From: Tolumonas osonensis
GTDB lineage: Bacteria > Pseudomonadota > Gammaproteobacteria > Enterobacterales > Aeromonadaceae
Reading direction: 5' to 3'
NCBI RefSeq assembly: GCF_014202415.1
Contig: NZ_JACHGR010000002.1
Span: 124,001 to 188,000, forward strand
Length of the DNA stretch: 64,000 nt
In this document: in pieces, positions 1 through 64,000 of the stretch
Numbering within the stretch: the first letter of the stretch is position 1
Layout: every line of letters starts with the position of its first letter
The notes under the pieces: model-generated
Seen by the model: only the letters and a program-made list of their open reading frames with translations
What the model was told of the DNA's origin: nothing
Databases searched by the model: none
Position numbers and translations under genes: made by a program

Positions 1-1
1 G

Positions 2-565
2 TTCCGATCTCGGGTATTACAGCGTGCCGCGCTGGCGCAAGGGCTGCTTGGAGTCGCTTTCAGCGCATTCTGGTCGACACTGGCGGTGATGCTGTATCAG
101 GCACCGTTTCATCTGGGCAGTACCGCCGCCGGTTTATTCGGGATCGCCGGTGCGATCGGTGCGTTCATGGCGCCGCTATTCGGTAAATACGCCGACCAGC
201 TGGGTGCCCGCAAAGTGACTTTATTTGGTACGTCATTGGTTGCCATCTCCTTTCTGATCATGCTGCTGATGAACTTCACCGGGGCGACGGTGCCGGAACA
301 ACTGGCCGTGATGGTCGTGATGACCGTGTTATTTGATATCGGGGTTCAGGCGACATTTATTGCGCATCAGACGTTGATATATCAGGTCGATCCGTCCGCA
401 TTAAGCCGGTTGAATGCTGTACTGGTTGTGAGCGTCTTTATCGGGATGTCGCTGGGCGGATTTATTGCCAGCCATGGCTATGCGAGCTATGGCTGGGTGG
501 CGGTGACGGCATTGGCAACCGTCGCTGGCATTGCCTCATTTGTGGTTCGGTTGACGGCAGACTGA
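2..565 (+). CDS. MFS transporter, C-terminal part (5' cut by window edge)
   Basis: The reading frame is open from base 2, so the gene starts before the window; about 187 residues are visible. They hold roughly five to six hydrophobic helices and a cytoplasmic loop of the form GKYADQLGARK, which matches the Asp-x-x-G-x-R/K loop between helices that recurs in major facilitator superfamily proteins. The family exports or imports small solutes through the inner membrane by proton coupling; the substrate cannot be read from this part. The stop lies 1 bp from the stop of the convergent LysR gene. The MFS assignment is firm, the role is open. Confidence 0.8.
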   Translation, partial: FRSRVLQRAALAQGLLGVAFSAFWSTLAVMLYQAPFHLGSTAAGLFGIAGAIGAFMAPLFGKYADQLGARKVTLFGTSLVAISFLIMLLMNFTGATVPEQLAVMVVMTVLFDIGVQATFIAHQTLIYQVDPSALSRLNAVLVVSVFIGMSLGGFIASHGYASYGWVAVTALATVAGIASFVVRLTAD

Positions 566-566
566 T

Positions 567-1487
567 TCAGACTGCGGTTTCCGGAATCCGCACCGGAAAG
601 AAGTCCGGATCCTGAAAATGCTGAACCAGAGCATCGAAGATGATCCGGACCCGGGATGGTACAGGGCCGCTTTGCGGGCGGTAAATGTATACATCCCATT
701 CATCTAGCAATTCAAACTCGGTTAACACCGGCACAAGCACACCTCGCTGAATGTAGGCTGCCGCAACTGACACCGAAATCTGACCAAACCCAATACCGCT
801 CAGAACCGCTTCAAGTTCCGCATCCGCATCATCACTGATGAGCACCGGCGCTTCCGGCCTGAAACTCTGATTTTCTTTGAAAAACCATTCCCAGGGCTGA
901 TTCCGGTTGTTATCGAACATGGTCGTCACGGGCAGATGCTGCAGATCTTCAATACACGTCGGTTTGCCAACGCGAGCAATCAGCTCAGGCGTACCAACTA
1001 CAACATGATTAACCTTACACACCTGACGGGCAACAAAACGGTTGTCCGTGATAGGGCGTCCGGCCCGGATCCCGATATCGATTTTATCTTCCACCACATC
1101 CGCTATCTGATTGGTCAGACGCAAATCAAACTGAATCTCAGGATACTCCCGCGAGATCTTTGCCAGAACAGGGATCAGGAACTGTTTTGCATAGGAGGGC
1201 GGCGCCGTAATTTTAACCGGCAGGTTCTCATGAGGCGTGTTGTGAAAAACATCATCCAGCACCGTCAGGGCCGATTTGGCCTTTTCGAAAAACTGCTCGC
1301 CGAAGGTCGTGATTTTGATATTCCGCGTGCTTCTGACAAACAGAATTTCTCCAAGCTCGGATTCCAGCTCTTTGATGCACCGGGTAACAACCTGCGGGGA
1401 AACATTCAGCTTGAGAGCCGCATCGCGAAATGTGCGCTGTTGTGCCGCAGCACAGAAAATTTTCAGATAATCCAGTCGGTTAAACAT
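567..1487 (-). CDS. LysR-family transcriptional regulator
   Basis: A 306-residue LysR regulator with an N-terminal winged helix (residues 1-60, pattern FRDAALKLNVSPQVVTRCIKELE) and a periplasmic-binding-like effector domain. I chose the ATG at 1487 (MFNRLDYL) rather than the in-frame ATG 22 codons upstream, because LysR proteins start just before the HTH; this start lies inside the end of the preceding LysR gene, overlapping it by 8 bp, so translational coupling is likely. It closely resembles the LysR protein at 29685-30578: both contain RSTR-IKIT-FGEQ and end with YRPQ-GPVP-RVR, so they are paralogues. The target is unknown; candidates are the convergent MFS gene and the upstream SRPBCC gene. 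Confidence 0.9.
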   Translation of the reverse strand: MFNRLDYLKIFCAAAQQRTFRDAALKLNVSPQVVTRCIKELESELGEILFVRSTRNIKITTFGEQFFEKAKSALTVLDDVFHNTPHENLPVKITAPPSYAKQFLIPVLAKISREYPEIQFDLRLTNQIADVVEDKIDIGIRAGRPITDNRFVARQVCKVNHVVVGTPELIARVGKPTCIEDLQHLPVTTMFDNNRNQPWEWFFKENQSFRPEAPVLISDDADAELEAVLSGIGFGQISVSVAAAYIQRGVLVPVLTEFELLDEWDVYIYRPQSGPVPSRVRIIFDALVQHFQDPDFFPVRIPETAV

Positions 1488-2379
1488 AGCTATCCAAGTC
1501 AAATAATAAAGCCCGGAGCCACTGATGCGCCGGGTCATGGTGGGTTCGTTCATGCCAGGCCGCCACTTTGGTAAACCCCGGGATCGCCAGCGGCGGTTCG
1601 GTCACACAAAGGTCGGCCTGATGCTGAACCAGTTTTTCCGGCACGACCGCAATCAGATCGCTGGTCCGCAGTATTTCCGTCAGTACCAGAAAGCTGGAGA
1701 TGGACAGTGTGACATTGCGGGCGCGTCCCATCTTTTCAAGTGCGACGTCAGTCGCGCCGCGAAAAGCGCCACCTAGATAGGAAACAATAGCATGATTGGC
1801 CGTACAGAACTGATCCAGTGTCAGCGGTAATTGCATCACCGGATGATCTTTGCGGAAAGTACAGACATACCGTTCATCAAACAACCGACGGGCGTGTAAA
1901 TCAGGTGGCGTGGTTTCCGGTGTCATCAGGGCAATATCGACCTGACCGGTTTCCAGCTGGGTTTGTATCCGCTCATCTTCGATGGTTCTGACCGACAGAC
2001 GAACATAAGGTGCATGCTGCCGCAGCCGCGTCATAAACGGGACGATGATCGCCTGCAAAGCATAATCGGTGGCGGCAATGGTAAAGGTATTCGTCGCCGT
2101 CGCAGGTTCGAACGATTCAGACTGCAGCAACTGATTTATTTCTTCGAGTAACCGTTTAACCGGCGCAGCGAGTGCCTGCGCTCTTGGCGTAGGAATAATG
2201 CCTCGCTGCGTACGGACAAAAAGCGGATCATCAAAACTTTCCCGTAACCGGGTCAGCATACTACTGACTGCAGGCTGGGTGAGGGCGAGCCGTGCCGCCG
2301 CCCGGGTGACACTCCGCTCATCAAGTAACGCATCCAATGTTTTCAACAAGTTGAGATCAAGTGTTCTGATATCACGCAT
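1480..2379 (-). CDS. LysR-family transcriptional regulator (NodD/LinR-like type)
   Basis: A 299-residue LysR protein starting MRDIRTLDLNLLKTLDALL, the opening typical of the NodD/LinR/PcpR branch, with the HTH in residues 8-65 (RSVTRAAARLALTQPAVS) and an effector domain to the end. It belongs to a different branch from the LysR gene that follows it with an 8-bp overlap, so this is not a local duplication. The SRPBCC gene lies 57 bp upstream on the same strand. The gap between them carries two TTATATCT motifs that recur further upstream. I see no strong Shine-Dalgarno sequence, which fits coupling to an upstream message or weak expression. Confidence 0.9.
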   Translation of the reverse strand: MRDIRTLDLNLLKTLDALLDERSVTRAAARLALTQPAVSSMLTRLRESFDDPLFVRTQRGIIPTPRAQALAAPVKRLLEEINQLLQSESFEPATATNTFTIAATDYALQAIIVPFMTRLRQHAPYVRLSVRTIEDERIQTQLETGQVDIALMTPETTPPDLHARRLFDERYVCTFRKDHPVMQLPLTLDQFCTANHAIVSYLGGAFRGATDVALEKMGRARNVTLSISSFLVLTEILRTSDLIAVVPEKLVQHQADLCVTEPPLAIPGFTKVAAWHERTHHDPAHQWLRALLFDLDSYV

Positions 2380-2380
2380 G

Positions 2381-2426
2381 TTTATATCTTATTTAAAGAA
2401 TGGTTATTGGATTTATATCTTTGATC
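2381..2426. promoter_or_regulatory. Two TTATATCT motifs in the SRPBCC-LysR gap
   Basis: TTTATATCTT at 2381-2390 and ATTTATATCTTTGATC at 2411-2426 repeat the core found twice more, in the inverted repeat and its neighbour at 3053-3110. Their position directly before the LysR start fits autoregulation. Binding by either LysR protein is inference. Confidence 0.4.
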
Positions 2427-2436
2427 GGAACATGAT

Positions 2437-2958
2437 TCAAGACATGTAATTCCTTTTCAGCGCCATTTCCCCTAAACCGCGGATCCATTCCTGATGCGCA
2501 TTCAACATCGGCTCTTTCGGATCGCTGGCCAGTGCTTTTGCCGGGCCTCCGTTCTGGGTTTCCTGTGTCAGGATGCGGACCCGGTCGTCGGACAGATCTT
2601 CAAACAACCACGCGTGATGCACATCCAGACGTTCTTCCGGCGTACTGCCTTCCACCCAACCGTGCCAGGCGATGCGCGCTGGCTGACCGTCAACCGGCGG
2701 CACGAATTCCACCACTTCGGCCTCCACCAGAAAACCAAAGGTCGTGAAACGGAAACGGGCATTTTCCGCCAGAACAGGGCCAGGAATATTGTAAAAACGA
2801 ATGTCAGAAGCATTGCTGTAATACTGCGTCCATAAGGTGGTATCAATCAGCGAAGCCCAGACATCGGTGGCATTGATACCAACCAGGGTGATTTCGTTAG
2901 AAACGTAGTTATCGGTGAAGCCAGGAATATAGCCTTTTGGCCATACGATATTACTCAT
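2437..2958 (-). CDS. SRPBCC (START/Bet v1-like) domain protein
   Basis: A 173-residue soluble protein with no signal peptide. The order of a polar N-terminal strand, a helix with DVWASLIDTTLWTQYYSNASDI, several beta strands and a long C-terminal helix (LNAHQEWIRGLGEMALK) is that of the SRPBCC/polyketide-cyclase-like fold, which forms a hydrophobic ligand pocket. No catalytic residues can be assigned. The Shine-Dalgarno AAAGGAT lies 7 bases before the ATG. It is first in a same-strand run followed by two LysR genes, so these may regulate it or sense its ligand. Fold assignment is fairly sure, function unknown. Confidence 0.75.
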   Translation of the reverse strand: MSNIVWPKGYIPGFTDNYVSNEITLVGINATDVWASLIDTTLWTQYYSNASDIRFYNIPGPVLAENARFRFTTFGFLVEAEVVEFVPPVDGQPARIAWHGWVEGSTPEERLDVHHAWLFEDLSDDRVRILTQETQNGGPAKALASDPKEPMLNAHQEWIRGLGEMALKRNYMS

Positions 2959-3052
2959 GAGTATTATCCTTTCAGTGTCGCTATCGGGTTTGATTTACAG
3001 GCAGAGGAGGTTGTGCGCCATCTGCTGCGTTGGAAAGGATAATGAAGGCAGA

Positions 3053-3110
3053 TCAGATATAAGACCAATCACGATTTTATATCTGACTCATAATTTAAAT
3101 TTATATCTTT
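3053..3110. promoter_or_regulatory. 10-bp inverted repeat and third TTATATCT copy upstream of SRPBCC gene
   Basis: TCAGATATAA (3053-3062) and TTATATCTGA (3077-3086) form a perfect inverted repeat with a 14-bp spacer, about 95-128 bp upstream of the SRPBCC start. A further TTATATCTTTGG begins at 3101. Interrupted dyads of this size are typical of LysR activator sites; the bound protein is inferred from the neighbouring LysR genes. Confidence 0.5.
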
Positions 3111-3177
3111 GGCTTATTCTGTCACCCCGTCAGGCTGGAATATAACCTGGCGGGGTTTCAGAAATTATCCGGCGAAC

Positions 3178-4884
3178 TCAGTTCTGATGCGTAAACGGCC
3201 CGGCGGTTGTTTTGTTTTTATCTACATCCGTAGAACTGACGTAATACGTATAGACAGCACCTTTGGTCCCGCTGAAGGTATAGGAATGGCTGGTGACAAA
3301 TTCATTTTTCACATACGTTCCGCAGCAGGTGAATGAGACTTCGGTCGTTGCCGGTTCATTGGTCGTCCATGAGATCCGGAACTGTAAACCTTTTAGCTTG
3401 GTACTGCTCACATCCGAAATGATCGGCGCATCGCCCGTGCCGGGGTCACTGCTGGCACCACATATCGCCTCGGTAACGCCTACCAGATCCCAAGCCGCAG
3501 TAACATGACTTTCCTCACTGTTTGTTGCTACGGCGATAGTGGCCGCGCGGGCATCACAAAAATCGGCAGTGGAATTTAACGAGGTAAAGCTTTTATACGC
3601 GATCTGGTCAGCAGCTGACAGACCTATACCGCCGGTTTCTGTCGCCAGCAGATAATACCAATGATTGACGATACTGCTGTTGATATGGACGCCACCGTTA
3701 TCCGGTGTTCCGGTATACCGATCCGCATAATTATCCGGATAACCATCTTCCGTTGGATCTTCCATATTCCGGATGCCGTTATCGCCCGGGGTAATATCTT
3801 CACCGATGGTCCAATTTCCGGTACCAAAATAATACTCCGTATTCGTTCCCATAATATCGGAAAAGGCTTCATTTAAAGCGCCGGATTCATTCTGATAAAT
3901 CAGGTTACTCGTGGCTTCGGTCACACCGTGCGTTAACTCATGGGCGACCACATCCAAATCACCGGAGAAATTAATGAAGGTAATGCCATCGCCATCACCA
4001 TAAGCCACCTGCGTTCCGTTCCAATAGGCATTGTTATATTTACGTTTTAAATGCGCCGAGGACACCATGCCTTGCGGGTATTTACTCATCCAGTTGAAGT
4101 CGTGAATATTCTGATAATAGTCGTCTGTCACGTTGGCAAAGAAATGTGCATCGACCAATGCGGGTTGCCCGGGAGAGGTTGTACCAGGAAGGTTCCAGTT
4201 ATCATCACTATCAACCGCGAGAATGCCGGGTAGGATGCTTTTATTTTTGGCGTCATAGGTTTTCTGACGACCATCGGCCGAAATCATCTGATACTGCGAA
4301 CCAGTCCAGGTTGTATCCAGCAGGCTCTTGATATTGCCATCCACGCCAATACCCGAGCCAGTGGTCAGGCCATCATACGCGTTTACAACTGATCCATTTG
4401 TTGCGTCAATCCAGTAAAACCAGCGGCTATCCGCACGCTGATTTTCAACATTATAGAAATAGCGGCCATCAGCCGGGTTGATCATCAATTTAGTTGACCA
4501 TTTACCTGCATTGCCAATGTTTTTGACAGCAACAGCCTGAACGGCTTTATCATTAATCTTGATGTCATTCGTCGACATCAGGCCCGGATAATGCGCACCA
4601 ATCACAGCCACTGTCTCACCGGCCGGAGTAGTCAAGACCGTCAGCTGCCCTCCCAGCACTTCGGCGTCACCCAGCCATTGCTGGTATCGTTTAGATATCG
4701 CGTTGGCCTTCTTCAGATCCAGGGTTCGCATCAGACGGGAAGTATCGGGAACTTTGAAATTTGAGGCTTCAGCACCTTTCAGCGCAATAAACTCGGCGTG
4801 TCGGTTTGACGGCCCCTCCGGCACTGCATTCACTACGGGAGAAAACAGCAGAAATAACAGTGGAATAGAAAAAATGGACTTCAT
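3178..4884 (-). CDS. Secreted M4 (thermolysin-like) neutral metalloprotease
   Basis: A 568-residue zinc endopeptidase of the extracellular vibriolysin/elastase type. The ATG at 4884 is preceded by AGGAGGT and followed by a clear signal peptide (MKSIFSIPLLFLLFSPVVNA), which rules out the longer in-frame start at 4974. A propeptide (about residues 20-200) precedes the peptidase domain. The zinc site is H315-E316-L-T-H319 with third ligand E339 in NEAFSD, all intact. After residue ~480 the protein ends in an FN3/PKD-like beta domain with an adjacent Cys pair (TCCGTY), not the usual PPC domain. Such proteases are exported by type II secretion. The substrate is presumably environmental protein. 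Confidence 0.93.
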   Translation of the reverse strand: MKSIFSIPLLFLLFSPVVNAVPEGPSNRHAEFIALKGAEASNFKVPDTSRLMRTLDLKKANAISKRYQQWLGDAEVLGGQLTVLTTPAGETVAVIGAHYPGLMSTNDIKINDKAVQAVAVKNIGNAGKWSTKLMINPADGRYFYNVENQRADSRWFYWIDATNGSVVNAYDGLTTGSGIGVDGNIKSLLDTTWTGSQYQMISADGRQKTYDAKNKSILPGILAVDSDDNWNLPGTTSPGQPALVDAHFFANVTDDYYQNIHDFNWMSKYPQGMVSSAHLKRKYNNAYWNGTQVAYGDGDGITFINFSGDLDVVAHELTHGVTEATSNLIYQNESGALNEAFSDIMGTNTEYYFGTGNWTIGEDITPGDNGIRNMEDPTEDGYPDNYADRYTGTPDNGGVHINSSIVNHWYYLLATETGGIGLSAADQIAYKSFTSLNSTADFCDARAATIAVATNSEESHVTAAWDLVGVTEAICGASSDPGTGDAPIISDVSSTKLKGLQFRISWTTNEPATTEVSFTCCGTYVKNEFVTSHSYTFSGTKGAVYTYYVSSTDVDKNKTTAGPFTHQN

Positions 4885-4987
4885 TGTGAGACCTCCTGCA
4901 AGCGATATCAGCGTTATGGACTGAACCATAGTTGAGAGGTGAGCGGATGATGAACTCTTTAAAATATAGTTCACTTTGCAGGCCGGG

Positions 4988-6031
4988 CTACTTGATGGCG
5001 TTACTTAAATTCTTGTTCCTATAAACCAGAGGCGACATGTTCAGATTTAATTTGAAAAAACGCGAAAATACCGATTGAGAAGAAAAACAGACCAGTTCGC
5101 TGATCTCCTGTATGCTCTTATTGGTTTCCACCAGTAACGAACAGGCTATTTTAAGCCTGACCGACTTGAGCAGATCAGTAAAAGAGGTGTTTTCGTTTTT
5201 TAATTTATCATTTAATGTCCAGCGGCTCATTTTTAATGTCAGACACACATCATTCATAATATGAATATCAGATTCAGATCTGAGGAAAGAAATTGAATGC
5301 TCAATGAGTTTCAGGACTGTGCCTGATAGCGATTTAGTCTTTTCCAGTTCGGCTCTTTTTTTATTCAAACCGGTTTTTTGTATCAGATGGAGCGCTGCAT
5401 TTGAACTATTAACTTCTTTATCCAAAAGAGTGTTGTCTATAATCATAAAGTTGCTTTGGTGATCAAATTCACACTTGCTTTCAAAGAAAGTATTCAGCAG
5501 TCCTTTTCTTTCCTGTCTTGAGCCAACAAAGCCGACTTTGATATTACCTGGGGATGTGTATGAATTTATCAGACTGTGTAACATCATGAAATTACCAATT
5601 GCAGAGCAATTGCCAACCTGACTGGGCCCCAAGTTGACATATTCTATTTTTGTTTTCTTATCGCCCCGGGTCACAATGACTGAATCACAATTCCCGATTA
5701 TTACTCTGTTTTCAATAAAGCTGGTAATCGCAGCATTAGCCGTCGTTTGATTAAGACAAAACCCCATTAAATCAGGGTAGGCACTGTAACTTGTATTTAC
5801 CGGACCGTATGATATGCAATATTCCAGCATATCTTCGGCCAGGAACTGATCATGGTTAGCGGATTCCAGCATAAATCTATAGTGTTGATTTTCCGATAAT
5901 CTTCCACCATCCCGTTCGATTTCATACCGGCTTATACCGCATCGTTCAGTTATCTTGCTGGTATCAACACCATTGTCTTCCAATAACTGTAATGTACCTC
6001 TGGCTATCAGGTTTGATACGGTTTTCTCCAT
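4988..6031 (-). CDS. AraC-family transcriptional regulator (OruR/ArgR-like)
   Basis: A 347-residue regulator with a long N-terminal ligand domain (about residues 20-210, arabinose-binding-like type) and a C-terminal pair of helix-turn-helices (about 240-340) ending in the AraC signature ISELVCFSSQSVFSRFFKLNLNMSP. It is transcribed divergently from the GH3 glucosidase lipoprotein across 356 bp, the usual arrangement for a local activator, so control of that gene is the leading guess. The coding sequence is AT-richer than the neighbours, which may mark acquisition by transfer. The effector is not predictable. Confidence 0.9.
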   Translation of the reverse strand: MEKTVSNLIARGTLQLLEDNGVDTSKITERCGISRYEIERDGGRLSENQHYRFMLESANHDQFLAEDMLEYCISYGPVNTSYSAYPDLMGFCLNQTTANAAITSFIENRVIIGNCDSVIVTRGDKKTKIEYVNLGPSQVGNCSAIGNFMMLHSLINSYTSPGNIKVGFVGSRQERKGLLNTFFESKCEFDHQSNFMIIDNTLLDKEVNSSNAALHLIQKTGLNKKRAELEKTKSLSGTVLKLIEHSISFLRSESDIHIMNDVCLTLKMSRWTLNDKLKNENTSFTDLLKSVRLKIACSLLVETNKSIQEISELVCFSSQSVFSRFFKLNLNMSPLVYRNKNLSNAIK

Positions 6032-6387
6032 GATCCCACCATTGCTGTGATGCAGGTTAACCCACTATGATGTCTGTCTTTATAAAAATTGATAAAAACT
6101 AAACAATTCAATCACAAACTAACGCGATATAGATCACATCATGTAAATACATAATATTAATAGATGTAACAAATTGTAATGGGGTGATCGCCTGAGTGTT
6201 TTTAACAATTCCACCCGAATGCAACAAAAATCACCGTAATGCAAAGAAATAAAAATTCAAAACAACTAAATTGAGTTTGGAAGTTTATTTCCATCAAGCC
6301 AATAATCTGATAATCGCGACTAAACAGTCATGCGGTTAATGGTTTTTAATGTCGAAATTTTAATAATCCTATTTTCAAGGAAAAATA
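6032..6387. other. Divergent AraC / GH3 intergenic control region
   Basis: 356 bp, strongly AT-rich, with no ORF that I can support. It must hold both divergent promoters. A CRP-like half-conserved site is listed separately (6123-6138). A Shine-Dalgarno AAGG at 6377-6380 serves the GH3 start. I see no clear terminator or repeat. Confidence 0.6.
6123..6138. promoter_or_regulatory. Possible CRP site upstream of GH3 gene
   Basis: CGCGA-N6-TCACA matches the TGTGA-N6-TCACA consensus fully in one arm and 3 of 5 in the other. Catabolite control of a beta-glucosidase would make sense. It lies 250 bp before the ATG, so the promoter would have to be well upstream. Confidence 0.3.
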
Positions 6388-8826
6388 ATGATGGCTTATA
6401 ACCAAAAATCAAGATTAAGTATTGTTGCAGCCGCTGTTTCAATTGCATTAGCTGGTGCTGTGGCAGGTTGTAATAGTGATAACAATTCATCATCAACCGA
6501 ACTTACAACCAAAGATAATTCATATTATAAGTCAAAGGCCAAAGATTTAGTGGCCAAAATGACCACCGATGAAAAGCTGAACATGCTCGTAGGGCCAGGA
6601 TATTCCATGTCTGGTGGTTCATTTGGTATAAACACTTCAGCCGTGGCGAATTTAAAAAATGATGTTTCAGGCGTTGCCGGTTATATTAGCGGTGTATTAA
6701 ACACCGAATCTGGTCTGGATATTGCGGCATCCAAACTGGCGGATGGTCCGGCAGGTATTCGTATTAGTCCGACACGTGATGGTGAAACCAGTACTTATTA
6801 TGCGACCGGCTTCCCGGTAGGAACGGTTCTCGCTTCGACATGGAACCCTGAAATAGTACAGAAAGTGGGTGAAGCTGCCGGTAACGAAGCCAAAGAATAT
6901 GGCGTTGACTTCTGGCTGGCACCAGGCATGAATATTCAGCGTAACCCGCTGAATGGTCGTAATTTTGAATACTTCTCTGAAGACCCGTTAGTGGCTGGCG
7001 CGATGGCAGCAGCCATTACTGACGGTGCCCAATCCGAAGGAATTTCAACCACAATAAAACACTTTGCGGCCAACAATTCTGAAACTAACCGCATGAGAGT
7101 GAATAATATCATTTCGCCTCGGGCATTACGCGAAATCTATTTGCGTGGTTTCCAATATACGGTAAAAAATGCACAGCCTTGGGCGTTAATGACGTCATAT
7201 AACAAGGTGAATGGTACCTATACAGGCCAGAGAGCCGATCTGCTAACCAGTATTTTGCGTGATGAATGGGGCTACCAGGGGCTGGTCATGAGTGACTGGT
7301 TTGCCGGTGATGATCCGCTGGCCATGATAAAAGCAGGGAATGACCTGATTCAGCCCGGTGGTGTCAATTTTGTACTGACCAATGAAGATTCATTAACTGC
7401 ACTGAAAGAGGCTTATACGGCCAAAACGTTGAGTGATGACATCATTGACAGAGATGCCATCAATATCCTTACTCAGGTTTTAAAAACACCATCCAACCAG
7501 AATTACACCGGTTCCAATAGCCCAGACCTGACTGCTCATGCGCAAATTGCCAAAGAAGCCGCTGAAGAAGGGATGGTATTGCTGAAAAACGATGATTCAG
7601 CGTTACCTATTGCCACCTCAAAAACTGTTGCCTCTTTCGGGATAGCACAAATCAATACCCTGAAAGGCGGAACGGGCAGTGGTGATGTTCACTCAGCCTA
7701 TGTGACAAATATCGTAGATGGGTTATCAAAACAGTTTTCTGTGAATTCTGATTTGAAAACTTACTATGAAGATTTCTATGCAGCCAATAAAGTCGAAACA
7801 ACAGATAGTTTTGGTGTTTCAACAGTAACCGACTGTGAGGAAGCCGAACTGACTTCGGATCAGATCAGTACTTACGCAGCTGCCAGCGATATCGCGATAA
7901 TCAGTATTGGCCGGAATACGGGTGAGGGCAGTGATCGTACGGCTGCTGAGGGCGATTATTTACTCAGTGATACGGAAGCTAATCTGATTAACAATGTTTC
8001 GACCGCATTCCATGCACTGGATAAAAAAGTCGTAGTTGTGCTGAACATTGCTGGTGTTATCGATACTACCGCCTGGAAAGATAAGGTTGATGCGATACTG
8101 TTAGCCTATATGCCGGGTCAGGAAGCCGGTGACGCTATCACGGATTTGTTATCTGGTGCTGCTAACCCGAGCGGTAAACTGGCACAAACCTTCCCGGCCA
8201 GTTATTCCGATGTTCCGTCAGCGACATCATTCTTCGGCATCGATACGGATGGTGATAGCACAGTCGATACGAATTACTACAACGAAGGTATTTACGTCGG
8301 CTACCGCTACTACAACTCTTTCGATAAATCGGTTTCCTATCCGTTCGGATATGGTTTGTCCTATACAACGTTTGGTTATAACGGCGCAGCGGTGTCGGAC
8401 AATACATTAAACTCGAAGGGTGCCAAGGGGAGTGTGACGCTGACAGCTACCGTCGCTAATACGGGCAGTGTAGCTGGTAAGGAAGTCGCTCAGGTTTATA
8501 TTTCTGCACCAGAAGTGAATCTGAAAAAACCAACTATCGAGCTGAAATCGTTTGCCAAAACCAATCTGCTTGCGGCGGGCGCTTCTCAGAAATTAACTTT
8601 CACCATCCCGGCTGATTTACTGGCCAGTTTCGATGAGGTTAATAATAAATGGATAATTGAAGCCGGTACCTATAAAGCGTACATCAGTCCATCATCCGAT
8701 GTATCTTCAACTGAACCGGTTACGTTCTCTGTGAGTAAAGAGATTGTGGTCAGCAATACCACATCCGGCGCTTTAGCGTTGCCTGATGGCATCACTGAAG
8801 CCTCATTCACGACGGTGAGCGAATAA
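6388..8826 (+). CDS. Beta-glucosidase-type glycoside hydrolase family 3 lipoprotein
   Basis: An 812-residue exo-acting glycoside hydrolase. A lipoprotein signal ends in the lipobox VAGC followed by Asn, predicting an outer-membrane anchored protein. The GH3 N-terminal barrel runs to about residue 350 and carries KHFAANNSE and the nucleophile Asp303 in MSDWFAGDDP. The second alpha/beta domain holds the probable acid/base Glu in GRNTGEGSDR, and an FN3-like domain ends the protein (about 670-780). GH3 enzymes release glucose or related sugars from beta-linked oligosaccharides. Two consecutive ATG codons are possible starts. It stands alone, opposite an AraC regulator and followed by a strong terminator. 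Confidence 0.93.
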   Translation: MMAYNQKSRLSIVAAAVSIALAGAVAGCNSDNNSSSTELTTKDNSYYKSKAKDLVAKMTTDEKLNMLVGPGYSMSGGSFGINTSAVANLKNDVSGVAGYISGVLNTESGLDIAASKLADGPAGIRISPTRDGETSTYYATGFPVGTVLASTWNPEIVQKVGEAAGNEAKEYGVDFWLAPGMNIQRNPLNGRNFEYFSEDPLVAGAMAAAITDGAQSEGISTTIKHFAANNSETNRMRVNNIISPRALREIYLRGFQYTVKNAQPWALMTSYNKVNGTYTGQRADLLTSILRDEWGYQGLVMSDWFAGDDPLAMIKAGNDLIQPGGVNFVLTNEDSLTALKEAYTAKTLSDDIIDRDAINILTQVLKTPSNQNYTGSNSPDLTAHAQIAKEAAEEGMVLLKNDDSALPIATSKTVASFGIAQINTLKGGTGSGDVHSAYVTNIVDGLSKQFSVNSDLKTYYEDFYAANKVETTDSFGVSTVTDCEEAELTSDQISTYAAASDIAIISIGRNTGEGSDRTAAEGDYLLSDTEANLINNVSTAFHALDKKVVVVLNIAGVIDTTAWKDKVDAILLAYMPGQEAGDAITDLLSGAANPSGKLAQTFPASYSDVPSATSFFGIDTDGDSTVDTNYYNEGIYVGYRYYNSFDKSVSYPFGYGLSYTTFGYNGAAVSDNTLNSKGAKGSVTLTATVANTGSVAGKEVAQVYISAPEVNLKKPTIELKSFAKTNLLAAGASQKLTFTIPADLLASFDEVNNKWIIEAGTYKAYISPSSDVSSTEPVTFSVSKEIVVSNTTSGALALPDGITEASFTTVSE

Positions 8827-8864
8827 ATATTAATGGCGGGTCCGCAAAATACCAAACCGTAAAA

Positions 8865-8889
8865 AAGAGCCCTTGTCGAAAGGGCTCTT
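8865..8889. terminator. Bidirectional intrinsic terminator between GH3 and DUF2235 genes
   Basis: A perfect 10-bp stem AAGAGCCCTT / AAGGGCTCTT with a 5-base loop, A-run on the left. It lies between convergent genes ending at 8826 and 8905 and could stop both. Confidence 0.8.
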
Positions 8890-8904
8890 ATTGCTGTGAG
8901 CTCC

Positions 8905-9954
8905 TTAAAGTTCCGGTGGCTGTTGCTTGGCATTAGTTAGTGTTGGTGGTCGATAGTTGAACTTAGCGTCTCGCCAGCGCATCCAGACACTTTCATCAAT
9001 AGTGACGTTGACCGCAGGGAGTCCTTTATTCCCCGTGGCGTATCGTCTGAAATATCGACCATCTCCCGAGGTTGTTATCTTGCGGAACCATGCATATGCA
9101 CCGTTCAGAAATTGTTTGAATGAATCTGTTGGAGGGCTCTTCCAGGCATCGCTGGCGGCCTTGAATTCATCCAGCTTCAGACCAGCATTTGCAGCTCGAT
9201 TCAGGATCCACTGCAAAGGGAGATCGGCAAGAGGATCGGCTCCATAGCCCCCGCCAACGTTGGCGTGCGCGCCGATGAACCAACGCTGTTCCACCTCAAT
9301 GTTTTCTGGTTTCTTTTCGCCGTTGGCGCTGGTCCAAAGAGCTACATCATAGGCAGCTCTATGCTCATCCAGTGCAACTGCATGATAAGCACGCTCCACA
9401 ATGCTGGAAAGTTCAGTATCGTGCCATGCATATGTGCCTTTTTCGGATAATAACGTTCCTGGTATCCCCAATGCACCTACGGTATCCCATACCCCGATAA
9501 AGTGGATCTTTGGTTGGTGGCTATAGTTCTTTCTGAAGTCTTCGCAGACCTTATTGGTCGGAGGCAAGCTCTTATCCCGGTAGATTTTTTCGGCCTTATC
9601 TAACAAACCCGGGGTGACAACATGTAGCAGACCACATTTTCGAATTAACCCAACGAGACTTCTTGCCGTATAAGCCCCCCGACTAAATCCAAAGACCCAT
9701 ATTTCATCTTCATCCGCATAACGCTTTGCAAGCCACTCGTATCCTTGGTGTAAATTCTTGCTAAGGCCGTAACCGAAGACACCACCTCTGAAGCGATCCA
9801 GCGTAGACGTGCCAACACCGGGATCATAGAAGAACCTCTGTCTTACATCACCGTCATAATCACGAATGAGTCGTGAAATCCGATAAACGTTTGTTTGATC
9901 TTCCGGATCATTCCAGGTGCCGTCGAACAGGATGATGAGCCTTTGTTTGGTCAT
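8905..9954 (-). CDS. DUF2235 alpha/beta hydrolase (T6SS Tle-like phospholipase domain)
   Basis: 349 residues starting MTKQRLIILFDGTWNDPEDQ, the usual DUF2235 opening, with the nucleophile-elbow motif GFSRGAYTAR near residue 90 and conserved HVGVWDTVG-like and GAHANVGGGY segments. The domain is shared with Tle type VI phospholipase effectors, but many stand-alone members are uncharacterised. There is no signal peptide, membrane segment, VgrG or immunity gene nearby. GGAGG lies 4 bases before the ATG. It follows the M15 peptidase gene by 38 bp on the same strand, implying one transcript that codes for a predicted lipid-cleaving and a predicted peptidoglycan-cleaving enzyme. Confidence 0.88.
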   Translation of the reverse strand: MTKQRLIILFDGTWNDPEDQTNVYRISRLIRDYDGDVRQRFFYDPGVGTSTLDRFRGGVFGYGLSKNLHQGYEWLAKRYADEDEIWVFGFSRGAYTARSLVGLIRKCGLLHVVTPGLLDKAEKIYRDKSLPPTNKVCEDFRKNYSHQPKIHFIGVWDTVGALGIPGTLLSEKGTYAWHDTELSSIVERAYHAVALDEHRAAYDVALWTSANGEKKPENIEVEQRWFIGAHANVGGGYGADPLADLPLQWILNRAANAGLKLDEFKAASDAWKSPPTDSFKQFLNGAYAWFRKITTSGDGRYFRRYATGNKGLPAVNVTIDESVWMRWRDAKFNYRPPTLTNAKQQPPEL

Positions 9955-9992
9955 ATGGCCTCCATTTGTCGATCTTGTGGCCTACTTTCGTG

Positions 9993-10601
9993 TTACACGT
10001 AGATAGGTTGTCGGTTGTCACGTCTCAAACGCAGTTCGGCAAGCATCTGTCTCTCGGTCAGGTCAGTTGCCCACATTGGTCGTAATTGAAAATGAGGTTG
10101 GTCAACGATGCTCTTCCAATTGCCACCCCATTCAAGACCTAAATCCATCCCCAAAGCACCAACAACCTTGTACTTGGTCGATTCCGGGAGGTACTTATTT
10201 CCCTCGAACACACCAACGTCAAATGCAATGCCAAAGTTGTGGTTGGAGTGCCCGCCACGGGCGTTAGTGACTATGTTCCCTGGTGTTGTTCGCCCTTGGG
10301 CATACAGGGCATCCTGTTCCTCATATGTTCTAAGCCCGCTAATAATCTTGATGTTTATTCCCATCTCAACCGATTTCTGTATGAGGGCCCGGGCAATCGG
10401 CTGTACTTCCGGCAATAGCGTAGCTATCACTTTTTCGCTGCGACTATCGACAGCATCAATAGTTACCAACGGTTTCTGAACGTCTACCTTCTTATTCACG
10501 ACCCGTTCGTAGATAGCGCTCCAAGTCTGAGGTCCAGCCTTACCATCAACATCAATGCCGAGTTCCCGTTGGACTGCTAAAATCATGTCCGTGATACGCA
10601 T
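9993..10601 (-). CDS. Peptidoglycan-binding M15 metallopeptidase (endolysin-like)
   Basis: 202 residues. Residues 3-35 (MILAVQRELGIDVDGKAGPQTW) form a peptidoglycan-binding type 1 domain, and the rest is an M15 L-Ala-D-Glu/D-Ala-D-Ala peptidase with the zinc signature SNHNFGIAFDV and the final ligand in DQPHFQL. Such enzymes cut peptide cross-bridges and are common as phage endolysins. No signal peptide is present. AGGAG abuts the first ATG (10607) with no gap but is 6 bases from the second, so 10601 is the better start. It is the promoter-proximal gene of a unit with the DUF2235 hydrolase; no holin or other phage gene is seen. Confidence 0.88.
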   Translation of the reverse strand: MRITDMILAVQRELGIDVDGKAGPQTWSAIYERVVNKKVDVQKPLVTIDAVDSRSEKVIATLLPEVQPIARALIQKSVEMGINIKIISGLRTYEEQDALYAQGRTTPGNIVTNARGGHSNHNFGIAFDVGVFEGNKYLPESTKYKVVGALGMDLGLEWGGNWKSIVDQPHFQLRPMWATDLTERQMLAELRLRRDNRQPIYV

Positions 10602-10788
10602 GGTCATCTCCTGGTATTGATAGTTATGGCCAATTCACACTGAACGCTTACTCATAGAAGCATAATAAGTATAGATTCGTTCGGAATAACTGCTACCTCA
10701 AATAAGACCACGAACCTTGGCTACAAGCCAGGGTGGGAGCAAGCAGCTCAGAGAACACAAAATGGCCAACTTAATAATGATGCTTTAG

Positions 10789-10804
10789 TGTGATAAATGT
10801 CACA
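10789..10804. promoter_or_regulatory. CRP binding site, perfect consensus core
   Basis: TGTGATAAATGTCACA has both TGTGA and TCACA arms intact with the standard 6-base spacer. It is 188 bp from the M15 start and 246 bp from the modA start, so the regulated gene is undecided. Confidence 0.6.
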
Positions 10805-10832
10805 TTTGTCGTTAATTGCGCACCGTTATGCA

Positions 10833-10866
10833 ACAAAGTGCACAATGATGTGCTGTGTCACTTTGT
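10833..10866. repeat. Nested inverted repeat upstream of modA
   Basis: ACAAAGTG (10833-10840) pairs with CACTTTGT (10859-10866), and inside it GCAC pairs with GTGC. It could be an operator or an RNA hairpin; no protein can be assigned. Confidence 0.4.
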
Positions 10867-11005
10867 CTGTTTTCATAAAAACCAAATATTTATCTACCAT
10901 TAAATAAATCCATTTATATCAATAATATAGCTTTTATTTGCCATCGGTGGTGGCTATTAAAAAATAGTCGTATCAGTAAATTGAACAATTCAGGCAAGCC
11001 TTGTG

Positions 11006-11027
11006 CATATTTGTACATAACGATATG
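11006..11027 (+). promoter_or_regulatory. Possible ModE-type site before modA
   Basis: TACATAACG (11014-11022) equals one half of the E. coli modA ModE box; the other half is poorly kept, though CATAT...ATATG flank it symmetrically. Position, 23 bp before the modA ATG, suits repression by molybdate-loaded ModE. No modE gene is in the window. Confidence 0.3.
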
Positions 11028-11049
11028 TGAAATGCGCCAAGGAGTGCCT

Positions 11050-11805
11050 ATGTTGTCATTACGTAAGAATCAGCTCGCCACTGCTTTATTGCTGTTAACG
11101 CCATGCCTTTCTTTTGCTGATGAAGTCAAGGTTGCGGTTGCGGCCAACTTTGCTAAGCCACTCGAAGAAATCGGAAAATCCTTCCAGAAAGATACCGGAC
11201 ATACCCTGCTGATATCCTCCGGTGCGACCGGCAAGTTATTCGTTCAGATTCAGAATGGCGCACCATTTGAAGTCATGGTGAGCGCAGACAGCAAGACCCC
11301 GGGAAAGCTGGTTAAGGAAGAACTGGCATTGGCGGATACACAATTTACCTATGCAAAAGGCAAATTGGTGCTGTGGTCGGCGAATGCAAATACCGTTGAT
11401 AGCAAAGGTGAGGTACTGAAAACCGGTAACTACGCTCATCTGGCGGTCGGTAATCCCAAAACGGCACCTTATGGTGCAGCGGCTTATGAAGTACTGGAAA
11501 AGCTGGGGCTGATGGCTACTGTGAAATCCAAATTTGTTCAGGGTGAAAACATTACGCAGGTAAAACAATTCGTTGAGACCGGTAATGCAGAATTGGGCTT
11601 TGTCGCCGCTTCGCAGGCCTATAAAGACGGCAAACTCATCCAGGGCTCTGCCTGGGAGGTACCTCTCGATATGTATAGCCCACTGACTCAAGATGCAGTG
11701 TTACTGAAGAAGGGGACGGATAATCCTGCAGCAACCGAACTGTTGAATTACCTCAAAGGCGACAAAGCAAAAGCCATTATTCATAGCTACGGCTATATCG
11801 ATTAA
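11050..11805 (+). CDS. modA: Molybdate ABC transporter, periplasmic binding protein
   Basis: 251 residues with a Sec signal peptide cut after LSFA, then DEVKVAVAANFAKPLEEIGKSF. The oxyanion-binding segments of ModA are visible: AANF, SSGATGKL and APFEVMVSAD. The protein captures molybdate (or tungstate) in the periplasm and hands it to ModBC. The ATG at 11050 has AAGGAG 5 bases upstream; the longer in-frame start at 10981 would bury the signal peptide. The next gene is a molbindin, but modB and modC do not follow, so the permease must be coded elsewhere. Confidence 0.93.
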   Translation: MLSLRKNQLATALLLLTPCLSFADEVKVAVAANFAKPLEEIGKSFQKDTGHTLLISSGATGKLFVQIQNGAPFEVMVSADSKTPGKLVKEELALADTQFTYAKGKLVLWSANANTVDSKGEVLKTGNYAHLAVGNPKTAPYGAAAYEVLEKLGLMATVKSKFVQGENITQVKQFVETGNAELGFVAASQAYKDGKLIQGSAWEVPLDMYSPLTQDAVLLKKGTDNPAATELLNYLKGDKAKAIIHSYGYID

Positions 11806-11850
11806 GTGGCAGTTATTACCAATAGAACGATAACAGAAAAGGAGATTTTT

Positions 11851-12279
11851 ATGGCTATCAGTGCTCGTAATGTATTTGCAGGAACTGTACGTGAGATTCG
11901 TGAAGGTGCCGTGAACGCAGAGGTTTCACTGTCAGTTGGTGGTGGCGATATTATTGTCGCTACCGTGACATTAGATAGCCTGACGGCGCTGGGATTAGCG
12001 GCAGGCAAGGCCGTAACTGCCTATATTAAGGCACCATCAGTCATGTTAGTGACAGGCGATGATTCGACCAAATACAGCGCCCGTAATCACCTGAAAGGTT
12101 CTGTGGCCGAAGTAAAAACCGGTGCAGTGAACAGCGAAGTGGTCGTTAAGCTGGCTGGCGGCCATGATGTAAAAGCCATTGTGACTAATGAGGCCGTTAG
12201 CGAACTTGGCCTAAGTGCTGGTTCAGCTGCGGGTGTCTTGTTTAAAGCCGGCAGCGTGATTCTGGGTGTTTCTGCCTGA
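11851..12279 (+). CDS. Molbindin with two Mop (TOBE) domains, ModG-like
   Basis: 142 residues made of two tandem Mop repeats (about 4-70 and 73-141), each opening SARN-F/H-GTV and ending with a KAPSVMLVTG or KAGSVILGVS strand. This length and layout match ModG of Azotobacter, a cytoplasmic protein that stores or buffers molybdate as an oligomer. AAAGGAG precedes the ATG at 11851; the upstream in-frame ATG at 11806 lacks one. It lies 45 bp after modA and is probably co-transcribed, tying uptake to storage. Confidence 0.9.
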   Translation: MAISARNVFAGTVREIREGAVNAEVSLSVGGGDIIVATVTLDSLTALGLAAGKAVTAYIKAPSVMLVTGDDSTKYSARNHLKGSVAEVKTGAVNSEVVVKLAGGHDVKAIVTNEAVSELGLSAGSAAGVLFKAGSVILGVSA

Positions 12280-12287
12280 TTGATATC

Positions 12288-12321
12288 TCTCTACCGCCTG
12301 TATCAGGCAGGCGGTTAGAGA
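12288..12321. terminator. Hairpin between molbindin gene and mqo
   Basis: TCTCTACCGCCTG pairs with CAGGCGGTTAGAGA with a single bulged T. There is no U-run on either strand, so termination is plausible by position between convergent genes but not proven by sequence. Confidence 0.5.
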
Positions 12322-12344
12322 AGGCGAAGGGCATCAAAACCTCA

Positions 12345-13838
12345 TCATGCGAACAGCTTAAGCCTGCTCAGCGTATTCTTTCTGACTGTCGCCAACAACC
12401 TGGCATCGTCGATCAACGAACTTCCATACGATGGAATCATTGTTTTCAGTCTGTCCTGCCAGGCGAGAGATTGCATCTGCTGCGGGAAGCAGCGTTCCAG
12501 CACATTCAACATGGTTTTGACGCTGACGGAAGCACCCGGGGAAGCGCCGAGCAGCGCAGCCAGGCTGCCGTCTTCCGCGGCCACGATTTCCGTGCCGAAC
12601 TCCAGTTTGCCCCATTTCTGATTGCAGCGTTTGATCACCTGTACCCGTTTACCGGCATGGGCGAGTGTCCAGTCTTCTGCGCGGGCATCGGGGATGAATC
12701 CCTGCAATAACTGCATCCGGTCACTGTGACTTTGGAAAACCTCTTTCACCAGATATTTGGTTAAATCCAGATTGTTTTTACCCGCGCCAATCAGACTTTT
12801 CAGATTGTCTGTCCGTACTGATTTAACCAGATCCAGCGAGGAACCGTGTTTCAGGAATTTTGTTGTAAAACCGGCATAGGGCCCGAATAACAGGCTCTTT
12901 TTGCCATCAATAATCCGGGTATCCAGATGCGGTACCGACATCGGCGGAGCGCCCACCGGTGCCAGACTGTATACCTTCGCATGATGTTGCTGGATCAGGG
13001 CTTCATTCTGACAAATCAGCCACTGTCCGCTGACAGGGAATCCGCCGTAACCAGCAGCTTCTTCAATGCCGGATTTTTGTAAAAGATGCAAGGCGACACC
13101 ACCGGCCCCCAGGAAAACAAAAGGGCTTTCGATAGTGAGTTTTTCCGAATTATTCTGTTTGCTGACTCTGACAGCCCAGGCTTTTTTTGAACCCGGAACA
13201 CGGTGTAAATTCAGCACCCGGGTATCGGTCATCAGTTCAAAATTAGCATTTTTCTGCAGATAACTGACCAGCGTGCGGGTGAGGGCACCGAAATTCACAT
13301 CAGCACCATGTTCAACCCGTGTTGCTGCCAACCGGGGTTCGGCCGGGCGAGCCGCCATCATCACAGGCATCCAGTCATATAATGTCTGGTTGTCTTCCGT
13401 CCACTGCATTTCGGCAAAAAGGGGATGAGACTTAAGCTGCGTATATCTTGCTTTAAGATAGTCGATATTGTTCTGACCCCAGACAGCGCTGAGGTGTGGT
13501 ACACGATTGATAAACGATGCTGGCACGATGTTATGCGGATCGGCCTCGGTCAAATGTGACCAGAATTGCAGTGAAACCTCAAACGCCGCGTTAATTTCCA
13601 GCGCCCGCTGGATCTGGACATGTCCGTTTTTGTCCTGCGGTGTGTAATTCAGTTCGCAATAGCCGGCATGACCGGTTCCGGCGTTATTCAACGCCTTGGA
13701 ACTTTCCAGCGCGATATCGGGTAATTTTTCAATCATGCAGATATGTAAAGCGGGATCCAGACGATGAATCAGCATTGCCAAAGTGGCACTCATGATCCCG
13801 CCGCCAACTAAAGTCACATCCGCATGAATTGAAGCCAT
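12345..13838 (-). CDS. mqo: Malate:quinone oxidoreductase
   Basis: A 497-residue FAD-dependent membrane-associated enzyme that oxidises malate to oxaloacetate and passes electrons to quinone. The N-terminal dinucleotide fold has VTLVGGGIMSATLA, and the segment NNAGTGHAGYCELNYTP is characteristic of Mqo. The ATG at 13838 (MASIHADV) places the FAD motif at the normal distance from the N-terminus; two upstream in-frame starts add unrelated sequence. The gene stands alone, convergent with the molybdate genes. Confidence 0.93.
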   Translation of the reverse strand: MASIHADVTLVGGGIMSATLAMLIHRLDPALHICMIEKLPDIALESSKALNNAGTGHAGYCELNYTPQDKNGHVQIQRALEINAAFEVSLQFWSHLTEADPHNIVPASFINRVPHLSAVWGQNNIDYLKARYTQLKSHPLFAEMQWTEDNQTLYDWMPVMMAARPAEPRLAATRVEHGADVNFGALTRTLVSYLQKNANFELMTDTRVLNLHRVPGSKKAWAVRVSKQNNSEKLTIESPFVFLGAGGVALHLLQKSGIEEAAGYGGFPVSGQWLICQNEALIQQHHAKVYSLAPVGAPPMSVPHLDTRIIDGKKSLLFGPYAGFTTKFLKHGSSLDLVKSVRTDNLKSLIGAGKNNLDLTKYLVKEVFQSHSDRMQLLQGFIPDARAEDWTLAHAGKRVQVIKRCNQKWGKLEFGTEIVAAEDGSLAALLGASPGASVSVKTMLNVLERCFPQQMQSLAWQDRLKTMIPSYGSSLIDDARLLATVRKNTLSRLKLFA

Positions 13839-14056
13839 GAAACAACCCTGTTCAGAATTCATTAAAGGTGCATTATAAATGCTTTTTAATGATGTGTGTT
13901 GTTTTTCTGTCCAAATTTGCAGAAGCATTTGCTAACGGGATGATACGATCAATTCATTGTTATCGTTGCTGATTTACTGGCACAAATGTATCAGTCTGAT
14001 TGGGCTATGCTTGTATTGGGTCAGGGTTTCCTGTTCAATATCGGCAAATATTTTAT

Positions 14057-14068
14057 TGCATATGCTAC
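14057..14068. promoter_or_regulatory. TTGCATATGCTA palindromic motif before DUF134 gene
   Basis: The palindrome GCATATGC (14058-14065) sits 15 bp before the DUF134 ATG, just ahead of its AAAGGAG. The same 12-base motif occurs twice at 15841-15885. The position fits an autorepressor site. Confidence 0.5.
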
Positions 14069-14080
14069 AAAGGAGTGTTT

Positions 14081-14362
14081 ATGGGACGTCCTAAGATCCC
14101 TCGGAATATTTGTGGTAAACCCGCAGATAGCTGCTTTAAACCGAATGGTATTCCTATGAGTAATCTGGAACGGATTGAATTGGCTCCTGACGAGTTTGAA
14201 GCATTGCGGCTAGTTGATTTGCAGGGAATGCTGCAACAGGATGCAGCCGTTGTGATGGGCGTATCCCGGCAGACATTAGCGAATCTGGTTAAGGCGGCAC
14301 GGTGCAAAGTGGTTGATTGTCTGGTACATGGCAAGGCGCTGATGATGCATCAGGCGGGTTGA
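14081..14362 (+). CDS. DUF134 (UPF0251) helix-turn-helix protein
   Basis: 93 residues with the family opening MGRPKIPRNI, two cysteines (ICGKPADSC), the segment LAPDEFEALRLVDLQGMLQQDAA and a sigma-70 region 4-like HTH (GVSRQTLANLVKAARCKV). DUF134 proteins are poorly characterised putative regulators that, as I recall, often neighbour NifX-like dinitrogenase cofactor proteins; one is present at 16049. The conserved Cys residues could bind metal or sense persulfide. ATG 14081 follows AAAGGAG. The gene is 26 bp ahead of the persulfide dioxygenase gene, so it probably heads that operon and controls it. Confidence 0.9.
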   Translation: MGRPKIPRNICGKPADSCFKPNGIPMSNLERIELAPDEFEALRLVDLQGMLQQDAAVVMGVSRQTLANLVKAARCKVVDCLVHGKALMMHQAG

Positions 14363-14388
14363 ATTTACTGGTCTGTCGGGGAGGTACT

Positions 14389-15252
14389 ATGAATCCACAG
14401 GTCCATGCCTTTTTCGATGATATTACGTTTACGTACAGTTATGTCGTGGTTGACCCAGGATCTGGAAAATGCGCATTAGTTGATTCCGTACTGAATTACG
14501 ATCAGTCCTCCGGACGAACCTCATTAACTGCGGCAAACCGGTTAATTGAGTTTGTAAAAGCAAATAATCTGCAGGTGGAATGGCTGCTTGAGACCCATGT
14601 CCATGCTGATCATTTAAGTGCGGCCTCTTATCTGAAGACGATGTTTGGCGGAAAGCTGGCGATAGGCGCGAATATCACGGTAGTTCAGAACACGTTCGGA
14701 AAACTCTTTAACGCCGGTAGCGATTTTGCGGTTGATGGCAGTCAGTTTGATCACTTGTTCCACGACGGTGAAATTTTTCAATTGGGGGGAATCACCGCCC
14801 GCGCGATGCATACCCCCGGTCATACACCGGCCTGTATGACTTATGTGATTGGTGATGCAGCATTTGTCGGTGACACATTATTTATGCCTGACTATGGCAC
14901 GGCACGCTGTGATTTTCCCGGTGGGGATGCGGCAACGCTGTATCAATCAATCCAGAAGCTGTTTTTGCTGCCGGATGAAACACGGGTTTTTATGTGTCAT
15001 GACTATAAAGCCCCAGGCCGGGATCATTTCCTGTATGAAACCACGATCAGGGAAGAAAAAAATCATAATGTGCATGTGCACTGTGGCATTCAACAAGACG
15101 CATTTGTGGCAATGCGTAAAGCCAGAGATGCCACATTAAAGATGCCGGCACTGATCCTGCCAGCAGTTCAGGTCAATATGCGGGCCGGTGAATTACCACC
15201 GGAAGAAGAAAACGGTATTCGTTATCTTAAAATTCCACTGAACAAAATTTAA
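14389..15252 (+). CDS. Persulfide dioxygenase-like metallo-beta-lactamase fold protein (ETHE1/Blh type)
   Basis: 287 residues. The metal motif is H70-V-H72-A-D74-H75 in ETHVHADH, with further ligands in HTPGHTPAC and GDTLFMPD. The segment DYGTARCDFPGGD is the mark of the ETHE1/Blh branch, iron enzymes that oxidise glutathione persulfide to sulfite and relieve sulfide stress. ATG 14389 is preceded by GGGGAGGT. It is co-directional with the DUF134 gene and a half-size TauE/SafE exporter. In Xylella and Agrobacterium, blh and a TauE-like gene are under the ArsR-type regulator BigR, which is absent here; DUF134 may replace it. Confidence 0.88.
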   Translation: MNPQVHAFFDDITFTYSYVVVDPGSGKCALVDSVLNYDQSSGRTSLTAANRLIEFVKANNLQVEWLLETHVHADHLSAASYLKTMFGGKLAIGANITVVQNTFGKLFNAGSDFAVDGSQFDHLFHDGEIFQLGGITARAMHTPGHTPACMTYVIGDAAFVGDTLFMPDYGTARCDFPGGDAATLYQSIQKLFLLPDETRVFMCHDYKAPGRDHFLYETTIREEKNHNVHVHCGIQQDAFVAMRKARDATLKMPALILPAVQVNMRAGELPPEEENGIRYLKIPLNKI

Positions 15253-15329
15253 CCAGGGAAACATCGTTCAGCAATAACACGCGTAAATTGTGATACCATA
15301 ACCCCATCAATAACAGGGTTTATAGTGAA

Positions 15330-15701
15330 ATGATGCTATTGTCAGGTCTAATGCTGATAGGCTTATCAGCGGGTATTTTGTCCGGACTGTTTGGCATTGG
15401 CGGTGGCGTTTTGATCGTTCCTGCCCTGATGTACGGACTTGGTTTCAGTCAGAAACTGGCAACAGGAACCAGTCTGGCTATTCTGTTACCGCCCGTCGGT
15501 ATTGCCGCAGTGATGGAATATTACCGGCATGGCGCTGTGAATATTAAAGCCGCCATGGTCATTGCCATCATGGTTGTCCTCGGAAGCTGGCTGGGCTCAA
15601 AGTTTTCTGTAGGCATGGACCCGGCTACGATGAAGCTACTCTTCGGTGTTTTTTTAATCCTCCTCGGGGGATACATGATTTATGATGCAATGTCCGGTTG
15701 A
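15330..15701 (+). CDS. Half-size TauE/SafE-family membrane protein
   Basis: 123 residues with about four membrane helices. The opening SAGILSGLFGIGGGVLIVPAL and the GTSLAI segment are the TauE/SafE repeat, but full-length members have two such halves (about 250 residues); this one has a single half and would need to dimerise. TauE proteins are linked to export of sulfite and organosulfonates, so it could remove sulfite made by the preceding persulfide dioxygenase. The gap to that gene is 77 bp. Two adjacent ATG codons are possible starts. Confidence 0.82.
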   Translation: MMLLSGLMLIGLSAGILSGLFGIGGGVLIVPALMYGLGFSQKLATGTSLAILLPPVGIAAVMEYYRHGAVNIKAAMVIAIMVVLGSWLGSKFSVGMDPATMKLLFGVFLILLGGYMIYDAMSG

Positions 15702-15713
15702 ACATTCAACCGG
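15694..15713. repeat. Perfect hairpin at the end of the TauE gene
   Basis: CCGGTTG / CAACCGG (extendable by two pairs) overlaps the stop codon. No T-run follows, so it may be an mRNA end-stabilising hairpin rather than a terminator. Confidence 0.45.
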
Positions 15714-15766
15714 CTATTCCTGCCTATCGAATTTCCTTTTCTCATCAATCAAATTCATTATCAAAG

Positions 15767-15829
15767 AGCCTGTTCTGACAACGCTATCTCAGTAATGGTA
15801 CCGATGTCGGGCAGGCTTTGTCTTTTTCC
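15767..15829 (+). terminator. Possible intrinsic terminator after the TauE gene
   Basis: AGCCTGTTCTGAC and GTCGGGCAGGCT can pair imperfectly around a long loop, followed by the T-rich run TTGTCTTTTTCC. The long loop lowers confidence. Confidence 0.4.
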
Positions 15830-15840
15830 TTTCAAATATA

Positions 15841-15885
15841 TTGCATATGCCAATTAACGGTATTATAGTTTGCATATGCTAATTA
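15841..15885. promoter_or_regulatory. Direct pair of TTGCATATGCYAATTA motifs
   Basis: TTGCATATGCCAATTA (15841-15856) and TTGCATATGCTAATTA (15870-15885) differ at one base and start 29 bp apart, close to whole helical turns, so two dimers could bind the same DNA face. They lie 163 bp before the NifX-like gene. The 12-base core recurs before the DUF134 gene. Confidence 0.55.
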
Positions 15886-16048
15886 TTGCCGTTCCCGATT
15901 TTCTGGATGTGAATGTTTTGAAAGGCAATGTCGCGTCAGGGGATGGCAGTAATTGGCTGCATCAGGTCATAACTCGTTGCTGTAATTTGCAGGAAGTTAC
16001 CAGGATCGGGAAAGACCACTCCGTTATTTTGTTATAGAGGTACGTCCG

Positions 16049-16597
16049 ATGATTACTGCTATTCCTATGAAAGAAGATCGTGTCGCCAGTCATTTTACTA
16101 AGGCTGACAGCTTTGTTTTTGTTAATGAAAACGGTGACGTCTTATCCCGTAAGGCAAACCCTGCGCTGAATGCAAATTGTTCCGGCAAAAAAGATTTACT
16201 CGACATGCTGCAGGCTGAAAATGCGCAACGGGTTATTGTCCGGAATATCGGTGAACGGATTCTCGGCAAATTGCTCGAAAGTCAGTTTGCTGTATATCAG
16301 ACCCGCTGTGGCCGCCAAAGTGTAAAAGAATTGGTTAGTGAACAGGCTGACAAGTTGACGCACATGACCAGTCCATCACAAGGTCGTCAATCATTGAACT
16401 ATGAAGCTAAGCAGGCCAACGGTGGATGTGGCTGTGAGCACGAAGGGCATGAAGGTCGTCAATCTTGCTGCGGTCATGACGATAAAGGTCATTCACATGA
16501 ACATGTTCATCAGCATGGCGCTGGCCGTTGTTGCCAAAGCCGCGACGATGCACAGGTTGCAGGGCGTGGTCATGGCCGGGGGCGTTGCTGCCATTAA
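16049..16597 (+). CDS. NifX-like (dinitrogenase Fe-Mo cofactor family) protein with Cys/His-rich tail
   Basis: 182 residues. Residues 1-105 follow the dinitrogenase iron-molybdenum cofactor biosynthesis fold (ITAIPMKEDRVASHFTKADSFVFV...NIGERILGKL), a small ribonuclease-H-like domain that binds Fe-S or Fe-Mo clusters. From residue 120 on, the tail is packed with cysteines (four CC or CGC clusters) and about ten histidines, ending GRCCH, and looks like a metal-binding or storage extension. No nif structural genes are in view, so a role outside nitrogenase is likely. It follows the double TTGCATATGCYA motif and may belong to the DUF134 regulon. Confidence 0.85.
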   Translation: MITAIPMKEDRVASHFTKADSFVFVNENGDVLSRKANPALNANCSGKKDLLDMLQAENAQRVIVRNIGERILGKLLESQFAVYQTRCGRQSVKELVSEQADKLTHMTSPSQGRQSLNYEAKQANGGCGCEHEGHEGRQSCCGHDDKGHSHEHVHQHGAGRCCQSRDDAQVAGRGHGRGRCCH

Positions 16598-16642
16598 TTT
16601 GGACAACGGCTGAGGAACTATCAGCTGAGTAATCAATGATGT

Positions 16643-16666
16643 TCAGGAAGGCGAAAGTCTTCCTGA
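16643..16666 (+). repeat. Hairpin between NifX-like and thioesterase genes
   Basis: TCAGGAAG / CTTCCTGA forms a perfect 8-bp stem around an 8-base loop. Without a T-run it may be a processing or stabilising hairpin inside a shared transcript. Confidence 0.35.
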
Positions 16667-16684
16667 TCTGAATGTAGGAATAGC

Positions 16685-17128
16685 ATGAAAACTTATCAGG
16701 CATGTCTGCAAAGTCATGCACATTGTGTGGTATGCAGTGATGGCAATACGAATCCGCATTCACTGCAACTTCGCTTTGAGCTGGTCGCTGAAAACGAAGT
16801 AACGGCAGAGTATCAGGTCGATAAAAAACATCAGGGATACACCGATTTGTTGCACGGCGGCATAGCCAGCACCTTACTGGATGCCGCGATGACGCACTGT
16901 TTGCTTTCGAAAGGTATTGAAGCGCTGACCGCAGAGCTGAATGTGCGTTTCCACACACCCATTTTAGTGGGGGATACAGTACAGATCATTGGCCATCTGA
17001 TCAGTCAGCGGCGAGGCATTTATCTGTTAGAGGCTACCTTGTCTGTAGCGAAGCAAGTGTGCGTTAAGGCGACAGGTAAATTCATTCAACCCAAAGGGGG
17101 AGTGATCCATCGTGAGTTGCCAATTTGA
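16685..17128 (+). CDS. PaaI-like hotdog-fold thioesterase
   Basis: 147 residues with a hotdog fold. The active-site helix reads LLHGGIASTLLDAAMTHCL, the HGG motif typical of PaaI/YbgC-like acyl-CoA thioesterases, followed by ELNVRFHTPILVGD. Two Cys-containing segments near the N-terminus (HCVVCSDG) are unusual and could bind metal. It follows the NifX-like gene by 87 bp and precedes the rhodanese gene; a thioester or persulfide-linked substrate would fit this sulfur context, but that is a guess. Confidence 0.82.
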   Translation: MKTYQACLQSHAHCVVCSDGNTNPHSLQLRFELVAENEVTAEYQVDKKHQGYTDLLHGGIASTLLDAAMTHCLLSKGIEALTAELNVRFHTPILVGDTVQIIGHLISQRRGIYLLEATLSVAKQVCVKATGKFIQPKGGVIHRELPI

Positions 17129-17305
17129 ACTGACAGTTATTTGTGATAACTATGCCGGGCATTGCACTGGTGATAATGTTATCGTCATGCTGCGTGAAAA
17201 CTTGCGGGATACCGCAGTCGGTCAGTTCTGTGCTGGTATGCATATAGGAACCGGAGAAAGAGTTTCAGATAACGGGATCCATCGATAACACAGGAATAAA
17301 AAAAT

Positions 17306-17626
17306 ATGTTCAGAGCATTTTTATTATTTACAGCATTAATAGGCAGTTTCACGGTCAGCGCCAAAGAGTGGCTGATTGATGTCAGAACCGCCGCTGAATA
17401 CACGATTGAACATGCAGATGGCGCAACTAACATCGAGTATCAGCAGATAGTGACCGGTGCACAGCAAGCCGGGATCGAAAAACAGGATACCGTACGTCTG
17501 TATTGCCGGTCAGGCCGCCGGGCGGAGATCGCCAAAGAGTTGTTAATGCAGAATGGTTATCAGAAAGTGGAAAATCTGGGATCGTTGCAGGAAGCGAAAA
17601 ACTCGCGTGTCGTTTCTGAGCGTTGA
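17306..17626 (+). CDS. Periplasmic single-domain rhodanese (PspE-like)
   Basis: 106 residues: a signal peptide (MFRAFLLFTALIGSFTVSA) and one rhodanese domain with the catalytic loop CRSGRRA, the Cys carrying the persulfide. PspE-type enzymes move sulfane sulfur from thiosulfate to cyanide or thiols in the periplasm. It is the last gene of a co-directional run with sulfur functions. Its own promoter probably lies in the 177-bp gap before it, where I see no clear motif. It ends convergent with a methyltransferase gene. Confidence 0.88.
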   Translation: MFRAFLLFTALIGSFTVSAKEWLIDVRTAAEYTIEHADGATNIEYQQIVTGAQQAGIEKQDTVRLYCRSGRRAEIAKELLMQNGYQKVENLGSLQEAKNSRVVSER

Positions 17627-17657
17627 TGATTTTCCTGTTTACAAACCCTGTACAGCA

Positions 17658-18251
17658 TTATGAAGGCCGGACGCCAATCACTTGCACAACAGAGCCAGTC
17701 CCTGTATGGCCAATGCCTTCGATGATTTCCCGTTCGACTTTCTGTAATCGCTCGAACGTAAGACCCTGCAATTCTTGTTGTAACATCTCCGGTGTCATTA
17801 ACCAGTCCGGATTCGATGGTCCGCCGGTTTTAAACTCAAGCTGCTCAGGGGTATAGGCTTCAAGCAGCAATACACCGTCTGTTTTCAGACTTTCCACACA
17901 ATCAGCATGTACCTGCGAGCGTAAATCCGGCGGCAGATGCGCAAAGATAGCAACCACGCCATCCCATACATGACTGCCAGGATCATACTGCCGTAAATCG
18001 GCATGGATCCAATGCACGGAAACGCCTTTTGACTTTGCTAATGCCCGGCCTTTTGCCAATCCGACATCGGATGCGTCAACGGCGGTGACCTGGAATCCTT
18101 GCTCTGCCAACCAGACGGCATTCCGGCCTTCGCCTTCGGCAATACACAAAATTTTTCCGCCAGGCTGGAAATGGTGTGCAGATTGTTTCAGAAAATCATT
18201 CGGTTCGGTGCCGTAAATAAACCGGGAATCACTGTATTTTTCATTCCACAT
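17658..18251 (-). CDS. Class I SAM-dependent methyltransferase (TehB-like)
   Basis: 197 residues. The start at MWNEKYSDSRFIYGTEPNDFL is chosen because this is the family's usual N-terminus; the ATG 13 codons upstream adds unrelated sequence. Motif I is ILCIAEGEGRNAVWLAE, followed by the acidic VTAVDASDVGLAKG. Members near TehB/thiol methyltransferases methylate tellurite, selenium compounds or small thiols; the substrate here is unknown. It is divergent from another methyltransferase gene across 75 bp. Confidence 0.85.
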   Translation of the reverse strand: MWNEKYSDSRFIYGTEPNDFLKQSAHHFQPGGKILCIAEGEGRNAVWLAEQGFQVTAVDASDVGLAKGRALAKSKGVSVHWIHADLRQYDPGSHVWDGVVAIFAHLPPDLRSQVHADCVESLKTDGVLLLEAYTPEQLEFKTGGPSNPDWLMTPEMLQQELQGLTFERLQKVEREIIEGIGHTGTGSVVQVIGVRPS

Positions 18252-18326
18252 TGAATCCGTCTCTCTCAGTGCTATAAAAAGTATATTCACATTTCATAAT
18301 ATACATGTTCTGAGGTTCTTTGCAGA

Positions 18327-18995
18327 ATGAAACCCGCTGACTACGACGCATGGTATGACAGTCCCCGGGGTCTATGGATTGGTAATACCGAGTATCAGAT
18401 GATGGCTGATATGCTGACATTTCCTTCCGAAGGGCGTGTACTTGATGTCGGCTGCGGCACAGGCTGGTTTACCCGGCGGTTAGCGCTTCAGCCGGGGCTA
18501 CACGTCACCGGGCTCGATCTCGATCCAAACTTTCTTGCGTTTGCCCGGAGCCGGGACGCCGGCTCCACTTATCTGCAGGGCGATGCACTGACGCTACCGT
18601 TTGCCGATAACAGCTTCGATTCTGTGTTTTCCATAGCCGCACTCTGTTTCACTGCTGACTGGCACAAAGCCGTGTCCGAGATCATCCGGGTAACGCGCGG
18701 ACGTTTTGCGATTGGCCTGTTCAACCGGTACAGCCTGTTATGGCTTGCCAAGGGGCGTCACGGCGGCAGTGGCGCTTATCGCGGAGCACATTGGTTATCA
18801 CCTGCAGAATTTCGTGACAGTGTCAGCGATCTGCCTGTCGGAAATATCCGTTGGCGCAGCGCTATTTATCTGCCATTCGGATCTGCCACTGCTCGAGTGG
18901 TGGAACACCTGCTTCCCGGCTGCCTGCCATGGGGTGGATTCATGGTGCTGAGCGGCGAGAAAAAGCAGCTACAGCATGGTGATCTTGTATCTTAA
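18327..18995 (+). CDS. Class I SAM-dependent methyltransferase (UbiE/Methyltransf_11 type)
   Basis: 222 residues beginning MKPADYDAWYDSPRGLWIG. Motif I reads VLDVGCGTGWFTRRLA, then the acidic loop GLDLDP and motif GDALTLPFADNSFDSV; all SAM-binding elements are intact. The acceptor is not predictable. The modD gene follows by 85 bp, so they may share a transcript, with the strong hairpin at 19030-19074 between them. Confidence 0.86.
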   Translation: MKPADYDAWYDSPRGLWIGNTEYQMMADMLTFPSEGRVLDVGCGTGWFTRRLALQPGLHVTGLDLDPNFLAFARSRDAGSTYLQGDALTLPFADNSFDSVFSIAALCFTADWHKAVSEIIRVTRGRFAIGLFNRYSLLWLAKGRHGGSGAYRGAHWLSPAEFRDSVSDLPVGNIRWRSAIYLPFGSATARVVEHLLPGCLPWGGFMVLSGEKKQLQHGDLVS

Positions 18996-19029
18996 AAGTG
19001 TACTTTATCTGCCTGAAAATACAGCTGGC

Positions 19030-19074
19030 ATCCTTTTTGATATTTTCTTGGCAGAGATGAATATCAAAAAGGAT
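19030..19074 (+). promoter_or_regulatory. Perfect 15-bp inverted repeat covering the modD Shine-Dalgarno
   Basis: ATCCTTTTTGATATT (19030-19044) and AATATCAAAAAGGAT (19060-19074) are exact reverse complements with a 15-base loop. The 3' arm contains the AAAGGA that serves the modD ATG at 19081, so the folded RNA would hide the ribosome site. An in-frame ATG (19057) closes the loop. It could equally be a DNA operator. Confidence 0.65.
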
Positions 19075-19080
19075 ATTGTG

Positions 19081-19905
19081 ATGCGCTGTGTGCTGACTGA
19101 TAAACAATTGTTGGATTTATTACACGATGATGTGCCATTTGGCGACTTGACGACGGAGTTATTGCTCACTCAGGACAAACCGGTTCAGATTCTCTTTGCC
19201 GCCCGACAGGACATGACGGTTTGTTGTGTCGAAGAGGCTGCGCGGCTGTTTGAATTGTGTGGTGCGAAGAGCGAACTGCTGGTTTCATCAGGGCATGCGG
19301 TAACAAAGGGTTCTCTATTGCTGAAAGCGACAGGGCATGCCGATGCGTTATTTGCGGCCTGGAAAGTGACACAGATACTGGTGGAGTGGGCGAGTGGCAT
19401 TGCCAGTGCAACTCGGATTTTGGTTGATGCCGCCGGTTCTGTTCCGGTTGCCTGTACCCGGAAACAGACGCCTGGTACCAAAGCGTTGTCGGTAAAAGCG
19501 GTAAAGGCGGGTGGCGGTGTCATTCACCGGATGGGTTTATCAGAAACCATCTTGCTGTTTGCGGAACACCGGCAATTTCTGAAAGAAACGCCATCTGCTA
19601 TTTTGCAAAAATTGAAAGCCAAAGCGCCAGAACATCGCCGCGTTGTCGAAGTCCATGATCTTAACGATGCCAGACTCTGGGCCGAAGCTGGTGCTGAAGT
19701 CTTGCAGATGGATAAATTTCCGCTGGAAGATGTCCGGGCTTGTGCCGATTTCTGTCGAGAGAATAATCTGCCAGTCATCCTTGCAGTCGCCGGCGGTGTT
19801 AATGCGAAAAATGCAGCGGATTATGTTGCAGCGGGAGCGGGCTTACTGGTGACATCCGCTCCCTATCATGCCGAACCGAAAGATGTTCAGGTCACCTTTT
19901 GCTGA
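19081..19905 (+). CDS. modD: ModD, nicotinate-nucleotide pyrophosphorylase-like molybdenum protein
   Basis: 274 residues of the quinolinate phosphoribosyltransferase fold: DDVPFGDLTTELLL at the N-terminus, the ACTRKQTPGTKALSVKAVKAGGG segment in mid-protein and LQMDKFPLEDV/AVAGGVNAKNAADY near the C-terminus. This variant with VIHRMGLSETILLF is ModD, a family of unsettled function found with molybdate transport genes. The ATG 19081 has AAAGGA 7 bases upstream; ATG 19057 in the same frame would add eight residues. Its placement 7 kb from modA and next to a NifX-like gene suggests a shared molybdenum theme. Confidence 0.85.
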   Translation: MRCVLTDKQLLDLLHDDVPFGDLTTELLLTQDKPVQILFAARQDMTVCCVEEAARLFELCGAKSELLVSSGHAVTKGSLLLKATGHADALFAAWKVTQILVEWASGIASATRILVDAAGSVPVACTRKQTPGTKALSVKAVKAGGGVIHRMGLSETILLFAEHRQFLKETPSAILQKLKAKAPEHRRVVEVHDLNDARLWAEAGAEVLQMDKFPLEDVRACADFCRENNLPVILAVAGGVNAKNAADYVAAGAGLLVTSAPYHAEPKDVQVTFC

Positions 19906-19945
19906 TCGATACCTGTGTATCTTTGTTCACAAATGAGAACTTTAA

Positions 19946-22366
<2,421 letters not shown>

Positions 22367-22379
22367 ATCGTCAATAATG

Positions 22380-22420
22380 AATCGCCACTGATCTCTGTCT
22401 GATCAGTGGCGATTTTGTTT
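22380..22420 (+). terminator. Intrinsic terminator of katG
   Basis: AATCGCCACTGATC / GATCAGTGGCGATT, a perfect 14-bp stem with a 7-base loop, followed by TTGTTT. Confidence 0.88.
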
Positions 22421-22427
22421 ATTCAGT

Positions 22428-23330
22428 TCAGCCCTGATTCAACCGCTCACAAGCATCGGCAAGCAGGATGTCATACAGTAAATTGGCGGCTATCCCTGTT
22501 TGTCCACCTTTCGGCGCAACAAGATGCACAGGAACTTGATAGCGGGAACCGCCCTGTAACGGTAAACGAACTATTTCCGACGTGTCTAATTCTTCCAGCA
22601 TATGATCCGGAATCCGGCAAAAGCCAAGCCCTGCATTGACGGCTTGCCAGGCATGATCAAAATTATCGACGGTCAGACGTCGCTGCGATTTCAACCAGCC
22701 GACATTTTGTTCCTCAGGCTTATCAATTGCCCCCAAATCGCGGATAACTATCTGCGTTTCTGTCAGTAAATCATCATTACCTATCAGTTCCTTTCCGGCC
22801 AGAGGATGATGGCGCGATACCACCGGGATCATAGAGACGACACCAAATGCTTCCGCCAGATGGTTTTCGACAGGTAAGTTCACGATGGCAATATCAGCCA
22901 GCCGGTTTTTAACTGCGGCTTGTGTGCTAGATAAATTCGTTTCACGGATCTGAACCGATGTCCCTCTATTGTTTGCGAAAAACGTTTGTAAAGGACGGTA
23001 CAACCAACGCCGGCAGCACAGGTGATCGATAGAAATCGTAATTTCAGACTCCATCCCCTGGGACAATTGTGCCCCAATGGCTTCCAGCTCCCGTGCCTGA
23101 TCAAGCATGGGAACCGCTCTGCGCAGTAGTGTTTTGGCATGCTCCGTCAGAACCGATTTTCGTCCCTCGACCTTGATAAGCGAAACACCAAGCTGGTTTT
23201 CCAGTTTTTTGATTGCGTAGATCAACGTCGTGTGACTTTTGTTCAAGGTATTCGACGCTGCCTGAATGCTCCCGGCTTTATCTACTTCGACAAGCGTAAG
23301 CCATTGCTCTAAGGTCGATCTTAATTTCAT
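22428..23330 (-). CDS. LysR-family transcriptional regulator
   Basis: 300 residues from MKLRSTLEQWLTLVEVDKAGSIQ, with the HTH NTLNKSHTTLIYAIKKLENQLG and an effector domain (VVSMIPVVSRHHPLAG, GFCRIPDHMLEEL). An ATG six codons upstream (23348) is an alternative; neither has a clear Shine-Dalgarno. It is divergent from the YdhR-like monooxygenase gene across about 107 bp, so regulation of that gene is likely. It differs clearly from the other three LysR proteins in the window. Confidence 0.88.
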   Translation of the reverse strand: MKLRSTLEQWLTLVEVDKAGSIQAASNTLNKSHTTLIYAIKKLENQLGVSLIKVEGRKSVLTEHAKTLLRRAVPMLDQARELEAIGAQLSQGMESEITISIDHLCCRRWLYRPLQTFFANNRGTSVQIRETNLSSTQAAVKNRLADIAIVNLPVENHLAEAFGVVSMIPVVSRHHPLAGKELIGNDDLLTETQIVIRDLGAIDKPEEQNVGWLKSQRRLTVDNFDHAWQAVNAGLGFCRIPDHMLEELDTSEIVRLPLQGGSRYQVPVHLVAPKGGQTGIAANLLYDILLADACERLNQG

Positions 23331-23437
23331 GGTCGATTTTATAGACATAAAAGGTCAGTTTATTGAACTTTATTGTATGTTTTTTCGAGATAAGATGGCT
23401 ACAGATCGCGAACACTTATGAAGAAAGGTAACGTATT

Positions 23438-23740
23438 GTGAAAAAACTACTACAGCTGTATTTCGCATTTAATGGTCCATTTGGTCAGGAAATGTCTGAT
23501 GGATTAAAAGACCTGGCCGAATCTATCAATAACGAACCTGGGTTCATCTGGAAAATTTGGACTGAAAATAAAGAAGCAAAAGAAGCGGGTGGCATTTATC
23601 TCTTCGAGAGCGAAGAAACCGCACTGGCCTATCTTGAAAAGCATACCGCACGTCTGAAGACGTTTGGCGTTGAACAGATTTTCAGCAAGGTTTTTGATAT
23701 CAACGAACCACTGACCAAAATCAATAAAGCGACAATCTAA
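23438..23740 (+). CDS. YdhR-family putative monooxygenase
   Basis: 100 residues, the size of E. coli YdhR, with the pattern [42 protein letters not shown] and [19 protein letters not shown]. YdhR is a dimeric ferredoxin-like fold protein related to antibiotic-biosynthesis-type monooxygenases that need no cofactor; the substrate is unsettled. AAAGG lies before the ATG. It probably answers to the divergent LysR regulator. Confidence 0.88.
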
Positions 23741-23751
23741 TCCAATATATA

Positions 23752-23781
23752 GAAAGGACTGATATGAATTTCAGTCCTTTC
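23752..23781 (+). terminator. Hairpin terminator after the YdhR-like gene
   Basis: GAAAGGACTGA / TCAGTCCTTTC, 11 bp perfect, 8-base loop. The T-run is inside the stem rather than after it, so efficiency is uncertain. Confidence 0.55.
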
Positions 23782-23831
23782 CGATCCGGAATTTTTCAGT
23801 TTCTTCGAGCATTAGCTGGTGGATGATTACT

Positions 23832-24314
23832 CTAATCCTTCAATGCATTAAGGAGGAACCGCTCAGCCAGACTGCCTTTTTTAATCACGTTTTTTGCTTC
23901 ATGAATGCTGAACCAATCCGCTTTATCTATTTCATGATTAATGTTGCTTAAATCCTCGCTATCAACCACACAACAGTAATTAAAAATCAGCGTATTGGAT
24001 TTCTCATAATATTCACTTTTCATATAGCGATGATGAATAACTGTCAGGCCAGTTTCTTCTTTAATTTCCCGGATCATCGTTTGTTCCGCGTTTTCACCTC
24101 GCGTAATGTAACCGGCGACCAGGATGTAATCCGGGCGTCCGTATTGTTGGATCAACAAGATTTTATCTTCGGTTTTATTGAACACGATACAGCTGACGGC
24201 GGTACTGAAGATGGGGAACCGGAAGGTATTACACTGGCCGCAAAAAGGCACCAGGCCTTCATGATCACAGATTTTCTCGGTTAATGCGGTTCCACATTCG
24301 TAGCAGTGTTTCAT
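23832..24314 (-). CDS. Nudix hydrolase with N-terminal zinc ribbon
   Basis: 160 residues. A zinc ribbon of two Cys pairs (CYECG and CGQC) fills residues 4-30 and the Nudix box GYITRGENAEQTMIREIKEETGL lies near residue 68-90, with all Glu ligands intact. The arrangement is like the C-terminal part of NADH pyrophosphatase NudC but shorter. Such enzymes cleave nucleoside diphosphates linked to another group; the substrate is not set. It is followed, on the opposite side, by the transporter gene on the same strand 62 bp upstream. Confidence 0.88.
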   Translation of the reverse strand: MKHCYECGTALTEKICDHEGLVPFCGQCNTFRFPIFSTAVSCIVFNKTEDKILLIQQYGRPDYILVAGYITRGENAEQTMIREIKEETGLTVIHHRYMKSEYYEKSNTLIFNYCCVVDSEDLSNINHEIDKADWFSIHEAKNVIKKGSLAERFLLNALKD

Positions 24315-24376
24315 GAGCCATCCTTAAAGAACGGGCAGCACAGCACTGCCCATACATATTTACGCATGGTAGAAAT

Positions 24377-25363
24377 CTACCGCAGAATTGATGACCGGTT
24401 TAATGATTTTTTGCCGGATAGCGAAATCGCCGAATCCATCACTAAGCATTTAACAGCCGATACAGAAACCAGTACAACAATCGTTGTTGCCAACCCTAGC
24501 GCGATCCATGCCTGGTATAGGTTATAAGGATCTGGCGTTTGATGGTAAATCCGCAGCAGTGAAGACGACAACGCTGCCGCCGGAAAGGTAAATGCCCATA
24601 ATGCTCTGGAGAATTGTTTTATCCGGAAATGGCGGAACATGCTGATAGTCACGGCCGCAAAAAACAACGCTGCATACGACAATAACTGCATCAGCACATT
24701 GGCTGTATCAGGATAATTGTAAAGCCCGACCGAGATGACAGCAGGAGCTGAAATCAGGATAGCGATACTTGGAACGATATGCGGTTCTGTCTCGGGTTTG
24801 CTTATTATGAGTTTTCCTAAAATGATGGGTGTGAATAGCATCCAGCAAACGATCGCGGACATCAGCAAGGCATAACTGAACGTACCGTAACCTAAAGGCA
24901 CGCCGGCAAAACAGGGCGATGCATTGCCAACCATGGGAATCAACCAGGCAGGGCTCACGTTCTGCAGTATTATTTTTGTGGTTAACCAGCGCCGTACAGC
25001 CAAGGTAATAAAAAGAACCTGAAGTAATACCGTCGGCCACCAAATCACTAATGCAGCGAAGTTGCTGTAAGGCAAAACACCAATAGACAGTAACGAACCA
25101 GATATGGTGAATGTCGGGAAAAAGTTAAACCGGTCATGATCCATCCATTCTGATCTGATCAACTGAGGCGCCATCAGAAGACGGGCAAGATTCAGTGCGT
25201 TCAGCATGATAAATATTGAAAGCGCTATAAAAATGCATGTCTCTCCAATCACCTGCGGCCACTGAAAACACTGCGCGGCGAAGCGCCAGGCAAGCCCTAA
25301 CCCTGTAATGCCCATCACACTGGCATATAAATCAAATCTCATTTTTTCCAACAAGCTAACCAT
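24377..25363 (-). CDS. TDT/SLAC1-family membrane transporter (TehA-like)
   Basis: 328 residues with about ten hydrophobic helices, resembling the tellurite-resistance/dicarboxylate transporter and SLAC1 anion channel family. I chose the ATG at 25363 because AGGAC precedes it; a start at 25393 is possible. The substrate is unknown. It is divergent from a MocR regulator gene across about 110 bp, a pairing in which MocR often controls the neighbour, here perhaps transport of a vitamin or amine. Confidence 0.78.
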   Translation of the reverse strand: MVSLLEKMRFDLYASVMGITGLGLAWRFAAQCFQWPQVIGETCIFIALSIFIMLNALNLARLLMAPQLIRSEWMDHDRFNFFPTFTISGSLLSIGVLPYSNFAALVIWWPTVLLQVLFITLAVRRWLTTKIILQNVSPAWLIPMVGNASPCFAGVPLGYGTFSYALLMSAIVCWMLFTPIILGKLIISKPETEPHIVPSIAILISAPAVISVGLYNYPDTANVLMQLLSYAALFFAAVTISMFRHFRIKQFSRALWAFTFPAAALSSSLLRIYHQTPDPYNLYQAWIALGLATTIVVLVSVSAVKCLVMDSAISLSGKKSLNRSSILR

Positions 25364-25474
25364 CGAAAGTCCTGTAAAAGCAGTGATCCACAAATGACTG
25401 TTTGCGGTTATATTGGTACATACAAAACAGATCTGATAGGTCCAATTTGAGAGAAAAATTGGCGGAGTGAAGGG

Positions 25475-26866
25475 ATGCTTACAATCAGAATTGATGAAAA
25501 ACCGGAGGCATTACCGTTTTATTTACAGATAAAACTGCAAATCTGCGATCAAATCCGGTCCGGCGCATTACCCGCAGGCACCAGACTGCCATCCAGCCGG
25601 GGGCTCGCGCATCAGTTACAGATCGCTCGGGGTTCTGTTGTCAGGGCTTATGAAGAGTTGTGTCAGGAAGGGCTATGCACGAGTGGCGTCGGTATTGGTA
25701 CGCTGGTTTGTGAACATCAGAATCAACCTGACATGGCTGGCCAGACGGATACACAAGCATCAACGTTACAGGTCCCTGATGAACCGCTGAACTCAGGATC
25801 CGGGCTGATCTCACTGCTACCTAGTCTGGCGACGACAGAATATCTACCAAAAAGTGAGTTACGGAAGGGGTTTGATCGGGTGCTTCGATATTCCTCCCGT
25901 CTGACGGCCTTTAATGAAAGTGCAGGGGACCACCGGCTACGCCAACTCATTTGTGAAAAGCTATTGCCTGAACGCAGTATCCGCGCCCAGCCACAAAATG
26001 TCCTGATTGTTCCCGGTACGCAATATGGTTCAATGCTGATCGCGCTGACATTGAATAAACACCGATCTGATTTGCATTTTGGTGAACCTGGCTATCTTGA
26101 TATCGCCCGTAATTTCTCCCGGTTCGGTTTTTCTCTGAAAGCGCATCCAATGGATAATAACGGGATCATTCTTGATTCCCAGTTAGGCAAGAATGACGTG
26201 CTTTATCTCATGCCCGAACACCATTTCCCGCAATGCATCACCCTGAGTGAAAAACGACGGCAGGAAATCAGCCATCAATTGGTGAATAACGGATTAATGC
26301 TTATTGAGGATGATTATGACAGCGAATTTTACTATGAGCGTATGCCTTTACCGGCACTGAAATCTCAGCAGGGGCATGAAAACATTATCTACTCCGGCAC
26401 CTTTTCTAAAACATTATTCAACAGTCTTAGGCTTGGCTATCTTGTTGCTGAAGCTGACCTTATTCAGGAAATGGCCTCACTGCACTGGAGCCTGTCGAGA
26501 GGTACCAGCGGTTTATTACAACATTGGGTCGCCGAGCTACTGGCAGCCGGGACACTGACAAAACATACGCAGCGAATGCGAACTGTGTATCAACGTAAAC
26601 GGGATAAGGTTGCAGAACTGTTAGCCCACCGTTGCCCTGAATGGCAATTTGATGTCCCGAAGGGCGGATTACAATTTTTCGTCAACGTGGGATCACCGGA
26701 AATGGCAGACCAAATCATAGCAAAGTGCCGGGACATGAATATCCGGATGGCACATCCTTCAAACTACGTTTTGCATGATAAATCACTGATGAACTTTATT
26801 ATTATAGGTTTTGGCTCCGCATCGCTGTCTGATATAGAAAAGAGTATTGAGGAGCTGTTGTTATAG
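25475..26866 (+). CDS. MocR-type regulator (GntR HTH fused to aminotransferase domain)
   Basis: 463 residues. A GntR winged helix (residues 12-78, PFYLQIKLQICDQIRSGAL...SSRGLAHQLQIARGSVVRAYEEL) is fused to a class I aminotransferase-like domain with the PLP lysine in YSGTFSKTLFNSLRLGY and the cofactor segment EDDYDSEFYYE. MocR proteins use PLP as an effector and activate or repress adjacent genes, classically pdxST. No pdx genes are adjacent; the divergent TehA-like transporter is the nearest candidate target. Confidence 0.92.
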   Translation: MLTIRIDEKPEALPFYLQIKLQICDQIRSGALPAGTRLPSSRGLAHQLQIARGSVVRAYEELCQEGLCTSGVGIGTLVCEHQNQPDMAGQTDTQASTLQVPDEPLNSGSGLISLLPSLATTEYLPKSELRKGFDRVLRYSSRLTAFNESAGDHRLRQLICEKLLPERSIRAQPQNVLIVPGTQYGSMLIALTLNKHRSDLHFGEPGYLDIARNFSRFGFSLKAHPMDNNGIILDSQLGKNDVLYLMPEHHFPQCITLSEKRRQEISHQLVNNGLMLIEDDYDSEFYYERMPLPALKSQQGHENIIYSGTFSKTLFNSLRLGYLVAEADLIQEMASLHWSLSRGTSGLLQHWVAELLAAGTLTKHTQRMRTVYQRKRDKVAELLAHRCPEWQFDVPKGGLQFFVNVGSPEMADQIIAKCRDMNIRMAHPSNYVLHDKSLMNFIIIGFGSASLSDIEKSIEELLL

Positions 26867-26963
26867 ATGCAGCAGCTCATGGGTGTGAAAATATACTGCT
26901 ATATTCAATTCAGAGCATAAAAACAATCGCTATTATTAGTTGCTAACCGAATGAGGATAATTT

Positions 26964-28217
26964 ATGAAATATCTCATGTGGTTACCTTCAGAAGGAGAAC
27001 GTATGCTTTTTGTTCTCTTCCTTTCTTTTCTTATTGGATTTGAACGGGAGGAGCGTAAATCAAGCAACTATGTTTTCGGCGGCGTTCGTGTCTTTCCATT
27101 AATAGGACTCATTGGCTATTCTATAGCGGCTCTCTCGGATGGCGTGCTGTTACCACAAATACTGGGTTTTGCAGTAATTTCGGGGTTCTTATGGATATCA
27201 TATTGGCATAAGTTGACCGGTTCCGGATATCCGGGCGTCGCCACAGAGATGTCCGGTTTAGTAACCTATATCGTTGGTGTTATGGTTTATCGCGAGATGT
27301 TCTGGATTGCCACCGCATTAACCGTCGTCTGCGTTTTATTACTAGAATTAAAGACCCGGCTGGAAACTTTAGCGCAAACAATTGAACCAACAGATATCCT
27401 TAATTTTTCTAAATTCTTACTTTTATCCGCCGTCATTTTACCCTTGTTACCTGATGAACCATTCAGCGAGTTTCAACTCAATCCTTTCAAAATCTGGCTG
27501 GTTGTCGTTGCAGTAAGTGCCGTTTCATATGGCAGCTATGTTTTACAGCGGCTAACCAAAGGCCAGGGAGGGGTGATCCTTGCCGCTCTGCTTGGCGGGG
27601 CCTATTCGTCAACAGTAACAACGATTGTACTGGCCCGGCGCTCAAAACAAGAAGGGCAGGACTACCTGTTTTCAGGGGGAATTCTAATTGCATCTGGCGT
27701 CATGTATCTGCGTCTTGCCATTCTGCTTGCCTTGTTCAACAGAGATCTGATGTTCAGGTTAACACCGTCATTTCTGGGGTTAGCCGTAGTTGCAATTACA
27801 ACAGGTTGGTTATGGACAAAACGGGAAAAGGCGACCGTTTTGAAACCGCAGGACACATTCAATACGAATAAGAATCCTCTTGAAATCGGCACTGCGATTC
27901 TGTTCGGCATACTCTTCGTCGCGATGTTGGTTGCAACGCGTCTGGCAGTTGATCATTTTGGACACTACGGGGTTTATGCATTGGCTTCTTTGATGGGAGT
28001 GACTGATGTGGATCCGTTCATCATGGGGATGACCCAGACTGACCCGGCATTGACACCTTTGGATGTGGCTGCTTCGGGGATACTGGTAGCGGCAGCAAGC
28101 AACAATATTGCCAAGGGGGTTTATGCATATACGTTATCTTCTTCGAAAGCGGGCATGCAGAGTCTGCTCTTTTTGGTGTTTTTATCCGCCCTGGGTTTGA
28201 TCCCGTTGTTATTATGA
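26964..28217 (+). CDS. MgtC/DUF4010 family membrane protein
   Basis: 417 residues. The N-terminal third (VLFLSFLIGFEREER...FGGVRVFPLIGLIGY) is the MgtC-like domain and the rest is DUF4010, with about twelve helices in total and the GGAYSSTVTTIVLARRS segment. The role is unknown; MgtC relatives affect magnesium and membrane-energy homeostasis. Two in-frame ATGs have good ribosome sites: 26964 (AGGA) and 27003 (AAGGAG). I keep the longer form because the residues before FLIG resemble family members. Confidence 0.85.
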   Translation: MKYLMWLPSEGERMLFVLFLSFLIGFEREERKSSNYVFGGVRVFPLIGLIGYSIAALSDGVLLPQILGFAVISGFLWISYWHKLTGSGYPGVATEMSGLVTYIVGVMVYREMFWIATALTVVCVLLLELKTRLETLAQTIEPTDILNFSKFLLLSAVILPLLPDEPFSEFQLNPFKIWLVVVAVSAVSYGSYVLQRLTKGQGGVILAALLGGAYSSTVTTIVLARRSKQEGQDYLFSGGILIASGVMYLRLAILLALFNRDLMFRLTPSFLGLAVVAITTGWLWTKREKATVLKPQDTFNTNKNPLEIGTAILFGILFVAMLVATRLAVDHFGHYGVYALASLMGVTDVDPFIMGMTQTDPALTPLDVAASGILVAAASNNIAKGVYAYTLSSSKAGMQSLLFLVFLSALGLIPLLL

Positions 28218-28228
28218 TTTTTCCCGTA

Positions 28229-28257
28229 AATGCCGCTCACCTTAAGTGAACGGCATT
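28229..28257. terminator. Terminator between DUF4010 and alcohol dehydrogenase genes
   Basis: AATGCCGCTCAC / GTGAACGGCATT pair over 12 bp with one mismatch and a 5-base loop, between convergent genes, with TCTT after it. Confidence 0.65.
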
Positions 28258-28289
28258 CTTCCCGGTTTCAGCACATTTTACCGGTCGAA

Positions 28290-29438
28290 CTAAAACGCAT
28301 TCTCCAGAATTTCTGTACTGACTTCCCTAGTGTAGATATCTGCAACACCAAAATAACTGGCATTACCCAATACATTTTCCAGAATAACCGGCAGTTCAGA
28401 AGACGCAATATTAAACTGTGACAAACGGGTAGGCGTGCCCACCTTATTGAACCAGTTTTCCAAAGCTTCAATGCCTTCAATAGCGGTTGATTTACCAAAG
28501 ATCTCACGGGCAAAACGCTCAAACTGCTGCGGATTTTTGGTGTGATACCACTTCATCCAGGCCGGCATCACCACCGATAAACCAGCTCCGTGCGGCACGT
28601 TATACAGTGCAGACAACGAATGCTCGATCATGTGATTCGGGTAGCTAAAACCCGCCGTACCGGAATAAATCAACCCATTCAGTGCTTGCGTTGATGCCCA
28701 GGCAAATTCGGCACGCGCCGCGTAATTGAGCGGATCTTCAATCAGAATTTCTGTCGTTTCGATAACAGTTTTGATGATCGACTCAACCAGACGAGACTGG
28801 AAGTGCGGTTGCACGGCAGCCGTAAAATAACCTTCGATGGAGTGTGCGATGATATCCGCCGCCGAATAGACCAGATAATCCTTTGTGACCGTCTGCATCA
28901 GCGCCGGATTCACCACAGACACTTTCGGGAATAACGCAGGCGCATTGATCGCGAATTTTTCTTTGGTTGCTTCATTGGTAACGACTGCACCGCAATTCAT
29001 TTCACTGCCGGTAGCGGCCAGCGTCAGAATATCAAAAACCGGTAACGCTGCGGTGATGGGGCTTTTACCAAGGAACAGATCCCAGACATCGCCATCATAC
29101 TTCACGCCAGCGGCAATCGCTTTTGAGCTATCCAGCACAGAACCGCCGCCAACGCTTAATATTGCGTCAACATTGTTTGCTCTGGCGACTTCGATACCTT
29201 CATAGACTTTTGATAAAACCGGATTACTGACGATGCCGCCGAATTCCACCCATTCAATCTGATTGGTTTGCAGTGAGCGGCTAACAACATCAAACAGACC
29301 ATCTCTTTTGATACGGTCGCTACCGAACGTCAATAACACTTTTTTGACACCATGACTGGCCAGATGCTGACCAATCTGTTTTTCTTTGTCTTTACCAAAA
29401 TCGAGAACGGTAGGGTTATGAAAGGTAAAACTTTCCAT
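28290..29438 (-). CDS. Iron-containing alcohol dehydrogenase (YqhD/butanol dehydrogenase type)
   Basis: 382 residues of the group III ADH family. The NAD(P) segment is ILSVGGGSVLDSSKAIAAG, and metal ligands are found in AADIIAHSIE, FSYPNHMIEHSLSALYNVPHGAG. Members close to YqhD and BdhA reduce aldehydes with NADPH. The N-terminus FTFHNPTVLDFGKD is typical of the branch. It lies divergent from a LysR gene and near an aldo/keto reductase, which suggests an inducible aldehyde-detoxifying group. Confidence 0.92.
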   Translation of the reverse strand: MESFTFHNPTVLDFGKDKEKQIGQHLASHGVKKVLLTFGSDRIKRDGLFDVVSRSLQTNQIEWVEFGGIVSNPVLSKVYEGIEVARANNVDAILSVGGGSVLDSSKAIAAGVKYDGDVWDLFLGKSPITAALPVFDILTLAATGSEMNCGAVVTNEATKEKFAINAPALFPKVSVVNPALMQTVTKDYLVYSAADIIAHSIEGYFTAAVQPHFQSRLVESIIKTVIETTEILIEDPLNYAARAEFAWASTQALNGLIYSGTAGFSYPNHMIEHSLSALYNVPHGAGLSVVMPAWMKWYHTKNPQQFERFAREIFGKSTAIEGIEALENWFNKVGTPTRLSQFNIASSELPVILENVLGNASYFGVADIYTREVSTEILENAF

Positions 29439-29684
29439 GCGTAAAATCCTCTTGATACGTTTTTATCCGTCAATAATTACATAGTTTTATTGCTCACCTG
29501 TTAATGATAAATAATGGAATGAATTAACCCGGTTTTCGGAATAATCCTGGATGTCACTCTGTGATACGATTCTCATAATAGTGGTATTTATGAAATCCGC
29601 TCATAAGTCTATTCAGTAATTGCCCATTGTGATTGCGCCCGAAAAGCATTGAGATATCACGGTATCTCTAGACTGGTTGCATCA

Positions 29685-30578
29685 ATGCTTTCTAAATCTG
29701 AATTATTGCGTGTCTTTGTGGTTGCCGCGGGCTCCAACACGTTCCGTGAGGCTGCGGATAAACTGAATATGTCCCCGCAGTCTGTATCCCGGGTGATCAA
29801 AACGCTGGAGCAAACCTATGGCGAATTGTTATTTCACCGTAGCACCCGAACCATCAAGATCACCAAGTTCGGCGAACAGTTGCTATCCCATGCCGCGCAT
29901 GCCCTTGAGGTTGTCAACGACGTTTTCCTGTTTGGTCAGCAAAACAACCATCATGACGAGTTAAGCGGCAATATCACCATCACCACCCCCAGTGTCATTG
30001 GCAGAGACTATCTGTATCCATTAATAAGGGATTTTCAGAAGAAATATCCGAAAATACATGTTGATATCAGAGCATCCAATAACTTCAGTCATCTGGTGGA
30101 TGAACAAATTGATATCGGCATCAGGGTAGGGAAGATTCAAAACAATGGGTTTATTGTAAAGAAAGTGAGTGAAATACAGTTTTTCCTGGTCGCTTCACCT
30201 GAATTGATTGAAAAATTTGGTTCTCCTCAACATACCGATGACCTGAAAAAGTTACCCGCCGTTGAATTGATTAATAGTAACTCTGGCAAGGGATGGCCCT
30301 GGTTATTTAAAAATAACATCGCCATTCATCCTGAAAATGTGCATTTCAGAACCGATGACGCCGAAATAGAACATTTGGCGATCCTGGATGGTTTAGGCTT
30401 CGGGCAGATCTCAGACTGGATCGCCAATGCTGATATTCAAAACGGTCGTTTGATTCGCCTTCTGGAAGATTCAGAGCCGGAACCGTGGGATGTCTATGTG
30501 TACCGGCCACAACGAGGACCAGTCCCGGCAAGGGTCAGGTTGTTATACGACAGTATTGTTGAGCATCTTAATTCATGA
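29685..30578 (+). CDS. LysR-family transcriptional regulator
   Basis: 297 residues from MLSKSELLRVFVVAAGSNTF, with the HTH AADKLNMSPQSVSRVIKTLEQ and a full effector domain. The frame extends to a TTG at 29649, but the ATG at 29685 gives the usual LysR start. It is a paralogue of the LysR protein at 567-1487 (shared RSTR-IKIT-FGEQ and VYRPQ-GPVPARVR). It lies between the divergent iron-type ADH gene and a co-directional aldo/keto reductase gene, and probably responds to an aldehyde or quinone to control both. Confidence 0.9.
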   Translation: MLSKSELLRVFVVAAGSNTFREAADKLNMSPQSVSRVIKTLEQTYGELLFHRSTRTIKITKFGEQLLSHAAHALEVVNDVFLFGQQNNHHDELSGNITITTPSVIGRDYLYPLIRDFQKKYPKIHVDIRASNNFSHLVDEQIDIGIRVGKIQNNGFIVKKVSEIQFFLVASPELIEKFGSPQHTDDLKKLPAVELINSNSGKGWPWLFKNNIAIHPENVHFRTDDAEIEHLAILDGLGFGQISDWIANADIQNGRLIRLLEDSEPEPWDVYVYRPQRGPVPARVRLLYDSIVEHLNS

Positions 30579-30673
30579 ATGTCACTCATGAGAGCAATCG
30601 CAATCCAGGCCATTAATCAAAACGCCCGTCTGTTCATAATAGTCCCGTTGAAATAACCAACCATCGGGACGTT

Positions 30674-31684
30674 ATGATGAAATACAGAGAATTAGGTAAA
30701 ACCGGAATCAAGCTTTCTGGTATTGGTCTGGGCTGTATGGGCATGAGTGCTGCCTATGGCACGCCGGATAACGAAGAAAGTATTGCAACCTTATATCGCT
30801 CACTGGAATTAAGCATCAATTTCTGGGATACCGCCGATATCTATGGCAACAATCATTCCAACGAGAAATTATTAGCTCAGGTATTGAAAGAAAAACGGGA
30901 TCAGATTTTTCTGGCTACCAAGTTTGGTTTTGCGCTGAATGAAGGCTTTACCGACAGCTTTCAACCGGGAGCAACCTACCTGAATGGCAAACCGGATTAT
31001 GTGAAAAAAGCGGTGGAGGGCAGTCTGCAGCGGCTAGGGGTTGATCATATTGATCTTTATTATCTGCACCGCGTTGATCCGAACACCCCGATTGAAGAAA
31101 CCGTGAGTGCCATGGCGGATTTAGTGAAAGAAGGCAAGGTTCGTTATCTCGGTTTAAGTGAATGCACCACAGAGCATTTGCAACGGGCAATGAGTATTCA
31201 TCCAATCACGGCAGTCCAGAGTGAGTATTCGGTGCTGACTCGTACACCAGAAGAAAACGGTATTCTGGCGTTAACCAAAGAGTTGGGTGTCGCATTTGTT
31301 CCATTTGCACCGATGAGCCGCGGCCTGATGACGGCAACTGTTAACGTGAATGAACTGGAGGCCAATGATTTCCGCACCCGCTTGCCACGTTATCAGGGAG
31401 AATATCTGGATAATAACCAGAAACTGGCGGCTGCTTTTGCTGCGTTTGCCAAAGAAAAAGGGGCAACAGCCGCTCAGCTGGCTATCGCATGGGTGATTGC
31501 ACAAGGCGATCATATTATTCCGATCCCTGGTACCAAACGCCGTAAGTATCTGGAAGAAAATGCCGCTGCTATCGACCTGACTTTGACGCAAGCCGATTTA
31601 GCCCGTATTCAGGCGATTGTGAATGAATTCCCGCTGACCGGCCCTCGTTACAGTTCTAATGAGAATAAATTTGTAAATAAGTAA
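30674..31684 (+). CDS. Aldo/keto reductase
   Basis: 336 residues with the (beta/alpha)8 fold. The catalytic tetrad is visible: Asp and Tyr in WDTADIYG, Lys in LATKFGF and His in YYLHRVDP. The C-terminal NADP-binding part holds IPIPGTKRRKYLEEN. The branch resembles YajO/perakine-reductase-like AKRs that reduce aldehydes with NADPH. A 95-bp gap separates it from the LysR gene; two adjacent ATGs start it. Confidence 0.92.
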   Translation: MMKYRELGKTGIKLSGIGLGCMGMSAAYGTPDNEESIATLYRSLELSINFWDTADIYGNNHSNEKLLAQVLKEKRDQIFLATKFGFALNEGFTDSFQPGATYLNGKPDYVKKAVEGSLQRLGVDHIDLYYLHRVDPNTPIEETVSAMADLVKEGKVRYLGLSECTTEHLQRAMSIHPITAVQSEYSVLTRTPEENGILALTKELGVAFVPFAPMSRGLMTATVNVNELEANDFRTRLPRYQGEYLDNNQKLAAAFAAFAKEKGATAAQLAIAWVIAQGDHIIPIPGTKRRKYLEENAAAIDLTLTQADLARIQAIVNEFPLTGPRYSSNENKFVNK

Positions 31685-31765
31685 TTTTGCACTGCGTTAT
31701 TTTGCTGTTATATTGAAAATGGTTACCACTGTTAACTATATTTGATATATATGAGAGAGCAGGCA

Positions 31766-32701
31766 ATGCGCACTGAAGAAATAGAAATGTTCCGGACTTC
31801 GCTACGCGAAATGGTTCGCGAGTTAGGTATGTTAAACCGTAACAGTAGTGGGACAGATTTATCACCCCTTCAGAGCCATGTCCTTATTGAACTCAATAAA
31901 AACCCTGCTGGCGTAACTGAGCTAGCTCAACGGCTTTGTACAGAAAAATCAAGCATTAGCAGAACAATACGCAGCTTAGAAAAAGTGGGCCTTGTGTTTA
32001 GAATGCAAGATAAACAAGATGGTCGTGCTGCAAACTTTCGTTTATCTGAATCCGGATCCAAGGCTCATGAAACAATTAACAATAATGCGAATGCATTCAT
32101 TTCAGATGCGCTGCTATTAGCCTCAGAAAGTGAAATAGAGAGTATTACTAGCAATGTTATAGGGCTGACTAGTGCCCTGAAAAACGCCCGTAAGCAAAGA
32201 GAGTTGAATATCGTGATCAGACCGATTACCGCTGCTGACAACGATCATATTGCAGAGGTAATACGCAAAAGCTTTAGAGATAATAAAATCGATCATCTTG
32301 AAGGCGTCAGCCTGCACGATCCCGTCCTTTCTAATCTTACTGACGCATACAAAGCAGAAAAATCAGGTTACTGGGTGGCCATTGCCAATGGTACGTTAGT
32401 AGGAGGGGTTGGTATTGCGCAGCTTCAAGGCGCGGGCGAAGAATATTGTGAAATGCAAAAATTATATTTGGATAAAAGTGTTATCGGTATTGGCCTGGGA
32501 AGACGCCTGATTGCTTTATCTATCGAGAAGGCAAAAGAATTCGGCTATAGCTATTGTTATCTTGAAACACTGAATGAGCTAAGTTCCGCAGTTTCACTGT
32601 ATGAATCATTCGGATTTAAACACCTCGATGGTCGTCTCGGCAATACAGGCCATGGAGGCTGTGGAATTTGTATGCTTAAGGCGCTGAGTAATATTATCTG
32701 A
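31766..32701 (+). CDS. MarR-GNAT fusion: HTH regulator with acetyltransferase domain
   Basis: About 311 residues. Residues 1-140 are a MarR winged helix (QSHVLIELNKNPAGVTELAQRLCTEKSSISRTIRSLEKVGLV) and residues 150-311 a GNAT domain with the acetyl-CoA loop GIGLGRRLIALSIEKAKEFGY. This domain order is a known two-domain family found in many bacteria; a regulator that also modifies its effector is the usual idea. ATG 31751 and a TTG at 31742 are alternative starts. It stands between the aldo/keto reductase and a protein of unknown function. Confidence 0.87.
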   Translation: MRTEEIEMFRTSLREMVRELGMLNRNSSGTDLSPLQSHVLIELNKNPAGVTELAQRLCTEKSSISRTIRSLEKVGLVFRMQDKQDGRAANFRLSESGSKAHETINNNANAFISDALLLASESEIESITSNVIGLTSALKNARKQRELNIVIRPITAADNDHIAEVIRKSFRDNKIDHLEGVSLHDPVLSNLTDAYKAEKSGYWVAIANGTLVGGVGIAQLQGAGEEYCEMQKLYLDKSVIGIGLGRRLIALSIEKAKEFGYSYCYLETLNELSSAVSLYESFGFKHLDGRLGNTGHGGCGICMLKALSNII

Positions 32702-32737
32702 ACGGAAAACAGCATAAAAAGAAGGGAAGGCGGCTTA

Positions 32738-33580
32738 ATGGATTCTGTCACACTCATTTCACTTGGCAGTGCCATGTTATCGCTGATAGCCATTGCAGTC
32801 AGCGTGTTCACTTTTCATAAATCGAAAAAACTGAGCCACGATATCGCCGTTCAAACACATCTGAACGATTACAAACAAACCGTTAAGCAGCTATGGCAGC
32901 AAAGTAGGCCAGTCATAGAACAAATTGATACCATTCTGAACGATGAATATGAGCTGAATAAAATCGGGAAACACTTTGATGATCTGGAATCAAAATCAGA
33001 ATATGCCAATAGCAAGCCGCTGCGGCATACGTTCTATGATTTACATTCCAGCTGTATTGCAGAAATAGAGCCTGCACTTAACACTGAAAACCCCAATTAT
33101 TATCGAAAAATCAAATCGTTACCAGATATCAGTCTTGACATAAAACCATTTCTGAAAACCGGCAAGTTCGGCAAAACAGTGACGTTCGATATTCTTAAAA
33201 CCAGACAAGGTGCAAAAGCTTACGCCATTCTCAATAACGTTAATAAAGATGAATTAATGGAAATCGACAGGTTAATCATCGATAAAATTACCGAAGCATT
33301 CTGCATCTACACAATCAATAAAGAACGCATCGACCAGTGGCATGCGCAGCTAACCGGGTTAAGACAAGAAAACGAATTCGACAAATTCAGCATCAAAGAG
33401 AATGACAGGCTATACGCCCGGGTAAACGTGATGGTAAATACGTTCTCATTTTTACAATCGGCTGAACTGGCTTGCGTACTGAATAGCAGACACGACAACC
33501 ATTTTGATATGGGCTGTGTATTACATAGCGCAGTGATGATGAGCCTGTTTAGCAAACTGGCAAGGCAATACATCTCTTAA
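32738..33580 (+). CDS. Membrane-anchored protein of unknown function
   Basis: 280 residues that I do not recognise. One N-terminal helix (about residues 5-26, VTLISLGSAMLSLIAIAVSVFTF) is followed by a positive KSKK stop and a long, charged, mostly helical cytoplasmic part with likely coiled-coil stretches (HDIAVQTHLNDYKQTVKQLWQQ). Two Cys residues lie far apart in the C-terminal half. The gene follows the MarR-GNAT gene by 36 bp on the same strand and could be co-transcribed. The composition is AT-richer than the core genes, hinting at transfer. Confidence 0.7.
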   Translation: MDSVTLISLGSAMLSLIAIAVSVFTFHKSKKLSHDIAVQTHLNDYKQTVKQLWQQSRPVIEQIDTILNDEYELNKIGKHFDDLESKSEYANSKPLRHTFYDLHSSCIAEIEPALNTENPNYYRKIKSLPDISLDIKPFLKTGKFGKTVTFDILKTRQGAKAYAILNNVNKDELMEIDRLIIDKITEAFCIYTINKERIDQWHAQLTGLRQENEFDKFSIKENDRLYARVNVMVNTFSFLQSAELACVLNSRHDNHFDMGCVLHSAVMMSLFSKLARQYIS

Positions 33581-33597
33581 AGAACAAACATGTCGCG

Positions 33598-33650
33598 CTA
33601 CGTGAAAAAGTGCGCACAACCATAGCCAAACTCAGAAACTTTTCACGTAG
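33598..33650. repeat. 11-bp perfect inverted repeat with inner palindrome
   Basis: CTACGTGAAAA (33598-33608) and TTTTCACGTAG (33640-33650) are exact complements 31 bp apart; GTGCGCAC (33610-33617) lies inside. It starts 18 bp after the preceding stop. It could be a terminator-like structure, a small RNA or the trace of a lost element. Confidence 0.5.
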
Positions 33651-33760
33651 GAACGCGTCAGCGATCTGCTGAACATAGCAATCCAGGGAAAATCAGAACG
33701 ATTAAGAACAGAAACAGAGCGGGAAGGATGTGTCGCTTTCAACTTGGGTAGTTAATTTAA

Positions 33761-33796
33761 CATAATATACATTATGCGAAATTGATATATATTATG
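33761..33796. promoter_or_regulatory. AT-rich palindrome and direct repeat before the 33856 gene
   Basis: CATAATATACATTATG (33761-33776) is a palindrome, and ATATACATTATG is repeated 20 bp on as ATATATATTATG. It is placed as an operator or promoter for the 127-residue protein that follows. Confidence 0.4.
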
Positions 33797-33855
33797 ATAT
33801 GATGGGTATTCAATCAATACCGTCCTTCGGGTTAACTATGATTACAGAGGTTACC

Positions 33856-34239
33856 ATGTCACAGACTTCTCATGAGCCTGCTTCAAATTACATGGCTAAA
33901 GGTTTTTTCTTTGCGCTTGGTTTTGTTCCGGTGTTTCTGGTTTTATCCGGACTGACATCCTGGTTCAGTTACAAAATCATCATGCATGAACTGACAGTCC
34001 AGCTTGATACCGCACTAACAAACACACAAATTCAACAACAGCATTTGCAGCAAAACATCGAGCGTCACATTAAACCAGATGCACAGAAGCCTCAATCAGT
34101 CGCTCAGATTAGTGAAGCACCACAACTCAGCGCTCAGGAAAAACAGGAAAGAAACTGTAATCTGGCCATTATCCGTTATTCCCAGACTAACTCGCCGGAA
34201 GATAAAAAACAGGTCTATGCGCTGTGCCCTGAACAGTAG
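33856..34239 (+). CDS. Small single-pass membrane protein of unknown function
   Basis: 127 residues. After a polar N-terminus, one hydrophobic helix (about 14-40, FFFALGFVPVFLVLSGLTSWFSY) leads into a Gln-rich, probably coiled-coil segment (NTQIQQQHLQQNIERH) and a C-terminal part with two cysteines (RNCNLAI and YALCPEQ) that could form a disulfide if periplasmic. ATG 33856 has AGAGGT upstream; the ATG at 33799 in frame lacks it. It precedes the HD-GYP gene but a hairpin separates them. No family recognised. Confidence 0.65.
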   Translation: MSQTSHEPASNYMAKGFFFALGFVPVFLVLSGLTSWFSYKIIMHELTVQLDTALTNTQIQQQHLQQNIERHIKPDAQKPQSVAQISEAPQLSAQEKQERNCNLAIIRYSQTNSPEDKKQVYALCPEQ

Positions 34240-34314
34240 AAATACCAGAATTAATCTGACCCGTTCAGCTTTGAGACATCCACAAAGGTGAAAATGTTGT
34301 AACCCTTTGATTTT

Positions 34315-34340
34315 ATGCCGATAAATTGCGTTATCGGCAT
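34315..34340 (+). terminator. Hairpin between the small membrane protein and HD-GYP genes
   Basis: ATGCCGATAA / TTATCGGCAT, a perfect 10-bp stem with loop ATTGCG, followed by TGTTGT. Terminator or leader hairpin of the HD-GYP message. Confidence 0.5.
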
Positions 34341-34383
34341 TGTTGTATATACTCAGATAAAGAGATCCGGAACCGGCATCCTT

Positions 34384-37293
34384 ATGCGAAACAGAATCCC
34401 CCTTTATGTTCATATCGCAACCCTGTTTTTCTTATTGTTCCTGGTGTTGGGTTGCGCGCTGGTTTTTCAGGGATATCAGCAAACCCTCTCTGGTAATTTT
34501 AGACACGAACAGCAGAACTTCGCCCATCAGAGCACTGAGGTTGAACAATTACTGCAGCTCACTATCCGCCCTGCCAGTACCTCACTGCTCCTGTTCAGCC
34601 ATTCTCATATAGCAACAGCGCAGACTCTGGAACAACGTCTTTCCGACCTGCCCCAGTTCACCGAGTTACTACGCAGTAATGAAGCCTTATCTGCTATTTA
34701 TATAGGTTACAGTAACGGTGATTTCTTCCTGATCCGCAAATTTAATGCTGAAACACGGCTGTCTCTGCAGGAAAAACCACCGGAAAACGCAGCTTTTCTG
34801 GTACAGAGCATTGATAAAAAAGGAGAAATTCGGGAAGGCCGTTTCCTGTTCTATGATGCCGGATTACGGCTAATAGAATCCCGGACTATGCCAGATTACA
34901 ACTTCGATCCCCGAACCCGTATCTGGTATCAGGAGGCACTACAGAATGACGGGGTTGTTATGTCCCGCCCTTATATTTTTTATACCACCCGGGAGCCCGG
35001 AAGTACGCTGGCCATAAAATCCGGCTCCAGCCAGGCCGTCATTGGTGCCGACCTTAGCATCCAGCATTTGTCCCAATTGCTGGCTAAAATGCCCCGTCCC
35101 CAAGGCAGCGAACTGGTTATGTTTGATGATCAGGGACAATTAATCGCGACAGCACAGGAGTCTGTCAGTAATTTTCAAGAGACGAGTACCCTCCCTCAGC
35201 TCGATTCGCTTAACATCCCGGTTCTGAAGAAATTACATGAGGAAGTCTCCCGGCAGAAACTTGTCATCGGAACCCGGCAGGAACTCAGTCTGCGACTGGA
35301 TAACAATAATCTCTGGATGGGTTATCTGACCGCCATGTCATCAGGCAGCGGACATCTCTACTATCTCAGTTTCCTGCTCCCGGCTGATACGCTCTATGCG
35401 CCAGCAAGAAAAAATGCGCTGGAAAGTACATATACTCTTACTTTTATTCTGCTGATTATGTTACCCGGCATCTGGTATGTGGCAAAACGCACTACTCGTC
35501 CTTTATCCGTATTAAGACGTGAAATTGATGCGATCCGGAATTTCGATTTTGAAGGCGAACGGGAGTTCAGTTCACGCATTCTGGAAATCAGTGACCTGGC
35601 CGATGCCATGACCGGAATGCGGCAAACCATGCGGAACTTCATTTCGATCGATAAGGCATTGGGCGCCGAGCACAAATTTGATCCTCTGCTGACTCGTATT
35701 CTGCAGGAAACACTCAAGGCGATTGCTGCCAGCGGCGGTATTATCTATCTGAAACAGGACAAAGATAAACGCATGGAACCTGCCCGGGCATTCTGGCAGC
35801 AAAATGAAATCACCACGCTTTCCGGATTTTCGGTCTCCGAGGAACATACCCTGTTGCCGGCAGTAAATGGGCGCCGGATCGTTCATCTCGCTGAGGAGGC
35901 CGACTGGTTACGCGATTTTGAATCTCTCGCACCATTTAATGAGCACTATTTGTTAGTGGCTGAACCCTTGCTCAATCATCGCAAAGACGTGATTGGCATA
36001 CTGGTGGTGATATTGCTTCACAATCACGAATTGCAGGACGTGAATGCCAGGATCAATCTTATCGGCGCGCTGTCCGGAACCGCTGCCGTGGCAATCGGAG
36101 CGCAACGGCTCATTGAAGAACAGAAACAATTACTGGAATCGTTCATTGCGCTGGTTGCTGGTGCGATCGATGCCAAAAGTGCTTACACAGGCGGACACTG
36201 TCAGCGTGTTCCGGAGTTAACCCGTTTGCTGGCGCAGGCCGCCTGTGATCAGCAGGAAGGCCCTTTTGCTGATTACCATCTTGATGATGAACAATGGGAA
36301 GCCATACACATTGCCAGTTGGCTGCATGATTGCGGTAAGGTCACCACACCGGAATATGTGGTCGATAAGGCTACCAAGCTGGAAATGCTTTATGACCGGA
36401 TCCATGAAATACGGATGCGTTTTGAAGTACTCAAGCGTGATGCGCATATTGCCGCCTTGAATTCGGCATTATCCGATGCGCAGCGGCAAGTTATCACCGC
36501 CTCCTTAGAACCCATCTGGAAAGAACTGGATGACGATTTTGCCTTTATCGCCGAGTGTAATCTGGGTAGTGAGGTGATGGCGCCGGAACGAATCGATCGT
36601 CTGCAACGGATAGCCCGTCGTCAATGGATGAGAACGCTGAGTGATCGATCAGGCGTGTCGCACGAAGAGTTGCAACGCAAAATGCAGACCCCGGTACAAC
36701 CACTTCCCTGCCCGGAACCGCTGCTGGCTGATCGGCCGGAGCATCTGATCCCCCGCCCCTTGTCAGAACAGCTTACTGACGATAATCCATGGGGATTCAA
36801 GGTGCAGGTGCCGGAATATCTCTATAACCGCGGTGAACTGTATAGTCTGTCGGTGACACACGGCACACTGACTGATGAAGAGCGCTACAAGATAAATCAG
36901 CATATTATCCAGACCATCATCATGCTGAATAAGTTGCCATTCCCGCAACATCTGCAGAATGTTCCGGAAATAGCGGGCGGACATCATGAAAAGATGGATG
37001 GCAGCGGCTATCCGCGACGCCTCACCAAAGACGAATTAAGCATTCCCGCCCGCATGATTGCGGTCGCAGATATTTTCGAAGCGCTCACAGCCAGAGATCG
37101 TCCGTATAAACCCGGAAAACCGATCAGCGAAGCGCTCCTGCTGATGCGCCGCATGGTGCAGGAAAATCATATTGATCGGGAACTGTTTATCCTGTTCGTG
37201 CAGAGTGACGTCTGGCGTCATTACGCAGAACAATCTCTGCCGCCGGAACAGCTGGATCATGTTGATAAATCTGCTCTTTTAGTCGGCATTTAA
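34384..37293 (+). CDS. dCache-HAMP-GAF-HD-GYP cyclic-di-GMP phosphodiesterase
   Basis: 969 residues. A membrane helix near residue 10-30, a large periplasmic dCache sensor (about 40-340), a second helix (about 345-365), a HAMP-like linker, a GAF-like domain (about 420-570) and a C-terminal HD-GYP domain. The phosphodiesterase residues are intact: GGHCQRVPELT, H648-D649 (LHDCGK), H867-H868-E and G875-Y876-P877. An insertion of about 150 residues lies between the HD and the HHE motif. The enzyme is predicted to break down c-di-GMP in response to an external ligand. The ATG at 34384 is favoured over 34315. Confidence 0.93.
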   Translation: MRNRIPLYVHIATLFFLLFLVLGCALVFQGYQQTLSGNFRHEQQNFAHQSTEVEQLLQLTIRPASTSLLLFSHSHIATAQTLEQRLSDLPQFTELLRSNEALSAIYIGYSNGDFFLIRKFNAETRLSLQEKPPENAAFLVQSIDKKGEIREGRFLFYDAGLRLIESRTMPDYNFDPRTRIWYQEALQNDGVVMSRPYIFYTTREPGSTLAIKSGSSQAVIGADLSIQHLSQLLAKMPRPQGSELVMFDDQGQLIATAQESVSNFQETSTLPQLDSLNIPVLKKLHEEVSRQKLVIGTRQELSLRLDNNNLWMGYLTAMSSGSGHLYYLSFLLPADTLYAPARKNALESTYTLTFILLIMLPGIWYVAKRTTRPLSVLRREIDAIRNFDFEGEREFSSRILEISDLADAMTGMRQTMRNFISIDKALGAEHKFDPLLTRILQETLKAIAASGGIIYLKQDKDKRMEPARAFWQQNEITTLSGFSVSEEHTLLPAVNGRRIVHLAEEADWLRDFESLAPFNEHYLLVAEPLLNHRKDVIGILVVILLHNHELQDVNARINLIGALSGTAAVAIGAQRLIEEQKQLLESFIALVAGAIDAKSAYTGGHCQRVPELTRLLAQAACDQQEGPFADYHLDDEQWEAIHIASWLHDCGKVTTPEYVVDKATKLEMLYDRIHEIRMRFEVLKRDAHIAALNSALSDAQRQVITASLEPIWKELDDDFAFIAECNLGSEVMAPERIDRLQRIARRQWMRTLSDRSGVSHEELQRKMQTPVQPLPCPEPLLADRPEHLIPRPLSEQLTDDNPWGFKVQVPEYLYNRGELYSLSVTHGTLTDEERYKINQHIIQTIIMLNKLPFPQHLQNVPEIAGGHHEKMDGSGYPRRLTKDELSIPARMIAVADIFEALTARDRPYKPGKPISEALLLMRRMVQENHIDRELFILFVQSDVWRHYAEQSLPPEQLDHVDKSALLVGI

Positions 37294-37329
37294 TGACAAC
37301 AGCCACCCGATCTCCGGTGATAGATTATA

Positions 37330-38649
37330 TTATATCCCCCGCAATCGGTTGAGTTGTTTACCGGCCGCAGTTTCATGACGCTCCGTCCTGGTGGTATGCA
37401 GATACTGGGACGTTGTATCAATACTGTCATGCCCGGCATCCGCCTGCACATGGGCTAGCGGGCGTCCATTCAGGTTAATGTCATGGGTGATCCCGGTGTG
37501 ACGGATACTGTGCGGTGTCATTTGCCGCATTTCCTGCGCATCCTGTTCAAAACCATCGGCTTGCGCCAGATCGGCCGCAGTCTGGATCAGGAAATTGATC
37601 TCGTCGCGCAATTGCCGGATACCCAGATTGGCATTTCGCAGACCAGCATCCCGGCCGCGTCCGGCTGCACGGTGACGCGAAAAAAGCGGCGTACTTTCAT
37701 TCGGTGTCGGTAAGGCAGGCAAACGCAAAAACGTCCGGTAACGCTGCAGTGCATTCAATAACTGATTGGACACCGCAACCGTCCGCCGTTTCCCGCCTTT
37801 ACTGACCGGGATAAAAAATCCCCAGACACCACTGTGACTGTCCCGCCGGAACTGCCCCATCACCGGGGAAAATCCCGGACGAGCCGCCACCTCCGAAATA
37901 CGCAGATAGCAGCTGTACATCAGGCTCACCAGAAATAAGGTTCTTTCATGTAAATCCGGCTGTTCACCGGCCATTTTTTCTGCTGCCGACATCACATAAG
38001 ACCACTGTAACTCACTGAAAGATTTTATGCTTTCATCATCATCGAAGCTATGTACCTTCATGGGTTGCGACGCAAAACGGCTGTGCTTCATCCACATCAT
38101 CGCCGGATTCCGCTCGGTATATTCCTCGTTAATCAGATATCCATAGAATGCGGATAATATTGCCATTTTTGTTTTCAGCGCCTTATCGCTGAGGGCATAC
38201 GGCAGGATCGCGCCATTATCTTTCTTACCCAGAAACGGTCGCCATAAAGGATTAGGCGCCCGGTCACCCCACTCTTTACTGGTGACGAACTGAGCGACAT
38301 TACGGTACGCAATCAGTTCAGCCGGTGGATTAAGGCAATACTCAACGTAACGGTTCATCATCCGGCGGTTAATTTCAGCCACCGAGATACCTTCCTTATC
38401 AAAACACCAGTGCAGAAAGGTGGTGAGTTCACTGCGGTATGTTTTGTAATTGTTTTCGTTAAAACGCTGTTCAGAAAGCCAGTCAACGGCATGTTCGTAA
38501 ACCAGTGCCGCGTCATTTACCCGATTGATCGTCACTTCAGCGACATACTGATTAACATTCGGATTCCCTTCATCCAGATACTGGATGGAATCAAAAAGCG
38601 GAATTACAGGGGGAAGATCTTGCATCGCTGCTTCGGAAGTTGTCTGCAT
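37330..38649 (-). CDS. Tyrosine-type site-specific recombinase/integrase
   Basis: About 439 residues. An N-terminal SAM-like DNA-binding domain (about 40-190) precedes the catalytic domain with Arg in CYLRISEVAA, Lys in SKGGKRR, His-x-x-Arg in HSIRHTGI, His in DAGHDSID and Tyr in TSQYLHT, so the full catalytic set is present. Starts at 38649 (MQTTSEAAM) or 38625 are both possible; neither has a good Shine-Dalgarno. No excisionase, phage gene, integron cassette or attachment duplication is visible, and the neighbours are a sensor gene and a core aminotransferase, so it looks like a stand-alone recombinase. Confidence 0.9.
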   Translation of the reverse strand: MQTTSEAAMQDLPPVIPLFDSIQYLDEGNPNVNQYVAEVTINRVNDAALVYEHAVDWLSEQRFNENNYKTYRSELTTFLHWCFDKEGISVAEINRRMMNRYVEYCLNPPAELIAYRNVAQFVTSKEWGDRAPNPLWRPFLGKKDNGAILPYALSDKALKTKMAILSAFYGYLINEEYTERNPAMMWMKHSRFASQPMKVHSFDDDESIKSFSELQWSYVMSAAEKMAGEQPDLHERTLFLVSLMYSCYLRISEVAARPGFSPVMGQFRRDSHSGVWGFFIPVSKGGKRRTVAVSNQLLNALQRYRTFLRLPALPTPNESTPLFSRHRAAGRGRDAGLRNANLGIRQLRDEINFLIQTAADLAQADGFEQDAQEMRQMTPHSIRHTGITHDINLNGRPLAHVQADAGHDSIDTTSQYLHTTRTERHETAAGKQLNRLRGI

Positions 38650-38745
38650 TTTTATGTAAAGGTAAAGAGATATGAACTGATGGATGTATATGAGGATGTT
38701 ATGATACCGCCATTTCAGTGATAACCCCCTATCTGGAGTCATTTA

Positions 38746-39942
38746 ATGTTCCAACACGTTGATATGTATGCTGGTGATCCAATTCTGTCACTGGTTGATA
38801 CATTTAAGAAAGATCCCCGCGCAGAGAAAGTGAATTTAGGTATTGGTATTTACTACGATGATGCCGGCAACATCCCTGTATTGCCTTCTGTTCAGCAGGC
38901 TGAAACCGATATCGCTCAATCCGTGATCCCACGTGTCTATCTGCCGATGGAAGGCTCTCCGGCTTACCGCACCGCTATCCAGCATCTGCTGTTCGGAAAA
39001 GATAACGCTGTGTTAAAAGCGGGCCGTGTTGCATCTATTCAATCTCTGGGCGGCTCTGGCGCACTGAAAGTTGGCGCAGATTTTCTGCATAAATATTTCC
39101 CGACAAGCGAAATGTGGGTCAGCGATCCTACCTGGGACAACCACCACGCGATTTTCCAGGGTGCCGGGATCCAGACCCACACCTACCCTTATTATGATGA
39201 CGTCACTGGCGGTATCAAATTCAATGCCATGCTGGACACTTTCCAGTCGCTGCCGGAACAAAGCATTGTTCTGATGCACCCTTGCTGCCATAACCCGACC
39301 GGTGTCGATTTATCCCGCGACCAATGGGCGGCCTTACTGCCAGTGATGAAAGAGCGCAAACTGATCCCGTTCCTTGATATCGCTTATCAGGGTTTCGGTG
39401 ATTCACTGACTGAGGATGTTTTCGCCCTGCAGATGCTGATTGATGCGGATATCAGCTTCTTCGTCAGCAACTCGTTCTCCAAAAACCTGTCTTTATACAG
39501 TGAACGTTGTGGCGGCTTGTCAGTGATCTGCCCGACTGCAGAAGAAGCGGAACGCGTACTGGGTCAGCTGAAACTGACCGTCAGAAAAAATTACTCCAGC
39601 CCGCCAAGCCACGGTGCTCTCGTCGTCACAGATGTGCTGACCAAGCCAGAATTACGTGCGACATGGGAAGCGGAAGTCGCTGAAATGCGCGACCGCATCA
39701 AAGCCATGCGCCAGAAGCTGTATGAAACCCTGACCGCCAAAGTGCCGGGCAAAGACTTCAGCTACATGATCAAACAGCGCGGCATGTTCAGCTATACCGG
39801 TCTGACGCCGGAACAGGTCGATCGTCTGCGTGAAGAGTTTGCCGTTTATCTGGTCCGTACCGGTCGTATGTGTGTTGCCGGCCTGAATACCAGCAATGTG
39901 GAGTATGTCGCCAACGCCATGGCGGCAGTATTACAGGATTAA
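38746..39942 (+). CDS. tyrB: Aromatic amino acid aminotransferase
   Basis: 398 residues of the class I aspartate/aromatic aminotransferase subfamily. The N-terminus ([25 protein letters not shown]) and the PLP lysine in [17 protein letters not shown], with the Arg near the C-terminus, match TyrB/AspC. It moves the amino group between glutamate and aromatic or dicarboxylic keto acids, the last step of Tyr and Phe synthesis. AspC cannot be excluded; residues in the active site lean to TyrB. GGAG precedes the ATG. It is divergent from the recombinase gene. Confidence 0.88.
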
Positions 39943-40035
39943 TATGTAATAAATTGCCGGAATCCCGCTCCAGGGCACGGATTCCGGCACCTTCCGATGT
40001 CAAACGAATAAAGTTGTCACAATCTTATTCCAATG

Positions 40036-40110
40036 TTATCCACTGAAATTGTGGATAAAAGGTCATACCACCTCTGTGCCATGCCCCCTTTCCTTGGGTA
40101 GTTATCAACA
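40036..40110. promoter_or_regulatory. Cluster of DnaA-box-like sequences before azoR
   Basis: On the minus strand TTATCCACA (40050-40058) is a perfect DnaA box. TTATCCACT (40036-40044) faces it, forming a palindrome, and TTATCAACA (40102-40110) is one base off. Binding of DnaA is inferred from consensus only; the palindrome could also be a hairpin at the end of the tyrB message. Confidence 0.4.
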
Positions 40111-40217
40111 ATCATTCTAATTAATAGAAAGATTGGCTCTATTTTTTGCCATTTTATTCCTATAAATAGAATGTAAAGTATCAATCAAGGCGCTATGCCA
40201 ATACAGAGGAATAAAAA

Positions 40218-40823
40218 ATGAGCAATGTTTTAGTAATTCAATCAAGTATTCTCGGTCCTTATTCACAATCAGCAAAATTGCTGGACAATTTTGCTGTCGA
40301 ATGGAAACAAAAATATCCGGCAGACAACATCACTGTTCGTGATCTGGCCGCGAATCCGTTGCCTGTACTGGATGGCGAAGTGATTGCCGGTTTTTCTGGT
40401 AATGGCGAACTGAATGCGCGTCAGAAGGAAGTACTTGAGCTTTCAAACAATCTGATTGAAGAAGTTAAAGCAGCTGATTTCGTTGTTGTTGCTGTGCCTA
40501 TGTACAACTTCGGTATTCCGGTACAGCTGAAAACCTGGATTGACCTGATTTGCCGCGCCGGTGTGACTTTCTCTTATTCCGAAACCGGCCCACGCGGTCA
40601 CCTGACAGGCAAAAAAGTACTGATCGTTACAACTACCGGCGGTGCGCACCGTAATACCGCAACGGATCTGGCACTGGCGCATGCGCAGGCAGTGCTGGGC
40701 CTGATTGGCATGCAAGATATCACTGTTGCTTATGCAGAAGCACTGAACATGGGCCCTGAAGCGCAGGAACGTGGTCTGGCTGAAGCAACAAAAGCCATTC
40801 AGGGATTTATCGCTGCACATTAA
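40218..40823 (+). CDS. azoR: FMN-dependent NADH-azoreductase
   Basis: 201 residues, the normal length of AzoR. The flavodoxin-like fold shows the FMN phosphate loop SSILGPYSQSAKL, the segment AVPMYNFGIPVQLKTWIDLICRAGVTF, which contacts the flavin, and TTTGGAH. The dimeric enzyme reduces azo bonds and quinones with NADH and protects against thiol and quinone stress. AGGAA lies before the ATG. A terminator follows directly. Confidence 0.95.
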   Translation: MSNVLVIQSSILGPYSQSAKLLDNFAVEWKQKYPADNITVRDLAANPLPVLDGEVIAGFSGNGELNARQKEVLELSNNLIEEVKAADFVVVAVPMYNFGIPVQLKTWIDLICRAGVTFSYSETGPRGHLTGKKVLIVTTTGGAHRNTATDLALAHAQAVLGLIGMQDITVAYAEALNMGPEAQERGLAEATKAIQGFIAAH

Positions 40824-40831
40824 TTAATGTT

Positions 40832-40867
40832 ATGCTGAGAGAAGTCTTTCTTTTCTCAGCATTTTTC
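40832..40867 (+). terminator. Intrinsic terminator of azoR
   Basis: ATGCTGAGA / TCTCAGCAT with a loop of about 13 bases (extra pairs possible), followed by TTTTCT. It ends 1 bp before the ATG of the HD-domain gene. Confidence 0.75.
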
Positions 40868-40868
40868 T

Positions 40869-41489
40869 ATGGCAACGACGTCAGAAACCTCTTTTCGATC
40901 CGCAATTGAAGCGTATATTCGTCAGCACGCACTTCCTGTAGACAAGTACAGTCATCAGCCACGTTTATATGCTCTGGCACTCAGTCTGGCGCAATCTGCC
41001 AATCTCTCTTTTGATGATGAAATTTTACATGCTGCCGTCTGGTTGCATGATCTGGGCGTATTTGAAGGACACCGCCCTGACAGCCCCGAATTACTGGCAA
41101 AATGGGACAACGTAGCCTACGCCTGTCAGGTTCTTCCTGCCCTGCTCCAAAGCTGGCATTTCCCTTCTGAGAAAATCCCTGCCGTCATCGATTGTATTCG
41201 CCAGCATGCGGCACCATGCCGTCCGGATTCACCGGAAGCGATCCTGTTACATGACGCGGATTTGCTCGAGCAACTGGGCGCCGTAGGTATCATGCGGACA
41301 TTGTGCAAAGTCGGACGCGATACCCGATATGATACGCATGGCAAAGCAGTCGACGTACTGGTTTTCGCACTTAACCTGCCCGATTTTCTGCTGTTATCTG
41401 AAGCAAAAGTGCTGGCCGAAAAGCGGGTAGCGACGTTACAACAGTTTATCCATTCCCTTGCAGATGAAACATTCGGGGTTTCATACTGA
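40869..41489 (+). CDS. HD-domain metal-dependent phosphohydrolase
   Basis: 206 residues with the HD pattern: His in YSHQPRLYALAL, HD in AAVWLHDLGVFEGH, His in CIRQHAAPC and the Asp in LLHDADLLEQLG, so a metal site is complete. Members resemble YedJ/YfbR-like hydrolases of unknown substrate. The ATG is 1 bp after the azoR terminator and has no Shine-Dalgarno, so either a start further in is used or translation is inefficient or leaderless. Confidence 0.83.
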   Translation: MATTSETSFRSAIEAYIRQHALPVDKYSHQPRLYALALSLAQSANLSFDDEILHAAVWLHDLGVFEGHRPDSPELLAKWDNVAYACQVLPALLQSWHFPSEKIPAVIDCIRQHAAPCRPDSPEAILLHDADLLEQLGAVGIMRTLCKVGRDTRYDTHGKAVDVLVFALNLPDFLLLSEAKVLAEKRVATLQQFIHSLADETFGVSY

Positions 41490-41544
41490 ATATTTTGTGG
41501 GCTTATGCAAAGCCGATCACAGGAGATGAGGGATTTATTTGACC

Positions 41545-41575
41545 AACATCTACCTTTAAAAAACCAATAGATGTT
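41545..41575. promoter_or_regulatory. Inverted repeat upstream of the DeoR gene
   Basis: AACATCTA / TAGATGTT, perfect 8-bp arms with a 15-bp spacer, 120 bp before the DeoR start. DeoR-family proteins often autoregulate; binding is inference. Confidence 0.35.
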
Positions 41576-41696
41576 TATATGAGCTGGGGTCGATGAAGTC
41601 AAAAACTCCAGATACAGTAGTGGATGCCAGCATAACCAACAAAATCAATATACTGTCATTCGTATCATGAGCACATTCAGTGGCGAGAAGCATTTT

Positions 41697-42437
41697 ATGC
41701 ATCCAAGACATTCAGTTATTTTAGAGCTGGTTAACAGCACAGGGCGGATCAGCGTGGTGGATTTATCCTCGCAACTCGGCGTTTCCGAGGTCACCATCCG
41801 TCAGGACCTGACACAACTGGAAAACCAGGGTTTTCTGAAGCGGGTACACGGTGCCGCTACGGTGCTTGACAGCGAAGATCCCGAGCATCGCTTGTGGACA
41901 AACAGCAAAATCAAACAGGATATTGCCAACTATGCCTATTCGCTAATCGGGCGTGATGATTGTGTGCTGATTGAAGGCGGTAGTGTGAATGTCATGCTGG
42001 CAAAATTATTGGCAGATCGATCTGACGTCACGATTATCACGTCCAGTTCCTATATTGCGCACCAGTTACGGGCCAGCAAAGCCGAGATCATTCTGCTGGG
42101 CGGACAATATCAGACCAGCAGTGAAAGCCTGGTCGGGCCATTAACCCGGTTGTGTATTGAGCATGTGCATTTCAGCAAAGCATTTATCGGGGTGGACGGC
42201 TTTGATGTTCAGACCGGATTCACCAACCGCAACATGATGCGGGCAGATATCGCGAATGCCATTCTGAATAAACATCAGGAAGTTTTTGTTCTGACCGATT
42301 CCAGTAAATTCGGGCGAATTCATCCGGCGGCGATCGGCCCGACTTCGCTGATCAAGCATGTCATCACTGATAAACATGCCCCGGAAAATGCCCTGCAGTG
42401 GCTAAAAAAGGAAGGGGTTCAGGTTCACGTCATCTGA
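41697..42437 (+). CDS. DeoR-family transcriptional regulator
   Basis: 246 residues from MHPRHSVILELVNSTGRISV. The DeoR HTH (ISVVDLSSQLGVSEVTIRQDLTQLENQGFLKRVHGAA) is followed by the sugar-phosphate-binding domain with DCVLIEGGSVNVMLA, SESLVGPLT and FIGVDGFDVQTGFT. Such repressors sense a phosphorylated sugar. The ATG ten codons upstream (41667) is an alternative. No sugar genes are adjacent, so the target is unknown; the nearest relative by feel is YciT, which is a guess. Confidence 0.88.
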   Translation: MHPRHSVILELVNSTGRISVVDLSSQLGVSEVTIRQDLTQLENQGFLKRVHGAATVLDSEDPEHRLWTNSKIKQDIANYAYSLIGRDDCVLIEGGSVNVMLAKLLADRSDVTIITSSSYIAHQLRASKAEIILLGGQYQTSSESLVGPLTRLCIEHVHFSKAFIGVDGFDVQTGFTNRNMMRADIANAILNKHQEVFVLTDSSKFGRIHPAAIGPTSLIKHVITDKHAPENALQWLKKEGVQVHVI

Positions 42438-42448
42438 CGACCAAATGA

Positions 42449-42475
42449 AAAGCCCCTTGCGGGGCTTTCGTTTTA
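42449..42475. terminator. Terminator between DeoR and dcd genes
   Basis: AAAGCCCC / GGGGCTTT with loop TTGC, followed by TTTTAAT. The adjacent CGTTTTAATCCTG occurs twice in tandem (42469-42481, 42483-42495), the second copy overlapping the dcd stop codon. Confidence 0.8.
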
Positions 42476-42486
42476 ATCCTGGCGTT

Positions 42487-43068
42487 TTAATCCTGATCGA
42501 TACGGCTTGCTACCGCACCCTGCTGACTCTTGTATTTTGCATTGGTCCGTTTGTTATACGGACGTGCCGCCGGGCCAGACATGGTTTCAAAGTTCAGCGC
42601 GCCGATCACCATCCCCGGACGCAGTGCCAGCGGTAAGCGACCACCATTATAGAATTCCAGTACGATACGGCCAGACCAGCCCGGATCGATACGGTGTGCT
42701 GTCACGTGCACCATCAGCCCCAGACGCGCCAGTGAAGAACGACCATCCAGCCAGCCCACAATATTATCCGGCAACGTGACAGACTCATACGTCACCGCCA
42801 GCGCCAATTCACCCGGATGCAGAATAAATACATCACCATCATTGATGTAGATTTCATCACTCATCACACGGTCAATCGCGGCTGAAACTTCTTCTTTCGG
42901 GCCACTCAGATCAATATAAGGTGCTGTATGTGCCTGAAAAACACGAAATTCATTGCCAAGCAGTACATCGACACTGACACCGCTAATACGCGAGCTGTCA
43001 GGACGCGGCTCAATCACGATTTTACCTTCTTCAAGGTGCTGCTCTATGTCGCGATCACAAAGACGCAT
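42487..43068 (-). CDS. dcd: dCTP deaminase
   Basis: 193 residues, full length. It converts dCTP to dUTP for thymidylate synthesis. Family marks are [12 protein letters not shown] at the start, the active-site region [25 protein letters not shown] with the catalytic Glu in IVLEFYN, and a C-terminal lid. It lies 20 bp after udk and forms the end of the mrp-udk-dcd run, an order also found in Aeromonas, Vibrio and enterobacteria. Confidence 0.97.
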
Positions 43069-43088
43069 GTTTTCTCCAGAATAAATAA

Positions 43089-43733
43089 TCAGCTCAGTAA
43101 TAAATGACGGATCCGCGATTTCAGCATTTCAATCGCGATACGGTTACGGCCACCACGCGGAATAATAATATCGGCATATTGTTTCGATGGCTCAATAAAT
43201 TGTAAAAACATCGGACGTACGGTTTTCTGATATTGTTCCAGCACCGAGTCCATGGTCCGTCCGCGTTCCTGTACATCACGGGCCAAACGACGAACCAGAC
43301 AGATATCCAGCGGCGTATCCATAAAGATACTGACGTTCAGTAACTTGCGCAGCGACGAATCATTCAGCAGCAGAATACCTTCCAGGATAATAATCCGTTT
43401 GGGCGTGAAGTGAATTGTCCGGTCTGTGCGGGTATGTTCGGAGTAAGAATAGGTCGGAATATCCACCGCATTACCCGAAATCAGCTGTTTCAGATGTTCC
43501 GCCAGCAAGGCATGATCAAATGCCGCAGGATGGTCATAATTTGTTTTAACACGTTCAGCCATCGGTAAATGGCTTTGATCCTTGTAATAACAATCTTCCG
43601 TGATCACACCTATCTGATCTTCACCAAGCTCAGCAGTCAGTTCATTGTATATCGTTCTGGCGATCAGACTTTTACCTGACGCAGATGCACCAGCAATACC
43701 TATGATGACGCACTCAGAATGTTTATCAGACAT
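43089..43733 (-). CDS. udk: Uridine/cytidine kinase
   Basis: 214 residues with the P-loop [27 protein letters not shown] and the [21 protein letters not shown] segment. It phosphorylates uridine and cytidine with GTP or ATP in pyrimidine salvage. It sits between mrp and dcd; the 73-bp gap to mrp contains a strong hairpin. Confidence 0.96.
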
Positions 43734-43750
43734 GAATAAATCTCTTTTTT

Positions 43751-43796
43751 GTTATTTCAGGCGGCGCATTATATATAAATCACCACCTGAAATAAC
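43751..43796 (-). repeat. Intercistronic hairpin between mrp and udk
   Basis: GTTATTTCAGGCGG / CCACCTGAAATAAC can pair over 14 bp with one mismatch around an 18-base AT-rich loop. For the transcribed strand it is followed by an A-run, not a U-run, so a message-stabilising or attenuating role is more likely than termination. Confidence 0.5.
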
Positions 43797-43806
43797 ATGT
43801 CATTGC

Positions 43807-44880
43807 CTAGCTATTCACGGTAAAAATAGTGCCGGGCTCGGTTTTTCCCGAAAAATAAAGCGAAGAAGCAATTTTTCTCGCTATCCGCTTATAAGTGGCA
43901 GCGAGCTTACCATTAGGATCTGACACTACGATTGGCGTACCATCATCCGATTGTTCACGGATATGAATATGCAGCGGTATCTGTCCCAACAACTCAATAC
44001 CATACTGCTCAGCGACTTTGCTGCCGCCGCCTTCTCCAAAAATTTTCTCTTTATGTCCACATTTGCTGCAGATGTGATAACTCATGTTTTCAATGATACC
44101 CAACACAGGAATATGCACTTTTTCAAACATGGCGATACCTTTTCTGGCATCAATCAACGCCAGATCCTGCGGTGTGGTAATCACCACGGCAGCGGTGGTA
44201 GGCACCTGCTGAGCAATCGTCAGTTGAATGTCGCCCGTGCCCGGCGGTAAATCCACAACCAGATAATCCAGCTCGCCCCAGCGGGTATCATACAGAATCT
44301 GCGAAAGCGCTTTACTGGCCATCGGACCACGCCAGACAGCAGCCTCGCTCTCCGGCACCAGAAAACCAATGCTGTTACAAACGACAGAATGCGCTTTAAC
44401 CGGACGCATGTGCTTTTCATCAATAATTTCGGGATGTGCACCGGCTTTACCAAGCAACATCGGGATGGATGGGCCATAAATATCTGCGTCCAGTAAACCG
44501 ACTTTCGCGCCTTCCTGATGCAGTGCCAAAGCCAGATTGACTGCCGTCGTTGATTTCCCTACCCCGCCTTTTCCTGAACTGACCGCAATAATGTTTTTAA
44601 CCCCCGCAATCGGCGGAACCCCATTTTTGCGGGCGATGGTTTCTACCTGAATATCAAAATGCCACCACACCCGGCTGATATCAGCAACCTGACGGATTCG
44701 TTCATCAAGTACCTCCTGGATTTCGTTTTCCCAGGTCAGGCCGGCAAAAGGCAACTGAATATAGATATGCAGCTTCCGGTCGATGAGCTCGGTTTTTTTC
44801 ACAAAACCGGCAGAAACCAAATCTTTATCCCAGGACGCGGGTTTAAATTCACTTAACAACTGATGGACAGTTTCAATCAC
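43807..44880 (-). CDS. mrp: Mrp/ApbC-family Fe-S cluster carrier ATPase
   Basis: 357 residues. An N-terminal DUF59-like (MIP18) domain (about 1-85) precedes a P-loop ATPase with the deviant Walker A motif G103-KGGVGKS-110, LLDADIYGPSIPMLLG and DLPPGTGD. The C-terminal CSKCGH provides the Cys pair that holds a bridging 4Fe-4S cluster in a dimer. It delivers Fe-S clusters to client enzymes. It is divergent from metG over 126 bp, the usual gammaproteobacterial layout. Confidence 0.95.
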   Translation of the reverse strand: MIETVHQLLSEFKPASWDKDLVSAGFVKKTELIDRKLHIYIQLPFAGLTWENEIQEVLDERIRQVADISRVWWHFDIQVETIARKNGVPPIAGVKNIIAVSSGKGGVGKSTTAVNLALALHQEGAKVGLLDADIYGPSIPMLLGKAGAHPEIIDEKHMRPVKAHSVVCNSIGFLVPESEAAVWRGPMASKALSQILYDTRWGELDYLVVDLPPGTGDIQLTIAQQVPTTAAVVITTPQDLALIDARKGIAMFEKVHIPVLGIIENMSYHICSKCGHKEKIFGEGGGSKVAEQYGIELLGQIPLHIHIREQSDDGTPIVVSDPNGKLAATYKRIARKIASSLYFSGKTEPGTIFTVNS

Positions 44881-45006
44881 AAAGACCCCCTCTAATGGAG
44901 TAAATCACTGATAAATGCTCGAGATAAAAGGCATTGAGCCTAGGCAGTCAGCGCTTAATTCAGGTAACATTGCCATTATTTCCATTCAAAACAAAGTCCG
45001 AACACT

Positions 45007-47037
45007 ATGTCTAGCGCATCAAGAAATATTCTGGTTACCTGTGCCTTACCTTACGCCAACGGTTCTATTCATCTCGGTCATATGCTGGAGCACATCCAGG
45101 CAGATATCTGGGTTCGCTTTCAGCGCATGCGCGGCCATAACATTCATTTTATTTGTGCTGATGACGCCCATGGCACGCCGATCATGCTGAAAGCACAGCA
45201 ACTGGGTATTACACCGGAAGAAATGATTGCAGCGGTTTCCCAGGAGCATCAGACCGATTTCGCCGGCTTCAAAATCAGTTTTGACAACTATCATTCCACG
45301 CACAGTGATGAAAACCGTCAGTTTGCTGAGTCTATCTATACGAAACTGAAAGAGAACGGGTTCATCAAGAGCAGAACTATTTCTCAGCTTTTCGATCCAG
45401 AAAAGACCATGTTCCTGCCGGATCGCTTTGTAAAAGGCACTTGTCCAAAATGTAAGGCACCGGATCAATACGGTGATAACTGTGAAGTGTGTGGCGCAAC
45501 TTACAGCCCGACCGAACTGATCAATCCTAAATCAGCTGTATCAGGCGCAACGCCGGTCATGAAAGATACCGAGCATTATTTCTTCGACCTGCCGCAGTTT
45601 GCTGACATGCTGAAAGCATGGACTACCTCTGGTGCCCTGCAGGATGAAATTGCCAACAAACTGAACGAATGGTTCACCTCTGGTCTGCAGCAGTGGGATA
45701 TCACCCGTGATGCGCCTTACTTTGGTTTTGAAATCCCGGACGCACCAGGCAAATATTTCTATGTATGGCTGGATGCGCCTATCGGCTACATGGGCTCATT
45801 CAAGAATCTTTGTAACAAACGTGGCGACATCGATTTTGATGCCTTCTGGGGTGAAAACAGCGATGCGGAACTGTATCACTTCATCGGTAAAGACATCGTT
45901 TACTTCCACAGTTTGTTCTGGCCAGCCATGCTGCACGGTTCTGGCTATCGCAAGCCAAGCAACGTTTTCGTACATGGTTATGTGACCGTCAACGGTGCCA
46001 AGATGTCCAAGTCCCGTGGTACGTTCATTAAAGCATCCACTTACCTGCAACATCTGGATCCCGAATGTCTGCGTTATTACTACGCGGCCAAACTGAACAA
46101 CCGTATCGATGATCTGGACCTGAATCTGGAAGATTTCGTTGCCCGTGTTAACAGTGACGTCGTGAACAAACTGGTTAACCTGGCATCCCGTACCGCCAGC
46201 TTCATCTGCAAACGTTTTGACGGCAAACTGGCCGATACACTGTCTGAACCTGCGCTGTTTAAAACCTTCACCGATGCCAGCGAGCGTATTGCTGAGGCGT
46301 ATGAAAAACGCGAATACAGCCGTGCCATCCGTGACATTATGGCGCTGGCGGATGAAGCTAACCGTTATGTTGACGAAAAAGCACCCTGGGTTATCGCCAA
46401 ACAGGAAGGTCAGGAAGCAGAACTGTCTGCTGTCTGTTCAACCACGATTAACCTGTTCCGCGTGTTAATGACTTACCTGAAACCAGTCATGCCTGAGCTG
46501 GCCGCCCGCGCCGAATCGTTCCTGAATGTCACGCTGAACTGGGCAGATATTGAACAGCCGCTGCTGGCGCATACCGTTTCGCCATTTAAAGCACTGTTTA
46601 CCCGTGTTGATCCGGTGAAAGTGGCCGCGATGGTTGAAGCATCGAAAGAAGAAGCTCAGGCAGCCGCTGCGCCTAAAGTAACCGGCCCGCTGGCAGACGA
46701 ACCTATCGCCCCCGAAATTACTTATGACGATTTCGCTAAACTTGATCTGCGCGTCGCTCTGATCAAGAAGGCTGAAGCCGTACCGGAAGCAGATAAACTG
46801 CTGCGTCTGCAGCTTGATCTGGGCGGTGAAGTTCGTCAGGTATTTGCTGGTATCAAATCCGCCTATTCTCCTGAACAACTGGAAGGTAAACTGACCGTGA
46901 TGGTCGCAAACCTGGCTCCACGTAAAATGCGTTTTGGTATGTCCGAAGGCATGGTTTTAGCTGCCGGCCCGGGTGGAAAAGATCTGTTTATTCTCGAACC
47001 TCATGCAGGCGCTCAGCCAGGCATGCGTGTGAAATAA
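45007..47037 (+). CDS. metG: Methionyl-tRNA synthetase
   Basis: 676 residues, the long dimeric form. The class I signatures are [10 protein letters not shown] (HIGH) and [10 protein letters not shown] (KMSKS). The zinc knuckle has four cysteines in [17 protein letters not shown]. The C-terminal 110 residues form the EMAPII/Trbp-like tRNA-binding and dimerisation domain ([24 protein letters not shown]). The start codon lacks a strong Shine-Dalgarno. The dsbA-like gene follows by 12 bp and may be co-transcribed. Confidence 0.98.
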
Positions 47038-47049
47038 CAAGGATATCAA

Positions 47050-47784
47050 ATGAAATTAAAAACTCTGGCGACCGCCCTGCTGGGCGGTATGCTGACTTTC
47101 AGCTCTGTTGCCGCAGAAATGACCAAAACTGAAGTCGAGAAAATCGTGCGTGAATATCTGGTTTCCAATCCAGAGATCCTGATTGAAATGTCTAATGCAC
47201 TGCGCGTCAAACAGGAAATGCAACAGAATGAAACGGATAAGGCATTGCTGAAAAAGCATAGCGATCAGCTGTTCCGTCAGGCTGACGATCCTGTTACCGG
47301 AAATCCGAAAGGCAGCCTGACCATTGTTGAGTTTGTTGACTACAACTGCGGTTATTGCAAACGCTCCGCCCCATTAGTGCAGGAGTTGCTGAAAAAAGAT
47401 CAGGACATTCGTTATATCTATAAAGAATTTCCTATCCTGAGCGATACCTCTGTTTATGCCTCTAAAGCGGCACTGGCAGTCAACGCTCTGTTCCCGGCAA
47501 AATATGCATCATTCCATGATGCATTGATGGCACATAAAGGTCCTTTCAAAACAAACGAAGATATTGCCACTGTTGCCAAAAATCTGGGGCTGGACTGGGA
47601 TAAAATCGCTGAAAAAGTAAAAGATCCAGCGATTGAACGTAAAATTGCAGCCAACCATGCAATGGCCCAGGCACTGAACATCACTGGTACACCGGCATTC
47701 ATCGTCGGCGATCAGCTGATGCGCGGCGCACCTCAAACATTGGGAATGCTGGAAGAAAGTGTAAAACAGGCCCGCGCCAAATAA
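47050..47784 (+). CDS. Periplasmic DsbA-family thiol:disulfide oxidoreductase (ScsC/BdbD-like)
   Basis: 244 residues: a signal peptide ending SSVAA, a helical N-terminal extension of about 70 residues, then a thioredoxin fold with the active site CGYC in FVDYNCGYCKRSAPLVQ and the cis-Pro loop GTPAFIVGD. The extension resembles the trimerisation region of ScsC/Com1-like proteins, so isomerase-type activity is possible. It sits 12 bp after metG; the two have no obvious functional link. Confidence 0.9.
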   Translation: MKLKTLATALLGGMLTFSSVAAEMTKTEVEKIVREYLVSNPEILIEMSNALRVKQEMQQNETDKALLKKHSDQLFRQADDPVTGNPKGSLTIVEFVDYNCGYCKRSAPLVQELLKKDQDIRYIYKEFPILSDTSVYASKAALAVNALFPAKYASFHDALMAHKGPFKTNEDIATVAKNLGLDWDKIAEKVKDPAIERKIAANHAMAQALNITGTPAFIVGDQLMRGAPQTLGMLEESVKQARAK

Positions 47785-47802
47785 CCAACCATATCGTTGA
47801 TT

Positions 47803-47833
47803 GAGCGGGGCAAGATGCCCCGCTCTTCCTTTT
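47803..47833 (+). terminator. Intrinsic terminator of the metG-dsbA-like unit
   Basis: GAGCGGGGCA / TGCCCCGCTC, 10 bp perfect, loop AGA, followed by TTCCTTTT. The next gene starts 18 bp on. Confidence 0.9.
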
Positions 47834-47851
47834 ATCAATCCAGGGTGTTTT

Positions 47852-48997
47852 GTGAATCAGCTGAATCTTGATCTGGCCGCATTTATGCGGGACTACTGGC
47901 AAAAAAAACCGACTGTTTTGCGTGGTGCCTACGCGCCCTTTACTGATCCTGTTACACCGGACGAACTCGCAGGATTGGCGACCGAAGAACAGGTTGAAAG
48001 CCGTCTGGTTACTTTCACCGATGGTAAATGGAAAGCCGAACATGGTCCGTTTGACGATTATAGTCAGCTGGGTGAAAGTCACTGGGCCCTGCTGGTTCAG
48101 GCAACGGATCACTGGATAAAGCCGGTTGCAGATCTCATCACGCCATTCCGCGGTTTACCTAACTGGCGGATTGATGATGTCATGATCTCCTACTCTGTAC
48201 CGGGTGGTGGTGTTGGCCCGCATGTCGATCAATATGATGTATTCATCATTCAGGGTGCTGGCAGCCGTCGCTGGCGGGTAGGAGCAAATATACCGACAGA
48301 GCAGTTTGTCGAAACGCCCGGTTTGCTGCATGTAGACCAGTTTGAACCGATCATTGATGTGGAACTGCAATCCGGTGATATTCTTTATATTCCTCCGGGA
48401 TTCCCCCACGACGGTTACGCCATCACCGAAGCAATGAGCTACTCCATCGGGTACCGGGCGCCGAATCAGCAGGATCTCTTCTCATCTTTCGCTGACTTCT
48501 TATTGCAGGAAGATGCCGGGCAGGTCCGTTATACCGATTCGGAGCGTGAGCTGACCACTGAACCAGGTCTGGTTACCGCTACCGACGTGTGTGCACTTCG
48601 TGATCTGATGCAATCGTTGATGCACGATGAAAAGCTGTTTTCAAAATGGCTGGGAACGTATCTGAGTCAGGCAAAACATGAGCTGAATATTTTGCCTCAG
48701 GAATGGGATCTGATCCCGGATGAGCTGATTCCGGCGCTGGAAGCAGAAGATGAGCTATACCGCTTGGGCGGACTACGTTGCCTCTATTTCCCTGCGTTGC
48801 CGGATCACTGTTTCGTGAACGGTGAACAACTGCAGATCCCGGAAGGTGGCCAGGAGTTGGCTCATCTGATGTGTAACAGCACCACGCTGACACTCAATGA
48901 GTTGCAACCGTATATTGATAACCCGGTACTGGTTGACTGGATCTGTTACTGGTTTAACCAGGGTTACTGGTATCTGGCTTCCGATGCCGAGGAGTAA
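47852..48997 (+). CDS. roxA: Ribosomal protein L16 arginine 3-hydroxylase (JmjC/cupin)
   Basis: 381 residues, matching E. coli YcfD/RoxA in length and start (NQLNLDLAAFMRDYWQKKPTVL). The start is a GTG at 47852 after GGGTG; the frame is open further but into the terminator. The iron ligands H124 and D126 in GPHVDQYDVF, and a C-terminal winged-helix dimer domain, are present. It is a 2-oxoglutarate and Fe(II) oxygenase that hydroxylates an Arg in L16. Its promoter must lie upstream of or within the terminator region. Confidence 0.92.
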   Translation: MNQLNLDLAAFMRDYWQKKPTVLRGAYAPFTDPVTPDELAGLATEEQVESRLVTFTDGKWKAEHGPFDDYSQLGESHWALLVQATDHWIKPVADLITPFRGLPNWRIDDVMISYSVPGGGVGPHVDQYDVFIIQGAGSRRWRVGANIPTEQFVETPGLLHVDQFEPIIDVELQSGDILYIPPGFPHDGYAITEAMSYSIGYRAPNQQDLFSSFADFLLQEDAGQVRYTDSERELTTEPGLVTATDVCALRDLMQSLMHDEKLFSKWLGTYLSQAKHELNILPQEWDLIPDELIPALEAEDELYRLGGLRCLYFPALPDHCFVNGEQLQIPEGGQELAHLMCNSTTLTLNELQPYIDNPVLVDWICYWFNQGYWYLASDAEE

Positions 48998-49057
48998 TAC
49001 CACGCTCCCCGTCGGCATCTGAAAACCGCCACCATACATATTTTCTTTGAACAAATT

Positions 49058-49297
49058 CTAATTCAGTAAATAACGAACAGCGGTGCGCATATTGGATGCG
49101 CGCCCTTTTACACCGCCTAAACAATCGCAGGCAAGAAATTCACTACCTGCCGCATCAATTCTGACTTCGCCTACCCGGCATGGCCAGCCATTCACATCCT
49201 GCTGACGAATCATCCATTGCTGTCCGACGCGCTCCTCCGCAAATACTCCCGGATACACTTCATGACCCACATAAAATCCATTAACAAAAACACTCAT
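49058..49297 (-). CDS. 79-residue protein of unknown function behind LexA-type boxes
   Basis: The ATG at 49297 is preceded by AGGAG 7 bases upstream, which decides the start over 49351. The protein (MSVFVNGFYVGHEVYPGVF...) is soluble, predicted mostly beta strand with a C-terminal helix (MRTAVRYLLN), and has Cys residues in WPC and ACDCLGG. I recognise no family; it is not DinI, YebG, SulA or TisB by sequence. Two SOS-box sequences lie 39 and 77 bp upstream, so induction after DNA damage is likely. It stands alone, convergent with roxA. Confidence 0.75.
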   Translation of the reverse strand: MSVFVNGFYVGHEVYPGVFAEERVGQQWMIRQQDVNGWPCRVGEVRIDAAGSEFLACDCLGGVKGRASNMRTAVRYLLN

Positions 49298-49335
49298 AGT
49301 GCGCTCCTGTTGATTGATGCTTGCTTCATGCACTG

Positions 49336-49389
49336 CTGTATATATGAACAAAACAGCGTATGGAAATAATCTACTGTATTTATATACAG
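49336..49389 (-). promoter_or_regulatory. Tandem LexA (SOS) boxes
   Basis: CTGTATTTATATACAG (49374-49389) fully matches CTGT-N8-ACAG with the preferred AT-rich centre and is flanked by TA on both sides. CTGTATATATGAACAA (49336-49351) deviates only at the final base. A possible -35 (TTGCTA) and -10 (TAGATT) on the minus strand bracket the first box. Tandem boxes are typical of tightly held SOS genes. Confidence 0.75.
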
Positions 49390-49436
49390 TATAGCAAGTT
49401 TATTTTCTCAACTTTGTATTTAGTTGTGAGTGCACC

Positions 49437-49487
49437 AAACAAAAGCAATTCATGTATCTCATGGTCAACCCGCGCATGCTTTTGTTT
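49437..49487. repeat. 11-bp perfect inverted repeat upstream of eat
   Basis: AAACAAAAGCA (49437-49447) and TGCTTTTGTTT (49477-49487) are exact complements with a 29-bp spacer. At about 235 bp from the presumed sigma-54 start it could be an enhancer site; this is inference. Confidence 0.45.
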
Positions 49488-49694
49488 TAATTTGTTCGGA
49501 TAAAAACCAGTTTTGCAGGATAAAAGCACAAAAAAGGACGACCGCCTTATGATGTGTGCTTGTTATTCCCCTCGCATCTGCGATTTTATGGTGCACCAGT
49601 GATCCAAAAAGATCGGGTGAATACATCTCTTCAGACTTCACGCTAAAACACTAACTAACTGATTTTATTTAAATAAATAATAAAAATAATGAGT

Positions 49695-49710
49695 TGGCAT
49701 GTCCTTTGTA
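49695..49710 (+). promoter_or_regulatory. Sigma-54-type -24/-12 promoter of eat-eutBC
   Basis: TGGCATG-TCCT-TTGTA matches TGGCAYG-N4-TTGCW with one change (C to T in the -12 element). In Pseudomonas aeruginosa the same eat-eutBC genes are driven by a sigma-54 activator, EatR, which supports the reading. No such activator gene is in the window. Confidence 0.5.
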
Positions 49711-49722
49711 ATACGTATGTGT

Positions 49723-49738
49723 CGTGATAAAGATCACA
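49723..49738. promoter_or_regulatory. CRP-like site before eat
   Basis: CGTGA-TAAAGA-TCACA matches 9 of 10 consensus arm bases. It begins at about the start point expected from the sigma-54 element and ends 21 bp before the ATG, so binding would more likely repress. The core GTGAT-N4-ATCAC also resembles an FNR site. Confidence 0.5.
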
Positions 49739-49759
49739 TAACAATACAGAGGAACTATC

Positions 49760-51145
49760 ATGCAAAAGGACAATGCAGCACCGGGATTGAAACGGACACT
49801 CGGTAAATTTCATCTATGGGGTATCGCAGTTGGTCTGGTTATCTCCGGTGAATACTTTGGCTGGAGTTATGGCTGGGCTCAGGCCGGCACATTAGGATTT
49901 ATGGTTACCGCACTGCTGATCGCTGCGATGTATACCGCGTTCATTTTCAGTTTCACCGAATTAACCACCTCCATTCCTCATGCAGGCGGCCCGTTTGCCT
50001 ATGCTTATCGCGCCTTTGGTCCGGTCGGTGGTTATATCGCCGGTTTTGCAACGCTGGTCGAATTCGTGTTTGCACCGCCAGCCATTGCCATGGCGATTGG
50101 CGCCTACCTGAATGTACAGTTTCCGGCTCTGGATCCTAAACTGATCGCCGTCGGTGCTTATCTGGTATTCATGGCACTGAATATGGTGGGTGTCAGTATC
50201 GCAGCCACTTTCGAGTTATGTGTCACCATTCTGGCTATTGTTGAATTGCTGGTGTTTATGGGCGTTGTGTCGCCGGGTTTCTCAATCACCAACTTCGTTG
50301 CCAATGGCTGGGCCGGCAGCAATGAATTCTCGGCCACTGCTGTTTCCGGTATCTTCGCTGCGATTCCGTTCGCGATCTGGTTCTTCCTGGCGATTGAAGG
50401 TGCCGCAATGGCAGCCGAAGAAGCCAAAGATCCCAAGAAAACCATACCGGTTGCCTTTATTGCCGGCATTCTGACCTTGGTTATTCTGGCTATCGGCGTG
50501 ATGATTTTTGCTGGTGGCGCTGGTGACTGGAGCAAACTGGCTAATATCAACGACCCTCTGCCTCAGGCGATGAAAATGATTGTGGGTGATTCCAGTGGCT
50601 GGTTACATATGCTGGTATGGCTGGGTCTGTTTGGTCTGATTGCCTCCTTCCACGGCATCATCATGGGTTATTCCCGTCAGATCTTTGCACTTGCCCGTGC
50701 CGGCTTCCTGCCTAAATCACTGTCAGCTGTTAATAGCCGTTTCCAGACACCGCACCGGGCTATTCTGGCGGGTGGTATCGTGGGTATCGCTGCCATTTTC
50801 TCGGACAATCTGATCGTTATCGGTGGCCTGCCACTAACCGCAAATATCGTGACCATGTCTGTGTTCGGCGCTATCGTGATGTACATTATCTCGATGGCAG
50901 CCCTGTTTAAACTGCGTCGTACTGAGCCAAATCTGGAACGTCCGTTTTCCGCCCCACTCTATCCATTTGCGCCTGCCCTGGCACTTGGCCTGGCAGGGTT
51001 GTGCCTCGTTGCCATGATTTATTACAACACACTGTTGTCCTTGATCTTTGCAGGTCTGTTTGTTGCCGGTTTCATTTATTTCAAAGCCACTCACAGCAAT
51101 GAAGAGATGCAGGAAGGTAATGAATTGCTACAAGCGCAGGGTTAG
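49760..51145 (+). CDS. eat: Ethanolamine permease (APC family)
   Basis: 461 residues with about twelve helices. The N-terminus (LGKFHLWGIAVGLVISGEYFGWSYGWAQAG) and TSIPHAGGPFAYAYRAFGP are typical of the bacterial ethanolamine transporter. It takes up ethanolamine across the inner membrane. CAGAGG lies before the ATG. eutB follows by 10 bp and eutC overlaps eutB, so the three form the compact eat-eutBC operon found outside the microcompartment type. Confidence 0.95.
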   Translation: MQKDNAAPGLKRTLGKFHLWGIAVGLVISGEYFGWSYGWAQAGTLGFMVTALLIAAMYTAFIFSFTELTTSIPHAGGPFAYAYRAFGPVGGYIAGFATLVEFVFAPPAIAMAIGAYLNVQFPALDPKLIAVGAYLVFMALNMVGVSIAATFELCVTILAIVELLVFMGVVSPGFSITNFVANGWAGSNEFSATAVSGIFAAIPFAIWFFLAIEGAAMAAEEAKDPKKTIPVAFIAGILTLVILAIGVMIFAGGAGDWSKLANINDPLPQAMKMIVGDSSGWLHMLVWLGLFGLIASFHGIIMGYSRQIFALARAGFLPKSLSAVNSRFQTPHRAILAGGIVGIAAIFSDNLIVIGGLPLTANIVTMSVFGAIVMYIISMAALFKLRRTEPNLERPFSAPLYPFAPALALGLAGLCLVAMIYYNTLLSLIFAGLFVAGFIYFKATHSNEEMQEGNELLQAQG

Positions 51146-51155
51146 AGGAATCAGT

Positions 51156-52547
51156 ATGTACCGTACGACCATAGGTCAGCGCACTTATCAGTTCCCTGAT
51201 TTGAAAAGCCTGATGGCCAAAGCCAGCCCTGCCCGTTCGGGGGATTATCTGGCGGGGGTGGCGGCAGCTACTGCTGAAGAGCGCATGGCGGCAAAGATCT
51301 GTCTGGCAGATCTGCCTTTGAAAACATTTTTAAATAACGTTCTTATCCCCTATGAAGAAGATGAGATTACCCGTCTGATTGTTGATGAGCATGATGTGCA
51401 GGCATTCTCGCTGATCAACCACCTGACTGTCGGCGATTTCCGCGACTGGTTACTCAGTGAACAGGCCGACACCATTACGTTGTCCCGCCTGGCTCCTGGG
51501 CTGACACCGGAAATGGTTGCTGCAGTCAGTAAATTAATGCGCAATCAGGATTTGATCCTGGTTGCGAAGAAATGTCAGGTCATCACAAAATTCAGAAATA
51601 CCATCGGATTACCGGGTCGCTTGAGTGTGCGTCTGCAACCCAATCATCCGACGGATGCCTTACCAGGTATTGCGGCAGCCATGCTGGATGGTTTGTTATA
51701 TGGCAGTGGTGATGCTGTGGTGGGAATTAATCCGGCAACGGACAGTCTGCCGGGGCTGGCGAAACTGAACCACATGCTGGATGAAGTCATTCACCGGTTT
51801 GAAATTCCGACGCAGTCCTGTGTGCTGACACATGTCACGAATACCATTGAACTGATTAACCGGGGCGTTCCTGTCGACCTGGTTTTCCAGTCTATCGCCG
51901 GAACAGAAAAGGCCAATGCCGGTTTCGGTGTGAATTTGGCCATTCTGGCCGAAGCCGAAGCCGCAGCGCAGAGTCTGCAACGTGGCACGATTGGCAATAA
52001 TGTCATGTATTTTGAAACTGGCCAGGGCAGCTGTCTTTCAGCAAATGCGCACGCCGGTATAGATCAACAGACCTGTGAGGCCCGAGCCTATGCCGTCGCC
52101 CGCAAATTCAAACCGTTGCTAACCAATACGGTAGTGGGCTTTATCGGGCCCGAATATCTCTATGATGGTAAACAAATCATTCGCGCCGGACTGGAAGATC
52201 ACTTCTGTGGAAAATTACTGGGGGTTCCTCTTGGCTGTGACGTCTGCTACACCAACCATGCCGAGGCCGATCAGGATGACATGGACACATTACTGACCCT
52301 GCTGGCCGCAGCCGGGCTCACGTTCCTGATCGGTGTTCCGGGTGCCGATGACATCATGCTGAACTATCAGAGCACCTCCTTTCATGATGCGCTCTATATC
52401 CGGGAATTACTGGGCCTTAAACGTGCTCCGGAATTTGACGAATGGCTGGAAAAAATGCGGCTGATCGACACGCAGGGCCATCTGCTGGATCCATCGAAAC
52501 AACATCCGTTACTGACACAATTACCTTGTTTGGGGAGTGCAGCATGA
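51156..52547 (+). CDS. eutB: Ethanolamine ammonia-lyase large subunit
   Basis: 463 residues. With EutC it forms the adenosylcobalamin-dependent lyase that splits ethanolamine to acetaldehyde and ammonia. The barrel segments NHLTVGDFRDWLLS, RLSVRLQPNHPTDALPGIAAAM, IAGTEKANAGFGVN and FETGQGSCLSANAH are the family's. The ATG at 51156 has AGAGG; the frame runs back over the end of eat without similarity. There are no microcompartment genes, so acetaldehyde is handled in the cytoplasm. Its stop overlaps the eutC start by 4 bp. Confidence 0.97.
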   Translation: MYRTTIGQRTYQFPDLKSLMAKASPARSGDYLAGVAAATAEERMAAKICLADLPLKTFLNNVLIPYEEDEITRLIVDEHDVQAFSLINHLTVGDFRDWLLSEQADTITLSRLAPGLTPEMVAAVSKLMRNQDLILVAKKCQVITKFRNTIGLPGRLSVRLQPNHPTDALPGIAAAMLDGLLYGSGDAVVGINPATDSLPGLAKLNHMLDEVIHRFEIPTQSCVLTHVTNTIELINRGVPVDLVFQSIAGTEKANAGFGVNLAILAEAEAAAQSLQRGTIGNNVMYFETGQGSCLSANAHAGIDQQTCEARAYAVARKFKPLLTNTVVGFIGPEYLYDGKQIIRAGLEDHFCGKLLGVPLGCDVCYTNHAEADQDDMDTLLTLLAAAGLTFLIGVPGADDIMLNYQSTSFHDALYIRELLGLKRAPEFDEWLEKMRLIDTQGHLLDPSKQHPLLTQLPCLGSAA

Positions 52548-53341
52548 GCCACACTTTAATTCATCAGAACCCATGGGATGAACTGCGTCAGTTCACCGCC
52601 GCCCGCATCGCACTTGGGCGTACCGGAAACAGCTTGCCGACAAAAGAACTGCTGAAATTTGGTCTTGCGCATGCTCAGGCCCGGGATGCCGTCCATCTGC
52701 CATTCGCCGCAGAAACATTAGCCGAAGAATTACATCAGCAGGGATTCACCACGCTACAGGCACACAGTGCCGCACCTGATCGGGAAACCTACCTGCGCCG
52801 CCCCGACCTGGGACGTCAGCTGGCAACAGAATCCCGTGAATGGTTGCAGCACCAGGCTGAACCGGTTGATTTAATCATTGTGGTTGGTGATGGTCTGTCA
52901 TCGACGGCCATCCATCGCAATACGGTTCCTTTTTTACTGGAATTACGACCCCGACTGGAAGCGCTGGGCATTAAAACAGGTCCTGTTGTTTTAACCCGGC
53001 AAGCCCGTGTGGCGGTGGGTGACGATATTGGCGAACACTTAAAAGCAAAGGCCGTCGCGGTTCTGATCGGTGAACGGCCAGGCCTCTCCTCCCCGGACAG
53101 CCTCGGGATTTATCTGACCTGGTCGCCTAAAGTCGGTTTACTGGACTCGGAACGGAATTGTATTTCGAACATCAGACCGGAAGGTCTCAATTACCCGGAA
53201 GCGGCCCATAAACTCAGCTGGCTGCTGAATGAAGCGTTTCGTCGCCATATCAGCGGCATAAATCTGAAAGATGAGAGCGATGACGCACCGGATATTCTCT
53301 TGCAACAAAAAACATCAACTACACTGAATATAGTGTCCTAA
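52544..53341 (+). CDS. eutC: Ethanolamine ammonia-lyase small subunit
   Basis: 265 residues. Family marks are PWDELRQFTAARIALGRTGNSLPT, DLIIVVGDGLSSTAIHRN, ARVAVGDDIGE and GERPGLSSPDSLGIYLTW. EutC contributes to binding the cobalamin cofactor. ATGA overlap with eutB and the GGGGAG ahead of it show translational coupling. A terminator follows. Confidence 0.97.
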   Translation: MSHTLIHQNPWDELRQFTAARIALGRTGNSLPTKELLKFGLAHAQARDAVHLPFAAETLAEELHQQGFTTLQAHSAAPDRETYLRRPDLGRQLATESREWLQHQAEPVDLIIVVGDGLSSTAIHRNTVPFLLELRPRLEALGIKTGPVVLTRQARVAVGDDIGEHLKAKAVAVLIGERPGLSSPDSLGIYLTWSPKVGLLDSERNCISNIRPEGLNYPEAAHKLSWLLNEAFRRHISGINLKDESDDAPDILLQQKTSTTLNIVS

Positions 53342-53395
53342 TTCGTCCACCCTTCCTGTTGTTTGTTGTGAATCCTCGTTGTCCGATGTTTTTTT

Positions 53396-53419
53396 AAGGA
53401 GCCCAAGGCTCCTTTCTTT
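53396..53419 (+). terminator. Intrinsic terminator of eat-eutBC
   Basis: AAGGAGCC / GGCTCCTT with loop CAA, followed by TCTTTTTG. Confidence 0.85.
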
Positions 53420-53460
53420 TTGTTATTTCAGATCAAAATGACCGTTTTTGGCATATTTTT

Positions 53461-53508
53461 TTGATATGCATCATAATATATTGACGATACCGCAAATAAT
53501 GATGTAAT
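53461..53508 (+). promoter_or_regulatory. FNR-like site and promoter of ldhA
   Basis: TTGAT-ATGC-ATCAT (53461-53474) matches the FNR consensus TTGAT-N4-ATCAA in 9 of 10 bases. TTGACG (53481) and TGTAAT (53503) form a -35/-10 pair with a 16-bp spacer, putting the FNR site near -47. Anaerobic activation of D-lactate production fits. GATGTA / TACATC (53501-53519) forms a small palindrome over the start region. Confidence 0.5.
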
Positions 53509-53539
53509 TTTACTACATCTTTTAGGTGGAGACGTACCT

Positions 53540-54529
53540 ATGAAAATCGCATTATTCAGTGCCAAAGCATACGACCGTGATTATTTTGAACAGGCTAACC
53601 AGCAGTTCGATTATGAACTGGACTATTTCGACGTCAGGTTAGATCAAAAAACGTCCCGGCTGGCACATGGTTATCCTGTTGTCTGTGCTTTCGTTAACGA
53701 TGATCTGTCACGCCCGGTTCTGACGGATCTGGTCAACAACGGCACCCGTCTGTTAGCAATGCGTTGCGCCGGTTACAACAACGTCGATCTGGCCGCAGCC
53801 AAAGAGCTGGGACTGACTGTAGTCCGCGTTCCTGCCTACTCGCCAGAAGCCGTTGCGGAACATAGTGTGGGCCTGATGATGACGCTGAACCGCCGCATCC
53901 ATAAAGCTTATCAGCGCACCCGCGACGCCAACTTCGCACTGGATGGTCTGGTTGGTTTCAATATGTTTGGCAAAACAGCCGGCATTATCGGTACGGGTAA
54001 AATCGGTATCGCAACCTTAAGAATTCTAAAAGGTTTTGGTATGCGTTTATTAGTAAACGATCCATTCCAGAATCAGGCAGCCGTTGAACTGGGCGCCGAG
54101 TATGTGGATCTGGACACCTTGTTCCGTGAGTCCGATGTCATCAGCCTGCACTGCCCGCTCTTTAAAGAAAACTATCATCTGCTGAATGCCGAATCTTTCG
54201 CAAAAATGAAAAAAGGCGTGATGATTATCAACACCAGTCGCGGCGCCTTGCTGAATGCACAGGATGCTATTGAAGCACTGAAACAAGGCAAGATTGGTGC
54301 ACTCGGTCTGGACGTTTATGAAGAAGAAAGCGAATTGTTCTTTGAGGATAAATCGAACGAAGTCATCACCGATGACACCTTCCGCCGGTTATCCGCATGC
54401 CATAACGTCCTGTTTACCGGACATCAGGCATTCCTGACACGCGAAGCACTGTTATCTATTGCCGGTACAACACTGAATAATGCCAAAGCCTCTGCGGCAA
54501 ACGAAAAAAGCGGCAACGAAGTGGAGTAA
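53540..54529 (+). CDS. ldhA: D-lactate dehydrogenase, fermentative
   Basis: 329 residues, as E. coli LdhA. It reduces pyruvate to D-lactate with NADH. The N-terminus MKIALFSAKAYDRDYFEQAN is typical; the NAD loop is GIIGTGKIGIATLRIL; the catalytic Arg, Glu and His are in INTSRGALL, GLDVYEEE and TGHQAFLT. AGGTGGAG lies before the ATG. It is monocistronic with an FNR-like site upstream. Confidence 0.96.
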   Translation: MKIALFSAKAYDRDYFEQANQQFDYELDYFDVRLDQKTSRLAHGYPVVCAFVNDDLSRPVLTDLVNNGTRLLAMRCAGYNNVDLAAAKELGLTVVRVPAYSPEAVAEHSVGLMMTLNRRIHKAYQRTRDANFALDGLVGFNMFGKTAGIIGTGKIGIATLRILKGFGMRLLVNDPFQNQAAVELGAEYVDLDTLFRESDVISLHCPLFKENYHLLNAESFAKMKKGVMIINTSRGALLNAQDAIEALKQGKIGALGLDVYEEESELFFEDKSNEVITDDTFRRLSACHNVLFTGHQAFLTREALLSIAGTTLNNAKASAANEKSGNEVE

Positions 54530-54555
54530 TTTTACAACATTTTAACATTTGCCAT

Positions 54556-54582
54556 AGGGAAGCATTTGCTTCCCTTTTGTTT
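54556..54582 (+). terminator. Intrinsic terminator of ldhA
   Basis: AGGGAAGC / GCTTCCCT with a 4-base loop, followed by TTTGTTTT. Confidence 0.85.
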
Positions 54583-54747
54583 TGGCCGAGTCTGTATATT
54601 TACTACATAAAAACTTCTTTGATCTAACTCTCAAATTCACTTGCACATGACGGATCAGCCCTCTAGAATCGCGCGGATTTTTACATAAATCTAACGTTCA
54701 TCAGGACGATGAACCCTTTGTGTGAGTTATTAACCGGAGAACTTCTC

Positions 54748-55317
54748 GTGAGCGAAAAATTGGCAAATCCAGCACCATTAGGTCTGATGGGTTTTGGTAT
54801 GACCACTGTGCTGCTGAACATCCATAATGCAGGCTTCTTCCCTATCAGCGCTATGATTCTGGCAATGGGTCTGGCATATGGCGGTATGGCGCAAGTGATT
54901 GCTGGTATCCTGGAATACAAAAAAGGTAATACTTTTGGTGTGACAGCATTTACCTCTTACGGTTTCTTCTGGATCAGCCTGGTATTCCTGATCCTGATGC
55001 CAAAATGGGGCTGGGCTGACGCGGCTGACGAGTTCGCAATGGGCTGCTACCTGCTGATGTGGGGTATTTTCACCCTGTTCATGTTCTTCGGTACGCTGAA
55101 AGCACCGAAAGCACTGCAAGTGGTTTTCGGTTCACTGGTCATCCTGTTCTTCCTGCTGGCTGCCAAAGACTTTACTGGTAGCGCAGCGTTAGGTACTTTC
55201 GCTGGCTTTGAAGGTATCTTCTGTGGCGCTTCCGCTATCTACCTGGCGATGGCTGAAGTGCTGAATGAAAAATTCGGCCGCACTGTTCTGCCTATCGGCG
55301 AAGCTCAGGCTCATTAA
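54748..55317 (+). CDS. satP: Acetate/succinate transporter of the GPR1/FUN34/YaaH family
   Basis: 189 residues with six helices. The GTG start at 54748 ([19 protein letters not shown]) has GGAG 8 bases upstream and aligns with the N-terminus of E. coli SatP (188 residues); an ATG at 54709 would add 13 residues. The NPAPLGL motif marks the family, as does the C-terminal [14 protein letters not shown]. It moves acetate and succinate with protons across the inner membrane. Confidence 0.95.
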
Positions 55318-55371
55318 GATCGAATCAAAAACGTCGCCACCTCGCGGTGTTTTTAACATCTCAGGTAAATA

Positions 55372-55400
55372 AAAAGCCGGCTGAAAATGCCGGCTTTTTT
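55372..55400. terminator. Bidirectional terminator between satP and ndh
   Basis: AAAAGCCGGC / GCCGGCTTTT, loop TGAAAAT, flanked by A-run and T-run, between convergent genes. Confidence 0.9.
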
Positions 55401-55414
55401 GTTACTGTAACGGA

Positions 55415-56728
55415 TTAATGCAGTTTCAAGCGTGGACGCAAAATACGGTTCAGCTGACCAACCAGCATGATCAAGCCGGTTTTTACATAACCATATAGCG
55501 CGACCTGATGCATACGATACAGCGAAATATACATCATGCGGGCAATGCGACCTTCAATCATCATTGAGCCACGCATCAGGTTACCCATCAGACTACCTAC
55601 GGTAGAGAAGTTACTCAGAGAAACCAGAGAACCGTAATCAACGTACTGATAAGGTTTCAGCTCGCTACCACTCATCTGGGCCAGAATATTCTTCATGCAC
55701 TGAGTAGCCATCTGGTGCGCCGATTGGGCCCGTGGCGGAACCAGTTTACCGTCTTCCATCGCACAAGCGGCACAATCGCCGATTGCATAAATACGGTCGT
55801 CCAGTGTTGTCTGCAGCGTACCTTTCACAACCAGCTGGTTAGCACGGTTCGTTTCCAGACCACCGATTTCTTTCATGAAATCAGGCGCTTTAACACCAGC
55901 AGCCCATACCATCAGGTCCGCTTCGATCAGCTCGCCATCTTTCGTCATCAGGCCTTTGTCAGTGGCTTCACTAACAAAAGTTGCAGTGCGGATATCAACA
56001 CCCAGCTCGCTCAGCTCATGGTGAGCTGCAGCCGAAATACGTTCCGGCAGTGCAGGCAGAATACGTGGACCCGCTTCAACAACAGTGACATTCAGGCTGC
56101 GACGGGACAGATTTTTATAACCATATGCTGTCAGCTCTTCTACTGCATTATACAGTTCAGCTGAAAGTTCGATCCCGGTAGCACCAGCGCCAACGATGGC
56201 AATTTTAATATTACCTTCCTGAGGAATATCGGTGTTGCTGGTAGTACGTGAACCCGCAAAACGCAGGAATTTGTCCATCAGGATATTATGGAAGCGGAAC
56301 GCCTGATCCGGACTATCCAGGAAGATACAGTTGTCACGAACCCCCGGTGTATTGAAATCGTTTGATACCGAGCCCAGCGCGATAACCAGATAATCGTATT
56401 CAATCTCACGCTCACCCAGAACCTCTTCATTTTTTTCACCATGGATAGGTGCTAAAACGATACGTTTCTCTTCGCGTTTGATATTGGTTAATGTGCCCAG
56501 CTGGAATTCAAATGCATTGTGACGAGCCTGAGATTGATAGCTCAGCGCATCAACCCCCGCATCCAGCGAACCGGCAGCAACTTCGTGCAGTAAAGGTTTC
56601 CATAAATGAGTCCGGTTACGATCAACCAGCGTGATCTGTGCTTTGCCCTTTCTACCTAACTTGCGCCCCAGACGTGTGGCCAATTCCAGACCACCTGCTC
56701 CACCACCAACAATGACAATTTTGGTCAT
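55415..56728 (-). CDS. ndh: NADH dehydrogenase type II
   Basis: 437 residues, as E. coli Ndh (434). It passes electrons from NADH to quinone without pumping protons. The FAD motif is [19 protein letters not shown], the NADH motif [17 protein letters not shown], and a C-terminal amphipathic part attaches it to the membrane. The ATG at 56728 has AAGGTG 8 bases upstream; the ATG seven codons before is less likely. It follows ycfP on the same strand, preserving the E. coli nagZ-ycfP-ndh order. Confidence 0.96.
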
Positions 56729-56785
56729 ACCAGAAACACCTTTTTTCATAACTTATGTTAAGGATGCGTTAAACGTCCTCAAAAA

Positions 56786-57337
56786 TCACTTGCTTAAGTC
56801 CGCATCTTTGAATGCTTTGATTCGTTGCAAGTGAGCTGACAGATCCTTGAATTTATGGGTTTGTTTCTCATCCCATATTATGTCGTAATAATCTTTCAAT
56901 GCATCTGCAATACATCTATTATCCATGACTTCATCGTTAACAGAAAGAATACAAATACACTTTCCTGCATTTTTTTTACGGAATTCAGTTACACATTTCA
57001 ATGCGATATCCGCATACTCTTCCGGTCGTTCGATCCGGCCCTGCATGTTTTCTTCAGGGAACAGGTTGGGATTAATCAACACTTGCCGGATTCCGCATAA
57101 AAAACCAATGCGTTCACTCCAGTATCCCCCCAGACCCACACCACAAATCAGCGGCGCCGGATCATCCGATGTCGTGATATGACGATGAACTTCTTTCAAT
57201 AAATCACTCATATCCTGACGAGGATGGATAGTGCTGTAACTCACCAGACGGACATCGGGATCGATGAAGCGGAGTTGCATTATTTTCTCAAAATTACCAG
57301 GGCTGGTAGCGTCAAAACCGTGCAGGTAAATAATCAT
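56786..57337 (-). CDS. ycfP: YcfP/UPF0227 family putative esterase
   Basis: 183 residues with near-identical family segments: [58 protein letters not shown] and a C-terminal [19 protein letters not shown]. The alpha/beta hydrolase fold is evident, but the usual nucleophile Ser is replaced by Leu in GVGLGG, as in E. coli, so catalysis is uncertain. GAGGGATCC lies before the ATG at 57337. Confidence 0.95.
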
Positions 57338-57443
57338 GATGGATCCCTCAATCAACAACCTTGTCTCAGATCCACCATAGCAGGTCTTGAGCGCTGCAGT
57401 CAGTTTCAAGCCTCGAAAGGCTGCTTAAGATCAAAATATGACG

Positions 57444-58448
57444 TTAATTAACAAACTCTTCGGTGAAAATACGAACCCGGTTCTGAGTATTTTTCCAGCG
57501 AGAAGAAGAAGTCAGACGGGACCAGTCACCACTGTTCGTGCTTAGCAGTGAGTCCGCACGGCTTGCTGGTGGATTTTTCAGACCATCAAGAATCGCCACT
57601 GCACCGGCTCTGTTATTGCAGGCCAGCAACATATCACAACCGGCATTCAGCGCAGCCAGTGCCCGTTCAGGATAACCACCGGCTACTGCAGCCCCTTCCA
57701 TCGTTAAATCATCACTAAAAATGACGCCGTTAAAACCATATTTTCCCCGTAATATCTCCTGTAACCAGAAACGGGAAAATCCAGCCGGCTGATCATCCAG
57801 CTCGGTGTAAATAACATGAGCAGGCATAATCGCATCCAGCTTGCCGGATGGGATCAGGCATTTGAACGGTTGCAGATCGCTGGCTTCAATTTCTTCCCAT
57901 GAACGGTTATCACGGGGGCTTTCAAGGTGAGAATCGGCTCTGACGCTGCCATGTCCTGGAAAATGTTTACCTGTCGCCTTCATTCCGGCCTGATGCATAC
58001 CGTCAATAAAAGCGGATGCCAGCTGGATTACCTGGTCCGGGTCACTGCTGAAACTGCGATCGCCAATGACATTGCTACCCCGTTCCAGATCCAGCACCGG
58101 CGCAAAACTTAAATCAATATCATGCGCTAATAATTCGGCAGCCATAAGCCAGCCGCACTCCGTTGCCAGATCAGCCGCCTGATTACCGGCTTTATGCAGT
58201 AGCCCCATCGGCGGAATTCGAGAAAAGCCATCCCGAAAACGCTGAACCCGGCCACCTTCATGATCCACGCCGATCAGTAACGGTTTCGCCGCAGCCTGCC
58301 GGATTGATTTTACCAATGCGGATAATTGTGATCGGTCATGGTAATTGCGGGCAAATAAAATCACGCCGCCGACGGTCGGATGTTTCAGTATCTCACGTTC
58401 TTCAGCGTCCAGTTCACAACCCTGAACATCTAACATCAAAGGACCCAT
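57444..58448 (-). CDS. nagZ: Beta-N-acetylhexosaminidase
   Basis: 334 residues of GH3. It removes GlcNAc from anhydro-muropeptides in cell-wall recycling, in the cytoplasm. The NagZ signature GKHFPGHGSVRADSH, with catalytic His, and the nucleophile Asp in VIFSDDLTMEG are present. The N-terminus MGPLMLDVQGCELDAEEREIL is typical. Next to ycfP and ndh as in E. coli. Confidence 0.97.
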   Translation of the reverse strand: MGPLMLDVQGCELDAEEREILKHPTVGGVILFARNYHDRSQLSALVKSIRQAAAKPLLIGVDHEGGRVQRFRDGFSRIPPMGLLHKAGNQAADLATECGWLMAAELLAHDIDLSFAPVLDLERGSNVIGDRSFSSDPDQVIQLASAFIDGMHQAGMKATGKHFPGHGSVRADSHLESPRDNRSWEEIEASDLQPFKCLIPSGKLDAIMPAHVIYTELDDQPAGFSRFWLQEILRGKYGFNGVIFSDDLTMEGAAVAGGYPERALAALNAGCDMLLACNNRAGAVAILDGLKNPPASRADSLLSTNSGDWSRLTSSSRWKNTQNRVRIFTEEFVN

Positions 58449-58613
58449 TGCATTCCCGCTTACTAATTAAGAAATGATTTATTGTGACTATTCTATATAT
58501 ACGCGGACAGGAAGTGTTACCATTTGCTGCATCAGAATGATTTACATCTAATGATGTTTTCTTTAGTTTTCATGTGCGTAATGATTATTGAATTTATACA
58601 GGGAGAGTAAGCC

Positions 58614-59777
58614 ATGGCTACACTGGATGAGATCCGCCAGTCCATTAATGAGATTGACACCCAGTTGCTCACTCTTTTTGCTAAGCGCCGCGCTATCAGC
58701 ATTGAAGTAGCAAAAAACAAATTATTGAGCCAGCGTCCAATCCGCGACCAGCACAGAGAGCAGGAACTCCTCGCCTATCTGAGCCAGGTTGGTCGTCCAA
58801 TGGGGCTTTCTGCCCATTTTATTCAGCGAATTTTTCAGCTGATTATTGAAGATTCGGTATTAACGCAGCAGGATTTTATTCAGCAACAAATAAATCCTGA
58901 AGTTCCGAAAAGTAATAATAGTGTGGCTTATTTAGGTCCGTTAGGTTCCTATTCCAGCCTCGCTGCCCGTAAATTCCTGGGACGTGAAGTTTCAGATATC
59001 AAGGAAGTAGGCTGCAGCAGTTTTAACCAGGTTTTCCAGGAAGTAGAAAGCGGCAACTGCCGTTATGGTGTCCTGCCAATCGAAAACATGACTTCCGGTT
59101 CAATTAATGAAGTATATGACCTGATGCAGCAGACCAGTTTATCGATTGTTGCGGAATTGACCTACCCTATCGATCACTGCCTGCTAACCGCTGTTGAAAC
59201 AGATATTAACGATATTGAAGTTATTTACGGGCACCCTCAACCCATAACACAATCATCGCATTATCTTGAAAAGCATCCCCATATCCGGAAAGTATTTTGT
59301 GACTCCTCTTCAGCTGCAATGCTGAAAGTAAAAGAGTTGGCATCACCCAATGCGGCCGCTATCGGTAGTGCGGAAGGTGGCGAAATTTACGGTTTAATCA
59401 AATTAGCCAGCGGATTAGCCAACCAGCCTGATAACTGCACCAGATTCTGGGTTGTAGCCCGGGAGCCGGTTCAGGTTTCCCCATTAGTGCCTGCAAAGAC
59501 CACCTTTATTATGTCGACAACCCAAAAAACCGGTTCTTTAGTCGAGGCACTGCTGATTCTGCGTAATCACAATATCAATATGACTAAACTGGAATCCCGT
59601 CCTATACCGGGAAATCCATGGGAAGAAATGTTCTATGTCGATGTGGCTGCCAATCTTGAGAATGAGGAAATGCAGGCAGCGATCAATGAACTGAAATCTG
59701 CTATCCGATATATCAAGATTCTCGGTTGTTATCCTAGCGAAGATGTACATCCTGTCACCAGCCCAACGGCTGAATAA
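58614..59777 (+). CDS. pheA: Chorismate mutase / prephenate dehydratase (P-protein)
   Basis: 387 residues. An AroQ chorismate mutase (residues 1-95, DEIRQSINEIDTQLLTLFAKRR), a prephenate dehydratase (about 105-285, YLGPLGSYSSLAARK, with the TRFWVVAR motif) and a C-terminal ACT domain for feedback by phenylalanine (LVEALLILRNHNINMTKLESRPIPGNPWEEMFYVD). It turns chorismate into phenylpyruvate. GGGAGAG precedes the ATG. A 19-codon ORF ends 3 bp before, without a visible attenuator. Confidence 0.97.
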   Translation: MATLDEIRQSINEIDTQLLTLFAKRRAISIEVAKNKLLSQRPIRDQHREQELLAYLSQVGRPMGLSAHFIQRIFQLIIEDSVLTQQDFIQQQINPEVPKSNNSVAYLGPLGSYSSLAARKFLGREVSDIKEVGCSSFNQVFQEVESGNCRYGVLPIENMTSGSINEVYDLMQQTSLSIVAELTYPIDHCLLTAVETDINDIEVIYGHPQPITQSSHYLEKHPHIRKVFCDSSSAAMLKVKELASPNAAAIGSAEGGEIYGLIKLASGLANQPDNCTRFWVVAREPVQVSPLVPAKTTFIMSTTQKTGSLVEALLILRNHNINMTKLESRPIPGNPWEEMFYVDVAANLENEEMQAAINELKSAIRYIKILGCYPSEDVHPVTSPTAE

Positions 59778-59780
59778 TAA

Positions 59781-59810
59781 AAAAGCCCGGAAATATTCCG
59801 GGCTTTTTGT
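59781..59810. terminator. Terminator between pheA and zapC
   Basis: AAAAGCCCGGA / TCCGGGCTTTT, 11-bp perfect stem, 5-base loop, followed by TTGTTTT; between convergent genes. Confidence 0.92.
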
Positions 59811-59830
59811 TTTCGTTCGGATACTTTAAA

Positions 59831-60370
59831 TCAAGCCATTTTTGAAAGATATTGGACTGCAGCCTGATAAGGTAAGAGTTTATTGTTCATCATTTTGCAA
59901 ATTGCCGACTGTCTGAGATTCTTTTCTTCATCCAGCTGAATAGCATGACTGATTACAATACAAAGTGATGCATTGCTACCCGGAGATATCACCATCACAT
60001 CCCCGTAGGTGTAATCTGTTACAACAGAAAAAACCTCTCCCAGTTCCGGTTCTTCGGACACCATATCAACGTCCTGATAGTACCAGCTATGACTGATCAA
60101 CGGCTTTGTATATCTTACAGCAGCAATCGCATTCAAAACGATCTGCACTTTTTCCGGGTCTGTAAAAGGAAATTCCCCCAGACACTCCAGGAAATGATAA
60201 TAGAGTGAAGAATCATCCAGCGAAAAAGCTTCGGCGAATGCAGTTTTTTGTGCCAGCTGTTTTGGGGGGATAGCAACAGCAAACTGCATGTCATCTGTCA
60301 AATCCAACAAAAGAGTTTGACGCTGCTCATCATATAACCAGCGCCAATTTTCATCAGGAAGTAATATCAT
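59831..60370 (-). CDS. zapC: Cell division protein ZapC
   Basis: 179 residues. The start DENWRWLYDEQRQTLLLDL, the middle VLNAIAAVRYTKP and the end KMMNNKLLPYQ match ZapC, a cytoplasmic protein that promotes bundling of FtsZ filaments at the division ring. It follows pyrD by 85 bp on the same strand, the order found in E. coli, Vibrio and Aeromonas. Confidence 0.93.
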   Translation of the reverse strand: MILLPDENWRWLYDEQRQTLLLDLTDDMQFAVAIPPKQLAQKTAFAEAFSLDDSSLYYHFLECLGEFPFTDPEKVQIVLNAIAAVRYTKPLISHSWYYQDVDMVSEEPELGEVFSVVTDYTYGDVMVISPGSNASLCIVISHAIQLDEEKNLRQSAICKMMNNKLLPYQAAVQYLSKMA

Positions 60371-60455
60371 CCGGCTGCTCTCTTTTTCCCATTTTTTTTA
60401 TTTATAAAGCAAACCGGAACGATTTTCAAACTGACAATGATAATTTGTGTAAATA

Positions 60456-61469
60456 TCAGATGTTATTTACGATATTTTTTACCAAATCAGGGCCGTGATA
60501 AATAAAACCTGAATAAATCTGCACCAGCTTAGCACCCGCCTGCATTTTTTCTCGCGCAGCAATCGCCGAATCAATACCACCTACTCCAATAATCGGGATT
60601 TGCCCTTTCAGGTGCTCATGGAGAGCCCGAATGATTTCAGTGCTCTTGTTCTGTAACGGACGGCCACTCAAACCACCAGTTTCAGCGGCATGCGGCATGT
60701 CATGGATCAGTTCACGATCCAGGGTTGTATTCGTCGCAATTACCCCATCAATACCGTAGCGTAATAATGAATCAGCAACCTGTTTCAATTCTTCCGGAGA
60801 TAAATCCGGCGCAATTTTCACTGCCAGAGGAACATATTTATTATGCTTCGCAGCCAGCTCTTTCTGACGTTCTTTCAGCGCTTTCAATAAATCATCCAAT
60901 GCTTCGCCGTATTGTAACTGACGCAGGTTAGGCGTATTAGGTGATGAAATATTAACCGCAATATATCCGGCATAGGCATAAACCTTATCCATGCAGATCA
61001 GATAATCGTCTTTGCCATTTTCAATCGGCGTATCTTTGTTCTTGCCGATATTAATACCAAGAATTCCTTTGTAATGGCTCTTTTTGACATTCTCGATCAG
61101 ATTGTCTACGCCTTTATTATTGAACCCCATCCGGTTAATGATTCCCTGCGCCGGGATAACTCGGAAGATCCGGGGCTTATCATTTCCCGGTTGTGGACGC
61201 GGAGTAACCGTGCCAACTTCAATAAAACCAAAGCCCATAGCACCAAATGCATCAATGGCATCACCGTCTTTGTCTAAACCGGCAGCCAGACCGACCGGGT
61301 TATCAAATTTAAGCCCCATAACCTCAACCGGACGAGAAGGCAGCTTGTTGCGAAAGAACAGCTCAAAAGGCGTTCCACCCATCCATGCCAACTGATGAAT
61401 ACTCAATTCATGAGCAACTTCAGGATCTAGTTTAAACAGGAAATGACGGGCTAACGGATAATAAAACAT
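60456..61469 (-). CDS. pyrD: Dihydroorotate dehydrogenase (quinone), class 2
   Basis: 337 residues, as E. coli PyrD (336). It oxidises dihydroorotate to orotate at the membrane, passing electrons to quinone. The start [17 protein letters not shown] has GAGAGGAC upstream and forms the membrane-associated helix; the frame-open ATG at 61505 is rejected. Family marks are [34 protein letters not shown] and IIGVGGIDS. Confidence 0.97.
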
Positions 61470-61604
61470 CAAGGTCCTCTCTCGAATGCGGTGGTGTTCA
61501 GACAAATTTTTTCCGCGCTATTTTAGCCCGAAAAGCAAACCGGCGCACCCTTATGCATTCCCGATACACTGGAATAAATAGAAGAAATCAGAACAAACGT
61601 GTTA

Positions 61605-61628
61605 ACAGGCGTGATTATTCACGCCTGT
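61605..61628. terminator. Hairpin terminator between pepN and pyrD
   Basis: ACAGGCGTGA / TCACGCCTGT, 10 bp perfect, loop TTAT. It is 13 bp after the pepN stop on the minus strand; the downstream U-run on that strand is weak. Confidence 0.7.
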
Positions 61629-61640
61629 GTTATTTTCTTG

Positions 61641-64000
61641 TTACTGAGCCAATGCCTTAGACACTTTTTCAAACAAATCGCGGGATAAATCCGGGCGGGC
61701 CGATAAACGTTTCAGCTCTTGTTTCATCAAAGATTGACGGGTCGGATCAAACCGTTTGAATTGAAGTAAAGGTGTAATTAAACGTGATGCTACCTGAGGG
61801 TTACTATGATTTAGTTCGTCCAGCATTTCCCGCAGGAAGGTATATCCGGAACCATCAATGGCATGGAAACGGTATGGATTCGCTGCACTGAATGTTCCAA
61901 TCAAGGCCCGCAAGCGGTTCGGATTCTGCATACTGAATGAAGGATGCTTCAGCAGTGATTTCACCACATCCAGACAATCAGCCGCCGGCGATGTGGCTTG
62001 TAAACGGAACCAGTTATCCATGACCAGTCCATCATGTTGCCATTTAGCTTCAAAAGCGTGCATCATCTCCTGCAGAACAGGTAATTGTCCTTGTTTTGCG
62101 GCTTGCATGGCAGCCAGAACGTCGGTCATGTTATCTGCAGAATGGAAATGTGCAGAGACAATCTGCTGATCCGCCTCATTACCATTTAATGCAATATACG
62201 CCAGGCAAACGGAAACCAGATCCCGTTTAGCAATATCCGTCTGTGTCAGCTGATATTGTATGGTCTTGTTTTGCTGATATACCTCAACAAAAACATCATG
62301 CAGCTGAGTCGCAATTGACTGCTCAATAAAACATCTGACCTCATGAATAGCATCAACATCTATTTCGTCAAATAACTCAGCCATACTGGTTTCAGACGGA
62401 ATTCGCATCATCTCTGCGATCAGCGATTTGTCCAAAGTCTGATCACGCAGGATCTCGGCAAAGACATCAACTAATGCTGCCGGCAGCTCTGGTTTCTGCA
62501 GGTTACGTACGCGCTCCACATTCATGCGGATATATTTATTCAATAATGTCTGAGCAGCATCCCAGCGGGTGAACGCACTTCTGGAGTGTTGCATTAACAC
62601 CAGAAGATCCTGATCAGCGTAGTCAAATTCCAGTTTCACCGGCGCTGAAAAATCCTGCAGTAACGCCACCACCGGTTTTTCTGTCATGCCGTTAAATTCA
62701 ATTGATTGCTGATCCTGACAGATATTAATCACCTGATCATATTGATCACCAAGATAACCACCCTTCTGATCATACAAAGCAAGACTCAGTGGGATATGCA
62801 GAACAGACTTCTCTTTTTGATCAGCTGTTGGTGGGGTATGTTGCTTAACGTGCAGAATATATTTCTGGTTAGCAGCATCAAATTCATCTGTAACATTCAG
62901 TACGGGCGTACCTGATTGTGCATACCACTGCCGGAACCGGGTCAGATCAATACCCGACGCATCCTGCATTGCCTGCACAAAATCATCACAGGTGACGGCC
63001 TGCCCATCATGACGGGAAACATACAACCGCATCCCTGCCTGGAATCGTTCTTCACCCAGAATGGTATGTAACATCCGGATCACTTCCGATCCCTTCTCAT
63101 ACACTGTCAGGGTATAAAAGTTATTCATTTCCATGACGACATCCGGACGAATCGGATGTGACATCGGACCAGCATCTTCCGCAAATTGAGGACCGCGAAT
63201 AATTTTGACATTCCGGATGCGGTTAATCGCTCTGGAACCCAAATCAGAGGAAAACTCCTGATCCCGAAATACCGTCAATCCCTCTTTCAGACTAAGCTGA
63301 AACCAGTCGCGACAAGTAATCCGGTTACCTGTCCAATTATGGAAGTATTCATGACCGATCACTCTTTCAATATCAAAGTAGTCGGTGTCAGTTGCAGATT
63401 CAGAGTTTGCGAGAACAAATTTGGCATTAAAAATATTCAGCCCTTTGTTTTCCATCGCGCCCATGTTGAAAAAATCAACCGCCACGATCATGTAAATATC
63501 CAGGTCGTATTCAAGTCCGAACCGTTGTTCATCCCAGGCCATGGATTTTTTCAGGCTGCTCATCGCATGATAACTACGGTTCAGGTTTCCCTTATCGACA
63601 AACAGTTCTAACTGTACAGTACGGCCGCTCTTCGTGGTGAACGTGTCTTTCAGGACATCAAAATCACCCGCGACCAGCGCAAAAAGGTAACAAGGTTTCG
63701 GGAAAGGATCGCGCCACTGAACCCAATGGGTTCCATCCGTATTATCACCTGCCGCTATACGGTTACCATTCGAAAGTAAAATGGGATAAGCCGCTTTATC
63801 CGCTGTTATTCTGGTAGTAAACCGTGCCAATACATCCGGACGATCCAGATAATAAGTAATTCGTCTGAAGCCTTCCGCTTCACATTGTGTGCAGAATGCA
63901 TTTCCTGATTTATACAACCCTTCCAGCGCGCTATTGGCAGCCGGATTAATTTGGGTTTCAATCTTAAGCTCAAAGGAATCAGGAACATTATCGATGCATA
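61641..64000 (-). CDS. pepN: Aminopeptidase N (5' end beyond window)
   Basis: About 786 residues are visible of an expected 870; the frame is open to the window end, so roughly 85 N-terminal residues are missing. The M1 peptidase marks are [10 protein letters not shown] (substrate N-terminus binding) and [25 protein letters not shown] (HExxH-x18-E zinc site). It removes N-terminal residues from peptides in the cytoplasm. The gene is next to pyrD as in other gammaproteobacteria, here on the same strand. Confidence 0.97.

Follow-up and report, generated by a model that had tools for sequence, protein, structure and literature searches.

A conserved palindrome beside DUF134 genes: a candidate operator of a metal-sulfur and reactive-sulfur regulon in Tolumonas osonensis

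A palindrome of about 20 bp adjoins the gene for DUF134, a small regulator-like protein, in Tolumonas osonensis and its relatives, and its occurrence tracks the presence of that gene. From the comparison of genomes, we regard a link between this predicted operator and DUF134 as close to certain, and the palindrome, with a consensus of about TAWWTDGCATATGCHAWWTA, is very probably the DNA switch of the protein. DUF134 itself is likely to act as a repressor, and we consider it reasonably probable that the complete model holds, in which it represses a metal-sulfur/reactive-sulfur regulon via this palindrome.

The palindrome and its neighbours in the window

Within the window, the whole 64-kb stretch of T. 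osonensis DNA analysed here, the 12-mer TTGCATATGCYA was present at 14056-14067, 15841-15852 and 15870-15881, with no further exact copy, and the latter two were 29 bp apart from start to start. The original prediction that this motif lies before the DUF134 gene and twice, 29 bp apart, before the NifX-like gene was therefore borne out, as these three copies compare with none in 100 dinucleotide shuffles. A scan of the window with the 20-bp pattern returned the same three sites with 0 expected. The 8-base core by itself is not significant in the window (four occurrences compared to 2.1 expected, with at least four reached in 15 of 100 shuffles), and its fourth occurrence at 9092 was located within a long ORF and lacked the flanks. 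In the entire genome (3.29 Mb), for which the site count is complete as it is for each genome of the Vibrionaceae, only three strict sites were detected, all of them in the present cluster (Table 1). Single sites were likewise positioned directly before DUF134 in the three Tolumonas loci L029, L109 and L113.

Table 1. Predicted features of the DUF134 cluster, in positions of the window
Feature	Position	Strand	Basis
Single 20-bp palindromic operator (predicted)	14052..14071		20-mer pattern exact, 0 expected; ends 9 bp upstream of DUF134 ATG
DUF134 regulator, 93 aa	14081..14362	+	PF02001, 80.3 bits vs cut-off 27; sigma70-region-4-like HTH; Cys11, Cys18, Cys80
Persulfide dioxygenase-type MBL protein, 287 aa	14389..15252	+	PF00753; 26 bp after DUF134
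Half-size TauE/SafE-like protein, 123 aa	15330..15701	+	PF01925, 80 bits, profile 129-237 of 237 (second half only)
Operator 1 of tandem pair (predicted)	15837..15856		20-mer pattern; contains proposed -35 TTGCAT 15841-15846
Proposed -10 TATAGT	15864..15869	+	17-bp spacer; missing from stricter consensus scan
Operator 2 of tandem pair (predicted)	15866..15885		20-mer pattern; covers expected transcription start
Conserved 5' leader of NifX-like gene, probably non-coding	15879..16048	+	7 copies; fold z -1.88
NifX/IssA-type protein with Cys/His-rich tail, 182 aa	16049..16597	+	PF02579, 43.9 bits vs cut-off 26.3
Hotdog thioesterase, 147 aa	16685..17128	+	PF03061 (4HBT), TIGR00369
PspE-like rhodanese, 106 aa	17306..17626	+	PF00581

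Pfam matches agreed with the gene names originally assigned (DUF134, MBL, half-size TauE, NifX-like, thioesterase and rhodanese), while the start of DUF134 is most likely at 14081, which corrects the earlier reading. The MBL protein had also been named Blh, and this identity was rejected, since the match to NF040641 reached 388 bits compared to a cut-off of 625 and covered only positions 141-422 of the 423 in the profile. By sequence the protein is of the ETHE1/PDO type, with a predicted activity only, and its matches in the PDB were 9g8t (3.8e-131), 4ysk (2.1e-119) and the ETHE1 structure 4chl (1e-21). The thioesterase gene presumably shares a transcript with the NifX-like gene, and a broken MBL-fold gene is situated between the thioesterase and the rhodanese. 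A match to MrpORP (NF041136) in the window was discarded at 25 bits compared to a cut-off of 450. ModA and Mop are encoded near the cluster, and also near that of locus L110.

The tail of the NifX-like protein is rich in Cys and His with several Gly as well, and does not conform to the cationic, glycine-rich IssA type; the tails of 49 distinct relatives contained a median of 7 Cys and 9 His. The leader preceding its gene was found in seven copies, including that of the window, in five genomes of the genus, and the other six were 83-89% identical and each located beside the gene. A riboswitch was rejected for this leader, as no Rfam family reached the gathering score in five sources, and a lax setting produced only four sub-threshold microRNA matches. 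Covariation among the seven copies was unconvincing, with two base pairs changed on both sides (equalled in 247 of 500 shuffles) and a covariation score reached by 33 of 500.

Distribution of the palindrome and of the genes around DUF134

The original prediction could be refuted by a lack of the motif near DUF134 genes in relatives, and this comparison found it conserved in the Desulfobacterota as well as in two families of Gammaproteobacteria. Near DUF134, the palindrome was present in 76 of 90 gammaproteobacterial loci (93 stretches minus three fetched for a pair alone) and in 71 of the 85 that remained after removal of near-duplicates, as scored by a weight matrix trained on the same loci. 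Of the 14 loci lacking a site, nine carried the name Vibrio. DUF134 presence and motif were scored on the same genomes in each of three groups, for which the p values overstate independence because the loci are related. In the family of the window, tandem cores occurred in 15 of 25 genomes with DUF134 and in none of 50 without it (p 1.4e-9), and in the Vibrionaceae the motif was found in 81 of 94 genomes with and 3 of 56 genomes without the gene (137 sites vs 3; p 2.7e-24). In the Desulfobacterota, the variant TTATNARCATATGYTNATAA, with one mismatch at most, was present in 20 of 68 DUF134-positive genomes, and hence absent from 48, compared to 4 of 130 negative ones (p 2e-7), and 24 of 32 such sites were placed 4-30 bp upstream of the DUF134 match. 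A palindrome finder requiring perfect inner arms missed many sites in this phylum; its replacement yielded scores of at least 16 in 17 of 33 loci and of 15 at most in reversed controls, with the consensus derived from the same loci. Among 369 genomes of Gammaproteobacteria at large, only 14 contained a DUF134 match at E<=0.001 and six, including that of the window, passed the cut-off, too few carriers for a test of co-occurrence to be feasible; the exact core was present in one of five DUF134 loci from four of these six. Control genomes revealed the domain in bacteria as well as archaea.

Neighbouring genes were counted within 6 kb in 72 distinct gammaproteobacterial loci, the 85 above minus 13 for which ORF calling returned no DUF134. 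The commonest neighbour, in 42 of these loci, was the NifX-like gene, whose product carries a Cys/His-rich tail. It was followed by a thioesterase (26), a Fur-like gene (13), an Npsr-type persulfide reductase (12, ten of them in Shewanella), persulfide dioxygenase (2) and rhodanese (1). DsbB, peroxiredoxin and TauE are also among the neighbours of DUF134. The gammaproteobacterial reductase (569 aa) matched PDB 3nta over its full length (2e-238). In the Desulfobacterota, locus L243 contains a reductase with the same domain layout after DUF134-NifX, another in L236 has its own perfect operator, and for both the best match was Npsr from A. fulgidus (6pfz; 1.4e-134 and 4.9e-152, respectively). A check of the next gene in this phylum by simple ORF calls was usable for 17 of 30 loci and was left out of the counts. 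Other neighbours of DUF134 include nitrogenase anfHDG in Mangrovibacter locus L049, together with operators and NifX, MoeA and Mrp/NUBPL in Desulfobacterota locus L242, and genes for molybdate-binding proteins in some loci. The proposed sulfide/persulfide link was upheld in part: its main support is the Npsr-type reductase that accompanies DUF134 in Gammaproteobacteria and Desulfobacterota alike, while persulfide dioxygenase is scarce in the gammaproteobacterial loci. As a whole, the original interpretation is partly supported.

Candidate mode of action of DUF134

Sites that occur as a pair, spaced by 28 or 29 bp, appear to overlap with a promoter, even though a stricter promoter consensus scan listed none at the pair in the window. 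Among 59 pairs (identical contexts removed, seven whose direction was undecided by script oriented manually according to gene strand), the upstream half of site 1 had the T creating the TTG of a -35 in 30 of 59 cases, compared to 10 of 177 other half-sites. For the 52 pairs spaced at 28 or 29, a spacing of 28 coincided with TTGGCA (14 G, 4 T) and one of 29 with TTGCAT (26 T, 6 G, 2 A), with p 7e-5 in Fisher's test without the two pairs having A, a covariation that would keep the spacer near 17. A -10-like hexamer abutted site 2 in 50 of the 52 pairs and in 27 of 52 on the opposite strand, so AT richness explains part of this signal. Overlap of paired sites with a promoter would make DUF134 most likely an autoregulating repressor.

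The AlphaFold model of DUF134 had a mean pLDDT of 90.5, and its Pfam matches were DUF134, Sigma70_r4_2 and, below the cut-off, HTH_29. The best 50 Foldseek matches were mostly sigma4, DeoR and RcsB/NarL-type HTHs, none at E<=0.001, and neither these nor Pfam indicated an ArsR-type winged helix, with no ArsR protein named among the 50. Searches for a solved DUF134 structure returned only distant HTHs by sequence and nothing by fold at E<=0.001. All three of Cys11, Cys18 and Cys80 were present in 45 of 66 distinct gammaproteobacterial sequences and none in 28 of 33 from the Desulfobacterota; as the proteins of this phylum that lack the cysteines nonetheless share the operator, a cysteine switch cannot be the ancestral sensor. 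The literature matches listed for the names DUF134, UPF0251 and COG1342 included no publication on DUF134 regulation.

We propose that DUF134, as a small HTH repressor, would bind the palindrome and repress its own gene plus the metal-sulfur/reactive-sulfur regulon, which in T. osonensis seems limited to the present cluster. At many targets, the first of the two palindromes would hold the -35 and the second cover the transcription start, such that DUF134 on both would shut the promoter. A first operon, behind the single operator, would comprise DUF134, the persulfide dioxygenase and the half-size TauE, and a second, behind the operator pair, the NifX-like gene and the thioesterase. Sulfane sulfur, or an altered metal or Fe-S state, may act at Cys11 and Cys18, and in many proteins Cys80, to release DUF134, which would allow production of a sulfur-detoxifying enzyme and of a Cys/His-tailed NifX-domain protein holding metal-sulfur clusters.

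The identity of the inducer is the less certain part, with sulfane sulfur as the leading candidate at slightly under an even chance and metal or Fe-S state as its main rival. With the same operator and repressor, the signal could be Fe, Cu(I), Mo or Fe-S status and the NifX-like protein could store metal or thiometallate, the sulfur enzymes being present since the chemistries of metal and sulfide intersect at this point. We hold this to be a sizeable minority possibility, to which the Cys and His content of the tails, the Mangrovibacter nitrogenase, MoeA and Mrp/NUBPL in L242, the ModA, Mop and molybdate-binding neighbours and the Fur-like genes all lend weight. Excerpts of two sulfate-reducer transcriptome studies (PMC5701242, PMC10533852) point the same way, as NifX-like and iron-uptake genes change together there. 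Sulfane sulfur is instead favoured by the Npsr-type reductases that neighbour DUF134 in each of the two phyla, and DsbB, peroxiredoxin, TauE and persulfide dioxygenase neighbours indicate thiol/sulfur chemistry.

That DUF134 might be an activator, or dual, acting from the upstream site is unlikely. Its HTH resembles sigma70 region 4 and the proposed -35 lies within the upstream site, as such a role would suggest, but the second site covers the expected start and single sites directly before the DUF134 start are in the usual place for a repressor. It is very improbable that the palindrome belongs to another co-inherited regulator, e.g. the Fur-like protein, to which DUF134 is merely linked, since occurrence of the motif follows that of DUF134 in all three groups compared and 59 of the 72 loci have no Fur-like gene within 6 kb, against the 13 that do. 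Chance or a repeat element, compatible with the unremarkable 8-base core, has a negligible probability and is already refuted by the absence of the longer forms from the shuffles and by the presence/absence comparisons.

Relation to known sulfur systems

BigR and SqrR are persulfide-sensing repressors of the ArsR family. DUF134, which had been predicted to take the place of BigR, would do a similar job on persulfide dioxygenase/TauE-type genes, perhaps via a Cys pair, but belongs to PF02001 with a sigma4-like HTH and has the NifX-like gene as its commonest neighbour. The window's dioxygenase matches 4ysk, which we take to be a PpPDO2-type persulfide dioxygenase, from end to end, although such enzymes rarely neighbour DUF134. 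According to the publication on IssA of Pyrococcus furiosus (PMC5524996), in which DUF134 is unmentioned, this protein likewise combines a NifX/NifB-type domain with a long tail and its gene responds to sulfur state, but its tail is cationic and rich in Gly and aromatic residues with one Cys, in contrast to that of the window protein. Npsr, described in Shewanella loihica and Archaeoglobus fulgidus (PMC7969121; PDB 3nta, 6pfz), is an NADH-dependent persulfide reductase, and the text of that publication contains no word starting with "regulat". The PDB matches above connect reductases of both phyla to it, but the Npsr-type gene accompanies DUF134 operators in other loci and is absent from the window cluster. 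Similar to the Orange protein (ORP) complex of Desulfovibrio, a NifX-domain and an Mrp/NUBPL-type protein are encoded near DUF134 in L242 and L240 (the ATPase of L240 assigned by eye), while the title of the ORP reference mentions sigma54 with a cognate regulator rather than DUF134.

Tentatively, DUF134 may be an old family common to Gammaproteobacteria and Desulfobacterota that serves a combined sulfane-sulfur/metal-sulfur response, with a retained operator core and flanks that diverged between clades. A three-Cys sensor would have been gained in the gammaproteobacterial branch, and the NifX-like target there would be a new kind of metal-sulfur store or chaperone, marked by its Cys/His tail and produced alongside enzymes that remove persulfide. 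For DUF134, a domain without known function, the present comparison supplies a candidate operator, testable targets and a likely mechanism, and reactive sulfur handling would be connected to an orphan NifX-domain protein whose tail resembles a metallothionein. This bears on how bacteria may protect iron-sulfur or molybdenum-sulfur clusters as sulfide and persulfide rise.

Association of the palindrome with DUF134

The palindrome in the window is real: three exact copies of TTGCATATGCYA were present compared to none in 100 shuffles, and the pattern TNNNTDGCATATGCHANNNA recovered the same three sites, while the window count of the bare core GCATATGC alone was not significant. In the whole T. osonensis genome (3.29 Mb, 30 contigs) the strict 20-mer occurred three times, always at the cluster listed below, and eight times with one mismatch allowed versus two for a backward control.

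The original observation that this motif stands before both the DUF134 and the NifX-like gene was followed into relatives using 28 DUF134 loci from the window's family, whose stretches were later widened, and 65 from named genomes, three of these Desulfobacterota. The closest DUF134 found, from a Tolumonas MAG, was 97% identical. When sites with the exact core were used to derive a weight matrix, it identified 153 sites in 76 of 90 gammaproteobacterial DUF134 loci (71 of 85 without near-duplicates) and none in the reversed sequences of 93 stretches (1.05 Mb). Since the matrix was trained on the loci it scored, presence and absence were tested with plain patterns instead. In the window's family the tandem core pair was found in 15 of 75 genomes, all among the 25 carrying DUF134 (Fisher 1.4e-9). 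A plain pattern was present in 81 of 94 genomes with DUF134 versus 3 of 56 without in the family of Vibrio ruber, and a variant with up to one mismatch in 20 of 68 versus 4 of 130 in the Desulfobacterota, the phylum of a Desulfobulbaceae MAG, where the four exceptions were one-mismatch matches and 24 of 32 sites were located 4-30 bp upstream of the DUF134 match. Because the genomes are kin, p values from these tests exaggerate how many independent events there were. The motif is thus kept in relatives, its presence follows DUF134 in all three groups, and it very probably belongs to DUF134.

Features of the DUF134 cluster and its surroundings (window positions)
Feature	Position	Strand	Remark
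ModA and Mop/TOBE-like protein	10981-12279		molybdate-binding ModA; shortly upstream of DUF134
DUF134	14081-14362	+	
MBL protein	14389-15252	+	end-to-end match to persulfide-dioxygenase-type structures
Half-size TauE	15330-15701	+	
Candidate -35, TTGCAT	15841-15846		17 bp spacer to TATAGT
Candidate -10, TATAGT	15864-15869		
Leader	15879-16048		~160 nt, second operator to NifX-like start
NifX-domain protein	16049-16597	+	
Hotdog thioesterase	16685-17128	+	
Metallo-beta-lactamase-fold gene remnant	17100-17301		~700 bp internal deletion versus longer copy in relative locus L113
PspE-like rhodanese	17306-17626	+	

A malate:quinone oxidoreductase gene lies on the opposite strand between the ModA/Mop genes and DUF134; at L110, a locus of the relative G065, DUF134 likewise has genes for ModA and Mop ahead of it.

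Paired sites and a candidate promoter

Paired sites were spaced 28 or 29 bp start to start in 52 of 59 distinct gammaproteobacterial pairs. Read toward the gene, TTGCAT or TTGGCA mostly fell inside the first site, with a TATA-type hexamer immediately upstream of the second or on its edge. This arrangement could reflect a mere AT-rich spacer: a -10-like hexamer was found in 50 of 52 pairs but also on the opposite strand in 27 of 52, and a stricter consensus scan listed no promoter at the window pair, both of which count against a promoter. Two features argue for a promoter: the T creating the -35 TTG was enriched at its half-site position (30/59, versus 10/177 for the remaining half-sites, three per pair), and the spacing covaried with the -35 form, 28 bp accompanying TTGGCA (14 G, 4 T) and 29 bp TTGCAT (26 T, 6 G, 2 A). 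With both sites occupied polymerase could hardly bind, from which we infer that DUF134 acts as a repressor. Its structure model contains a sigma4-like HTH (mean pLDDT 90.5).

The leader of the NifX-like gene occurs in seven copies in five genomes of the genus. The six others were 83-89% identical to the window's, with frame-breaking indels; a predicted hairpin starts at the expected transcript start, and an Rfam search of the leader gave no match.

Neighboring genes and candidate signals

Within 6 kb of DUF134, the 72 distinct gammaproteobacterial loci with a called DUF134 ORF included genes for NifX-like proteins (42), thioesterase (26), Fur-like proteins (13), CoA-disulfide-reductase/rhodanese (12), NqrM (7), MBL (5), AhpD and DsbB (4 each), half-TauE and TDT (3 each), persulfide dioxygenase and ModA (2 each) and peroxiredoxin (1). 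Ten of the twelve reductase loci come from Shewanella, while Aeromonas and the window's genus contribute one each; the enzyme is of the NADH-dependent persulfide reductase (Npsr) type (PDB 3nta, 2e-238). Among eight Desulfobacterota regions examined in detail, L243 exhibited the order DUF134, NifX, reductase-rhodanese with half-TauE close by, while L236 carried a second perfect operator 6 bp upstream of the called reductase-rhodanese start, 3.4 kb from DUF134's own operator; both reductases best matched Archaeoglobus fulgidus Npsr (6pfz). A NifX-domain protein and a persulfide reductase therefore accompany DUF134 in two phyla. The proposed persulfide link remains plausible through these enzymes and no longer through persulfide dioxygenase, its earlier basis.

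In three Mangrovibacter loci (L049, L056, L058) tandem operators of the DUF134 type lead NifX beside DUF134. Iron-only nitrogenase anfHDG comes next in two of them, as annotated for L049 and as judged by clustering for L056. A ZraSR-like two-component pair lies upstream in L049.

Tails of 49 distinct NifX-like relatives contained a median of 7 Cys and 9 His with frequent CGC and CC motifs, a few lacking His; some overcalled starts made a few tails too long. In overall plan, the closest characterised relative is Pyrococcus furiosus IssA (PMC5524996), but its tail is unlike that of the NifX-like protein. Of 66 distinct gammaproteobacterial DUF134 sequences, 45 carried Cys11, Cys18 and Cys80 together (10 lacked Cys80 alone, 11 showed other patterns); 28 of 33 Desulfobacterota and all five distant gamma-class sequences had none of the three. 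These cysteines may be a gamma-specific switch, and the common ancestor would have had to sense by other means. Sulfane sulfur and metal/Fe-S state are both candidate signals.

Novelty and use of the natural variation

Small HTH repressors with a palindromic operator are already known as a kind. A search of open-licence PMC articles found no paper treating DUF134 (UPF0251, COG1342) as a regulator, and the family's putative operator and regulon appear new. Palindromes preceding DUF134 at the Desulfobacterota loci L190, L191, L178 and L181 differ in core (GCATATGC, ACATATGT, TCAAATGA, GAATATTC), which offers a chance to read out the specificity residues of DUF134, and G065, with three DUF134 genes (L109, L110, L111) and six tandem pairs in one genome, provides a natural test of cross-talk.
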